From positions 62,001 through 126,000 of the forward strand of contig MDYQ01000419.1 of NCBI GenBank assembly GCA_003024175.1: 64,000 nt of DNA. The letters are read 5' to 3'. A model generated the notes under the pieces. That model made no database searches. It worked only from the letters and a program-made list of their open reading frames with translations, and had not been told where the DNA came from. This DNA comes from Planoprotostelium fungivorum (taxonomy: Eukaryota > Evosea > Variosea > Cavosteliida > Cavosteliaceae). The position numbers and the translations under genes are program-made. Numbering within the stretch: position 1 is the first letter of the stretch; every line of letters starts with the position of its first letter. Positions 1 to 64,000 of the stretch are shown here, piece after piece.

Positions 1-466
1 GTTGGCGTATACATCTCGGGCGTAGGAGAGAGTCAGGTCATCGAATGGTTGGACGGAGTAAGCGCTGATGGCTTTTTCGACCATCGTGCAGTTATCAGCC
101 GTGAGGTAGATTTTCACCGTGGCCGATAAAGCCAAGTGAATCTGGATCATAAACAACCAGAGCCTGAGCCTTGTGTTCTCTCTCGTGATCATTCTGAGTC
201 CTCTTAGACTTCAGTGGAGTCTCACTCGTTGGTTGTATAGATCTCGATCGTCCGCGGTGATGCTCCTTCAACAAGTTATCTCTATATCTTTTTTCCAGAA
301 ATTTCCGATGACAGGGAGTTCGTCTGATGAACACAATTCCGTAGAATGTGGCAGGCATTACAGAGAGAGCCAGGACAACCAGAAGTATTAGAGAACAACA
401 CCAGATTCCTCTCTGGACAGGCAGCTCATCGCACGCATAGCATCTGGGTGAGTGATTGATTCCCAT
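1..466 (-). CDS. Unrecognised single-pass membrane protein, 3' end uncertain
   Basis: From an ATG at 466 the minus strand encodes about 120 residues with one hydrophobic segment near residues 21-48 (core CCSLILLVVLALSVM), a Cys-containing N terminus, and then a basic Arg/Lys-rich tail. The frame closes near 95. A different frame continues open to the left window edge (ATVKIYLTADNC and onwards), so either an intron near position 120 changes frame or a second gene begins there. One GT-AG choice closes the frame soon after and another leaves it open; I could not decide. No family recognised. The topology suggests a small anchored protein with a basic cytosolic tail. Confidence 0.35.
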
Positions 467-575
467 TCAATTGAAGTAATGGTGGCAGCAAAATACAATA
501 GGAATAGGAAGCAATAGTAAAGATGAAAAGAGTTCAGATAGCAAAGCGAGCGCACCTGCCACTGCCCGTGGCCTT

Positions 576-981
576 ATGGCGGCTGCAAGGTTAAAAGGTG
601 AACCCATTCAACTGAGAAGCACATGCAAAAAATGCGGAGGACGTGAGGAACACCGTCGCATCTTTCTTTTGATCATCTTTATCAGTGGGACACCTGACGT
701 TTCAATGTCGCAACACATTGGGGCTACCCAGTCTGGAGGAGATCGAAGAGAACGAACCTGAGCCCGTATACGGTGAGAGAGGATGAAGAGAGAGAGTGAC
801 AGAGACAGAGGGGAGGGGCAGGAGTGAAACGGATGAGAGGAAGAGGAAGAGGGAGAGATCGAGTTCCCCCCACGAGAAGAGTAAGAAGAGCAAGAGAGAG
901 AAGAAGGAGAAGAAACACAAGAAGGACAAGAAGAGTAAGAAAGACAAGAAGAGCAAGAAGGAGAAGAAGGAGAAGCGGTAG
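576..981 (+). CDS. SREK1IP1-like CCHC zinc-knuckle protein with Lys-rich tail
   Basis: The protein begins MAAARLKGEP. After removing two short introns (about 655-699 and 772-807) it reads CKKCGGLGHLTFQCRN, a CCHC zinc knuckle like that of SREK1IP1 (splicing regulatory protein 1-interacting protein). An acidic linker LPSLEEIEENEPEPVY follows, then an Arg/Ser/Lys-rich tail with repeated KKSKKDKK motifs, also typical of that family. Family members are nuclear and linked to pre-mRNA splicing; that role here is inferred. The stop lies only 13 bp from the stop of the convergent phenylalanyl-tRNA synthetase gene, so the 3' UTRs must overlap. Confidence 0.75.
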
Positions 982-994
982 ATAAAGTCTATGC

Positions 995-3535
995 TCACAG
1001 GAAGGCCTCCAAGTTGATCTCCAGAGCAGACACGGGATAGGCGATTCTGTATGCCGATAGAACCTGAAGATGTCACTCTCGTATGGATGTCTCCTCTCAC
1101 GTTGGGATGCAGGACACCCACGACACCGATCTTCTTTCCCTCGTACAGAACATCCGCTCGTTGTCCAGGGAAGAAACTTGTGTCTATCACATCATGTCGG
1201 CAAGTAGATGATACATGAGTATGGAGTGTATAGAATACATAAAGTAGAGATGGAGTAGAGATAGAGGTACAAGAAGAGATGTACCTTCAGATGGAGCGAG
1301 ACGGTAAGTCTTCTTGTGAGAAGCATCCGAGTCCTTCTTCCAGGTAGCCCCCATGTTGTTCATCACAGAGTCCAACAGACCGTGCAGGACATCGAATCGA
1401 GAGGTCTGTGCCACGTGAACGGCACACAAGTTCCTCTGATTCTTCGCACCCACGTCACTCTCTTCTGATTTCAGGAGGATATCAGAGATCTCAAACAAGT
1501 TGAGAGGGAGGGCCTGCTGTCGGTTGTTGTGGATGATCTTCAAGATACCGACCAAGAGAGACGTACGCCCCACTTGGAACTCGGCCGTCGCTGGGTTTGC
1601 GATGCCCACGGCGCTTCCATCGTCCACGCGGTTCAGAAACTTGAATGTCTCGTCGCGTGAGCACTGTCTTGTTCAGCTCTCTCTTCCTTTGGAGTAGAAG
1701 GGACTCACGAGAGAAAAGGTGAGGACTTCGGTGAAGCCAGAGAAGGCGACTTCTCTTCTGAGCTGGTCGGTCAATTTGTTGAGGGGTACCTAGTGGGTGA
1801 GAAGAGAAGAGGAGAGAAGAGAAATAAAAGAGGAGAGAAGAGAAATAAAAGAGGAGAGAAGAGAAATAAAAGAGGAGAGAAGAGAAATAAAAGAGGAGAG
1901 AAGAGAAATAAAAGAGGAGAGAAGAGAAATAAAAGAGGAGATAAAATACCTGAGCACCTTCCGTGTTAACGGAGGGGAGGGTGACTTTGATGTTGTTGTA
2001 ACCATAGGCAATAGCGACGTCTTCCATGATGTCGCAGGGGTGAAGGATGTCACTGCGGGTGATGGGAACAGTCACTTTCACCTGAAGAAATGAATGAGAT
2101 AACATCGTGGAATGATGATAGAGGAATGTGAATCTCAAAGACTCACAGACTTCTGATCGTTAGAGAGTTGAGAGGTGAGAGACATCTTGTCCAAGAGAGT
2201 GGCCACTTGATCAGCTGCCACTTCAGGGATTCCCACGCTCTTCTTGATGTATTCCACGTCAACGTCCACCTTTCTTCGTTAAGAATATCCTCAGAGGATG
2301 ATGTTCACCTCACGAACGGACAGGTTGGGTGTCAGACTCTTCTTTCCGTCTGGGTAGACGATTTCCACTTGTTCAACTCTGCGTTACGATGAGAAGGTCC
2401 ATAAGTCATTCCTATCGATCGTTATACAGAATGAAGATCTCACGTGTGTCCGTCCTTGCAGTACTCTGCAAACATGGAGATCATCATGTTGAGCACGATC
2501 TACGACTGTCAAGAGTGGAACAAGAGACCTACTTCACCTCAGCCTTGGTGAGGTCAGTGGCAGTGATCTCGATGAGGACGTTCTTGGTGTCCAGAGTGAT
2601 CTTGGAGTGGTTCGAGTTGATGATGGGGGGCAGAGACAAGACCCTCCTCTTCGTGTCGTATATCACGGGCCATACGGGTGATTTACGGATGAGATCCAAG
2701 TACTTGGACAGCTCCACCTTCTCTTTCTGCAATCCATCAATCGTCATGCCATGTTGGCCTCCCACCTCGATCCAAGAGAAGACACCGGGTCCATCCATGA
2801 CCTCTGTCTTGTTGAGAGGAGCGAACTGGATGTCAGTGGGAGCCAGGGCTTCGTAGGTGAAGGGGCCTTCCACCGTGTCTAAATCGTGTGTGCCGATGGA
2901 GACGATGGATCTCTGTCTATTACGGGTGATCAGAGCCGGCTCGATCACCACCTGCTCACCTGCAGATGTTCTGGTGCAATTTCTCTTGGAGCTTGATGAA
3001 GGACTTGTAGTTCTTGGCATCAAAAGTGAAGTCTCTAAGGATGGCTGCGACTACGATGGGTCTGATCTTGGCCGTCTCAGGTTTGACGATGACCTGGTGG
3101 TGTACACCGTTGGCAGGTGCTACGCTTCGAAAGATGGGAGCTTTCTCTTTTCCCAAAAAGATACGAAGTGAGCGGGAGATTCCCTCCAAACAGAGAAGAT
3201 CGTAACTGTGATGTGTCAGAAGATCAGAATTGACCTTCATGCACTGACCGATTGGCTGGAATATCGATCTTGTAGATGATGTCATCAGAAGCGTTTGCAG
3301 CGGCCTCTCCAGTCTCTTTTTCTTGCATGGCCTTCTCGGAGGTCTATTCGATCGTCATCCATTCGTAGTTCACACGAGATAGGCTACTTACCACATCGTC
3401 TAACTCGATTCCAAACTGGAAACAGAGGAGATTGAACTTGTCATCGGCCTCTTCAGATGGAACACCTGGCTTTGTGTTGAAATTCTCGCCAAGGCTCTCG
3501 AATAAATCGTCTCTCTTAACCTCTACGGTAGGCAT
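995..3535 (-). CDS. FARSB: Phenylalanine--tRNA ligase beta subunit, cytosolic
   Basis: This is the beta subunit of the alpha2-beta2 enzyme that charges tRNA-Phe in the cytosol. The start [15 protein letters not shown] matches eukaryotic beta subunits, followed by FGIELDDVV. Further conserved blocks in order are [18 protein letters not shown], the B3/B4 editing region around [18 protein letters not shown], the B5 region with [17 protein letters not shown], then [18 protein letters not shown] and [15 protein letters not shown]. The last exon ends [12 protein letters not shown], the family C terminus, after a 37-nt intron at about 1046-1082. Length is close to the usual 590 residues. One intron (about 1790-1948) is swollen by a 21-bp tandem repeat; the others are about 35-60 nt. 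Confidence 0.93.
1797..1945. repeat. 21-bp tandem repeat inside a FARSB intron
   Basis: About seven head-to-tail copies of a purine-rich unit (gaggagagaagagaaataaa, 21 bp) lie within one intron of the synthetase gene. On the gene's sense strand the array is pyrimidine-rich, like an extended polypyrimidine tract upstream of the acceptor. Frames read through it only give artificial repeats and are not genes. Confidence 0.9.
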
Positions 3536-4054
3536 GTCTTCCTATCTGATCAGATCTCTCTGATGGTGATCAGACCATGCCAAGTTGTAGAGACCGAAAA
3601 AAAGGCTCCGGTTTTATTGTGAAAGTGATACCCTCAAGAAGCATACCTGACTTGGATGCATACTTCTCGACCTCATGGCAGAATGGTCATCCTTTAGAGA
3701 AGAGGATCAAGAAAGGATGCTTCTTTCTCTTCTCTCGCTAAAGAAGCTTCCTGTTCACCGATCACCCACACTCATTCAGTACCACTCTTCGGACTTAATT
3801 TTCTTGTTTACATCTTTGGTCGACTGACCAACTCGGACAATACACTTGAAATATCTCAAATTCTTGGTGGCTCGTCACTGACATAGAGTGAGGTATTTGT
3901 AGACCTCCCATTGAAATATGGCGAAAGAACACTACGGAGATATCTGCTTAACCCTACTTCACAACCGTATCGATGGAAGATAGACATTCATGATGTAACA
4001 CCCGCTGATGATGAGTCGAATCGATGAATACGAGAGATTTCATGGTGTCGCATT
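3536..4054. other. Intergenic stretch, no gene seen
   Basis: About 520 bp between the FARSB start and the stop of the next minus-strand gene. No open frame with coding character, no RNA gene and no repeat was recognised. It probably holds the FARSB promoter, but I see no distinct motif. Confidence 0.5.
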
Positions 4055-4745
4055 TTACTTCTTTTGACCTTGTAATTTCTTCGACTTGGATGGAACCTTC
4101 TTCCCACTCTTACCCTTGACCTTCTCTCCACTCTCTGCCGCTGCCTTAGCGAGTGCCTTCTCTCGTTTCCTATCTTCTTTCTTCTTCTTCTCGGCCAGCT
4201 CCAACTCTTTAAAGTCCTCCATCGCTTCTGAGTCTAGTCCAGGGTCAGATGAACCGACATGTGACCATGCACACCTACTGCTTGAGCTGCTAAATTGAGT
4301 GGGGTGAAACCTTCCACTTGAGAGATGTTTTCGACTCCTTCGAATCTCTTGGCATATTCAGCATTCGCTTCCTCTATTTGCTTTACAACATCCTGGGTCG
4401 ATGAGATCATATCGGAGTAGATAAACGTGTCTAAGGGTATTGACTCACCTCTTGGTAGAAGTCTTTCAAGAAATACCACTTCGAATCTGGAAGGGGTCTG
4501 AAGTAGTAGGTGAACCGTCTGGCCATGGGCAGGATATCATCTCTTTTGGTCCTGACTCCACGCTTGTATCGACTTCCGATGAGTCGCTCCAGAGTGTTTG
4601 TTGTATGGAAACATGAGGAAGGAGCGTGATTCGGAGAGATCGTTGTCAGATGCTGTGTAGTGCTTCGTGTGGATCCCAGATTGCCTTGACGGCACCCCTT
4701 GAAGAGCTGATTCATCTCTCGATCTGATGTGATCACCCTCAGCAC
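4055..4745 (-). CDS. Unrecognised multi-exon gene with basic C terminus
   Basis: Several open blocks join through short introns. They are a block containing DNDLSESRSFLMFPYNKHSG, then FTYYFRPLPDSKWYFLKDFY, then DVVKQIEEANAEYAKRFEG, and finally EAMEDFKELELAEKKKKED with a Lys-rich tail ending KKLQGQKK. The last two blocks join when an intron ending tggactag (near 4250) is removed. The C terminus looks like a charged helix. I did not recognise the family and the N-terminal exon is uncertain. The gene starts head-to-head with the next plus-strand gene, about 70 bp away. Confidence 0.5.
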
Positions 4746-4815
4746 AATTGGTTGTAGACGAAGCTCATTCGAAAATATCGAATTTTATTTCTCCCTACCA
4801 GACATCAGAGGTCCA

Positions 4816-5921
4816 ATGGCGGACGACTCTAGCTTCGAAATCAAAAATCGGAAGCGAAATCTGGAGATGCTGGTCGAAAAGAGAACGAACACACTCGATT
4901 ACTTGAAACGTCTCTACAGCGGAGAACAAAATCTGCACTACCTCAACATCGTTCGAGTTCAACCTCAACAAGTAATACAAGCAATCAAGCCTGCCACTCT
5001 TCAGAAACGGTATACAATTTATGACACTGCCCCGATCTAACATCGGCAGCGCTATGGCTTGGTGCATTCTAGGTTACAGTCTCGCTTCAACATTAAAGAT
5101 TGAGAACACGCCAACATATGGTGAAATCTCACATCAGTTCCTCCTAACCATCCACAGTCAAGACTTTGATTCAACTGATGGAGGAATACGATTATTTATT
5201 GGATCACGATATGTCTTCGTTCGGTCCCAATGTGAGTCGGTCATTCAGTCCATCATTGTTCATCGACATTAAACCTGACCAGTTTAAATCGAGAGAGGTC
5301 AGCGTCAATCTAGACCGAGAGGATGTCGAAGAATTTAAACCCAAGATCCACAAAGTTGGCAACACCGTTTATTTCGAATTCCTGCAGATCTTCAACATTG
5401 TGAGTTCGGATGATGAACGACGCATGACATTATCTAGCCCTGTGATTTGGACTATTTAGAGATCATCTTTGCACTGTCTGACGTGCTCAAGCTGGTTTTT
5501 GGAAAATTGGACGTGGACAAAGTCAACCGACTGCATTACGAATTGATCCTTCGTTTCGATTCCAGAATGAAGGTGATCTTCATTTCTATCATCCAACTTT
5601 CTACATGTCATGGTCTATGATGCTGATGTGTATAGCACCACTTCTACTCTGTGCTTGAGAAGGAGATGTACGAGATTGGAAAGAAGACTGTCGCTGAGCA
5701 GACGGCTGACGTAAATACCCTCTTCAAGACTTGGCTTGTTGTAAAATAGACTCAATTCCCTTCTGTATTGAATGTCAATGGTGTGTGCGGTGCGAAGGGA
5801 GCATCCTCTTCTAAAGGTTATCTCCATCTTTCTGCCTCTTCTCATAAGTGGATATCGCCACTCGTCTTGAGTGGCGTTAATGTGACCATGGTTCCATACA
5901 ATCGAAACGGAATCATTCCTG
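4816..5921 (+). CDS. Unrecognised helical protein, multi-exon
   Basis: Start MADDSSFEIKNRKRN. Exons read cleanly through 35-60 nt GT-AG introns: TLKIENTPTY joins to VKTLIQLMEEYDYLLDHDM, then FKSREVSVNLDREDVEEF and KVGNTVYFEFLQIFNI, then PCDLDYLEIIFALSDVL, then HHFYSVLEKEMYEIGKK. If an intron from 5711 ending aaaatag is removed, the frame continues TQFPSVLNVNGVCGAKG and on to NRNGIIP near 5921; if not, it stops at 5749. The open frame extends to 6124 but would then overlap the convergent glycosyltransferase, so the true 3' end is unclear. It appears helical and soluble, with no recognised domain. Confidence 0.55.
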
Positions 5922-5982
5922 TGAGTTTATTTCAAAACGTTGTCTTCCCTGTGCTTGCCATTTGTTGGCATTTCTACTTCAT

Positions 5983-7357
5983 TCATGTCATTGGAATCCA
6001 CCTACGAGAGTCACTACAGATCCACCAGCGAAGCTTCTCACATTTGATAGCCTCTGCCTCGCTGGCCTGCCATTTAGATTCCACATTCCGCACTCTCCAC
6101 GCTATCGCCTCCACCACTGGATGAATATATTTGTGGTAGTAATACCACCTCCGATGGTAAGCCACCTTCACTTTGGGGTTGATATAGATTCTAGACAGAT
6201 TGTACCGCTCTGCGAAATCTACTCCGATGTAGAAGCACTCTGATTGATAGCAATCACTTTCATTTCTTCTTGAGCGGAACCGCAGGCCATCCAGAATAGG
6301 CTGGGCATCAAATACAACAGCGCCATTCCAGCATGTCTTGACCCTAAAAGGAGTCCCGCTGAGAGGTGTTAATTCAGAGCAAGGCAATAATAGACGAAAA
6401 AGATGAAGATGGACCGATGGAGCGGCCAATGAAGCAGATGAGACTACGGAAACAGAGGATTCAACGACTAGATTAGACAGGAAGATGTTTCACCTGTGTA
6501 GGAGTTGCTGAGAGGGTTGATGTCGCACGTGGGGATAAAATGCATCAAAGTCCTCTCCCGTGATGTCTCGAGTGACCCAGAGGTCATAGAAATAGAAATA
6601 GTAGTCGAGCCCGCAGGCAAAATCGAATCGGCCTGAGAGGATGAGCGTGAAGCTGGTGCGATCGAACAACAAACCTCCCTTTGTGTCCAGCAGTTGTAGG
6701 ATGTCTTCGGTTTTGTAGTAGATATCGTTCATGAACACCACCTTTGTCTCTCCGTCACGTTGTCTCCACTTTCTCTCAGTCTCGCCTTTAATACATTAGA
6801 TGGGATGAAGAGATGAAGGAACGCACCATCCGTGGAATGATTGGTCAGAGGTTCTAGCACCTTGTTCCTCACTCTTGCCAGATGTTCGATTCTGTCCGTA
6901 GTGTTTGTTCTAGCCTGACCTGCAACAGAAACGATGCGGTGGGCGACGCCGAGCCGTTCGGCCAGATCTTGAAACTGTTTTAGATGATAGGGTGTCTCAT
7001 CTTCACTGTGGCACGGTTAGTTTCTCGGTGTCAGAGCGCGTCACCTGTCATTCTCGTAGATGGACAGGAACACTCGATCAGTACCGATGATCCTCACAAG
7101 CCTTTCCCATTGGACCATGTAGTGAGGAAACAGGGCTTCACTGTTGTAAAAATTGATGGCAATGAAGTAACTGACATTTGTATCGGCCAGAAAGGTATAA
7201 TTCTCGTTCATGAACGTCTTGGAGGATGACAGAAAGAAGATAGTCCAGATCACAAGTAAGCAGATCGCCTTGTTGTTTCCACACTTGTATGGATTCTGTT
7301 GGAAGATCCTCCTCCTGACACAGATCAGAAGATGAGGCGTGATGAGCGTCACCTCAT
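5983..7357 (-). CDS. GT69 family (CMT1/CAP59-like) mannosyltransferase
   Basis: Type II membrane protein. The start ATG at 7355-7357 is followed by a short exon and an intron of about 38 nt, giving MRRRIFQQNPYKCG, then a signal anchor ICLLVIWTIFFLSS. The luminal part has the family's hallmark blocks: YFIAINFYNSEALFPHY, WERLVRIIGTDRVFLSIYEN, MNDIYYKTEDILQLL, FACGLDYYFYFYDLWVTRDI, CWNGAVVFDAQPIL and IYINPKVKVAYHRRW. These match cryptococcal alpha-1,3-mannosyltransferase CMT1 and capsule protein CAP59 (Golgi enzymes). The likely role is mannosylation of surface or wall glycans in the Golgi. The last about 25 residues may be mis-modelled because the frame runs into the neighbouring gene's 3' region. 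Confidence 0.85.
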
Positions 7358-7839
7358 CTAAACTAAATATTCAATGGATATCACTGAACAGCAGGGAGTC
7401 TGCTTAACATGGTGTACAATGAAAACGTGCTCCTTTCATGGAATGAACAGATTCCTGACGAAACGAAGCCAAAGATCATGAAAAGGGTGCGATTCGCGAT
7501 CTGAAGCTAAACTTTGTTCACAATGCCATACAAGTGATCTAAACTTCGTGAGCCTCGTCGAGAGAGTCTTTCAAGGCTCACAATTGAGTAAGATCTCTCG
7601 GTAACTTCTTTGTTGATTGGACTGTTCATCATCAATTCAGCTCCAAATTGACAGGGAAGATGCCAGGAGTTATTGGAGGTGGTACTAGACTATAATCCAA
7701 TCGTGAATACTCTCCTTTGTAGGAGGTGTTCACTGGTGTTTGCCTGTCGGTGTTCTGGTCCACCATTGACGTCATCGAAAAATAAAACCGATAATTTCAC
7801 ATCATCAAAACACAACATCATTCAAGCAGAACGTAGAAA
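7358..7839. other. Intergenic stretch, probable divergent promoter
   Basis: About 480 bp between two divergent gene starts. No coding frame, repeat or RNA gene was recognised. It is AT-richer than the flanking exons, as expected for a shared promoter region. Confidence 0.45.
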
Positions 7840-8496
7840 ATGCCTTCTCAACAATCCAAGTGGGTTAGTATGTATCATAGAAGATCTTTCATTTCATCAA
7901 GTTTACATCTTCAGAATACGGAGGAGATGCCCCAGGCTACAAGTGGTGGCAAACTGAGACGGAAGTGACCTTCACTGTCCCCGTTGGTGCTGTGAAAGGC
8001 AGGGACATTGCTTACAATCTGAAACCAGGCCATCTTCAAGTCGGAGTCAAAGGACAACCTTTGATCGTCGATGTGTGTATTCCATACCTTGTTCCCTCTT
8101 CTCATCCATACAGGGAGAGCTCTTTGCATCCGTGCTACCAGACGGTAGCTCTTGGATCTTAGGTGAGTTGCACAGAGAGTATAGAGGTATAATAATGACG
8201 TATAGATAATGGCAACGTGGAGATCACTCTCGAGAAGAGCACCAGCGGACCAACTTGGTGGGCTTCTGCCATCAAGGGACATCCAAAGATCGACGTGGAG
8301 CGCATCGAGGCCAGCAAGCATCTCGACGACTCCCTATTGCAAAAATTAGCTGTAAGTCAAAGTCATCGTCGATCAATCACTGAGCTACGCGCAGGAGAGA
8401 GACGAGGAGAAATTGAGAGAGAAGGCAGCCGCTGAGAAGGCAGCAGCAGAGGGAAAGACGGATGCTGCCGGCACAGAAGCGAAGACAGAGGCCTGA
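7840..8496 (+). CDS. CS-domain (p23/NudC-like) co-chaperone
   Basis: The first exon MPSQQSKWV is spliced at a canonical gtatgt donor to KYGGDAPGYKWWQTE. The CS fold follows: EVTFTVPVGAVKGRDI, GHLQVGVKGQPLIVD, GELFASVLPDGSSWIL, NGNVEITLEKSTSGPTWW. A NudC-type C-terminal part IEASKHLDDSLLQKL and an Ala/Glu/Lys-rich tail end the protein at 8496. NudC-family CS proteins act as HSP90-linked co-chaperones and in dynein regulation; the precise subfamily is not settled. Removal of short introns around 8075-8115 and 8162-8210 keeps the frame. Confidence 0.85.
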
Positions 8497-8591
8497 GATC
8501 TTGAAGTAAAGTTTCCTCTTCTTCACTCTTGCCTTTGTTAAAAACTTGATCTACAATCCAATCGCAAATTTCAAACTTTTGTTTCGCGCCT

Positions 8592-11500
8592 ATGAGCCGA
8601 TCACATGTCGATGATTTCTTCGATCTGACGGAAGATGCAAGCAAACCCAGCACAGAGTTCAAACGTTTGACCCCTGTGACAACGACGCAATGCATCAAGT
8701 CTATCTATGGGATCGAGGTTTCCTTTCCTTTCACTCCCTACACGAGTCAATGTGCAGTGATGTCACGTGTATTAGAGGCCATGTCAAATTCAAAGAATGC
8801 ACTCTTAGAGAGTGAGTTTTCTTCATCCTCGTGTACAGCACTCACCTGCACACAGGCCCAACAGGAACAGGTACAACCCATTCACAGGATGGAAATTGAT
8901 TCGATACAGGTAAGACTCTCTCGTTATTGTGTTCCACGCTCGCCTGGCAGAGTATCGAGAAGAAGCAGGTTCAGAGTGAGTCTGATCTTTGTACCACGCC
9001 CAACCTTTGCCAGCTCTCAGAGCCGAGCGAGCTGCCTCATCGAAAAACAAAAAGTCAGAGAAGGAGAGGGAGCAGAAAGAAGGAGAGACAGGAATAACTG
9101 CTGCAGTGCAGAAGAGTCCCAAAGGATTGCTCACAGCGAAGAGCTACAGTGGGAACAAGGTCATCAACCTCGATGAGAAGAAAGTGAAGATTCCATCCAG
9201 CAAGATCTCACCCACAGGATCTCGATCGAGGTAAGGAGATCAGAAGAAGAAGACTCATCATCGAAGGATCATCATCCAACTGGAAGACGATGACGATGAC
9301 TTCCAGCCCATGAAGAAGAGAGTCGTTGAAACGGAAGCAGAGCACGAGGAAGAGAAGAAAGTAGATGAAGAACGACCGAGAGAGCAGGAAGAGAAGGAGA
9401 AGGAGGAGATGAGACATCCGTTGATCTTCTATTGCAGTCGAACGCACTCTCAGATTGCTCAAGTGGTCAGGTGAGTCACTCGGGGTAGAGATGCACGTGT
9501 ACACGCTCAACATCCACAGAGAGTTAAAGAAGACGATTTATAAGCCAAGGATGTCCGTGTTAGGCAGTCGAGATCATTACTGCATCCATCCCAGAGTCTC
9601 AAAGAGTGGAAAATCGAAATCGAGCGAATGGTGAGAACAGTGAGATGTCTCGTGAAATGAACGTCTGTGCAGTAGAAAGATCTCCAAACCACTGAGAGAG
9701 GGCTGTCTGTGGAAGAACAACGTGAAGAACATTGCAAATAGTGACGTGTTCGATTTGGGTCAGAGGTTGAATGTGTGGGACATAGAGGATCTGGTTCAAT
9801 TCGGTAGAGATGTCAACGGTGAGTATATCGATGGAGAAGGGAGAGTGATGATAAGAAAGGATGTCCTTATTACGCCTCACAAGCCCTGGTGGCTAAATCA
9901 GACATCGTGTTCGCTCCCTACAATTACCTGCTGGACATATCGATCAGAGAATCCATGCAGATGCATAATCTCATGCACAATTCCATCATCATCTTGGATG
10001 AAGCGCAGTGTGTGACATTCGTGAAGATGAGAAGATTGATGTAGAGCAGTAATATAGAGGACATATCTAGATCGAGTGCCAGTTTGGAGATGGTGATGAA
10101 TGATGTAGAGGGTGAGAGGGTGAAGAGAAGATGGGTTGATCGTTCACCAGAATTGGCGCGTCAGACATCGGCCATCGTTCGTATGCACTCCCAAAACTCA
10201 TTCTCAGCTGCTCTGAAGGTCTGACCAGATCGATCGATGTGTGATTGATTTCTATTCAGATCATCGATGAATTTCTAGAATATACCAGATGTTTCTTGAA
10301 CGATTTGAAACCCAGCAATTTCGAAGAGTATTCATCAGTGTGAGCATGATTCGTTATAATCGACCTCGCTTCATCAAAATCTCAAAATAGCTTTCACATT
10401 TGAACTGATAAATTACAGTCGACCTTGTGCAGAGATGGTACAGAGGATGACGAAGGCAGGCATGACGCACATGAACTGTAAATCGATTCGCATGGACATC
10501 CGACATTGGCTCGGTCTGAATTCAGATGACGAACAGAGTATCACAGAGTCATTCTCCATGGACACCCTATTAGAGAGTAAGAATCAGTCCTCGTTCTCCT
10601 CACTCAATGCGCTCAGACTTATTCTACATCTTCGAATACATCAGCGTGGACGATTACAAGTATGCACCAGATTATCGGGTGGCTGTGCAGAAGGTACCGA
10701 GATATGTGGAAGGCAGGAAAGAATGGATCATCAAGATAGGCCTTTGGTGTATGAACCCAAGCGTAGCCATTCGGCCTCTGGCAGAAAGTGTGAGTGTTAT
10801 GAAAACAGAGTCAACAATATATAGGATAATCTTCTTTCACATCGAGTCATAGAAATACGCGGATCGAAATGAAAATGTAAACGATGAAACAGTGCAAGAG
10901 CATCATACTGACATCGGGAACGTTATCTCCCATGCAATCCTTTGCCAATGAATTATCAATCGATTTTCCCATCACATTAGAGGCATCACACAGTGTCAAT
11001 ATGGATAAGCAGGTGTGTACATCCTATCGATATTCACTTCTCATGCATCTACGAGAGAATGTCGACATTATCTCAGGTATGGATCGGTGCTTTCAAACAG
11101 CACAAGGGGAGAGCACTCAACAGCTCCTTCAAGAACTCTGATGCATTCCAATATCAAGATGCCGTTGGAGAGTCCATCATCGAAGCCAGCAGGTGAGAGA
11201 GACTCATCACCATGATTGAAGGATGCAGAGTGATTCCTCACGGAGTCTTATGTTTCTTTCCATCTTACGGTCTGATGAACAAACTAATCCAACGTTGGAA
11301 GAGCACAGAGGCGTGGGGCAGGTTAACGAGCGTGAAGCACATCATGACAGGTGAAGAGATGTGAGAACGAGATTGAGAGTTTTCAGAACCACAGAACCCA
11401 CAAGAAGGGGAGTTCAACGGATTGATGAGAGAATACGATCGAAAGATCAGAGAGAGTCGAGAGACAACGTCATCTAAGAAGAAGGGTGTCATCATGCTGG

Positions 11501-12152
11501 CAGTGTGTCGAGGGAAGGTGAATTGGATATCCACTTGTTGAATGATGAATCATCAGGTGAGCGAAGGGATAGACTTCACCGACGATCAAGCGAGAGGTGA
11601 GAATTGAACGTCTATCAGAGATCAACAAAGGAAGGTGTCATCATGGTTGGTATTCCCTTTCCTCTAGTGAGAGATCCGAAAGTGATGCAGAAGAAGGAAT
11701 ACAACGACCAGATGCATAAGAAGGGAAAGAGACAGAACGGAAACGAGTGAGCGAGGTGAACCGAAGGGAAGCTGAAATGGACAGTTGGTACACGCAACAA
11801 GCTTTTCGTGCGGTGAACCAAGGTGATGACGATAAGATGAGAAGACGAACTCATGATGAGCAGCTTTGGGTAGATGTCTCAGGCATCACAAAGATTATGG
11901 AGCGATCTTGTGTGAGTAGTTGATCGAATTGAGAGTGTGTGACAATGATGATAACAAGAGTCAGTGCTCGATGAGAGGTACCAAGAGAAAGAGAATATTG
12001 CAAAGATGTCACGGTGGCTCAGAGGTTGGTCTATAGGAGTTAAAAAGTAACGGAGTATAGGTTCGATCAAGACATATGACAGCGTGGGTGGTGTCGGACA
12101 TTCAATGCAGACATTCTTTGAGGGAGCAAGAGGGAAGGACAATAAAGTGTAG
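8592..12152 (+). CDS. BRIP1: FANCJ/BRIP1-type XPD-family DNA helicase
   Basis: An SF2 iron-sulfur helicase. Start [15 protein letters not shown]; the Q-like block [15 protein letters not shown] leads to the Walker A motif, which is split over introns and reads [19 protein letters not shown] when spliced. Then come a charged insert ([14 protein letters not shown]), [16 protein letters not shown] (motif Ia), a Cys-bearing Fe-S region (HYCIHP, GCLWKN, CPYY), FAPYNYLLD, and the DEAH box read across an intron as [15 protein letters not shown]. The C-terminal half has [44 protein letters not shown] and [14 protein letters not shown]. The DEAHNIED context favours FANCJ over RTEL1 or DDX11. Family role: unwinding G-quadruplexes and crosslink repair. 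It has many introns and ends at a TAG near 12150. Confidence 0.87.
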
Positions 12153-12299
12153 CTAACGACGATGAGAGGATGAAGGCCTTTCAAGCGGTCAGTCTGTGAT
12201 CGTATTATGGAAACAGCGCTTTTCTGAAGAAAATTGCTTCACAAATTTCTGCCGCTCGCGAACACATCGAGCATTGATGGATGGCTGAAGAGAACAGGT

Positions 12300-15200
12300 T
12301 ATCGTTTCCTACTATGATATATCTGACTCACGTGATAGATCTGAATCGCGATCAGCCAAAAGGCGACGAAAACATGAATTGGCATCGCAGAATAACGTAA
12401 ACAAGAGAGCCCAAGAGGAATCAAGTTCCTCTGAGGGTGCGCTATTGAACGACATTTGTGCGTTTGGAGGAAAATTGCACTGTCTGATCTCATCTCATCC
12501 TGAGTACCAAAAACTTCTGAAATCATCACTTGTTATAGAGTGGGAAGAAGATGGCATCTCGATCGTTGAACCCAATTATCAAAGTAGATCACAAGTGAGA
12601 CATGTGTTGAGATTCGAATCTGAGAGAGGAAGGTACCTAAAGATGCTCAACTGCTGGATTGGAAGATATGTTCTACTCTCGAACGTCATCAGTATACTCC
12701 CTTACCTACAATCCTGCATGCACTAGAGGAGGATCATCACATCAAATTAAAGAAGACAACCTTAGAGAGATACATTTCTCATCTCGCACCATCCAGATTG
12801 AATCGTAGTCAATGGGGTGTGCGTCTGAAAGATAGGGGCACTCTCTTCACCGAGATCACTAACAGGTGAGCGCGCACGATGCTCTGCTCCGATCATGAGT
12901 TTGATGATCAGAATGTTCCAATTGGTGATGAAGGAAATGAAGACCAATGAGACGAGTAAAGGAGAATTGATGGTCGCATTCAACAAGAAACTCTACCCAA
13001 AAAAATTGACCCATGAATCTCTCATGATCCTCTTATCGAGATGTGGTATACAGGTGATGTGTCATGATGTACAGAGAAATTCAATGACCACAGGTTAAGG
13101 GAGACCGAGTGAGAGTAGAGGACACCACAACACCTCTGAAGACTTCCTTCGATGAATGCATCCCCCTGATGCTGGCGGATCTGATGCAACAATATCATTC
13201 TCAGATACGTAAGGTATTTCTCGATAGGGATCTGGATAAGAAGGTGAAGAACGAGTGAAATCCATTATATTCACAAATCACAGAGATGGTCCTCTTTTCA
13301 AGAGAGGCATCAGCCATATCTCTTTCTGAATGAAGCGATATCAGAGGTGAGGAATGAGAACGATTCGATCTCATTCGGTCTAGTTGTCAACACGCGAACG
13401 CGTGGAGCAAAAGGAGGAATCGGAGCAAGTGGGTCAGCTGAGGGCTGAGATCCTGCGTTTGAGAGGAGAACTGAAGGAGAGGGACGATATCATCGAAGGA
13501 CAACGAAGACAGATCGCACAACTCCATCGTATCATTCACTCCGACACGTATACCACCGAGAGTGGTCAAGAGACAAGCGTAGAAGAGGTGAGAGCTCGAT
13601 TCATTTCGAACGAAGATGGATGACCTCACGATTCAGATCTTACTCCGTGGGAGTATCACGCGAGAGCTCATCAGTGAAGATGAGTTGCATCGGTTCACGG
13701 GTTATCGATTCGCATCGAGAGAGAGCGAGGAGAGATTGAGAGGATCGAGCGACGCAGAGATGTTCAGCGTGAAGCACATGATAAGCTGCTGCGATCACGA
13801 TGTGTTCTTGCATGAAAAGACGTTGTCGTGGTTTATACAATTGTATAGTTGGATGAGTCAAATGAATATCTCAGCGAACCAGGTGTTCGATTGGAAAGTG
13901 ATGCTGATCGCATCAGGTGAAAAGAGGGATGAAGGATTGAGATATTGATTTGAGATAGAAGAGGGATATAGAAGGACATCTTTAAAGGAAGGAGAGATTT
14001 ATTTGGCATCAACCATTTCGAGCACGAAAATGACCAACACGATGAGAATCATTTACCCAGATGTCATCACATCAGAAACGAGACCCTTCTTCCTTTCTCT
14101 CGGTAAGTCAGATCTACATCATCTAAAAGGTCAGTTGTGAAGTAACAGAGAACCAGGAATGACCGAAGCTAGATGCTCGGATGTATATCGCAGGGTTCTC
14201 TGGATACACGATGAGAACAGAGAAGAGACGTGCAAGAAGATATCCTTAGACGAGATGAAGGAACAGCTTCGATTCTTAGAGGAATATTGCAACAAGGAAC
14301 AATTGAGAGTGGTCAGGGAGACTCTGTGGCTTCCTCTGAGAGAGGATATAGGATCTTGTGATCGAACGTATCATCTCTACCTGCACAGCCAAAGCCTCGT
14401 TCAACTGTTCCTCCCACTGTCATCTGATGTGAGTTACATCTCTTTCAGCTCTCCATATTCACTTTCCCTCAGTGCTATTCGCGATTGATATCAGCCATCG
14501 ATGACACGTGGGGTTTGTCATCTGAATTTATCTCTTCCATCGGTTTAGTCCGTGGACCTCGTGTGCGCTATCAACCAGGTATATCTTCCCTCCATTCGTT
14601 CAATGACAGTCATCATAGGAATTGGATCGTGTGCATCTGAAGAATTGGATGCTCTCCTGCGTTATTTCAGAGGACAAGATATCTCTTCTGAGCCTTTGTT
14701 TAGCGTGAGATGAACGGGAAGTATCCCTCTGATCATCGATAGATTTTTGAAGAACATTTCGACACATACAATATCTCGCAACAAGCTTTCATCATGGATA
14801 AGTTATCTGCCTTATCTCTACCCACTCATTTTGGGGCCCGTGTGAGTCGAGCGATCATGAGGAGCGTCAGCGATTGAAAAGACAACAGCACCCCCCACAC
14901 ATCTTCGACTGTCCAGAACTGGAAAGTCTGTCTTCTTATCTTCCAATCTTGATGCGAAAGTCACAAGACTTCCTGCGGAGAGAAGATTTCGTCCGCCGGC
15001 TTGGAATCCATCGTGATCCAAATCGTCGTACATTCGACGCAGCCCATGAGATTCTCTCATCCATCAACCCACCGGAAGAGGTGAGACAGTCGCTCTATTT
15101 ATCTTTTCTCACCGATCAGGTGTGGAATCGATTACGTGAGATATATACCCGGTACAAAGTCCCCTTTTATCCGAGCGTGGCCACTGATACTGTCGGTGCG

Positions 15201-15854
15201 AAGGGAACGACGAACGCGGACGAGATTGAGAAGTTCACTGTGGAGACGAAGGAAGAACACAACAAGGCTTGGATCAGCTACACAGCCGAGTCTTATGTGT
15301 ACCAAGCATTATTGAGATATGCAGAAGAGCAGTGAGTTCGCTCACAAGATGGACAATGACAGTATCAGAGGGCTGTCGAGAGAAAGTGTACGGTGGATAT
15401 CTGATAACAGGGTCAGATACTTTCAGAATCGAAGTTCAGAATGCGACAATTCCGCAGGATACGACATTTCCGTTGATGAAGGAAAGGACGTGGACGCTAC
15501 AGATGGAGATGGGGGTACTAAGAGTGTGAGAAGGAGGATAAAGATTGAGGTGAGGTCGATTGAAGAGGAAAAGTAAGTGAGATCCAGGTGAAAGGTCATC
15601 TGAGACCATCCAACACCTTCAAGATGACATCCAATGAGATCGCAACTGCAAGGAGATGTTTTGAAGAGGGGCAGATCTATTTCATTGTGGGAGTGTGTGT
15701 GTCTCCCACCCCACACGTCTCCTACTGTCTACAAGACACCCTTCTGTTCTCTCCAACAGTTCATCTCATTCCAAAACAATACCACGTTAGGGGATATCCC
15801 TTTTTAGACAGTCCATTTGATTGGAATGCAATCTGGATGAATAAAAAAGATTGA
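12300..15854 (+). CDS. Large protein ending in a DUF3883 domain (NO VEIN-like C terminus)
   Basis: A chain of exons stays open through short introns. The blocks are an Arg/Ser-rich start (DSRDRSESRSAKRRRK), LLNDICAFGGKLHCLISS, LKKTTLERYISHLAPSRL, KLYPKKLTHESLMILLSRCG, DECIPLMLADLMQQYHSQI, then a coiled coil (QLRAEILRLRGELKERDD), RETLWLPLREDIGS, and TAESYVYQALLRYAEEQ. The final part has GYDISVDEGKDVDA, RRRIKIEVRS and FKMTSNEIATARRCFEEG, which match the DUF3883 pattern of a restriction-nuclease-like fold (D then E-x-K-like). That domain ends plant NO VEIN and many large ATPase proteins. No HATPase part is visible here. The start codon is not fixed, and the first 1 kb could be a separate gene. 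Confidence 0.6.
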
Positions 15855-15940
15855 CAGAAAGTGATTTTGTGTGTTGTGTTCAATCTCCCATTGAAAGATG
15901 GAAGACTGAGTGATCTAGAGGGAGGGAGTAAATTTATCAA

Positions 15941-16060
15941 AAGCTACGACACGATGTGTTCCCGTGCGGTCTCCCAACACAGTATTAGCATCGCCCACGG
16001 CAGCTTACCTTACGAGTTCGGAATGGGTTCGTGGGCTTTCAGTCAGGTATGATCGTAGCT
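15941..16060 (-). rRNA. 5S ribosomal RNA, copy 1
   Basis: Read on the minus strand, the 120 nt begin AGCTACGATCATACC and contain the 5S internal control region (GTAAGGTAAGCTGCC, GGGAGACCGCACGGGAA) and close with the complementary end TCGTAGCTT. Both ends pair to form helix I. The base after the 3' end starts a TTTTGATAAATTT run that would serve as Pol III terminator. It differs from copy 2 at one position. Confidence 0.93.
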
Positions 16061-16400
16061 GTTTGATCTTCTTGATTCATCGACAGGCTGTTATACATCA
16101 TGCACTGAGTAGTCTTAATCAACTGCAGACCATCTCTGAGGTCGACATCGCAGTGATCATTAAAAACCAAAGTGATTTGAAGAAATGAACAAGTTGAAGA
16201 AAATGGAAAGATCAAGTAGAGACGATTCGCGATATTATCGCACCTCGAAATCGTGATGCAAGCAATGATGATGCGATCATCGTTCATCATCGTGTCATAG
16301 TGTTTCTTTCAAGTATTACGTTTTCTAATCGTAAAAATGTGGTTTCTATAGTGATGATGACGCTCCTCGCACCGCTCGTCCTGCGGACAGTAAAAGGGTT

Positions 16401-16472
16401 GGAGAAGCAGGGTATCGATCCCTGTACCCCTCGCATGCTAAGCGAGTGCTCTACCATCTGAGCTACATCCCC
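16401..16472 (-). tRNA. tRNA-Ala (AGC)
   Basis: The minus strand reads a complete 72-nt cloverleaf: acceptor GGGGATG..., D arm TAGCTCAGATGGTAGAGCA, anticodon arm CTCGCTTAGCATGCGAG with anticodon AGC, and T arm CAGGGATCGATACCCTG. There is no intron. The 3' flank on the sense strand has a TTTT run near 16392-16396 as terminator. The G3-U70 pair used by alanyl-tRNA synthetase is consistent with the acceptor sequence (GGGG... paired with ...TCTCC). Confidence 0.95.
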
Positions 16473-17134
16473 AAGTGATTGCGGCTCATCTGTGGGCTAC
16501 AAACACGTATTAGTGCCCTCTGCATCGGTAGAGCAGCCTCTCGATCGCCGTCTGGCCTGTTCGTATCAGCTCAACATCACGTCCATCACCTCGAAATACA
16601 CGAAGAGCGAGAGTGCAAAGCTGTGATAGGGAAGATCTTCATCTGTACAACCAGTGTGTCAATGACCGTCCCAGACAGACCAAATTCTAAATGAAGATGA
16701 TGGATTAAACAAACGGCTCACGATGATGCCCAAAGACTTAGTAGAGCATCAGGTATTGAGATCAATTCTACGCCCTGTGTTCGAGACAAGACAATCTCTG
16801 ACTGACGGCATACCCCAATCGACCTACCCAAAGGATGAGTGAATGGTAGGCGAACTGCTTCAGCCCGAGGTCGTGATGGTTGAAAAATGAAGATCCCGCC
16901 GAGCAACCGCCATTTTACAATTCAAAATTTTAAATCAAATAATTGGCGCGGCAGCATCGTCAGATGACCTTTCCTGTTTCGTTCGTCACATGTTGATTTC
17001 TTCGATGCAAAATGACAACATATTCAGAACCGAAAGACAAATTGGACGATAACTGGTGAAGAAGACTACAACACTCTAGCCTGAAGGTAGCGGAGGCCAA
17101 GCATTTAATGTTTGTGGCAAGGTGGATCCACCAA
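16473..17134. other. Spacer between Pol III genes, nothing coding seen
   Basis: About 660 bp between tRNA-Ala and the second 5S gene. I see no convincing coding frame. A tRNA-like string near 16738-16790 (gtagagcat, tgttcgag) lacks a foldable acceptor and anticodon arm. Confidence 0.5.
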
Positions 17135-17254
17135 AAGCTACGACACGATGTGTTCCCGTGCGGTCTCCCATCACAGTATTAGCATCGCCCACGGCAGCTT
17201 ACCTTACGAGTTCGGAATGGGTTCGTGGGCTTTCAGTCAGGTATGATCGTAGCT
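17135..17254 (-). rRNA. 5S ribosomal RNA, copy 2
   Basis: Nearly identical to copy 1 (single difference, cccatcacag in place of cccaacacag on the plus strand). It is again on the minus strand with a TTTT run after the 3' end. Flanks outside the 120 nt are unrelated beyond a few bases, so this is a dispersed copy and not part of a tandem array. The 1.2-kb spacing with a tRNA between is a typical scattered Pol III arrangement. Confidence 0.93.
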
Positions 17255-17474
17255 GTTTGGCTTTCTAGAGGCGGTGCCACAAAGGAACCTTCGGTCACAT
17301 TTCTCGGCTGCGCGATTTCCATCGAAATGCGCAAGTGTGCGGCACGTGTGAAGTAGGTGATGCGCACGTGATCATTTGAATGCCCTTTGTGTATGATTTA
17401 AGTCTGAAGGATGGTCTGACAGACAGAAAGCGCAGGTCTGACCGCCTTTCCCGTATGACGATCTCACGATGCAT

Positions 17475-18754
17475 TTATTTCTGTAGGAATTTCTCCTTCA
17501 GATCCTCAGCTGTATCAACGATGGTCTTTTCTAACCCCATGAACTCGATGTTTAACACCCTCTTCGCCTCTTCGTTCGACACACTGTGGGTCGTGCTGTA
17601 GTTCTGTCCTGGCTTACCCTCAGGTATCTTATCCTTCAGTTCGGGATATTTCGCCCTTAGAATGTCTGCCACCTCTTCCGCGTCAGTCACACAGCGTGCA
17701 TCATCATCACCTGCTGGAATCCAAATTGAGCAGAGGTAGTTAGGAATCTCTTCCCTCCTGCTTCTTCCTTCTCGATCGCGTTGACATGCGCTTTCGCTAC
17801 ATCTCTCACATCCACAAAGGCTTGGGAGGGAGCAGGAGCGGCGATCTGTGTGTTTCAGATGACTTGAAGAGAGAAGACGTTTCACCTCCTTTGTCTCTCC
17901 CGTCAGCATCTTGTAGACGAAAGCAACCGAGGTGTTGAGATCCTTTGGATCTTCCACTTGATGCAAGATGGGTCCGAAGATGAAAGTGGGATTGATGGTC
18001 ACGAGATCGAACTGCGGCTGATGCGGATGTCAACATCACGATGGGGGAGGGGCTCACCTTCTTCTCTTTGATAAAGTCCCATGCGACCCTCTCGGCTTCT
18101 GATTTACTTGCACGATAAGCCTGCTGGGGTGATGTCTCTTTACCCTTCTGCTCTACCTGCGATCTTGTCAGTCGTGATTATCATGCATGTTGTGAGGCGA
18201 TCATAGACTTCACCTCTTTGATGGAGAACTCGTTCCAGTCCTTCTCGGTGTAGATGTAACCTGAACCGTCTTTGGGCTCAGCGCAGGCAGCAAAAGAGGA
18301 GGTGATGACGATCCTCTGTACTTTCTTTCCGTTCTTTAAGGCGGCTGACAAGAGAGACAGAGTTCCCTTTCTTGCGGGCTCGATCAGATCTTTGTACGGA
18401 TCGGATACGTTGTAATGGAAAGGTGAAGCGACGTGCATGATACCGTCTACGTCTGAGAGGTGTGAGACGATGAAGATGTGACGTGATGTACCTTTGACGG
18501 CCTCGTCGAAGGCGCCGTCTTCTATCAGATCAGAGACATTGACCCATTCGAATCGATCGCCCCATTTCTTCTTCAGGTATTCTGCCTTCGAAGCAGTTCG
18601 GGCAGTACCTCTGACTCTATAACCCTTGTCGAGCAGTTGCTCAGCTACGTGTGCTGCCAAGTAGCCAGTGACACCGGTGACCTGAATGACTGTGAGCGAG
18701 ACCTCGCACGATTCGACTCACTAGTATCAGGGATTGAGGTGCTGGAGTTGGCAT
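17475..18754 (-). CDS. NAD(P)-dependent extended short-chain reductase (DFR/CCR/GRE2-like)
   Basis: The first exon MPTPAPQSLIL joins after an intron of about 40 nt to VTGVTGYLAAHVAEQLL, a Rossmann GxxGxxA-type nucleotide site. Further blocks are YRVRGTARTASKAEYL, DVDGIMHVASPFHYNV, VQRIVITSSFAACAEP and the catalytic Tyr-Lys pair in QQAYRASKSEAERVAW. Then FDLVTINPTFIFGPIL, FVDVRDVAKAHVNAIEKEEA and the C terminus EDLKEKFLQK follow. Pattern and length (about 330 residues) fit dihydroflavonol/cinnamoyl-CoA reductase-like and yeast GRE2-like carbonyl reductases. The substrate cannot be read from sequence. Cytosolic; no signal peptide. Confidence 0.9.
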
Positions 18755-19020
18755 GGCTTTTGTTTGTTTGTTGTATCGTGATTTCTGTGCTTGCGCCCGG
18801 ATGACGAGCTTGATCACGTAAGCCAATCTCCCGAAATTTCGGAGGAGGGTCAAACCTTGTGTAATCGTTGGACTCTTGATCATGATGTCCACTACGTTTA
18901 TAGGATATGAGCGTTAAGATACGACACACGAGCAGATGACTTGTGATACATGTTCTACAGACTATTCATGGAAACGATCCTCATCACGATACGAATGACA
19001 CTCATAAAGATAGATCTATA

Positions 19021-20126
19021 TTATTGGGTGGCCTTCGAGATACCATATCCGATGAAATAAGAGGCAGCAGTCGTGATTCCTCCGTTGATGAGCATGGTGA
19101 TTCCACTCAACCACCACCTCTTTCCCGTGATCTTTCCCTAATCGGTGTGAGATCATCTCTTCCATTCGATTCGATTCTTCTTTCATCGTTCGTGTATCCT
19201 ATTCGATGTAGATGCTTACTCGAGTGGCACCCAAGGCAAAGAGGGCTACGGCGAAGACTGCGATGGAAGCGCCAAAGACTCCGTCTAAACCACCGGCGAC
19301 TGTGTAGTGGATCGAGAAGAGGTAAGGAAGCATGGGGGCACCGCCGAAGATGAAGAAGGAAACTGTCGGGCGTGAGATGGGTTGTGATCACGTGTGTCCA
19401 TCACCGAATGTGATGAGGGCACCCTTGAGGGGTGAGCCTCCCTCTTCTTCGCTCATGATGCCCAATTCTTGGATGAGCATGACATCCAAGAAGGCCTTCT
19501 GAGAGGTAAATAAAAGGTCGACTACCTGCGAGGAGTCAATACATGTATGTGAGACCTCTTAACACCTCTTGTGCGTCTTCTCGTGGCAGTCCTTTGTTCA
19601 TATAGATCTCGACCATCTCTGCCTTCTCCATCTCTGGCACGTTCTCTAATTCCCTGATCGATTGTCGGTGGATCACAAATTGAATGTCGAAGTCTCACCA
19701 TTCTTCTCGCTTTCTCTCTCTATCCTCTTGATCTGCCTCCGCTTTGGAGGAAATATAGTCACCAAGGGCCATACCCACAGCATCACCCAGCAGATTTGCA
19801 AAACCCAAGATCAGAATAGAACCACGATTCAAGTCAGCAGCAGCAGCAGCAACAATAATGGCGAAGGTGGTCACAACTGGTGAATTGAGACCCCAATTCG
19901 ATCCATCAAAATCAACGTATAACTCACTTCCATCCAGTCCACCGAACACGATTGACTCAATAAACTCTCCAGGTCCACTAGACGATCATCATCAATAAAG
20001 ATATATAACCGAATCTCACCCAACATGCTTCTCCTTCGCAGCAACAAGGTTCTGATGAACCTCCCTCGACGCGTCTACATTATCAGACTCAAAAGCAGCG
20101 CGAGCTGCCTCTTCTCTTGTCGTCAT
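19021..20126 (-). CDS. VIT/CCC1-family vacuolar iron (manganese) transporter
   Basis: Start MTTREEAARAAFESDN. Conserved blocks are ESIVFGGLDGIITTFAI (TM1 with the Asp used for transport), NLLGDAVGMALGDYISSKAE (TM2), then a cytosolic metal-binding helical hairpin ELENVPEMEKAEMVEIYMNK with many Glu and Met. ALITFGAFFIFGGAPMLPYLF (TM3), a Gly/Ala-rich TM4 and a last TM segment ending YFIGYGISKAT complete it. This is the standard five-TM VIT layout. Role: export of Fe2+ or Mn2+ from the cytosol into vacuoles; which metal is not decided. Introns are short and cluster at segment boundaries. Confidence 0.88.
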
Positions 20127-20871
20127 CTTCTTTCTTTCGGGGCCTGTCCGGTTTTTTAAGTCGGGCACATCAACTCGCAGAAACACCATCATGTCTACTA
20201 TTTAGGCCAAGATAACCTGGTAAAGACGAATATACAGCCTAGTGCGACAAATGATATGCGGAGAAGGGATATCTCTCGCTCTCATCATTTCCTCACTATT
20301 GCACTCAGATGCATGCTTCACGCATTGTGTACATGAAAGTTGACGATATTTATCGGGGACCACATAGAGAGGTTGTGTACAGGCGACCACACATCAATGA
20401 TGCCACTGTGAATAGCTAGACAGGGTGTATCTGTCGCTGTACCGCAGGTTCTTGCAATTCATGATCACGTCTGCAATAGGATGTCTTGTAGGTATCAGGA
20501 AGTCACGATGGAGGGTACTGCAAAATCGACTGATCTATACCGCTCATGCAATACAGAGCTGGAGAGAGGCGTCACGTATATATCATCTCATTGACCAGCA
20601 CCTCTGTTGTTCTCAGGTATTATCAAATCAAATGGATTAACTCGTTTGTTGGAATGATCCTTCCGTGAAGGTGTTTTGTAGACGTACATGATGCGGTTAC
20701 CATGATAAGACGAATGAGTGCATCTGAATCGCGAGGTGAAATGAGGTTCAGCGCAATGATGTGTTCAAGCAGTTGAAGAATCAAATAATTATGTGACTGA
20801 TGGAGGGGGCAGGAGATTATAATTCGCATTCGAATACATGGCAGTGTCGAGAATTATATCTATATTATCAC
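20127..20871. other. Intergenic stretch, no gene seen
   Basis: About 745 bp, one of the longer gene-free stretches of the window. Short open frames are present on both strands but none shows a conserved motif or splices to a neighbour. No repeat or RNA was recognised. Confidence 0.5.
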
Positions 20872-21136
20872 TTAATGATGTTCTTTGCCATGATCGTCAT
20901 CAGAGTGCACCCAAGGGTGTTGTCCAAAAAAGGCCTGCATTTTACCGTCAGTCACAAATCATATCGACGTTCTGCATTACCGCGGCACCATCTTGCTTGG
21001 CTCTCCAGAAGACCCAAAGCCACATTCCACAGCCAAGAACTGTGGCCAGGCGGTTGTGCACTCTGTTGACGGGTGGAAGTCTGATTCCATAAGGTGCTTT
21101 ATAATCGATCACTCCGGTGGGTCCGTGTCCTCCCAT
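20872..21136 (-). CDS. Complex I NDUFB2-like subunit
   Basis: Exon 1 encodes MGGHGPTGVIDYKAP followed by one membrane helix (TVLGCGMWLWVFWRAKQDG). An intron of about 48 nt with a gtaatg donor is removed, and exon 2 reads AFFGQHPWVHSDDDHGKEHH then stops. The MGGHG start, the FxRAKxDG after the helix, and the HPW...H-rich end match the small plant and protist NDUFB2 homologues of mitochondrial NADH dehydrogenase. Length (about 70 residues) fits. It sits in the inner membrane arm of complex I. Easy to miss because its two exons are tiny. Confidence 0.8.
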
Positions 21137-21290
21137 TGTGACTCTGTTTGGCGATGTATGAGATGAGGTGATCTGTCCGTGGAGATTAAATTGAAATAAA
21201 TTTCATTTTGAGCCTTCTTCAGAATTTCTTTCCGGTTCACATCATCATCACATCTTCGATCATCTTGGGATCGAGCTCGGGTATCTGATC

Positions 21291-23245
21291 ATGAGCTCTA
21301 TCAAGAATAAAAAGGTCAAGGTGACCTCTAAGCTATCTTCGTCTTCACCTGCAGCAACACCCAAGTTGGCTGCAAAGAAGACACCGACAACAACCAAATC
21401 AGTGAAGCCGAAACAAGAGGTTAAAGAAGTCAAAGAAGATGAAGAAGTCAAAACGAGAACCAGCCGCATCGCAGTCGATGAGGAATCAATCAGGATCCAA
21501 GCATTGCAGGAGGAGAACAACGCAGATAACACGACGTTCGAAGATCTGGGATTGAATCCGCAACTGGTGGAGGCCACGAAGAAGATGGGTTATAAGAAAC
21601 CGACAAAGATCCAACGAGAGACGATTCCACTGGCTCTGGCTGGAAGAGACATCATCGCTCTAGCCCAAACGGGTTCAGGAAAGACGGCCACCTTCGCATT
21701 GCCCATCTTGAATCAACTCTTAGACGCACCCCAGCCCTTCTTCGCCTGCGTCATGTCTCCAACGAGGTGACTTCATCTCTAATACCATGCCACTCGTCAC
21801 GAACGTCGCACCGATGTCTGACGTTCGATCAGAGAGTTAGCCACACAGATCGCCAAGCACTTCGAGGCCCTGGGATCCATCATTGGTGTCCGAGCGGCCG
21901 TCATCGTGGGAGGCATTTCGACCATGGACCAAGCCATGGCCCTCTCGAAACGACCTCACATCTTAGTGGGAACACCTGGAAGAATCGCCTGGCATCTAGA
22001 ACACACGAAAGGCTTCTCCCTCAAGAATCTCAAGTTTCTCGTGAGTTCTCTTGAAAACTGCAACTCGATGATCAGGTTGACATAGTACAGGTTATGGACG
22101 AGGCAGATAAGTTGCTGCAAGACGAGTACGAAGAGGAGTTGAACAAGGTGTGTACATCATTGTCTGATGATGACTCTGGATGTAACGAACGTACGTTAGA
22201 TCCTGGAGATCATTCCAAAGGAGAGACACACGTATCTGTTCTCTGCCACCATGACGAGCAAAGTGAGAAAATTAGAGAGGGCATCACTCATCAACCCCGC
22301 CAAAATTCAAGTGGCGAGCAAGTGAGTCGATGTCACGGAGAATTTAACTCACAACAACCAGGTACGAAACTGTCGATCGATTGGTGCAGAACTATCTGTT
22401 GATTCCCGCCAAATACAAAGACTGTTATCTCGTATACATCCTCACGGAAAGCGCGGGAAACAGTACCATGATCTTTGCCGATACGAGAAGGGACGTACAG
22501 AGGTTATCGTACGTGCTGAAGAATCTGGGCTTCTCGGCCATACCACTTCACGGACAGATGGATCAGACGGAAAGATATGCCGCCCTCACTCGATTCACGT
22601 CAGGTGATCTCATCATCATCGATCATCGATCCCCTCGCGATCATCGATCTTCTCATCGACATTCTTTGGACGATCACCACTCTGTGATGACTCATCGTCC
22701 ATCAGGTAACGTCAGCATCATCATCGCCACCGATGTGGCATCTCGAGGATTAGACATTCCCAAAGTGGATCTGGTCATCAATTACGATATCCCGAACAAC
22801 GCGAAAGACTACATACACAGAGTGGGAAGAACTGCCAGAGGAGATAAGAGTGGAAGGGCCATCGCTATGGTTACGCAGTATGACGTGGAGCTGTATCAAC
22901 GCATAGAGTCTCTCATCGAGAAGCAATTGGAAGCGTATGCCATGGAAGAAGAGGATGCTCTCATTTTACTCGAGAGGGTTACGGAGGCACAGAGATATGC
23001 AGCAGTGGTGAGATCGATGGTCATGAAGAGATGATCATGATCATCATCACGATGACTGATAGGATGCAGCAAATGAGAGAGGCGGAGAGTGTTAAGAAGG
23101 ATGCTGAAGAGATGGACGATGACGAGGAAGATGCGGGTAAGAGTAGATGAAAGAGAGGGAACTGATGGTATCAGATCTATTGGAGGGAGTCAAGAAGAGA
23201 AAGATGAAGAGACAAGGAGGGGGGAAACCACACAAGAAGAGATAA
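21291..23245 (+). CDS. DDX47: DEAD-box ATP-dependent RNA helicase DDX47/Rrp3
   Basis: A Lys/Thr-rich N terminus (about 60 residues) precedes the Q motif [19 protein letters not shown] with KPTKIQ. Then AQTGSGKT (motif I), SPTRELA (Ia, across an intron), GTPGR (Ib), MDEADKLL (II, DEAD), FSATMT (III, across an intron). The C lobe has [21 protein letters not shown] (V) and [15 protein letters not shown] (VI), and the protein ends with a basic tail GGGKPHKKR. Motif context ([21 protein letters not shown]) is that of Rrp3/DDX47, a nucleolar helicase for 18S rRNA maturation. Introns are short except one of about 100 nt (22606-22705). Confidence 0.93.
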
Positions 23246-23668
23246 ACTGTCTCGCGATTGGATTGTTCAATATCTTCTATTTCACCGTTTCTGTTCGTAC
23301 CCATATTATCGCTATCATGATGACAATAATATGAACGCTCAATCCCGTGTTTTACGATATTAATAATGTCTTGAATAAAATAACAAACATAGTTTATTAG
23401 ATGTTGGACCTGGGCATGTACCAATGCAAGCCAAAATTTAGTTGGTTAAGAACCAATAGCCTCACGAATGGATGTCCTGATTTGTGACATGAAGAACGTG
23501 TTCCACCAATGTTTCGAGTCGCTGTCAGCTTTTTATTTACGCAAGAATTGCCAAGTGAAACGAGAGGTACGAGAAGAATCTTCCGATCACAATTCTTGCT
23601 AATACTGTGATGGGAGTGCTTGCACACACGAAGTCACCGACAGATGACACATTATCTCTTCTGATTTA
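23246..23668. other. Intergenic stretch between convergent genes
   Basis: About 420 bp between two stop codons. AT-rich with no coding frame; probably the two 3' UTRs and terminators. Nothing else seen. Confidence 0.5.
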
Positions 23669-26648
23669 TTACATCATCACCATAACTGCAAATAGCACGG
23701 CGACGAATGAGACTGCCCTTGTGACTCCTCCTCCGACGATGTTGTTCTCTCCTTGCCCTCCCTGTGTGATGACACCCACGGTCGAGCTGGTCTTCACTGG
23801 TTCCACCAACACTTGACCGATTCCTCCAAAGTAGCACGCTTCGTTTCCTTGCGTTCCATAGTTCTTGAGGTAGTACTGGTTCATGGCAAACGAGGCTCTC
23901 TGCAGCGTGTTGCAAGAAGTGTAAGGTCCGTCCGAGTTCAGCAGGGTGCACAGAGTGGGGTTGTTGCTGCAGATGTACTCGAGGGCGAGACCGACGGTGG
24001 TGCCGTTCATGGCGGCGGGGTCCTCTGAAGTGGTGTGGCAGTCGAGAGAGTTGTACATGCCGTGGCAGACGGTACTGTTGGAGACGACGCTCCACTGAAT
24101 CTTGCCGATGCCATCAAAATAGCAAGCGGCATCGCCGGCGGCGGCAAAGTTGTCGTTGTAGTACTGGTTCATGACCCAAGTGGCCTGCTGGGTCACGGAG
24201 CATTGTGCGTACCGACCGTCGGCCCCGTACAGATCTGTACAATACGCCGGGTAATTCGAGCACACGTAATTCAGAATGTCTCCGACTTGCGTTCCGTTGA
24301 GGGCACTTACGTCCGAACTCGTCGTCCTGCACTGTGCACGGTCGTACACGGTCTGACAGTCCGTGGCGTTGTAAGGAATGCTCCTGTGTATGGTTCCGAG
24401 GCCGCTGAAATCACAGGTGGAGTCTCCCAATATCTTGGCGTACTTGTCATAGTAAGCACTCATGGCATAAGAGGCTTTCTCGGCCGTGCTGCAGCTGGCA
24501 TACTTTCCGTTGACGCCGCTGAGGGGGGAGCAGACTTGAGCTCCCAGCTCGCTGCAGATGAAAGCCAGGGTGAGGCCGGCCTGCGTCGCGTTGACTTGGT
24601 TCGTGTCTCTCGACGTCGTTCGGCAGCTGAGAGAATCGTACATCCCACTGCAGAGATCGGCATCGTAAGGTGTCGCCCTCTGTATGTTGCCCACTCCATT
24701 GAAATCGCAGGCGGCATCGCCCAACGTGGAATAGTAAGTCGAATAGTATCGATCCATGGCGTACGATGCCTTCTGGGTGATGGAGCATTGAGAGTAAGGA
24801 CCGTTGTAGCCTCTCAGATCAGTGCATAATTCCGGGTTGTTTGAGCAGACGAAAGAGAGGGCGTCTCCCACGGCTGTGACGTCCACCTTCGTGGCATTCT
24901 CTGATGCGGTGCGGCAGGATGATGAGGTGTACACTTGATGACACAGGGTCTGGTTGGCTGCGGGTAAGTTGAGGACACCGAGACCGTTGAAATTACAGGC
25001 GGAATTTCCTTGCGTGTAGACAAAGTCGTTGTAGTACTTGTTCATGGCATAAGTTGCCTTTTGAGTCAAATTGCAGCGGAAATAGGGAGAGGTAGAAGCG
25101 TTGAGTGGAGCGCAGTACTGAGGGTAGTGACTGCACAGGTAATCCAAGGTGTTCTGCACGGAACTTCCGAGGCCGCTCGGATTCTCCGCGGAAGTCCTGC
25201 ACTGGGCCAACTTGTACATGTCGTGACAGGCCTCCGGTGTGGAAGCAGAGTGAATCTGTCCGATACCATTGAAATAACACGCGTCGTCTCCCTGTGTGTA
25301 AGAGTACTGCGTGTAGTACTGATCCATGACGTAAGAGACCTTCTCTACCGCATTGCAGTGGGCGTACTTTGCTCCGACCCCACGTATGGCGGTGCAGTAC
25401 TGAGGGTAGTAGGTGCAGAGATAACTCGTCGTCTGGCCCACAATGGTGGCGTTGACTTGGTAGATGTTCTCAGAGAAAGTCTTGCAAGTTAAAGCGGAGA
25501 ACATGGCCTGACAATCGGCGGCGACGTTCGTGCTGATGGGTGAGACGGTGTAAGTGCTCTGAGTGAAGGTAGAGGGAGCATTGGCGCAGTGAAAATTGGG
25601 GGTCGTCTTTAGAGTGCGGTTGTTGTTGAACAGACCCCACTGTGCTTCTCTTCCGGATTTAAATTCCTGATTGAAAGCTTCGAACCAGAACATGGGTATC
25701 TTCTCGGTGAAAGTTCTGCAGGCCATGTTCTGAACGAACCAAGTGAGGGTGGTGAACGTGGACTGGATGAGATGTCAGACATCGCGATGCGTGATGATGG
25801 ACTTACGTTTCCGGCCTTGACGTCATAGGTGGACCAGCCAGTCTCCCCGATCCACACGTCCGTGTTGGTGCTGGCGTAGATCTTCTGGGTGTCGCGGACC
25901 ATCTTGACTAAGATGTCTTCGGTCGAGCTGTCGCTGGCGCTAGAGATGGTACCTCCCTGGTAGATGGGGAAGATCTGATGTTATTAGAGGTCGTGTGAGA
26001 TGGCGTGATGATATCACATTGATGAGGACCATGTCACAGACTGTGGCCAAGACAGTGTTCTTCTGGATGGCACTGGTGGTGTCTGCGTAACCGATGGGGA
26101 AAGTAAAACCGTAATCTCGGGTCCAATTCTGATGGAATGTCAATGAGATGGAGGTGAGAGGAGAGAAAGAGAGGGCTCACCTTAACGAGTGCAATACGTT
26201 GGACGACGGTGGCGACGGGAAGATCATTTCTCCAGATGGATTCGGTTCCCACAGAAGCACCAATGATGGTATCGTGAACTTGGTAGTTGTCCTCAAGCCA
26301 CTGTAAGATGTAGAGTTGATAGTAAACCATGTCCAGGGGATCGTTCTGGAATCCAATGAAAACCTGCATCATGTCGTGAGATTCGAGAAAACGATCTTCT
26401 TCCTCCACCTTCATGCCCAACTGTTGAGCGGCTCTGACGGTGTAGTTACCTTGGTTGCAGTCTTGCATGTTGTAGATTCGAATGCGATTCGTGAAGGGCT
26501 TCAGGAGAACGAGATCCTGGTAGACCTGGTCGTATGTGGGACATGAGGCAGTCTTGTTCCTCTTGGCGGTATAGTCGATGCCCCAGATTTCGGCGCTAAC
26601 TAGCGAGAGCGAGATGACTAAGAACAGTGCTACGTTCAGCCCCTTCAT
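23669..26648 (-). CDS. Secreted GH17 beta-1,3-glucanase with six X8/CBM43-like repeats
   Basis: A signal peptide (MKGLNVALFLVISLSLVSA) precedes a GH17 domain. It has GIDYTAKRNKTASCP, TNRIRIYNMQDC, the acid/base Glu block IIGASVGTESIW and the nucleophile block WIGETGWSTYD, so both catalytic Glu appear present. After about 330 residues come six repeats of about 80 residues, each starting like CHGMYNSLDCHTTSED and containing a Cys-rich X8/CBM43 pattern (SYVCSNNP..C, then SYAMNQYY and ACYFDGIG). The C terminus is small residues then a hydrophobic stretch (VSFVAVLFAVMVMM), suggesting a GPI signal or membrane anchor. X8 modules bind beta-1,3-glucan. The repeats lie in one long exon. Probable role: remodelling or digesting beta-glucan at the cell surface, cyst wall or prey wall. 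Confidence 0.88.
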
Positions 26649-27059
26649 CTTCCAAAAGTTCTGTTGTCGATTAATGATAAGACACAGAGAGGTATCGCCC
26701 GTCAAGCGAATGATGTGTGTCTATGATGAAAGAAAACGAAAGAGGACGAAATATAGAAGATGAGGACTTACGGTACAGCTGGTAGTGTGGAGAGAGAGGT
26801 GAGAATGAATGGTCGGAAACCTGGCTCAACCTTAAGGTACGCGCTCTAAAGGTAGATCTGTAGATTCGGTAGAAAACTCATAACTACCACCTTTACCTTG
26901 TCAGCCTCGCCCAGCTTTAAAACGTTTACCTCGCACCATAAAATACCACCGAAAATCCATCGTTTGAGGTACTACGGTCACAGTGGTGAGAACAAACAAC
27001 TCATGATAATTGTCCACCACGAACGAGAAGACAAGATTCTACAAGTGTCTGTATGGTTC
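26649..27059. other. Intergenic stretch upstream of the glucanase
   Basis: About 410 bp between the glucanase start and the STAT stop. No coding frame or repeat recognised; it should contain the glucanase promoter. Confidence 0.45.
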
Positions 27060-29338
27060 TCAATGGAGGAGCGTGTGATCGTATCCCGATGATGGTTGGT
27101 CTGTCGGTTGTTTCTTCGCGTTGTAAGTCTCCAACACCAGCTCCTTGTCCACAATTCGATGCTTCTCTAATCCAGTGATCTCGTAGTTGATCTGGAGGAA
27201 CTTTTGGAACTGCGGCGAGTCTGCGAGGAAATCGGGCAGCGTCTTCTTTGGAGCCCACACATCATCTTTCGTGATGAGATAATGTCTGACCCTCTTCTCT
27301 GGATCCGTCTCGTCTATGACGTAGCCGATGGCAAACGTGCCGGGGTTGCTCTCCGATAGACGGATTAAGAAGGTGCCCACGTCTTGATTCACCAACGCAG
27401 CGTTGACGGTGTCGCGGGGGACGTACCCATAGATGAGCCTGGGAAGGTCAGGGAAGGTGGCGCGTTGTAGATGTCCCACCCGTGCTGCCACATGGAGCAG
27501 AGGTGGCGTTGATAGCGGAGCTTCTGCAGGCCCTTACCGAACCAGGCCCAGAAGTCATCGAACATTTTGATCGTGATGTTACTGTTGCCACCGAAGAATT
27601 TGGCTGAGATGTACTGCAGCTCGGATCTTGATAAGAAGCGTTGGGGCTTGACTGGATCTTGTCGAGTGGCTCTTAGAAAGTGTCGCTGGAGGAGGTTACC
27701 GAAGAGGGCCCAGGGAACTTGTGTGTCGCTCTGTTTCCGTCAGTGTGATGATCGCCAATGCCGATGATGATCGTGATGGCATGATGGACGATGGTGATGA
27801 TGATGACGATCGGCTCACGCTCTGGAAAGACTCTGCACGTAAGAGGAGGCCGTCCGACTCTTCAAACTGACACTCGTTCGTAATGACAACGAACGGATGA
27901 GACGGATTGGACTCCACGGGAATGACCGCCCCTCCCCTCAACTTCACTTGCATGTCAAACTTTAAAGTCGCGAGATTCTTCCTCGTTCCGTTGAGAAACT
28001 TGATGTTGAACTTTGCAATTTTCGTGTTGGGGTCCATGTCCTCCTGCTCGTTCTCGATGTTTTTAGAGGGTGTACCCTTTGGTTGTGTCGAGTCCATGTT
28101 GACGACGACGTGCAGCTGTGAGATGGTCTCGATGTCAACGTGGGCACCGGTCATGAGTTGAACGGCGACCGGCTCTTCTGTGGGTCTTCCTTTGGTCAGA
28201 ACGGCGGGAAAAGGTTGTTGGATGATGACGAGGGCGATGTAACTGGAAGAGTCAGGGAGAAGTGGTGGAAAATTCGATCACCATCGTGGAGGGTTGGATG
28301 GTACTTTCAGTGACATGAGCTCCTGATGATACAACTCCAGCTGCATGCTCTGCGTCTGGAGATCTTGGTGGAGGTAGAAGGCTTTGTTCACCTTTTCGTC
28401 ACGTTAAGGTCTGAAGAATAAAATCTTTTGAAACCGATTTTTTTGAGAGATGGTATAAGAGGATGAGCGTTACCTCGTTGGGGGCGAAGATGTTGCTTCG
28501 ACCCAAGTGAGCGAGCATCTGCAGCTGTTGGTCGATATTTCTCTTCAACTCTTCGTGCATCTGATTCAACTTGTGAAATTCTTCATCTGAGACGGCATGC
28601 ATGACTTTGAATTGGAGGTTTCTTATGTTCTGGAGATCTTCCACCTGTTGTATTGTGACGAAGAGGATGAGAATGAAAGGTTCACCTGCTTGTGATAGAA
28701 GGCCTCGATCTGTTGTAGCATGTGACTGCTGGGTTCGGCCGTTCTGGCAAAGTCTCTGGCACTGTTGTCACGATACGTTCCGTTCATCTGTGGAGATAGA
28801 GGTCGCTTCTGTGGGTAAACGGCTCCATTAGTTGATGCATTTGCATTTGGATCTCGAATCGATGGCAGAACGATGGGAGGTGTTCCAAGGCCACCGAAAG
28901 AAGGTCCAGGGCTGTGGACGGCCGAGGGTGTGAAGAGGGGAAGGGGGGAAAATGCAGACGAAGATGAATTGTTGAGACCGGTGTTGAGACGCTTCGTGGG
29001 AGGGTAGAAGGAAGATTGAGAGATTCCACTCGTGCTGCTGGTGAGAAAACCTAATGTGATGTCGTCAACGATCGAGAATGATGGAGAGGGAGTATACCTC
29101 CACTCGACTGGAAGGCACCAACATCTTGTGCCTCGGGGAAGGTGATGTTGCCGGATGCGGTCAGAGTAAACCCAGCGTCCATTTCATTGCTCCTGAGCCG
29201 ATTCAGTCTCTCCTCCTTCGTTTCAATCTTATCAGAAAGAGAGAGGTATAGATCGAGTCGCGCGAGAATGTATATCTACCACGATGATACGATTAACGCC
29301 ACTCACTCTAAACCGAGGAGCTGATGGATATCACTCAT
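27060..29338 (-). CDS. STAT-family transcription factor
   Basis: Start [10 protein letters not shown] (29338). A helical N-terminal region includes [24 protein letters not shown]-binding beta-barrel region has [12 protein letters not shown] and [16 protein letters not shown], and a linker has [18 protein letters not shown] and [17 protein letters not shown]. The SH2 domain follows an intron and reads [32 protein letters not shown] (pTyr-binding Arg in LIRLSES) and RVRHYLI. The extreme C terminus has a Tyr ([10 protein letters not shown]), the likely phosphorylation site for SH2-mediated dimerisation. Layout and the short C terminus match Dictyostelium STATs. STATs occur in animals and amoebozoans, so this gene guides the taxonomic call. 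Role: signal-dependent nuclear transcription control. Confidence 0.92.
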
Positions 29339-29923
29339 TCCATTAGATTGGTGAGTCCAATCTGTGCCTTCTTGGGTGGCCATTGTCGTCGGGTTATGCA
29401 GTTAAGTTCGGTGAAGGGATTCGTTGATGTGCGGAGTCTGTGGAAGTGAACTCTCCTCTCTGTTTTCGAGGAATATCCTACAGCGAGACGGTCGTGGTCT
29501 CCTGTATGGTCACACGCTGCCGATGAGCTTTTTCTTCCGAACAAACCGAAAGGTTCTTACATCGGAAAAGACTTAATTCCTCTCTACAACAACTTCCTCC
29601 CACACAAGTGTGTTCGATGACCAATGGTCTCACTCTCCGTATATTAGAGAGGTCTACGAAATGGGACTGTTCGTTGGCTGCTTTCTTCAGCCGATGACGC
29701 TTGAAAAGTCGCACCTGCCACGGAAATCACGGGAATAATGACTCCATTCCAGCAAGACACATCCCATAGTAACGCTTAAGACGTTATTGAATCGATATCT
29801 TGCTCTAACAAAGTCACAGCGGGATGATCGATGGACATCTCAACGACATCCACTCGAAATTTGATTGGCTTACAGATCTTAGCCGTGTGCTGGGTTCCAT
29901 TTCTCAAACAAAATAAGATACAC
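29339..29923. other. Stretch between divergent genes, no secure gene
   Basis: About 585 bp between the STAT start and the next plus-strand start. A minus-strand frame (29714-29478) encodes a basic Cys-containing peptide and another overlaps it, but neither has a motif or clear splice partner. Could hold 5' UTR exons or a shared promoter. Confidence 0.4.
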
Positions 29924-30433
29924 ATGACAACAGCAACACAAGAAGAGGAGAGAAAGAGAGCTCTGTGGGCGAGGGCGGCTCTGAAAGGTGAAGATGATTA
30001 CATCACAGCAGCCGTTGACGTGAAAAGGCATCGACGTGAAAGATAAGAAGACAGAACAAGGGGCAAGACTGGGAGCGAAGAGTGCCTCTCTCGGTATACG
30101 TATAGCAAGAAGGATGAGCTTGACGATGGCGAACATCATCTTTGGTGACGCTTCACATACTCATCCAGATCAACTTCTAACCAGCTCAGGAAAGGAGGTG
30201 ATCGATGAGAACCGGGTGCAGCCGTCACCACATGATCTCATACGCGGTGGTTTCACTGCAACCCAAACATTGGTCACTTATGCTCAGGGTGTCAACGTGG
30301 TGTGGGGAAGGCTGTTAGTGGTGTGGCGTCTGACATGGTGAGAGAGACAGAACAAAGGAGGTACATTCGAAACGAAGAGATGAAGGAGGAGAAGAGGAGG
30401 AAGAAGGCAATGAAGAAGGATCGATCCTTATAA
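29924..30433 (+). CDS. Unrecognised small basic helical protein
   Basis: Start MTTATQEEERKRALWA. Three short introns (starting near 29990, 30144 and 30246) can be removed by GT-AG rules with frame kept, giving DKKTEQGARLGAKSASLGI, RMSLTMANIIFGKEVIDEN, then GCQRGVGKAVSGVASDM and a highly charged tail MKEEKRRKKAMKKDRSL. About 125 residues, basic. An upstream ATG at 29831 adds a hydrophobic stretch but its frame stops at once. Family not recognised. Confidence 0.5.
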
Positions 30434-30638
30434 AATGTAAATATGACTGTAGATCGGTGCCTCCCATCATTAAACGAAAACTGTTCAATCTCCATCACAG
30501 CGTGGTCATCATTGTGTGCAGTGGTGGAGTGAAAATAAATGAATTTAAATGAGTCGTTGTAATTGGGACCGGCGGTTGGTTTGTTTGTGCCGATCATCAC
30601 GTGCCCAGCATTGACATACAGGGAAGGGACACATCACG

Positions 30639-31661
30639 ATGGCGAAGACAAAAAAGACCACTCGTAAACCCAAAGTAAGATCTCACTAATCGATTCGAAC
30701 GATGAGTGACCCCAGATTGAGAATGAAAAGAAACCTGTCAAGAAGGAAGAATCAGAAGAGGAAGAGGAAATAGAAGAGAAGAAAACGAAGAACAACAAGC
30801 GAAAAGTTCAACAGAAGACAAGTGCAAAATCACCACAGAAGAAGAAGAAGGTGGAGAAGAAGGCAGAGAAGAAGACACCTACCAAGAAAAAGGTCAAAGA
30901 AGAGGAAGAGGAAGAGAATGAGGAAGATGATGAAGAGAATGGAGAGGACAAGGACAGCGATGAGGAGGATGAAGAGCCGGTGACAGATTTTCACCAACAT
31001 CTTAGATATTCCATCACATCCTCCATCTGATCAAAAGACAGCGTACCCCTGGACCTCTATTCAAGACGCCAACAAAACACACATACGGTAGAAAGACACC
31101 GACGAGTTCTCCCGCTACCGCTGCCCCATTACCTGTACCACGCGATGAAGATGCAGATCTGAAGCCACTCAAGCTCGAACTCTCATCGCCAAAGTGAGTG
31201 ACAATGACTTCGAGAGATCCTTGTTCTACATGAAGATGAGAAGCAAGTCAACTGAGACGAAAATCAGGAAGGAGACATCAGATGCCACACCCACAAAGAA
31301 GACACCAAACGAGCAGAAGAAGGCAGCAGAGAGAAAGAACTTTGGAATCAAACAGGTGAGAGATACTATCAAGACTGTCCTCTTATCATCTCCAGGAAGG
31401 AGAGACACCAACAAAAGACACTAGTGAGCCATGCTTCATCATCATCTTTTTCATCTCCGACATCCATACGTCATCCTAACACATGACATAGTTAAGACGA
31501 ACGCCGTTCTGGCAGGTTCGAAAGACAGTCAAGAAGAAGAGAGTCGAGCCGAAGAGAAGCAACCCTCATCTCAGGATCTCTTAAAGAGGACGAAAGAGTT
31601 TTACGATGACGTGGACAACCAACCCTTCGAAGAGCTCTTTGAGGTCGACCAGAAGAAATGA
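30639..31661 (+). CDS. Lys/Glu-rich, probably nuclear protein
   Basis: Start MAKTKKTTRKPK, then long alternating Lys and acidic stretches (KKPVKKEESEEEEEIEE, KDSDEEDEEPVTDF). A Thr-Pro rich part (FKTPTKHTYGRKTPTSS) could be phosphorylated by proline-directed kinases. A further basic block and a C terminus KEFYDDVDNQPFEELFEV follow. The composition is that of chromatin or nucleolar proteins; no domain recognised. Its stop lies 17 bp from the stop of the convergent IGHMBP2 gene. Confidence 0.65.
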
Positions 31662-31678
31662 CACGAACAACGACCTCT

Positions 31679-34600
31679 TTACTTCTTATCCTTCTTCTTC
31701 GTCTGTCTCTGCGTGGCGGCCTCGTCGATCTGATGACGTGTCACACCACCATCACCGACATCATGCAATCACCTTCTTATTCAATATTTTAGACAGAACC
31801 TTCCTGTCTTCCTGCTTCAACGGCTTCTTCTGTGGAGCTCCCGTTACGACCGCCTTTCCATTCTTCATCCACTCCCCCCTCGCCTTCTTCTTCGCTGCAT
31901 CTCCACACCCGTGGACTTCTGCTTGGACGTGGCTCGCACAGAATTTCTTGCCGCAGAACTGACACGTGTTGTTGATGAGAGATAGAGGACGAGTGCAGTG
32001 TCCAAAGTTACACTCTTTGTTCCTTGCATGAGATTCAATCGAACGTCTGCGTGATGTGAGATGACTCACGCCTGCATGGCCTTCAAGAGGAAATTCTCTT
32101 CCTTCTCTACCTTCTTTGCCGCTTCTACTTTCTTCTTTTCGATGAGCTGCTCCTTCGCTCGCTTCTCTCTCTCCTTCGTCTCTTCTTCCCTCTTATTTCT
32201 TTCAGATGTAAGTCGAGTGGTTCGTGTTCTCACCTCTTCAACTTCCATTCTCTTCTCTTCTTCCTTCTCTTCTTCTATTCGTGTGTCATCATCGATCGAT
32301 GATGTGATTGGATGATGTGATAAGGTTTCACCTTCTATCGCCTCTTCTTTCAGATTTTCGAATAGGTTCGAAGATTTCTTCACACGGAGAGGTGCAGCTT
32401 CGGTCTTTATAACCTCTTCTCTCTCCCTCTTCTCTTCTTCTCTCCTCTCTTCTGCTTCTCTCTTCTCCTCCGTCTTCGTGATTACGAGGTGTCTGTTCTC
32501 TCCTGTGGAGTATGAGTCAAACGTCCTCTCATAGAGGGTACCTTCTCCCTTGCTCTGGTGACCTAGTGAATATCTCTCACACAGTTCGTGAATGTATCTT
32601 CTCTCGAATGCATTGAGAGAAGAGGGTAGGGTCAGTGTGATGTCATCTGACGTACTACAACGAGTCAATAGGAGATACGTAACATGACTTCTCACCGGAA
32701 TTTCTCGATCGTTTCGTCCAAGTGGGTGGGGAGGGATGAGGGGTCTTGACTTTCCGAGATTTTTCCTTCCTTTTTCTCCCTCTTTTCCTCAACTTTTACC
32801 TGCTTTTTCTTCTCCTTCTTCTTTGGTTCCCTCTTCTTCGTCACCGTATCTGTCGATGTGAGTGAAATCTAACAGAAAATTCGACCACTTCACCTTTCCC
32901 GCCCAAAAGTTGGGACAGAACGTCACTCTGCGTCTTCACCTCTCCACCCTCTCCTCCTTCGTTCTGCTGAACGAGAAAAGGCAGGGAAGATTCCATATAG
33001 TCCACACCACCCACACACTGATGGTATCAGATCATACGACATCTCATACGACATCTCACCTGACCCTTGTCGTACATGTACTCGATCAGATCCTTCAGAA
33101 AAGGCGACACGGACAACGTCTCGGAATCTCCGATGACCGTCAGATGTCTCCTCGCTCGCGTCAGGGCCACATCTATCATCCATCAGCCTCCCTCCTCTCT
33201 ATCTATCTCACTCGTCCTCCTGTCTTCGCTCAAGAAACCGATCTGTGAAGAGTTGACACTCGGGTGTTTCGCTCGCTCACCTGCCCCTTCTCATTCGATC
33301 GAACGAAAGAGATGATGATGGCTTCCTTCTCTCTTCCTTGGAATCCATCTACACTGCCCACTTCTACCTTGAGGCTGACGAACTTCTTCACCATCGATAC
33401 CTGCCGAATCGTCAAATGTTCTCACAATGGAGAAGTTGGAGGATGGTCACCTGTGCGTTGTACGGGCTGATGACTGCGATCTGTTCTTCTCTGAGTCCGA
33501 GATGGAGCAGCTGCTCCACGTGATTCTTCACCAACATCGCTTCGTTCTCGTTCGATTTTGATTCCTGGAGGAGAGTGAGGAACCACACGATGTCTCTATA
33601 TCTACCCCGTCTGCTCCCTCTGCTTCTGGATATGAACACCCGGCGGTGTCGATAAAGAGCAGAGGTACGTGAGATAGAGTGTCGGTCTGTGTGGAGACGG
33701 ATGGAAGGTCTTTCAGTAAGTGCCTCGCATTCGACTCGTGAGCAGTCAATCGATTGTCGTAGAGACGTCTGGACGGCCACGTCATGATATCTTCGTGCAT
33801 TCGGTATTGTACCTGATGGTGTGAGAGGAGACGGAGGTGGAGAACGTTCACCTCTAACATGCGTGTGATGTTCTTGTGATGTGATTGCAATCGATCGAAG
33901 AGAGTAATTTGTAAACCTGGAGACGGATGAATAGATCGATCTACAACGAGACGAACCTTTCTTGGCGGCTTCTTCACTCTTGATGGTGGGTCCCAATTGA
34001 CACGGGTCACCGGCCAGAATAATCGTGCCACCTCGTTTCAACTTGAGAATTGGGATCCAGCAACTGGCTTCGATCGTTTGAGCCTGTTCATATCGTCAGT
34101 GATGATGTCATCCGTGATGAGATCAGATCCATCATCCATCATCTCACCGCTTCATCGATGATGACGACATCAAACTCCATGTCTTGAATGTGTCTATCAG
34201 CCGCTCCCACGTTCGTGGTCAGTATGACATCTGACGTGCCGACGATCTCTCGTATGACCTACACATCTCATTCTCCCGTTCCCTCCCTTGACATCCACAC
34301 GTGAACCTCCTCACCCTCTTCTCACGCTGCACCAATTCCCTGCGAAGAGAACTGAGATCACTCCTCATCCTGTATCTCTCTCCCTTGTCTCTCGATTTCG
34401 ACATCTTTCGGATGATGTCGTTCATCTCCTTCCTCACGTCTTTCACGATGTCGCTGCCTTCATCGTTTGCGATGCGAGCCTGATGGACATCAACTCTCGA
34501 TGTGACGAATCGTCCATGCACTCACATCGAGTGAATGCTCCACAACTTGGGGGAGTAACCTGGCCGGATGCCCGATTCTGAGAAATTTCTTGCCCTTGAG

Positions 34601-35746
34601 TTGCTTCTCTGAATGGATCCAGTGGGAAAGCTTCTCCACGATGTTGTCTACGGCCACGTTCGATCCCGCACAAGCCAAGACTCGATTGCCTCGGCTGACC
34701 AACTGTATGATGAGTTCCACCTGTTTCGTTCACCTTATGTCTGATGCATCGTGATGTCATCATCAACTCACCACTGTAGTCGTCTTGCCCGTTCCTGGTG
34801 GTCCGTGAATGAGAGCGACGTCTCTCGCTGACATCGCGAACGATATCGCATCTCTCTGTGAGGAATTTAAACCGGAGTTGTAGATGTGCTCCACGGTCGT
34901 CTGTCTGTCGAATCGTGCCTCGTGACCACCGAACATGACGGATAAGATCTGATTGGCGTCTCTTCCTTCGATGTTTCGAAGAGTCTCTAGAGCTTCTTTC
35001 ATTCGGTTGTGTGTCACTTCGTTCGCCATCCTGATGAAATGAGATGAAGATCATCCGATCGAATGCGATGATCGAACGTGAGAATACGACACGTGAGATG
35101 GAGAGATACAAGGGTGTGATGATGTTAGATCATGGTGAAGGATGTTGCTGTCACATGAAGAGAGAGAAGGTGTGACCACTCGATAGAAGGTCATCCGGAA
35201 AGTCATCGAAAGCTACGGTGATCTTGGTGGGTGATACACGAAGGATGACCCCAGTTGCCGGTTGTAAATCGCTATCGTTCTTTTGAATTGGGACCTGCTG
35301 CTGGCCTTTCGGTGCAGAAGGTGACACCTGTTGAGAGTTTACGAGAGTAGGAGGTGATGGAGATCTCCTGGACGATGCATACCTTGACGATGTCTCCTGA
35401 AGAGAAACGATGAGCAGGCAACCGACCCTCTTCGGTAAGACCCTGAACTGCTTTTGATCCCTCGAACTTCACGAGAGATCTGCCTCCCAGGCCTCGTTTG
35501 CATCAGCCGCTGACATCATACAATGCATCACCTGTGGAGCTGGAGGAGACGACCAACTTTCTCAAACAGATTCCTCGCTTCTGCATCTCAGTTTCGCTCA
35601 GCGAGCCCTGTTATCGGTGAGGATCTTAATGTGAAGATCTCGGATACCTGAGCTGCCTCAGTCGTTTGAATCTCAGCATCTCTCTCCAGCTGCAGCAGTT
35701 CTATTGTCTTCTTGACGAAGTCATCTACAGTAGAATCAAGTGACAT
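31679..35746 (-). CDS. IGHMBP2: IGHMBP2/SMUBP-2-type helicase with R3H and AN1 zinc finger
   Basis: UPF1-like SF1 helicase. Start [19 protein letters not shown]; a beta-barrel region around [16 protein letters not shown]; Walker [16 protein letters not shown]; motif Ia [27 protein letters not shown] (II); [15 protein letters not shown] (III); [12 protein letters not shown] (IV); [20 protein letters not shown] (V); [14 protein letters not shown] (VI). Then an R3H domain ([19 protein letters not shown]), a long charged coiled-coil region and an AN1 zinc finger ([20 protein letters not shown]). This is the full vertebrate-type order. Family role: 5'-3' RNA/DNA helicase linked to ribosomes and tRNA. 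The last intron is about 45 nt and the final exon reads [16 protein letters not shown]. Confidence 0.92.
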
Positions 35747-35859
35747 GACGATGATCAGGTCACGTGGTTTGAAAAATGGGACAAATATGAGCTCCGTTGT
35801 AGATTCATCCCTTCGAATGATGTGAATATGAACACAGACACAATTAGACAAGCTCTTCA

Positions 35860-38800
35860 TTAGAAATAGAGATCGGAGTCTTTCTCTTCTGGATAGACGA
35901 CCTTCTGCTCCATCCTCATCCTCTCGCTCAACTGACTCAAACTCGGTCTCTTCTCTGTCAATTCTTCCGTGCACTCTGCGATGAGCTCGGCCAATCTCTC
36001 GTCCACAGACTTGTCTGTCACAAAGTGAACCTCATTGTCCTCCAAGTCGTCGTAGAGGTGGTGGTTGTCTGTTGCCATGCACCACAGTAAGACTCCGATG
36101 CTGTACACGTGGCCGCTTGCAACGTATCTCTTTCCTTTGATGATCTCCGGAGCCTGATCAAACGATGATCAGACGATCGCTCATCACATCTTCTCTCTCA
36201 CCGTCTGCATGTTGTTCTTCTTCGGTTGATGGGGAGAGTTTTCTGTGACGATGCTCGATAGACATTGCAATTTCACGTTCATCCCATTATCGGCAGATAA
36301 TAAGACCTGAGATGATGTCAACGATCATCTGATGGTGGTGACGACATCACCTTCTTTGGAGTAACACGAGTGTGTACCATACCCATAGCAGTGAGATAAG
36401 ATAATGCGCTAGTCAATCCTCTCGCACTGTTTCCCTATTAATTCAACTCTTTGAACGAAATACCCACATTGAAAAGACGATCATCAGCATCGGTTGAGGG
36501 TGAAGACACAGATAACTGTCCAGAGTGTCGTGGTTCATCCATTCCATGACGACGTAATTCTCCGTTAGATTTCGACCGAGGTATTGTACGATGTTGGGAT
36601 GATGTAACGCCTACCACAGTGAGCTCGTATTCATCGTTTGTTACTATTCTTCACCTTCACAACATCGCACTCTCTCAATACGTCTACATGTTGTGCACAC
36701 TTCTTCAGGGCAACTGTGGTGGTCTCTTTGTACGTACCCTTCCACACTTCTCCTCTCGCTCCTTCGGCTATCTTCTCGCCAAAGACGATTCCGTCCGTGT
36801 CCAACACGGTGAAAAGCGATATATCGCGATCCTTCTGTTTGCGGTCAGTCTTTCATTCAAATGATCGTTCAATTTCGCAAAGTTTCACATTCTCATTCGT
36901 CGATGGGGATATGTTCGATCGATGTCTCACCTCATCGTATCGATATATTCTACGGTAGATCGTTACAGAAATGACAACGATGAGAACGAGGGCACCCAGG
37001 ATACTGCACGTGATGATGGCGATGACCGCCTTGTTCTGATTGGATGAGGTCGTGCCCGCCTCGGCAGCCACTTGATGAGGTGCGGCATCGATTCCGATGG
37101 AGAAATTCGTCAAGTGATCACTCTGACAGATGGTGACGTCTCCCTCTACAACGAGTCCGCATCCATCTCTCGACCATTGAGAGCGTGGTTCGTTCCAGTA
37201 CTGGCACACGGCAACTGCAGCGTGTCAATATAAATGGTTTTCGCGTTGCACATATCAGAAGATTCAAACGATTTTGAAATCGTTACATTTAGCTGCGTGT
37301 GAATGTGTACTCACTGGAGTTGGGAGGAATGATATCGATGATGCCCATGCTGATGTTGATCTTCTCTTTCGTTCCTTTGATTTCAATCTCTCTTCCATCG
37401 GAATACACGCTCACTCCTACCACCTTACTGTAACTGTCTTTCCATCAGTCTTCAATTTCATAACGAATGTACATACATGGCCTGATTTTGAACCGATGCA
37501 AACGGGTTGAAGGACACCGATGAGAGAGATACTGAAACTGTCCATGTGTCATTCTCTTTCTTTTGAGATATCCATCACCTTTCTGCGAGTTGAACGCAGT
37601 GATTGGAAGAGATACAGCTACGTTATCGTTGATGCTGCTCTGTATCGTCCGTATTCCCCCTGAACTCAGATTGTAGGTCTGCAATTTGATCGATACATCT
37701 CGTGTGTTGTACTCGAAAGATGAAGTGTTGCGTAGGAGAGCCGTGATCACGGCTGAGATGGTTCTGCTCGTCTGTCTCTCGTCAGTTACAACTGTCTCAC
37801 ACACTCCCACCTCGGTTCCATTCAAGAGTGTGCTGTTCAATATGCTCTGTAGTACATCAGCCATCTCTTCTCTCTGTCGTTCAGCTCACCTGTGCACGGT
37901 CCACTGATATGACGGTATCGTTGTCGTATAACGAATCGATCACGGAAGCCAATGAAGCGTTCGTAGAGCTTACGATCGATGAAGTCGAAATGTCTGTTGT
38001 AGAGGAGAAGCTCGTAGTGGGAGAGGTTGACACAGCAGTGGTACTCGAAGTGGTCGACTCTGTGCTCGTGCTGGAAGACGTAGACTCTGTGCTACTGCTG
38101 GACGCGGTAGGTTCTATGCTAGCACTGGAAGACGTAGATTCTATGCTGGAGCTGGAAGACGTAGACTCTGTACTGGAGCTGGAAGACGTAGATTCTGAAC
38201 TAGTGCTGGAGGTGATCAAATCTGTGCTGGAAGACGTAGACTCTGTGCTACTGCTGGAAGATGTGGACTCGGCACTACTGCTGGAAGATGTAGACTCTGT
38301 ACTACTGCTGGAAGTGGTCGACTCTGTGCTAGTAGAGGAAGTGGTTGGATCTATGCTTGTACTGGCAATGGTGGAGGTCATGTCTGAAGAGGAGGTAGTG
38401 GGATGTGTGTCTTCAGTGGAAGTGGTGGATGATGTCACATCCGTGGTGGAGCTTGTTGATGTTGTGTCTACCGTTGATATGGATGAAGGAATCACGTCAT
38501 ATGTGGAAGAGGTGGTGTCTGTGGTAGATGTAGATGGTGCATCATCGGTTGTAGGAGATGTTGTAGATGAGGTAGACACTGCGTCTGTGCTACTCGTGGA
38601 AGAAGTAGGATCTACGATCGAAGCACTGGAAGACGTTGTAGATGAAGTGGTCGTTGTAGAGGAAGAACTCGTTGTAGATGAAGTGGTCGTTGTAGAGGAA
38701 GAACTCGTTGTAGATGAAGTGGTCGTTGTAGAGGAAGAACTCGTTGTAGATGAAGTGGTCGTTGTAGAGGAAGAACTCGTTGTAGATGAAGTGGTCGGTG

Positions 38801-40504
38801 TGGCTGAAGATGTGCTGGATGTGGTACTCGAAGACATTGAGGTGGTGGAGGTGGTTGGAGCCGTCTTGCTGGTGGAGGACGTTGTAGATGAAGAAGTTGG
38901 CGGTTTGGTAGGTTCGATACAACGAACGGGCATCTGGCATATCAGCGCCACGTTCAGCTTCGGATAACAGAAGAAAGGGTTTCCTCTCATATCACATGTG
39001 CGGCTGACACCGATGTAACCCACGGACGTGAAATTGTTGTTACTCAGATCTAGATCAGTCAAGTTGGAGAGTCCACTGTTCCTTCCCGTCACACTACCGT
39101 TCAAGAAATTATTGGCCAGACTCAGCCCCTGTAAGTTGGGTAGGTTGATGACACTGAAATTGGCTGCAGGGCGTCAGAATCTATCTTCCATGTTGTCGTC
39201 TCACCCGAAAGAGGTCCACTGAATTGGTTGTACTGGAGGTTGATAACAGAGAGAGAACTCATGCTGCCGATGGTGGAAGGGATGGATCCGCTGAATTGGT
39301 TGTTGTATAGAAAGAGTCGTTGTAAATTCGTGAGGTTACTGATGGAGGGTGAGATCGAGCCCGTGAGCATATTCTGAGCCAAAGCCAACTCTACGAGTTG
39401 GTTCAGATTCCAAACAGAAGAGGGGATGATTCCACGGAGCTGATTGTTGTACAAGTAGAGATACTTGAGAGAATTCAAGTTGCCGATTGATGTGGGGAGA
39501 ATTCCGCTCAGCTGGTTGTTGTGCAAGAGGAGGTACTGGATGGAAGTGAGATTACCGATGGATGTTGGAATGCCTCCGCTGAGTAGATTGTTTGACAAAT
39601 CTAGAAAGGAGAGAGAAGTGAGATTCTGGAGGGGAGGAATGACACCACTGAGCTGGTTGTTGTTCAGCCACAGGACATTGAGAGACGTCATGTTTCCGAT
39701 GTAAGGTGGGACGGATCCGGTGATTGCGTTGGAAGAGAGGTCCAGGGAGAAAAGATAGACCAGGTTTTGAATGAAAGGGAAGGTCCCGTTGAGTTGGTTG
39801 TTGTTCAACCACAGGATCTGGACCGTCTTGATGCTTCCGATGGACGAAGGAATGAGGCCGGTGATGGAGTTGTAAGAGAGGTCCAAGGATCCGATGGAGC
39901 TGAGACCTGAGACGGAGGGAATGGTTCCGTTCAGTTGGTTGTTATTCAGCCAGAGGTAAGACAGAGACTGTAAATTTCCCACGGACGACGGGATGGACCC
40001 GATGAGATTGTTGTAGGACAGATCCAAGACGGTGAGGGAAGTAAGACTCCCGATGGCGGAAGGGATCGGACCCGTGAGACGATTGACAGAGAGATTCAAC
40101 GAGGTGAGGGTGGTAAGACTGCTCAATGAAGAGGATATACTTCCGTTGAGAGCAAGGCCATAAAGGTTGATTTGCGCTGGGTTGCCATAGCCATCGCAGG
40201 TGACACCGATGAAATCAGCAGCATTGCATATCTGAGAAATGGTCAGATTCTGTTCGGACTTGCGTGTAATATCATCGACTGTGCGATGATCAAGAGTTCG
40301 CGCAGTGAGCTCACATTACTTCCTCTCCAATAACTCGTCGAACCTGAATGGTCTCAGAATCAAAGAAAGACCGATTACCCTACCTCCTAATGTTTGCCAA
40401 ATCGTCCTCATCGTCGTCGCAGTGCTATAAGCTCCACATACTATGGGTACGAATAGAAACAGATGGATGATCCAGATGGATCGAAATGAGATGCCAGAAC
40501 CCAT
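35860..40504 (-). CDS. LRR - Ser/Thr stalk - GAIN-like/GPS - TM - pseudokinase receptor
   Basis: A signal peptide (IWIIHLFLFVPIVCGAYS) and an LRR cap (NAADFIGVTCDGYG) precede about 14 plant-type LRRs (e.g. NLTSLSFLDLSNNLLSGGIP), 40130-39000. A Ser/Thr-rich stalk of about 350 residues, partly a 36-bp tandem repeat, spans 38930-37880. A GAIN-like part (ADVLQSILNSTLLNGTEVG) leads to a GPS motif: CQYWNEPRSQWSRDGCG, then CQSDHLTNFSIGI, with the HL-T autocleavage site. A TM helix (AIITCSILGALVLIVVISV) is next. The kinase domain has GVWKG-like loop EGARGEVWKG, the Lys in TVALKK and a helix-C Glu (LRECDVVKALHHPNIV), but HTRVTPKKVLL replaces HRDLKPxN and KLQCLS replaces DFG. APEIIKGKRY and the C lobe are normal. 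So it should bind and signal without phosphotransfer. Ends SDLYF at 35860. Confidence 0.85.
38636..38793. repeat. 36-bp tandem repeat coding the Ser/Thr stalk
   Basis: About four near-perfect 36-bp units inside the receptor gene; sense strand codes alternating TTTSSTTSSSS. The opposite strand has a long acidic open frame (37828-38967) that is only the complement of this repeat. Unit number is likely to vary between strains. Confidence 0.85.
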
Positions 40505-40544
40505 CTCGCGTTCGACTTTGAAGCCTTTCGTTACTGCGTGAGGC

Positions 40545-40899
40545 TTTAAAAGATCTGTTGAACGGAGGGCTGTGGGTTGTGTTTCCGATTATAGGTTGGC
40601 TGGCAACAATAACACAAATAGACAGGACAATTATCAATTACCCAAATTTGGAGCGTCTCTCACCCCAGTCCTCTCTTGACGTATCATCTCACCCACTCCA
40701 CACAGACATCGATCCAATTGCATGGACTCTATCCTGTGGCAATCGACAGGTAACTACGTACATTCGTCGGGAGATTTCGCATTATCGACTCCGCTGGGCT
40801 CCAAGCTTGTTTGAGGAACAAAGAAAGCAGATCCGAGAAGGAGAAGTAGACACAGCGGATCTGGATGATGATCGACACGAGCATGCGAAGAAAGAGTGA
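40545..40899 (+). CDS. Unrecognised small membrane protein, start not fixed
   Basis: An open frame encodes EALKDLLNGGLWVVFPI, a hydrophobic stretch to IGWLATITQ, then DRTIINYPNLERLS and a charged C terminus YRLRWAPSLFEEQRKQI and HEHAKKE. No in-frame ATG precedes the hydrophobic part, so an upstream exon or a different start is needed. An intron may lie near 40676-40710. The stop is 11 bp from the stop of the convergent VPS26C gene. No family recognised; a mitochondrial or ER protein is possible. Confidence 0.4.
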
Positions 40900-40910
40900 C
40901 ACGTTTTCAT

Positions 40911-42196
40911 TCAATAAGAACCGATGGAATCAGACTCGTCCACTCTGAGTAGTTTGATGGGAAAATTCTCGTTGATGACGTGCTGATCCGCCAGCAGAAT
41001 GACCACGTTCACGTCGAATTCAATCTTGAATTGTTTCGTGATGAGAGTGGGGCAGGTGAACAATCGAGGGAAAACCATGAAGAGTGGAATCGAGATGCCC
41101 TTCTGCGGATCACCATCTGCTACCTGATCGATGATGAGATCGAGTGGAACGCATCATCATCATCATCTCTCCAGGTGGGATGATCGATCGTGATGTGATG
41201 TGAAGTGTACGAAAATCACCTGGATGTTCTGTATCTCGGTTGATTCTTTGGACACACCATCTGTACCGCCTGTCGATCACGTCATCATGATGTGATCCAG
41301 ATATCATCATTCGTCAAGGAGAGATCGCCCACCTCCGCAGGTCTCCACTCGAACGAGTTGAACTTCGATGGAGCGGATCTTCTCATCACATTCCTCGACG
41401 ATGATGTATCCAGTGAACGGTTTGTTGATATTGAAGACCTTGGCATCGATTTGGCCCTTCATCTTAAAGTGTGGGATGTTCTTGCTCTGTTCCGTTCATC
41501 AGCTTCATTCGAAATGAGATGATGGCGATCACCTTCTTTGCATTCTCCAGGGCTTCCGGAGTGATGGTGAAATCGATGGGCTCAGATGGAGGAAGTGTCT
41601 GTTGACTCTGTTGTGGTCAGTGATGCATGGGGATTGATGATGTTTCGAACCTTGATCTCGACGACAAATTCGACTTGCTTCTGCAGATTCTTGGCCAGCA
41701 TTCCTCTCTGTAAGTCTGCACGGATATAGTATTGTATGTTGATGAAGACTCCATTGTATGTCTCATACAGAGTGTTTCCTGTCATGGCCTCTAATTTGAA
41801 TTCAAATGGGATTTCTGTGTCTCCAGTCTCGAACTTTCCTGCGGGTGCCAGATCTGCTCACATATCATCCGAGATGTTCAGATTATATTTCAATCAGAGG
41901 CAACAGATATGGAATTGATCAAATAAAACATCAGAACTGACCGACTGTGGCAAAGATGTTCGGAAATGGCTTGACATTGTTCGCACCCCCGGAATCCATG
42001 ATTCCACGGCTCGTTTTCAGATTGACGATTCCTTCTAATACGAGACGTAGTCCAGAGTGAGACATTCTCGAGGGAGTCGAAATGATTACGACTCCAGTAA
42101 CGTCATCCTATCAAGAGTTAGACATAATCGATTAGGTTCACATACTCCCGGTCTGTATATACGATCTACTCTCTTTACCCGGATGTCCAGCGACAT
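40911..42196 (-). CDS. VPS26C: VPS26C (DSCR3) subunit of the Commander/Retriever complex
   Basis: Arrestin-like fold. Start MSLDIRVKRVDRIYRPG, then GVVIISTPSRMSHSGLRL, FPNIFATVG, TLYETYNGVFINIQYYIRAD and KNLQKQVEFVVE. The C-terminal half has ADGDPQKGISIPLFMVFPR, FTCPTLITKQFKIEFDVN and VINENFPIKLLRVDESD. Start, LYETYxGVF block and the RLFTCPT block are diagnostic of VPS26C rather than VPS26A/B. Family role: with VPS35L and VPS29 it recycles cargo from endosomes to the plasma membrane. About seven short introns. About 320 residues, close to human. Confidence 0.92.
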
Positions 42197-42309
42197 GGTG
42201 ATGATGATCCGATGTGTGTGACGTATTCTACAACGAACAATAAATGACTTTTCGATGTTTTATTCTTTTGATAACACGCTCAGCGGGCTTCAGCCCCTTT
42301 CTTCTCATC

Positions 42310-45300
42310 TCATGCCGTGTTCAACATGATGAGGAACCTCTTCTCTCTCCTCTTTCTCGCTTCATCTTCAGAGCTGCTCTGACCCTTGGTGGCTGTTTGT
42401 TTACGTCAGACGATCTCATCATCACTGCAAAGATGATGAGACATACCTCCTCGCCGCAGTAAGAGGAAGATGAGACAGGAGAAGAGAACGAACAGAGTGA
42501 GGATGGTATAGATGACGTAGTGTTTGCTCAAGCTCAACCTCGATGCCAACTCTTGTCTCTCCTTCGGTGTCCTGCGTCGTCATCAGCCTCTCAAAAAAGG
42601 AGGAGATGTCTATCGAACCAATCCGAATCGATCTCACTTGTATGGCTCTGGGAATTCATCCAAGTGTAGCTGTGGATTCTGTATGTGGTCCGGGTACTCG
42701 AAAGTGGACTTCAACGGGAAGAGAGAGTCGTAGAAGTACTTGATTGCCTCTAAAACTTGAGGTGCACGTGGGTCCGTGTGGTTGATGTTGTCGTTCAGAC
42801 AGATAAACTTTTGTCTCCTCTCCCGAATTCCATCCAGTGACTTCTGTACGTTCGTGACGTTGAGTCCGATCATCAAGAAGGCCACTTCTTCTGTGTCCAT
42901 GATCTCGTGGCTGAAATTACGGTCAGCGTGAAATTTCACAGAAATCTCACCGATTTTTCGGTTTCTGACCAAAGTGGTCCCTCAGCTATTCGATGTCAGA
43001 TGGATGTCATGATGTCATGCCATGGAATATGATGTCTCTATGATCTCCCTCACCTTGCGGTACACCGTCTCACAGCTCATCATGGTGACGAGTGTGATGT
43101 TCCCTCCTTCACTACAATTTCTAAGAGTGTATTGGAGATCGGCCACGCTGTTCTCTTCTAAAGGGAGGGGACCGATGTGTGCTGCTGTCGTCCTCAATTC
43201 ATTGTCGTTCAGCCAACCGTCTTCGTTGACATCCAAATACTCGTACCACGTCTGATACATTCTCAATATGAATTCGAACGATCGAGAGTCTGTCTACAAC
43301 GAGCCCACCTCGGTCATATTGAACACACCGAGTTGGTGGATCATGAAATAAAAATAGGAAAATGCAAATTGCATGTCTTGTGGACTTCTCAGCTGATGCG
43401 ATGACGTGGCATCCCATTTGTCGGGCCACCTGGAGAGTCTCAGAATCGTGACATCTCCACGACATTTCATCTCACATCTTGTGTAGATCCTGAAGTGTCT
43501 CCAGATTGATGTAATGCGGCATGTGAGCGGGCACCTGTTCGTATCGTCGATTTGAATTCTCGTGAAATTTCACGGAGATCTCACTTTTCTAGCGACTGAA
43601 CCGTACGCGGCGTTCATCAAGGAGTTTACGAACTTGAGTGAATCACCGTACATGTCCTTCAGTTTTCTACCGGTGGCCGGTCTCACGTCACTCTGATCAC
43701 GTGACTTGTCCCAGTCCCATTGAACTGACGTCTCATCTTCGTTCTGCGGAACGTGAGCTGGACTACAACGAGGCGGCTCACCCATGGTTGATGCTTGATA
43801 TCTCCCCTGTTCTCGTAGTCTCTCATCTCTTTCAATTTTTCTGCGGCGCGTGTGTACCAATGCGTATCATTCGATGTCATGTTATCCAGATGAAATCTGA
43901 CGAAAATATCAGCCATCTACAACGAGGCGTCTCGAAATTTTGTTCCACCTGTCCTTGGCCATGGTGAGGATCTTGACGATGGTATCGCGGTCGAGATGTA
44001 AGACATCTCGGATGGAAGATACGACATGCTCCGTGATGTTGTAGTCCCTGTCATCGAGCATGTTGAAAGGGGTGACACCCTTCAGATCTCTCTCTTCGTA
44101 CATCTGTCTCTTCTGTAGATCTTCAGTTTTCCGTGAGATTTCTCCCACATTTCACCTGAATGGCTCTCTGGGCGCGTTGTAGTTCTTCGGGTAATTCCTC
44201 TTGCGGTACGGCGTTACGCTTCTACAACGAGTCACTTTTGAATCTCTATCATGACGCATTCGTCACGGTGCATCGTTCTACACCGTGTGACGAGGAGACT
44301 GATGGACTCACCACTTCGGGCTCTTGAATGTCCCTTGGGCCCTCTATGACCTCCTCCGAGACTGCAGGTGAGCTACCCGTACCGGTGAAAAGTGCTTCAG
44401 AAGGGATCATTGTCATGGCAGTCACTCCACTGTGGCTCATTTCTTCCAAATTCGTACTGTTATCCGTCGCTGATGACGTCAGACTACAACGAGCCATCCA
44501 TCACCCACCGGTCACGTGACTGATATTGAAGCGGAGTTGTAGTTTGGATCCATCCTTGTCGATGTTGATTTCTACCGATGCCGATTGCCTCTGGATGTTC
44601 TTGTGGAAAGTGAAGGTGATGATCTTGTGCTTCTGAGATATGGTAGAACTTCGAATGAGGACGATGTTGTCGTGTGAGCCGTCTGACACTCTACCCGTAC
44701 CGATGACCTGTCGTCGTGTGAAAACGGGAGAAAATTGGTGGAAAACTGCCCACCTCGGATAGATTGAGGTAAGCTGCGGGAATCCCGGGGGGAAATTCGA
44801 TAAATTCCGTCTGTGTGGAGGTCACTTGACACGATCTACAATTAGCCAACTCACCGTCTCGTTGAGCATCAAACCGTACACTTGCTCTTGTATTTCCGGT
44901 ACGTCACAATCACCAGCGTCAAAACCACATTCGGCCACTCTACAAGTTCGATCACAAAACTTGTCTCCGATCCAAGAGTCAGGGCAGCCAGAGGCACAGT
45001 AGGCTAAATATAGCGTCAATCTTCCGTCTACAACGGTGTAGACGACTCACCCGAAGCTCGGTTATTGTTGTTATTGTTGTAATTGTTGTTACCTCCGGCG
45101 TAATTATTGTTACCCGCTGTCATAATTCAGCATCCATCTACAACGTTGTAGATCACCATTGTAACTGGCACCTCCAGCGCTCGTCGTGACATTCTTACAG
45201 TCTCCCCCGTCAAAATCGCAGGCAGTACAATTGCAAGCTTGGTCACAGAAACCATCACCGATCCACGATGATGGACAACCTTCTGCACAATTGGGCACGG

Positions 45301-46375
45301 CCCAAGCCAGGAAGACTCTCTGTCCCCTGTGATGGCGTCAGCCCACGTCAGAAGCGTACGATACGTACGCTGATTTCGTCTCGAAATCATCCGGGTAAAC
45401 TTTTCTTCCCAGCATGGTGTCATCGTTGAAGTAGATGAATTTTGGAGATAGACCTGGAATGCGATGTAGATTCGCTTCGATTGCGGGAGAAGAGAAGGTG
45501 GGGAGGTGGCTCTGGTTGGCAAAAATTTGTTCCTGTGATGACATGATCAGACGAAGCGGATGCGTTCCACACAGGGAGGTGATGATGGTGATGATGATGG
45601 AGCTCAGAGGACGATGAGAGTGGTGCTCACGTGGGTGATGACGGTTAGGCGAGGGTGAGAGACGTTGATCCAATAAGGGATCTGACCGTTCGTGACGAGA
45701 TAGATGTGATTCACCCAAGGAGCATATTTTTCGATGGAGCGTAGAGAGTATCTCAGCTCCTCATTGTCTGTATGAGGTGAGAATGCATTTCGCATGGGGA
45801 TGATTACCTTTGAATCGACTGCTAGTCTCTTCATCCCGAGTGCAATTGTGCTTCTCGGGGACTTCGGTGCTGTTGCACAAGCGAACTGAAATTTGTCAAT
45901 CGCACATTCGACGTGTGATTTTGGACGATGGTAAGTAAACATCGACTCACATATCTCTCCTAAGAACTTGATCTTGGTTTCTCTCAGAGCTGAAGAGATT
46001 CAGCTACATGGAACGGAAACATTCTCGATCGATCGAGAATATGAACGTGATCGAGATCACCTGCGATGTGGCGAGGGTCTGTTCCATTAACCCACGTGAA
46101 CACGACGTCGATGTTTTCATATAACTCGGCAGTATACCCAGGACTCGATACGATCGATGCCCCTATTCCATTAACGTTAGAACCTTCGGAGATACTCTCT
46201 TCAGTAGATCCAACTCACTTGTGGGAAGCTGGATGACGATTTCATTGTGAGGAAATGCAACAGTCAACAACTGCAAGATGGAGTTGAAGGATATGAATAG
46301 TCCTATAAAGAAGACTGTCGCTCCCCATTTCGTGGCGAGGAAATTGAGGAATTTTGTACGGACCACTCGCAGCAT
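42310..46375 (-). CDS. GNPTAB: GNPTAB-type N-acetylglucosamine-1-phosphotransferase alpha/beta (Stealth family)
   Basis: Full architecture is visible. N-terminal signal anchor ([18 protein letters not shown]); Stealth CR1 [18 protein letters not shown]2 [20 protein letters not shown] and [11 protein letters not shown]; two Notch/LNR repeats [16 protein letters not shown] and [16 protein letters not shown]; an Asn-rich linker; CR3 [16 protein letters not shown] and [14 protein letters not shown]; an EF-hand [15 protein letters not shown]4 [17 protein letters not shown]; and a C-terminal TM helix [16 protein letters not shown] with a short basic tail. In animals it makes the mannose-6-phosphate tag on lysosomal enzymes in the Golgi; the same reaction is likely here. 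Many introns, several with donor-proximal inverted repeats. Confidence 0.92.
43561..43574. repeat. 14-bp palindrome CGTGAAATTTCACG in a GNPTAB intron
   Basis: The palindrome lies about 10 nt inside an intron, just after the sense donor GTGAGATCTC. The same 12-bp core gtgaaatttcac recurs at 42928-42939 at the same place in another intron of the same gene. Confidence 0.85.
45135..45154. repeat. ATCTACAACGTTGTAGAT palindrome at an intron donor
   Basis: On the sense (minus) strand the intron begins GTG followed directly by this 18-bp palindrome. Removing the about 40-nt intron joins SYNG to the Asn-rich linker in frame. It is the clearest copy of the recurrent CTACAAC/GTTGTAG intronic element. 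Confidence 0.85.
46021..46060. repeat. Two palindromes at an intron donor of GNPTAB
   Basis: A perfect 20-bp palindrome (attctcgatcgatcgagaat, 46021-46040) is followed by gtgatcgagatcac (46047-46060), whose minus-strand copy begins exactly at the 5' splice site (GTGATC pairs with GATCAC). The intron lies between the CR1 exon and the next one. In RNA these would form two stacked hairpins starting at the donor. Confidence 0.85.
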
Positions 46376-46631
46376 GCTGCCAGTCTAAATGGTTTGTCCA
46401 ACGCACCTAAATGAGTCCAAACGTAGAATAACCTCTGATGATGAGGTCGGATGTTCCCCCGTCTTGTATCACGTCTAGAGAAGAATCAGGGGTCGAAAAG
46501 TGTGGCGACAGCTGTCACGACTCCACAAACAACGAGACAGTGACATTCGTGAATCACTATTTTTATTTTGTCACCGACAAATCAAACCGCCAGCCCAGCG
46601 ATGTGTAGATTAAGTTCAGTCCTTTGCAATA

Positions 46632-48147
46632 CTACCACGTGATTGCGTTTAGATCAAGCGTAGGTCTTTCAACTGAACGACTTGATATCTCCACGCTTGG
46701 CTGGATGACGGAGGCAAGATGACGCACCGCTTCTTGTTGGATGAAGATCGTGAATTGTTCAATCTTTCTGTGTAGATGGGTGCATCTCGCGTGCTCTACA
46801 CGTTGATACCACGCCTCATGCTGTTTGTCTGTTTCGATTTCAATTCAAATTGATTGAGTCTCTCACCTCCAGAGGGGATGGCTCGAGGACGACCAAACTG
46901 AGCCCACTCTGCTGGATCCCTTCCAGTGATCCAACCTTCGACGAAATTAGTTGAGAGCCAGTTGTATACAGCTCTGTGGCGTTTGAACGTTTCTCTCAGA
47001 ACATCAAACTTGTTGAATATCTCTCGAGTGGGTGATTTCCAAAGCATGTTGAAAAAGGGACACAACTGTTCGATCATCAACCAAGAGTCTGATCGAAGAT
47101 GATCTCACCGCTTTCCACGTCTCACGATCATCGTTCGTCCATCCGATGGAAATACGGAATGAATTCTTTACCGCTTGTATGAAGTGAAAAGAATCGCAGA
47201 TGATGCGGCAGTTGGGGAGAAGAGAACTCACAGCCGACCGTAAATCTGCATCATCGTTCATGATGGCGTACGAAGGCCTCCATTCCCCGTTGAACATCTT
47301 CAAGACGGCATCCAATACTTCGGTGTAATCTTCTGCGGATGTGGCGCTCGTATAGATGAAGATGCTAGGGGTGAGAACACCAGCGATGGGGATCAAGATC
47401 GTCAGCAGAGTCAGTTCGTTCTCAACGAACCGAAATTTGCTGTCAATAGCGAAATATTGTTGTCCTGCGATGATCATCAGCAACGATCTGTAATCGTAGA
47501 GTTGCATCACCGCAGTTGGGATCGAGGAAGAAGTCTTTCATCTCGGTCAGCATGAAGATGAAGATGACGTCCGGCATGATCATCCCGTAACGAAAAAAGC
47601 GGGCGGCCAGGGTTCCTCTCTTCCCAAACAACTGGTTGATGTTCGTCACAGCATCTCTCGCTGGTAAGTACTTCTTCAAGTAGGCCTTACGATTCTCCAA
47701 CATTTTTTTCGTGGGAGCCGTCTGCGGGCGCCCCTCAGCGATTGCTTCGGCCTGCAGAATCCTCTGAACTGCAGCGGGGTTGGCATTTGCAGATAGCAAC
47801 CTATCCGATCTCTCGATGACCTCCGCGGACGGGCGGACCGAAAGCGGTGCGGTGTGAGTGTGCTCGCTCCACGTGATCGAAACATCTGGTGTTCCATCAC
47901 CGATCTTGATGACCTATACTTCGTGTGAATCGATGATGCGAGACGAGTGATTCACCTTTAATTTCGCCTGACAGCCGTGGGTTTCGAAGTAGCTGCACTT
48001 GTAGTGGTCGGTGGTGGAGCCCTCTCTCCTCACCTTCCCGTAGCATCTCCAGTTGCAGTCATCGCGAACAGTGGAAGAGAACGACTCTCCTGGGTTGAGC
48101 GAACGAACGAATGGGAGCCTTCTCTTCTTTGGGTTCTGTGATTCCAT
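46632..48147 (-). mobile_element. FLYWCH + MULE-type transposase gene, coding frame apparently intact
   Basis: Start MESQNPKKRRLPFVRS. A FLYWCH/WRKY-like zinc module (WRCYGKV, YKCSYFETHGCQAKLKV) is followed by a helical part and a MULE-type transposase core: FAIDSKFRF, TSATSAEDYTEVLDAVL, SYAIMNDDADLRSAV and CRIICDSFHFIQAVKN. The C terminus has HRAVYNWLSTNFVEGWI and, after an intron of about 38 nt, DKQHEAWYQRVEHARC to the stop at 46632. Two or more introns keep the frame, so it is either a recent DNA transposon or a domesticated gene. I did not find clear terminal inverted repeats. Orthologous FLYWCH-MULE genes are common in many animals and protists. Confidence 0.75.
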
Positions 48148-48225
48148 TGGACGATCTCTGTACAGAGAGCGAACGAATGGGAGCCTTCTCTTCTTTGGGT
48201 TCTGTGACGACCACAGAGATCGTCC
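48105..48225. repeat. 37-bp direct repeat and interleaved 13-bp inverted repeat at the MULE gene start
   Basis: A 37-bp stretch at 48105-48141 (coding the first residues of the transposase) recurs exactly at 48171-48207, upstream of the ATG. A 13-bp inverted repeat (ggacgatctctgt at 48148-48160 and acagagatcgtcc at 48213-48225) interleaves with it. The arrangement suggests a local duplication of the element's 5' end. Confidence 0.85.
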
Positions 48226-48472
48226 AGATCCTCACAACCACCTCCGCGCTTCTTACCGCGAATCTGTTACGTTTATCGATAACGAGACAAGTCTTCGCCC
48301 GTGCATTAATACAGTTCGAATTCAAATGTTGGCGGTTATTATTACATCTGACCCAGATCTGAATGCTTATGGACCTTTTCGAAATCTTGCTGCAACCAAG
48401 GTAACCCTATTTCGCTCCTCTACAAATCGGTGCTTGCGTCATCGCATCATATATACACGCACAGACAAAGAC
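48226..48472. other. Intergenic stretch between divergent genes
   Basis: About 250 bp upstream of the aldo-keto reductase and of the MULE gene; no further feature seen. Confidence 0.4.
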
Positions 48473-49469
48473 ATGGCTGCCCTGAGACATTTCAAGATAG
48501 GAGACGGCAGGATCATCCCCGGTATTGGTTTTGGCACTGGAACAGCTCTATACCAGCAAGATGCTGCTAACTCATTGGTAAAAGCTATCTCTGTGGGATA
48601 CAGACACCTCGATACCGCACAGATGTGATCGAAATACGTCTCGCCTAGCTCATTTCGATCAGGTACCAAAATGAATCATCTGTAGGAAAAGGCATCAAGG
48701 CTTCCGGTGTGGATCGATCTCAACTCTTCATTACGACCAAGGTGAATGGAGATGACTGCCTTTACGTCTAACGACGATCAGGTCAGTCAAAACGTCGGAC
48801 AGCAGACGGAGCAGACCTTCGATCGCCAGCTTGCCGATCTGGAGCTGGATCATGTCGATCTTTACTTGATCCACACTCCCATCCTGGAGGGAACAACAGT
48901 CGAAGAGACATGGAAGGCCCTAGAAAGCATCCAAAAGAAAGGAAAGGCCAAGTCTATCGGTGTCTCCAACTTTCGAGTCTCCGATCTGAAGAGGGTGCAT
49001 CGTCGATCGTGATACGTGGACTCAACTCTGTAGCTCGAAGGTCTCACCCGTCCTGCCGTCAACCAGATCGAATTCCATCCTTACGTGTGGAAGAAGGCCC
49101 AACCTCTCTACCATTACTGCAGAGAGAACAACATCGCCCTCCAAGCTTACGGCCCTCTCTCCCCTCTCGTTCACTTTAAAAACGGACCTTTGGACCCCGT
49201 CTTGAAGAAGATCGCAGAGAGACATCAGGCCACCGAAGGACAAGTTCTGATGGCGTGGACCATCGCCAAGGGCGTCATACCTGTTACAACGTCCAACAAA
49301 GAGGAGAGGTGATGATGCCTCATTAGTTGTCGAAAGCGTCTGATGTCAAAACAGAATGAAGGAGTTGTTGAAAGAGATCGAGTTGAGCGAGGAAGAGCAG
49401 AAGGAGATCGAACAAGTGGGTAGCCAGACTCATCACAGAAAGTGGATGGATCACATGGACTCTGAATAA
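48473..49469 (+). CDS. Aldo-keto reductase (AKR superfamily)
   Basis: Start MAALRHFKIGDGRIIPGI. The barrel signature GYRHLDTAQMYQNESSVG holds catalytic Asp and Tyr, LFITTK holds the Lys, and DHVDLYLIHTPIL the His. Then AKSIGVSNFRVSDLKRV, VNQIEFHPYVWKKAQPLYH, ALQAYGPLSPL and the NADPH-binding end VIPVTTSNKEERMKELL. Introns near 48624-48683, 48741-48780, 48997-49036 and 49310-49354 restore one frame. About 280 residues. Cytosolic carbonyl or aldehyde reduction with NADPH; substrate unknown. Confidence 0.9.
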
Positions 49470-49611
49470 ATGCATCATGTGTGGACATCACAGACGACAA
49501 GTGAGAAGAAGAGGAAAGGAAGACACTGAATTGAGACAGAATCATCTATGAACGTAAGACGGAGAAATAAAAGACGACACTTGAACATCTTCATATTTCA
49601 TCATCAATTAT

Positions 49612-52600
49612 TCAGACAAAAAACTCTGGACAAACTTCGAGCTCTTCCTGAAGCTTAGAAAGAGAGGGTCTATCGGCGGGGTCTGTAGACAGACAGGCGT
49701 TGAAGATCTTCTGTATCGGAATGGACATGTTGTCTGGCGCTTTCAGACGTAGCGGATGATCGTTCATCACAACTCGTGTTGCGGTTTCCACGGGAGAAAA
49801 CTCTGAATACGGATCGACTCTGTTGAAAAATTAGAGTAGAACATCACATCGTGATGATGACAAAAATTTCTCATCTGAAAAGATGAAGATGAGGAGGACC
49901 TACCTAGCATAGATTTCAAAGAGCGTGACACCGAAAGCCCAGACTGGAAGAGTCAATCGATGACGCATCCACCATCCGTCTGATCTCACCATCAGACTTT
50001 TCTGAATAGACGGAATAGAGGAGACATTCGGGTGCCATGTGTTTCAGAGGACCAACCATTGTTGTTGTGAACTTCTCTCCACCCGTTCGATTGACTCGAG
50101 AGAGTCCAAAGTCTACAGAGATCAGAAGATGATGACGGATGATCTTGACGCACCAGACACTTTACCCGTGAAAGTCTTGTCTAATAAGATGTTCCTGGCA
50201 GCCAGATCTATTCTACATCAACTCTCTTCATTTCAATCGATAGAAAGACGAAGAGAGAATAAAATAAAATTTGCAGAAAAGTCTCACCCCTGTGAATGAT
50301 ACCCTCCGTGTGCTATTCTCGATCAGACAACAATAAAATGAAATAAAACCATCTCACCAGATGATACAGACCAGCCGCCACCCCCTTGATGATATTCACC
50401 AAGACCAACGTCTCCACGATCGCATTCGAATGCAACAAGTCATACAGAGATCCCAGCTCACACAACTGAGTGACTACACACATAGTGCTCTCCTTCACGT
50501 TCAGAGCGATACCCAGAAACTATAAAGACATGTAATTCAATGCGGTGACGTCATCTTCGTGATATCGAAAGAGGAACTTTACCTGCACGACGTTATTGTG
50601 TGGGCGGAGACGCTTCATGATGACGATTTCGGCCAGGTATGATTTTGCATTCTCTTCTCCCTCTACGGATAGTTGTTTCACTGCGACGGAAGAGCCTCTC
50701 CATTTACCTTTATAGACGATACCCTGTGACCCTGTTCTCCTTCAATGTCGTATAGATGTGTAAATGAAATCATATCCGATATTTAATTCGAGAGATTTGG
50801 GACTCGTCGTTGTAGATCACCTCGACCGATCTCGCGTCCCAAATTGAGCTCTTCGACTGGGATGGTACCCCACTGATCGTCTTCCAATATTTTTCTCAGA
50901 AGATTCTGCTTCTCTTCTCTGGTACCTCCCCCGTAGTATCCCCTCTGCTGATGTTCCTCTGAAGACAGAGTTCCGTATTCAGTTCCGTATTCAGTTCCGT
51001 ATTCGTTCGGTGGTATCAATCTGTTACATTGAGACGTCTCGTAGATGTCGACACGAGAGATTACCCTGTCATACGGTGTCTGTTTTGTCTACGTTTCTTT
51101 GTGATGAAGAAGGCAGATATGGTCATCAATAGGAACAAACCAAGTCCGATGACTACGGCGGCAGCGATAACAAATTTCTTGTGGCTGAAGACGTGAGCAC
51201 GTGAGAATAAAATGAAATAAAATACTCCGGGTCATTTTCGGTCGGGATTTCGATAGGGTGGAATGCGTTGTAGACGAGTAGAGATGAATTGTCGTTGTGT
51301 GTGGTCCAAATCATGACGCCTTTCAAATGAGAATTTGTAACCAATGCGACCTGAGTGTCTCAATATTTTGGGACTATGACATCTCACACGACATCTTACC
51401 TTATCTCTTATCGTTCTCTCACTCTCATAGCCGATCCATTGGTCATCTATACAAGTCATTGGTCGTTCTATAAGATATCATACCGATCACGAGGTATGAC
51501 GTCTTCGTGACGTCATCGTATCGTACGCTGTCTGGGTGCTTCATGATCAGCTCTTCTACCTGCAATATTTCAGATTTATGTCCGTCTACAACGAGCCACC
51601 TCGGGTCCAAGCAGTATACCGGATGAATTCTGACAACCGGGTGTACCACCACCCACCACCGCAGATCCCGGCGCATTCACGTTCGTATCTTTGAGAGTGT
51701 ACGTAGAAGCGTAATCTGGTATAGATATGACCAACTACAACGAGTCAGATATATAGGGGAAATTTCTACGAACTTTCTGAGGAGGTAACAGAGTCAGATA
51801 AGCTTGTACGGCGTCGTATAGTTGAGAGTAAGGAGAGGAAGAAGAGGTGCCACTTTGTTGACCCGAAAAACTTCCGAAATAATCGAGGGAGATGATGGTC
51901 AGCCAATCGGCTATCTACAATCAGCCACTTCTGTCCCTCCATCAGACTCACCGAGGGGGGCGAGCTTGTCGATCTGTAACTGATCGATGATGAAGGTGTC
52001 GCCGGGTACAGATATCGTGAGATTCAGATACGTGGCGTTCATCTCGAACATCTGATCGCGGATCGTTTGCAATGTCGATAGAGAATAGGATGGCTGATCG
52101 GAGTCACATCTCGATGCATCGAAGGAATGATGTGATGTGATGGATGTCGTGTGGCTCACGGGTTGTTTGGCTGTCCATTGCCAATGGAGATCGATGCCAC
52201 TGAAGTTGTGCTTCTGGACGTATTGAATCGCAGCCCTTGCGAACAATTTTCTCATGGTCTCATTGGTTCCCAACAGTTCGATCTGTCCGGCTGTGTCTGT
52301 CCTCGGTCCGAAGAATGTGATCTGACGACGATTAGTGAGAGAGGAGAGACAGGTGCTCACCAAGAATGAGACATCAGCGCCCTGTCTTTCCGCATCATTC
52401 CTCAACTGTTGATAGATGCCAGTCTCACCATCAGCACCTATGACGGCGAGTCAAAAATGGGATCAGGTGTTCACGTACCATTCGATTGAGGAGTGACGAT
52501 ATCTGTCCCATTGATCCAGTTTGCATACACGACTGAGATGTGTGTGTAACGATTATATTGCAACTTTTCTCTGTCAGTATTCGTGAGGAAGCTATCGAAT

Positions 52601-52729
52601 CACCTGTCCATCTTCTAATTTGCATACACCCGGTTGGTAGATCGCCCAATCTTCAACATACCCCACGATGATTTGAGAAGAAGTCAAACCTAAGAGGAGC
52701 AACGTGATGGTCAAGTGTCGCAGCCACAT
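49612..52729 (-). CDS. Receptor kinase with catalytically dead GH18 (chitinase-like) ectodomain
   Basis: Signal peptide (LTITLLLLGLTSSQ), then a GH18 barrel: IIVGYVEDWAIYQPG, YTHISVVYANWINGTD, FSGIDLHWQWTAKQP, YLNLTISVPGDTF, DWLTIISLDYFGSF, KLVISIPDYAS and GVMIWTTHNDNSS. The GH18 signature DxxDxDxE reads DLHWQ here, so the catalytic Glu is Gln and the middle Asp is His: a lectin-like domain. A TM helix (FVIAAAVVIGLGLFLLMTI) and a Tyr-rich juxtamembrane part with three EYGT repeats lead to a kinase: GIVYKGKWRGSSVAVKQ, IIHRDLAARNILLDK (spliced), DFGLSRV, HMAPEC. HRD and DFG are present, so the kinase is likely active. HRDLAARN is tyrosine-kinase-like, and the rest resembles the TKL group. Parallels tobacco CHRK1. 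Confidence 0.86.
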
Positions 52730-53074
52730 GGAAAAGTGAGAAGTAGTGATGCGACAGAAAACTGAGCCAACTTTTTTCGGCTGTCTGTTGCTGACAGCCG
52801 TTCTCTTCAAGAGACAAATTATCCTGTCGTAGGTGACGAACCAAGAGAGATGATGAGAAACACATGTGAATCCACCTCCATCGGTGCCCCCATCATGATC
52901 TCACCCCACGAACGTAAAAGAATCTCTTTTTGTTTTTTTTTATCAAAATGGTGCTACAAATACGTTTCCTTGCTTGGATAGATAGAGAGACGAGTATCCC
53001 ACATCGCAGCACATCCATGAACTTGAATCTGTCATCTCCTCCTAGGTACACCAGAGCCTCTCATCTGCCTCCCT
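52730..53074. other. Intergenic stretch, no gene seen
   Basis: About 345 bp between the GH18 receptor start and the stop of the RING-TPR gene. Includes a T-rich run at 52925-52945. No coding frame supported. Confidence 0.45.
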
Positions 53075-54100
53075 CTACTGCACGCTGCAATCGTTACGTG
53101 TCTCCCTCCTTCTCTGTCCGGGGTAGCTGCCACTCTGAGCTCTGCCGGGGTACTGCTGCTCGTATGGAGGTCTGTAGTTGGGGTTGCTGTTCCTGTAGCT
53201 CTGTGCTCCATAGTTTGTGTTCTGAGGCTGGCCGTAAGCAGCGTTTGGCTGTTGTGGACGGTAAGCGTTGTTGGGTGGAGGAGCAGCGGCAGCCGGTGGA
53301 GGAACCTGATGCGAAGTCGCCGGTGGTGCGACGTTGGACTGGATGGCGGCCAGTTGGTGGACGCGCTTGATGCCTTGATCGGTCTCCTCTCTGAGTTGAC
53401 CGTTCTTGTCTAATCGCTTGACTTCGTTGAAAGTCTGATAGGCTTGGTTGTATTCCTTGAGTTGTTCGAGACAGAGTCCCTTGCGGAGATAGGCCTTGAC
53501 TGTGAGACATTAAGATACAATGTGATGGAGTATGTCGCACCGTAAGTCGAGTCCATCTTGATGGCTTTGTCGCAGTCGTAGAGAGCGAGTTTCCACTGGT
53601 TTAATTTGAAAAAGGCCGTAGCTCTGTTTCCATATAGAATCGCGCTGGGGCTTTCCTCTATCAATGGATCAACGGAGGTTCAGATGAGTGTGAAATCTTC
53701 TTTACCTATGGCGTTGGTGTAATGTTTGATGGCATCCGCAAACTCCCCCTTAAGGTAATGATTGTTGCCCGTCTGTTTTTCTTCTGCGGCCGTCTTTCTT
53801 TCGTCGTCTTCCAGTGGGATACCCCTCATCGTCCTCCATTCTTCTACGATACGTCGGATTGTGAAGGAGGGATGAATCGGGGAAGGGTCATTTCTGCAGA
53901 CGGGACAGACATCGGGTTCGTGCTCCAAGCACCTGGCAATGCAGTATTCTGATAAACATGAGGGACCGAAGATTGGAAGACATCGACTCACCACAAAATG
54001 CATGGCCACAGAACGTCTCCGTTGCATTATTGAACAGTTCACAGCAGATGGGACACTCCAGTAGCTCGTTCGCCCCCGTTGGGCTTGCAAATCCATCCAT
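53075..54100 (-). CDS. RING finger and TPR protein with Pro/Gln/Tyr-rich tail
   Basis: Start MDGFASPTGANELLECPICC. The C3HC4 RING (LECPICCELF, TFCGHAFC, then after an intron CLEHEPDVCPVCR) is followed by TPRs: AEEKQTGNNHYLKGEFADAI, SAILYGNRATAFFKLNQW and VKAYLRKGLCLEQLKEYNQA. The C-terminal third is low-complexity (VPPPAAAAPPPNNAYRPQQ, then YRPPYEQQYPG). It is likely an E3 ubiquitin ligase whose TPRs could dock chaperones or other clients; RING first, TPR second is the reverse of CHIP. Substrate unknown. Confidence 0.82.
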
Positions 54101-54357
54101 ACTTTCTTTTGTACGTGTGCGTGCGTGTACTCTTCTAAAACGGGCAGACGTTCACTCGTCTGTCTCTTCCTCTTCAGATAACTTGGTCAGGCAGTTCCTC
54201 CTGTTGCCCTCTTCGGTGGAATTTCGAAATAAAAACAATGAAGGGATCCGCAGACGAATTCTTCCGCTTCGGATTTCGTTCCCCCTCGCTAACTTTGTCT
54301 GAAACCGTGAAAGTTCTAAAGCTCCACGTGACCAAAGACAGTGCTAGCAGTCAGCGA

Positions 54358-54549
54358 TTAAGAGGATAGAGGGAGGCAGCGTCGTGCGGGCTCTCTTTGA
54401 GCGTTCGGGTTGTAGTCACTGTGGTCAAAATTCCGCAGAACGTATTTTTCCTGGCCACACATCACCTCCCTCATTCTGTAGTAGTAGCGTGCGGCAAGCA
54501 CAAGAAAGACCTGCAAGATGTTGAAAATGCTGTGCGTATTCATTTCCAT
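54358..54549 (-). CDS. Possible small 63-residue membrane protein
   Basis: An unspliced frame starts MEMNTHSIFNILQVFLVLAA with one hydrophobic segment, then YYYRMREVMCGQEKYVLRNF and a C terminus PARRCLPLSS. It sits alone between two genes whose starts point away from each other. Size and layout resemble small respiratory-chain or ER subunits, but I do not recognise the family. An upstream frame in a different phase might be spliced on. Confidence 0.35.
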   Translation of the reverse strand: MEMNTHSIFNILQVFLVLAARYYYRMREVMCGQEKYVLRNFDHSDYNPNAQREPARRCLPLSS

Positions 54550-54583
54550 ACCGTTTAGACATCACTCTTTCTATCGGATAGAT

Positions 54584-55566
54584 ATGGAATCGTGAGACAT
54601 TCTGTCGCTGATCGCTCATTTATAGCGGTAACAAAGGTAATGGAACCTTCAAGGCTTCCAAGAAGACGATCAAGGATGGTTCGAAGCGTTTTGACCTCCA
54701 CAAACAACTTACGGCCACTTTGGGCAGCGGTGATCTCAGGTGAGAGGGTCTTCTTCTTTGTCTGTCGAACCTTCTACTTACAAGAGTCCAGAGGCGCTGT
54801 GAAATTACCCCCCGGAGAAGATATCAACGAATGGCTTGCAGTCAATGGTGAGCACCGAACCTATCTCTTTCTCTGCATGACAGGTCAATGATTCATATAA
54901 TCTGATTTCGGTGCAGTCATCGACTTCTTTAATCAGATCAATCTCCTGTATGGATCCATCGCCGAATTTTGCACTCCCACCACCTGTCCAGTCATGTCGG
55001 CCGGTTCAAAGTGAGCATCGAAAGAGATGAGCTCGACTCATCGAAACAGATACGAGTACTTGTGGGCCGATGACAAGAAAGTGAAGAAGCCCATCAAAGT
55101 GTCTGCACCCGAATACGCCGACTATCTGATGACGTGGGTGCAAGGTATTTTAGAAGATGAGTCCGTGTTCCCAACCAGTGACGGTGAGATCGTCTCATAC
55201 TGAATCATGTCATCTGAACATCAACAGATGCACCGTTCCCCAAGACGTTCAAGTCCACCGTGAAGACTATCTTTAAGAAGCTCTTCCGCATCTACGCCCA
55301 CATATATTACTCTCATGCCAGAGAGATCATGGATTTGGGAGTTGAAGCTCATCTCAACACCGCCTTCAAGGTAGACCCTCCATCTACAACTTCATTGTAG
55401 ACGAAGAGATTAACGACCATTTTAGCACTTTTATCTGTTCATCAGAGAGTTCGATCTGGTGGAGGAGAAAGAGATGGCACCATTGGAGCACACCATCCAA
55501 GAGATCGAGTCTAAGCTTGGAGAGAAGGGAAGACAGTTTGCCGAGCCCGAAGGAGAGGACGATTGA
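54584..55566 (+). CDS. MOB1: MOB1 kinase activator
   Basis: The first exon encodes only MES; after an intron of about 35 nt, [19 protein letters not shown], then [15 protein letters not shown] and [18 protein letters not shown]. The core [37 protein letters not shown] with the zinc-binding Cys, and [20 protein letters not shown] with the zinc-binding His follow, and the protein ends near [22 protein letters not shown]1 binds and activates NDR/LATS kinases (Hippo and mitotic exit pathways). About 215 residues. One intron carries a CTACAAC...TTGTAG hairpin (55382-55399). Confidence 0.93.
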
Positions 55567-55647
55567 GTCTTTTGTTGTAAAACAAATAAATATTCATGAA
55601 GGAGAGAACGTCTTTCGTGTGAGAAGGAATCATCCGATGCATCATCT

Positions 55648-57878
55648 TCATTCGATGGAGAAGATGGTGTCTTCGTCATCATCATCATCGTCTCCCCTCT
55701 GTCTCTTGCCCCTTCGTTTCATCTTCTCTACCATGTTTCGCTTCACGCCGGTGAGAGTTTTCGGTTGGCCTTCGGAGTCTTGACTGAACGGGGTGTAATT
55801 GTCTTCTCCTTGAGAGCTGGAACTCAACTGAAACCACGGATGTCTCAGAGCTTCTTCTGAGGTGATTCTCTTCAGAGGGTCTACCGTCAATAACTTTCGG
55901 ATGAGGTCCTGCGCTATTGCATGTTCAGATGCAGATGTGATGGAGATGTGATGTTGCATATGATATATGTGTGATATATGTGATATTTGTGGTGACGTTG
56001 TGGTGTGATATGATGAGCTGTGATGATGTATGTTGATGATTACCTTCATCGGACACGTCCATCCATTGATCTGTTGGAAATGTCAAGAGACCTTTACATA
56101 TCTGATCGTACAGAGGTGTCGATTTTCCCTCTTCAAAAGCAGGAGCACCGCAGAGCCTGAAAAGACATTATTCGTCACCCCGGAGATTTCCGTTTCTTCT
56201 CACATGACGTAGAGGATACCCCCTAATGACCACATGTCTACTTGCTTCGAGTAACCCGCACTACCCTCTGGCGACAATTGTATGACTTCGGGGGCTGTTC
56301 GAGATCATCAGATGATGTGGGTCGCGATGATGATGATGGATGATGAGACGACGAGATCAGGGTGAAAAGATGGATGATCACCGATGTATTGGGGAGTGCC
56401 GCAAGTTGTCTTCATCGTTTCACTGTCTCCAACAATTCTGGCCAACCCTTTTATCGCTCAGACAAGAATAAAATGAAATAAATCCGCACCGAAATCCGTC
56501 AATTTGATCTGATTGCACCGATCATCCGACAGCAAGATGTTCTCTGGCTATTTCACGTCAATTTCTCATCTACAACGATGTAAACGCTCACTTTCAGGTC
56601 TCTGTGTGAAACTCCCTTCTCGTGTAAATAATGTACAGCTTTTAACATTTGTTCGAACAGATTTCTAGCTTCGATCTCATTATAGTTTCCCTCCCTCAGG
56701 ATGTGTTCGAATAGATCACCACCACCGGCACTGATGATCATGAGCGAGAGATTTCGATGGAAACTCGACGACTCACTGTTCTAAGATGATGTGGATGTAC
56801 TTGTCCGTTTGAAACACTTGGTAGATTCTCACGATATTTTCGTGTCTGATTTTAGCGAGAATATCGATCTCTCTCTGCAATTGTTTTGCGTCGAGCCGCA
56901 GCATGAGTGATCTCGCCTTGTTGATCGACTTGATGGCCACCTGGTCACAATTTGAATTTTAAAACGTAGAATATGGAGGGAAAAATTTCCTTGTTGGTTT
57001 TGAATCGTGAGTCTTCACCTTTTTACCCGTTGTACGGTGAATACCACAACGCACAGAACTGAAATTGCCCCTGACATCATGAGCGTTTGCATCAAAGATG
57101 GAGTACTCACGTTCCTATGATGTCTCTGACATCATACACTTGCCTCAACTCTGTCATGCTGTCGGTCAGCTCGTCTCTCTTCTTTAATTCTCGGTAGGTG
57201 TATGAGACGACACCTGCGGATCGGTCAGATCATGATGGAGTGGTTGGATCACATTCGGGTGAAGACCTCTTGGCTGCGATGGAAATGACATCTCCATCAC
57301 AGAGAGGAACGGGACACTTGTGTTGCATCTTTGTATCGTTGACGAAAGTTCCGTTCGTGCTAATTAAACGTGAGGAGGAGGGTGGATGATGTTAGATTCA
57401 CCTCGTATCTTCTGCAAATGTGATGTCACTCTCTCTCGTGATCTTGAGATGAAATCCAGATACTTTGATATCATCCAATACGATATGGCACTTCCTATCA
57501 CTGGTGAGCTCTTCCATTATGTGATCGAATCACTTTTGACGGCCGATCAGAACAGTGGACTCTTTCAGCTCCTCATGATTGAATTTTGAACGGTCAGATG
57601 TGAATATCCCCCAGCTCAGTCTCTCATTCACTTTAACGGGTCGTGATTTCGGCTCATGGTGGTACCTGAAGCAAGTTGTCAGGGTATGGCGTCGAAGGTC
57701 TCAATCACTCTTGTGTGGGTTCTGAACAATCTGTGCTGCTCATGTGCGGAAACCACTGGGGTGTCAATAATGAAACGAAAGTTGTAGAGCTGGGGACCTT
57801 TTTCTTGGAATTCGCGGCTGCGTCACATATCCTGCGACCGAGCTTCACACGTGTCTTGCATTCGACCACAGCCATCAT
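55648..57878 (-). CDS. FHA-domain Ser/Thr kinase (Chk2/Rad53-like, amoebozoan Fhk type)
   Basis: Start MMAVVECKTRV at 57878, with an alternative internal ATG (MSSTDCSEPTQE). The FHA domain has LKESTVLIGRQNDRKCHIV (spliced), IKVSGFHLKITRE and STNGTFVND. The kinase has VAIKSINKARSLML, EIDILAKIRHENIVRIYQ, SHRDLKPENILLSDDR (spliced), LTDFG, CGTPQYIAPEV and DPLKRITSEEALRHPW. The tail is Lys/Arg then a run of Asp (GDDDDDDEDTIFSIE), which may be a nuclear signal. FHA plus CAMK-type kinase is the Chk2 layout: DNA-damage checkpoint kinase activated through phospho-Thr binding. Its introns are short but one (55915-56030) is rich in TATG/GTGATA repeats. Confidence 0.88.
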
Positions 57879-58016
57879 GCGATGCTCACTTCAACACATT
57901 CAAAGTGACACCAGAGGATGAAACCTTCCGACAAGTGTGAAAGAGTCCCCACACACAGACGAATGACTCGGACTGAATTAATTTGGATCTATTGATTTAT
58001 CTTCCAGAAGGGAAGT

Positions 58017-60503
58017 TCAACGCACTCTGATCTTCATACAGAGGACGTATGTGACCAGAGCTAAGATGAGGACGTAGAGAACGATTGTGGCAATCTTCTC
58101 AATCTTCTTACGATCTGGTCCATCTGCGAGAATCAATGTCTGCATCACATCGAAATCGTGATGAGAAGGTCACCTGATCCGTGATGTCCCGTCTCGATGG
58201 GCTTGGTGATCGCGATGGTCGAATAGGTCGATGTGACCGGTGCATCCGATGAAGTCGATGTGATCTCGATGGTCGATGTGATGGATGATGATGTGATGGA
58301 TGACTCGACCGAAGTTGATGTGGTTTCACTCGTGGAAGTCATCGACGATTCGATCGATGAAGTTGAGAGGGCCGATGTAGAGGAGAGAGCAGACGAAGAA
58401 GTGGTGGATACTCTGTCGTCCGTTGGAAGTATCACACTTTCGACATAGATTCTCGCTGCAGAGGAGACCTATACATCGTTCATCGATTGCACATCGACGA
58501 TGTGAGCTCTCCATAGATTCATCTGATGACACTCACAAACCCGGGGGAAAAACTGAGATGGTAAAAGCCAGATGCCAGATAGGTGGGTATCTCACAGAAG
58601 AATCCATCTCTTCCAAATTCGAGTCTCGAAATGATCATGTCATTGACTGGACGAAAGTGAAAACGAGATCGAATGGAGTTCGAAGAGATGGAAGATGATG
58701 ACTTCACCTGTACAGTAGTAATCTGAAGTCTGACATAATCCAGAGCCGTGGAGATAAATCGATTGAGAAGTTTCTGTCACGTCGACCACGATAGGTGCAG
58801 AAGGTTCGTCTACACTCAGCCCGCACGAATTGTAAGTATAAACATCGGTCGAATCGTAAATACTCATGACACCCTATAATTCATCGTCAGACGTTGCGAT
58901 GACATCACGATGATCATCACCGGATGGATCTGTTCTTCCACGTAACGTGTCGTGATGACTGCGACCTGAACGACACCCCACTGAGATGTAGTCTTCAAAT
59001 GTGCCGTCGATCCTTGTTTCATGTCCACCCTTCCGATCTTATTCTTCACCATGTTATGGCATCCACTATCTGAGCAACGCACCACGTGCAAGCTGATGAC
59101 ATGTCAACACAAAATGAGAAGAGTTCGTCTGCACCTTCCGCGACGATCCAAGAGAGAGTAGAAGGGATAGCCAGTCGTGTCGTTCGTGACGCAGCCTGCG
59201 ATGAGGTCCATGTTACCCAGTATCTATCCGAGTTATTCTCGTCTTTCTCTTTTGATCTTCTCACCATCTTCTGTGTTACTTTGTTGCAGAAGACATCGTG
59301 ACATCTGATGGGATGATGAGAATTCAAATTCAAATTTTCTGGGAGAAGACATCACCTGATAGACATTAAACCCTTTCCTTGTAGAGCGACAGAGAAGACG
59401 GGCAGTCCAGAAGACCAAGTCATAGACAGTGGTTCCTCTGTGAACAACCTTCCCTCTATACTCTTGACATCGATCCTCATGCTCTCAGAGAAGACACACG
59501 TGCTGTACTCATCAGATGGAGAGATGATGACAGACGCACGATCGAGAGGAACCATTGCAATGTGTGAAATAGATCGTGTTCGTCTCTAACAGCACGGCCC
59601 ATCCTAATCCTGTCGAGGTATCAGATCCTTACGTCTAGATGTTTGATGATGAAGCATCACCTTCAGCGTGAGCAGCACCAGCGAAGAAATATTTTCCTGC
59701 GTAACCTCTGCTCGAAATCAATTTGAAGTCACGAACGGGTGAAGTTCTCACTTTGGAATGGACAAGAGGGTGATGGAAGCTATCTGTTGTCGTTGTGTGT
59801 CGAATGTCATGGCGATGCTTCTGTTATCTGCACGTGTGAGAAGGGGTGATAATCACATCTTCTCTATTCACCGGGGTTCGAGCTGGAGGTCACTTCTGCA
59901 AACGCTTCTGGAAGGGGAGATCCCAGGGCATCAGTGGCAGCGCCGATCTTCATCACCTTCACGTACTTACGATGATCTTGGGTTTGTTCATCGGTAGCCT
60001 TGAGACAAACAAACGAGAGATCACGAAAGTAGAGGTAGGAGTCTCCTGCTTCACACACCTGCGGACGTTAAAACACCGTGATGTAAAAGGCGTCGTACCG
60101 CTTGACCCATGGGTGATCGGACAGACTCTTCCAACAATATCAGGGAGTATTGGTTGTTGTAGTCGATGTCGATGTCTACGAACGTGTTCCGAAACGGAAT
60201 GGTGAGGACATCAGAGGACAGGCTTGAGCACTGCTCATCCTTGCAGACCGTTAATGTCTGTTCATCTCTTCCTGACACCATACGAATGGAACCATCGAAT
60301 GCTGTTTCGGATCAGTTGACGATCGCATCCATTGAGACTACTTCACCTGTCTGTGTGATGCGAAAGATAAGGGGAAATGCTTTGTCTGTGTGAGAGTTGG
60401 TGAAGTTGCCCGCCCAGTGAAACGTTTCACAGGGACCGCAGCCGGATTGAACCAGAGTCCATAGATGCAACAGAAGGAAGAGGACGCTGCTTGTCTTTGT
60501 CAT
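58017..60503 (-). CDS. Type I surface glycoprotein with Ser/Thr-rich stalk
   Basis: Signal peptide (SSVLFLLLHLWTLVQS), then an ectodomain of several beta-rich exons: CGPCETFHWAGNFTNS, LTIPFRNTFVDIDIDYNNQY, GLPVFSVALQGKGLMS, TYNSCGLSVDEPSAPIVVD. A Ser/Thr-rich stalk (SITSSSITSTIEITSTSSD) at 58430-58180 and a final TM helix (IATIVLYVLILALVTYVLC) with a six-residue basic tail end it at 58017. No catalytic motif recognised. The stalk resembles that of the LRR-GPS receptor. Likely a cell-surface protein, possibly adhesive or wall-linked. Internal exon joins are only partly checked. Confidence 0.65.
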
Positions 60504-60859
60504 TCTGGGCTGAAGTCTGAATTGTCCTCCAAAAGAAAGAGCAATCGCGAACCGGTGAGAATGACTGGACAAAGACAAGTGACACCTTATTCTCTTCGCC
60601 CTGCGAAGTTATTGTAAAATACTCGCTAATTTTCTTCGTTTCCACATTCATCTCAGCGAGACTATGATTGATCATACACGAGAACTAGAGGTGTTATATC
60701 GCGCAGAGATTGCAAGTGCCTCTGAATATAAATTGGTCACATCGGGACAAATATTCGATACAGCTCAGAGAGTCTATTGCTCCTCATGAATGTGATAAAC
60801 TTCACTGATGAGCCATCATCAGAACTAAATCTGACCTTTCACTCGTTGTCCCTCTCAGC
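60504..60859. other. Intergenic stretch, no gene seen
   Basis: About 355 bp upstream of the surface glycoprotein gene, with no supported coding frame or RNA. Confidence 0.4.
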
Positions 60860-61443
60860 TTACCGTGTGACTTTCTTCGCAATCCGTTGTTTATCTTCGA
60901 ATTTCTGTTCGTTTTGTTCCACCCGCGTTCTCTTGAAGAGATCAGATGTGATGTAGATGCATCGCATCACCTTTGCGGTCTTCTTTTTATCGTCGATGAT
61001 GGACATATGGCGAATCAAGAGACTCGTATTATCGCAGGTGATCACTGCAAATCTGTGTGAACAAAATGGATGAGGTGATGATGAATACCTTGACTGGGGG
61101 GAGCAGTAGTATTATGTGTAGGTGTGTATACCGTTGGCGATCGCTGTATCGTTTAGATAATGATCGATGATATTTCTTCCACCGTTTTACTCGTCAATCT
61201 CTTCGAATCATTCTGCATCTGTGAGAAATTATCCTTCGAATAGGATGGAAGGGACTTGAGAAAGGACATGATGTTGCCCTGAACAGATGTTTGTTTCCGA
61301 CTTTTTATTCTCTCCAAACACCGAGTCTGAAAAAAGATGAAACCGATGCGACCTTCTTTCAAATTCTTCGTCACAACGGCTCTTCCATATGTCAGCACGG
61401 TACTGTTGTGTGGCCCTAGCATAAGTGTGTTTGATGATTCCAT
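60860..61443 (-). CDS. Unrecognised small soluble protein
   Basis: ATG at 61443 gives MESSNTLMLGPHNSTVLTYG, then GRAVVTKNLKEGRIGFIF, a helical part NIMSFLKSLPSYSKDNF, KRLTSKTVEEISSIIIHYL, and after an intron (about 61040-61130) TCDNTSLLIRHMSIIDDKKK, KVMRCIYITSDLF and a basic end DKQRIAKKVTR. It looks like a real, conserved-style protein of about 160 residues but I cannot place it. Introns inside the first half are possible. Confidence 0.5.
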
Positions 61444-61638
61444 GCGAAGAGTCAGAAGCCACTTCAGCAGGGAACAACTCGAGTTCACAGAGCCTTGTTC
61501 CTCTTCGTCCCGGCGTTTATTAGGATCATTAGCCTATCTGACGAGACCACTACCATGGGAGCAAGATCTAAGGTGCTTGTTCCGCAGACAATACAGATAC
61601 GCAGAAGTCCCCACTCTCCCGAAGCGAAACACCAGCCG

Positions 61639-64000
61639 ATGAGGTCGCTCCTCTTGTTCTGTCTATTCTCGATCTGCTCGGCGCAGTATCTTGTCCTCTC
61701 TCCATCAAATTTCACAGAAGGTGAATCGTGCTTGATTTGTGATTGGATGATTGACCTGGATCAGGGGTTCAGAGTAACTTGAACTCCGCCAGTATCGACA
61801 TGACTATAGAGCTCCTGGGGGGTGTATACAACAACGTTACAGTCGATCTCACTTCGAACTCAATCACCAGCTTCCTCTTATTTTCACTTGCAGATGCCAC
61901 ATTCCAGAGCAGCCACTTGTATTTTAGGACCCCAGGAAACATCAATTTCAGTCGCATCGCAATGATCGACACCGAGCTGCAGACAACCTCAGCTTGGGTG
62001 GCTGTCGATTCCTCCATGATGTCTGGATGCCTCTGGACGGATCAGAGCACCAATCACGTATTCGCTTCACACAGCCAATTCTTCAACACGAGCATCTCAC
62101 ACCTCTACCCTACTTGGACGAACTGCACCTTCACAAATGGAACCGGATCGATCGGCTCCCTCAGCGTGAACTCTCCCGATTGGACCTTAATGGACAGTCA
62201 TTTCTCAGACTTCCCACTGCTGCTCAGCGCTGGCTATTATTCCGCGGGAGGTCAGGTCACCATCGAGAGGTCCAATTTTTCATCTTCGATCGCCCGGGGA
62301 ATGAGAGCCGACCTCATTCATTTCGAAACCCTGTATGGGAATCTAGTCTTGTCCATCTCGGACAGCATCATCGCCGATGTCTTGCTCGGAGGCCCGCCCA
62401 GTGAAATCCATGTCTCTCACTCTCAGGTGAACCACCTCCATCGTCTTTCGATCACCAACGGGATCTCATTTGCAATCAGATCGATGAATGGAATCAAGAT
62501 GCCTCCTACCTCTACTATCCTTCGATCATGCTCGTGTCTCACTCTAATGTCCATCTCAACACTACTCCCTTCCTCTCCCTCACTGCAGACGGAGGTCACG
62601 TGACCACCAGCACCACCCATTATCAATCCCTCAATTTCACCGCGGGCACTTTTTTCGACACCTCATTCTACTCGGTCATAGAAGGCCCTGAACTACAACG
62701 AGCCACTGTAGCCTCCCTCACCGCTTGGCCTTCACAATTGGGACCGCAATTGTATCAGGCCGATTTCTCTGGGTCAAAATTACCACCTTTTCCCCCACAT
62801 TACGTCTTCTCCAGTAGTCTGAGTTCGTTTGCATGCAGGAACTGCAGTCTGACAGGAGCCCTACCTTCTACTCTGTCTGGATCCAGCCTGAGCGATGTCG
62901 ATCTGTCTTACAACCATCTGGAGGGAGAGATACCCAATTTACCTTCCATCAACCAGCTGATCATCGATGGAAACCGATTCGAGGGTGAGCATGTCGACGG
63001 AGAAACTTCTGAGAAATTCCAGGCTTTCAGAGTGGTTTTGGTACATTGTATTCTTGTTCGATGGTGGGAAATGAGATTGAAATGTTGGCCGGATGGACTT
63101 CTACAACGATCGAGAGTGTGTGTAACATATCCGTCTTCGGTGCAAATACCGTCAGGGTACTATCAGGTGATATTCTCTCATCTACAAGGTTGTAGATGAA
63201 ATATATAATATATTCTAGTTGATGGAAGGGTGAATCTGACGGGAGCAAATTTCAACGAGAGCGTCCAAGCTGACGCGGGTGTCCGTGATGTTCTATATTT
63301 AGACAATCGGACGTTGTCTGTCTACGTAAATCCGGGCCAGGGAGTGGCTCAAGGTAGCGTAAGGATGGGAAACCTGATCGCCCGTTTTTACATCATCTAC
63401 GAGGAGACAACCGGAAACAACACCTTCGTCATCAGCACTCAGGACGATCTCTCTCAAGGTGATCATCATCACCATCGATCACACGTCATCTCGTCATCGA
63501 CATCACATCCGTTCGATTTCTCATCTCTTCACAGCGTTGAACTCTTGGACCGGAGACGATCAACTTTTGAACATCTACTTCACCTCCGGCACTTATTATT
63601 TCTCGGACACCATCCGTTCTCCCTACTCGAATAGCTCCATCAGCCTCCACTTTCTATCTCCCAATATCACGCTTTACAAACGCCCGGGCACGAAGAGAAA
63701 CCAGTACGATTTGTATGTCGAACTACCTCTGAAGATCTATGGGTATGACACCATAGTGAGCAGTACAATCCGATTGGGGGTGAACAACCAGGATCAACCG
63801 ATCACATTCCACGCTGAGAATGTACGCTTCCCCTCGATTGCTGTGAACGATAACAACGTCACCCTAATCAATTGCACTTTCTCGAAGCCATTCACTTTCA
63901 GTGATTACGACCTTCCCAATGCCCTTCTCAACGGTAAACACTATGGAAGTGGATTGTCTCAGGTTCAGGTGAGACAGCGTGAATTTCCTCCAAATTCACG
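61639..64000 (+). CDS. Large secreted protein with beta-helix-like and LRR parts, cut by the window edge
   Basis: Signal peptide MRSLLLFCLFSICSAQ. After an intron (about 61722-61778) a long repetitive beta-rich part follows, with strands such as SSHLYFRTPGNINFSRIAM, TWTNCTFTNGTGSIGSL and QVTIERSNFSSSIARGM, many N-glycosylation sites and short Ser/Asn turns, as in right-handed beta-helix proteins. Around 62820-63000 LRR-like repeats appear (LSDVDLSYNHLEGEIPNL). The frame continues through introns at about 63166-63220 and 63461-63534 and reaches the right edge, where a donor (CAG then gtgag) sits at 63969. By analogy with its neighbours it may continue to a TM and kinase domain, but that is not visible. 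Confidence 0.65.
63978..64000. repeat. 9-bp stem hairpin after an intron donor
   Basis: CGTGAATTT and AAATTCACG flank a five-base loop, starting nine bases after a gtgag donor at 63969. The window ends at the last base of the stem. Confidence 0.7.

Follow-up and report, generated by a model that had tools for sequence, protein, structure and literature searches.

The window analyzed here (the whole 64,000-nucleotide stretch, positions 62,001 to 126,000 of contig MDYQ01000419.1, here C390, of the fungus-eating soil amoeba Planoprotostelium fungivorum) encodes a receptor that consists, in this order, of a signal peptide, plant-like leucine-rich repeats (LRRs), a Ser/Thr stalk, a predicted GAIN domain with its GPS motif, one transmembrane (TM) helix, a kinase fold, and a DSDLYF tail. 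Across the family to which this gene belongs, the GPS cleavage residues are conserved and the catalytic residues of the kinase are mostly lost. The best explanation, towards which we lean on balance, is that the product is a two-fragment, single-pass receptor pseudokinase.

Gene model and domain architecture

The features of the receptor gene, in window coordinates, are as follows:

35860..40504, minus strand: whole receptor gene, 13 exons, 1319 amino acids, corresponding to most of the public protein PROFUN_03924
40384..40504, minus strand: exon 1, start codon and signal peptide (hydrophobic stretch at residues 4-22)
38990..40230, minus strand: leucine-rich repeats, approximate limits (Pfam LRR_8, LRR_1, LRR_4, LRR_14)
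37959..38912, minus strand: Ser/Thr stalk, residues 483-800, approximate limits (318 residues, 77% Ser+Thr)
37108..37958, minus strand: GAIN domain by fold prediction, residues ~801-995, several exons
37096..37209, minus strand: GPS motif CQYWNEPRSQWSRDGCGLVVEGDVTICQSDHLTNFSIG (PF01825, 44.2 bits at C390:99096-99209)
37108..37116, minus strand: HLT triad (His993, Leu994, Thr995), with the cut predicted between 37111 and 37110
36961..37029, minus strand: single TM helix, approximate limits (hydropathy maximum 3.13 at residue 1023)
35900..36790, minus strand: kinase-fold domain, exons 9-13, predicted kinase fold
36351..36426, minus strand: catalytic-loop exon, VHTRVTPKKV replacing HRD..N
36202..36306, minus strand: exon with VKLQCLSS, CLS aligned to DFG
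35860..35880, minus strand: C-terminal end DSDLYF plus stop; a tail tyrosine is present here, as in 32/40 tails

All the parts named in the earlier note (LRRs, Ser/Thr stalk, GAIN-like part, GPS, one TM helix, and kinase fold) were recovered in one open model of 13 exons, with no stop between the TM and kinase exons; the gene's reading frames showed no alternative exon with HRD or DFG. In the final model, all introns are of the GT..AG type and 39 to 105 nt long, including two short ones within the GAIN part (39 nt, 37810-37772, and 41 nt, 37578-37538), the second of which was adopted from the NCBI model. The NCBI reading of the 39-nt stretch as coding was rejected: the residues are absent from all other aligned members, and the folding model of that reading has pLDDT below 50 at residues 37-43, within the stretch. 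A protein search returned the Planoprotostelium fungivorum protein PROFUN_03924 as a 99% match to the window receptor; because of this match and the recurrence of the arrangement in the same genome, the architecture is not a product of chance. In the NCBI model of PROFUN_03924, a Vps26/arrestin-type gene that lies directly upstream of the receptor (window 40911-42981, minus strand) is added ahead of it; because the Vps26-type open reading frame is closed by a stop at 40911, this union is probably an annotation fusion.

The window protein scores 113 bits with LRR_8 and 104 bits with PK_Tyr_Ser-Thr, and the DNA coding for the stalk is built from 36-bp and 27-bp tandem repeats. The GPS with its HLT triad, likewise proposed from the sequence, scored 39.9 bits (cut-off 22.5) in a scan restricted to residues 800 to the end; a Pfam scan of the full-length protein did not list it. 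A search of the genome with the Pfam GAIN family profile, PF16489, gave no match, and gave none in the controls either. Structure prediction yielded a GAIN fold around the GPS, as the earlier note had anticipated, and a tyrosine-kinase-type fold for the C-terminal domain, the best solved matches of the profile being tyrosine kinases. Besides the signal peptide, the protein contains a single hydrophobic helix, located after the GPS. The reading as an LRR receptor with a GAIN/GPS module and a pseudokinase is thus supported by the GAIN fold, the GPS, the kinase fold, and the lost catalytic residues described below.

A large family of GAIN-kinase receptors

The window gene belongs to a large family, which lay beyond the view of the earlier note. 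The genome contains at least 150 GPS matches above the cut-off (150 of 176 candidates scored), and a kinase-family match on the same strand, no more than 2.5 kb downstream, accompanies 115 of these 150 sites, compared with control values of 4 (upstream) and 4 (opposite strand); this count includes eight kinase rows hand-picked near GPS sites, and the controls omit the other rows of that search. Only one site, C362:76094, depends on the picked rows, and it was also found by a further kinase query. That query reached 127/150 sites (controls: 2 upstream, 0 opposite-strand), and four more sites had kinase pieces in the sequence that was read, which brings the sites with downstream kinase sequence to 131/150; no kinase match was found for the remaining 19. 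The number of genes is below 150 because the GPS counts are inflated by near-identical stretches on different contigs (C5/C120, C185/C187, C86/C467, and C360/C388, recognized by their equal scores), possibly representing haplotypes or duplications in the assembly.

Reading of the sequence at 20 loci showed TM or kinase pieces downstream of all 27 GPS matches (23 distinct sites), those at L011, near a contig end, being only partial; the same holds for 12 further loci, among which L040 is cut off. Three protein searches of limited reach returned 31 proteins with precomputed PF01825 domains, all from Planoprotostelium, and 29 of these also carry PF07714. The family is partly clustered, with 10 GPS matches on contig C351. 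Three public models (P0002, P0003, and P0009) have two GPS motifs per protein and are probably fused tandem neighbors.

Conservation of the predicted cleavage site

Among 52 GPS motifs, not all of which are independent, 51 carry HLT as the triad and one carries HFT; P0037 was counted as HLT (its printed motif ends in HLTNF, and an earlier H-V-S upstream was disregarded). In the alignment with latrophilin-3, the third residue of C-x-[F]-W matches the place of F803, 33 residues before the triad His, the same spacing as from F803 to H836. This residue is aromatic in 50 of the 52 motifs (Y 29, W 18, F 3; the other two have H) and is Tyr in the window gene. According to the accessible text of a 2026 study, a Phe stacked on the His aids GPS cleavage, and the F803W and F803Y variants of latrophilin-1 retain full cleavage competence (PMC13062082).

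The accessible text of the same study also states that H-X-S/T by itself does not guarantee cleavage, and describes a cleavage-resistant receptor with an HLS motif (PMC13062082). The GAIN domain could accordingly be an uncut structural spacer, as in cleavage-resistant adhesion GPCRs, with the receptor working as a single chain. The cysteines are compatible with this alternative: the window GPS keeps Cys 1-3 and has Ser at Cys 4, so that one GPS disulfide is missing, and Cys 4 is absent in 13/52 motifs, the window gene counted (Cys 2, in 6/52). A spacer, however, would need neither the HLT triad nor the aromatic partner of its His, both of which are near-invariant, and we consider this alternative unlikely.

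Loss of catalytic residues in the kinase domain

The kinase domain of the window protein keeps VALKK, the alphaC Glu, and APE, but other residues stand in place of the HRD Asp, the loop Asn, and the DFG Asp (HTRV..K for HRD..N, and CLS for DFG). Retention of the Lys-Glu pair and HTRV in place of HRD had been pointed out in the earlier note; LQC, proposed there in place of DFG, gave way to C-L-S in the alignment. Judged by its sequence, the domain is a pseudokinase through the loss of essential catalytic residues. The Lys-Glu pair is no family rule, since the beta3 Lys is K in only 12/16 relatives of alignment A2.

The same pattern extends to 60 hand-transcribed catalytic loops, which include near-identical copies (L013a/L024a, L019/L020, and others) and hence are not 60 independent genes: the HRD Asp is present in 5, the Asn in 10, the DFG Asp in 19, and all three in 2. 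Two of the five loops that keep the HRD Asp are near-identical copies, and four loci (L029-L032) were chosen for high kinase scores, which biases the sample toward intact loops. Over 59 loops, the Asp place is occupied by S (11), R (10), Q (8), A (6), I (6), D (5), N (4), and others, with no acidic substitute as a rule. The loop of L017, with a different spacing, was judged by eye (S at the Asp place, K at the Asn place), and P0031, which is counted, has no GPS among its precomputed domains; P0009.1, P0015, P0018, P0021, P0034, L011, and L040 (unclear, cut off, or without GPS) as well as repeat sightings of one locus were left out. All three catalytic residues are present in L034 (HTDIAARNV..ADFG) and L032 (HGDLCAANV..ADFS), both with VAVKK, and we take their loops to resemble the tyrosine kinase loop motif; L031 has HCDVRARN with EFG. 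The window loop has its HT in common with the HTD of L034. By their sequences, a few GAIN receptor kinases appear intact, and the large majority of those read do not.

The retained VALKK, alphaC Glu, APE, and kinase fold, along with the precedent of some proteins that lack HRD or DFG and keep activity nonetheless, would fit an ordinary receptor kinase with an added GAIN domain that is active by an unusual mechanism. With all three catalytic residues replaced in the window gene, and the Asp place so varied among the relatives, we find this very improbable. We are equally skeptical of the possibility that these genes are copies of a formerly active receptor kinase now in decay, with little function left to the window gene. 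A large, partly clustered family with two intact-looking paralogs is what such decay might leave behind, but the window gene is open across all its exons, and its altered loop is common to close relatives (VHT.V.PKK and similar) rather than a random break. Moreover, in the pseudokinase part of three clean paralog pairs (L010b-L015, L010b-L022b, and L015-L022b), which are young, not independent, and from a different subgroup than the window gene, silent and replacing changes number 8.0/1.0, 8.0/3.0, and 10.0/2.0; this excess of silent changes, in however few pairs, disfavors plain decay. Other pairs, in which a shifted or over-long piece was included, were set aside.

C-terminal tyrosine and phosphotyrosine context

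A Tyr is found among the last 12 residues in 32 of the 40 tails read to the stop, compared with 31% expected at 3% Tyr, in a hand-gathered count that ignores relatedness; when only distinct last-12 strings are considered, 30 of 38 contain it. An acidic residue lies no more than four positions before the tail Tyr in 24 of the 32, and 11 have D-P-Y. The eight tails without Tyr include that of P0031; P0009, P0012, P0015, P0021, P0030, P0032, and P0034, with fused or truncated ends, were left out. The genome gave 79 SH2 and 43 tyrosine phosphatase matches, the unit of counting being the stretch rather than the gene, and the accessible part of PMC4758236 reports tyrosine kinases together with SH2 proteins in Acanthamoeba and Physarum. 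Given the tail Tyr, these matches, and these reports, a phosphotyrosine reading of the tail is possible.

Proposed mode of action

Under the two-fragment, single-pass receptor pseudokinase explanation, the LRRs, carried on a mucin-like stalk, would bind a surface or a ligand. The conserved chemistry of the site suggests that self-cleavage of the GAIN domain, at HL|T, would take place in the secretory pathway, leaving the LRR-stalk-GAIN fragment held non-covalently on a short fragment that starts with TNFSIG and comprises the TM helix and kinase domain. A ligand or a pull might then remove or shift the outer fragment and so alter the clustering of the TM fragments. The kinase domain, with Lys-Glu kept and the catalytic Asp, loop Asn, and DFG Asp missing, would act as an allosteric partner or scaffold on account of these losses. 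Its probable partners would be the few intact-looking GAIN-kinase paralogs, which could phosphorylate the C-terminal Tyr and so bring about recruitment of SH2 proteins. Because the kinase domains have mostly lost their catalytic residues, signaling would rely on shedding and docking, not on enzyme activity. The least supported step is that of a tethered agonist, because a single-pass receptor has no seven-TM (7TM) pocket for the freed N-terminus.

More tentatively, and with considerable doubt on our part, about a hundred LRR-GAIN-pseudokinase receptors might report via a handful of GAIN receptor tyrosine kinases that are intact, while the conserved TNFSIG-type start, freed when the outer fragment is released, would serve as an intramolecular switch on a single-pass receptor. 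If so, this would be a recognition system of self-cleaving, mostly non-catalytic receptors by which a fungus-eating amoeba tells prey, kin, or surfaces apart.

Relationship to known receptors

With adhesion GPCRs (ADGR), the window protein shares a large modular ectodomain, the GAIN fold, a GPS with HLT, and a short segment between the cut and the membrane (TNFSIG after the cut, compared with TNFAVLM in latrophilin-3); unlike these receptors, it has no 7TM domain after the GPS, only one hydrophobic helix followed by the kinase fold. GPS motifs are known in other protist proteins (polycystin-like), and polycystin-1 itself combines LRRs with a GAIN/GPS module in a receptor outside the adhesion GPCRs, as does the window protein, which, however, lacks the multi-pass C-terminal part and has a single hydrophobic helix; no PKD channel match was found within 10 kb of any of the 150 GPS sites. 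The signal peptide, plant-like LRRs, TM helix, and kinase fold are shared with LRR receptor-like kinases of plants and protists, in the same order, and NCBI gives this name to many family members; the differences are the GAIN/GPS module between the LRRs and the TM helix, the best matches to tyrosine kinases, and the loss of catalytic residues. HER3 is a receptor pseudokinase with an active partner, and the present family resembles it in the kinase fold without catalytic Asp, the tail Tyr, and the intact-looking relatives in the same genome; it differs in its many members within a single unicellular species and in ectodomains predicted to cleave themselves.

The accessible text of a 2025 eLife paper indicates that the structured N-terminus of adhesion GPCRs, GAIN included, appears to be restricted to holozoans, and describes GPCRs fused to kinases, with Planoprotostelium fungivorum in the proteome list (PMC12716839); likewise, according to the accessible part of PMC10445921, a survey of Amoebozoa that covered this species detected no GAIN domain in their family 2 GPCRs. 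Neither statement is contradicted here because both concern GPCRs. The accessible portions of other reports include a table on a marine flagellate that has a row for GPS (PMC7852580) and a 2026 count of LRR-RLKs in Amoebozoa (PMC13091385); the available main text of the Acrasis genome paper contains neither a GPS nor a GAIN domain (PMC11589745). The titles and abstract openings of the literature matches listed contained no single-pass receptor in which a GAIN or GPS domain is fused to a kinase. The modules are each known; what was not found in the searchable literature is their combination, the scale on which it occurs, and the contrast between kept cleavage residues and lost kinase residues. 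The family is a case of complete GAIN/GPS modules on amoebozoan single-pass receptors and allows one to ask directly what GAIN cleavage does without a 7TM bundle; with cleavage residues conserved and kinase residues lost within one genome, it amounts to a natural experiment on pseudokinase receptors.

Genomic neighborhood of the receptor gene

The window that holds the receptor also contains an SH2 domain match of 36.3 bits (27261-27434, C390:89261-89434, minus strand) and a weak kinase-like match (50526-50735, minus strand, E 0.0068). About 2.4 kb past the end of the window, on the same contig and on the strand opposite to that of the window receptor, lies another GPS-TM-kinase gene, L035 (C390:128390-129950), in which HRD and DFG are replaced by VHGYICAKNV and SGFS.
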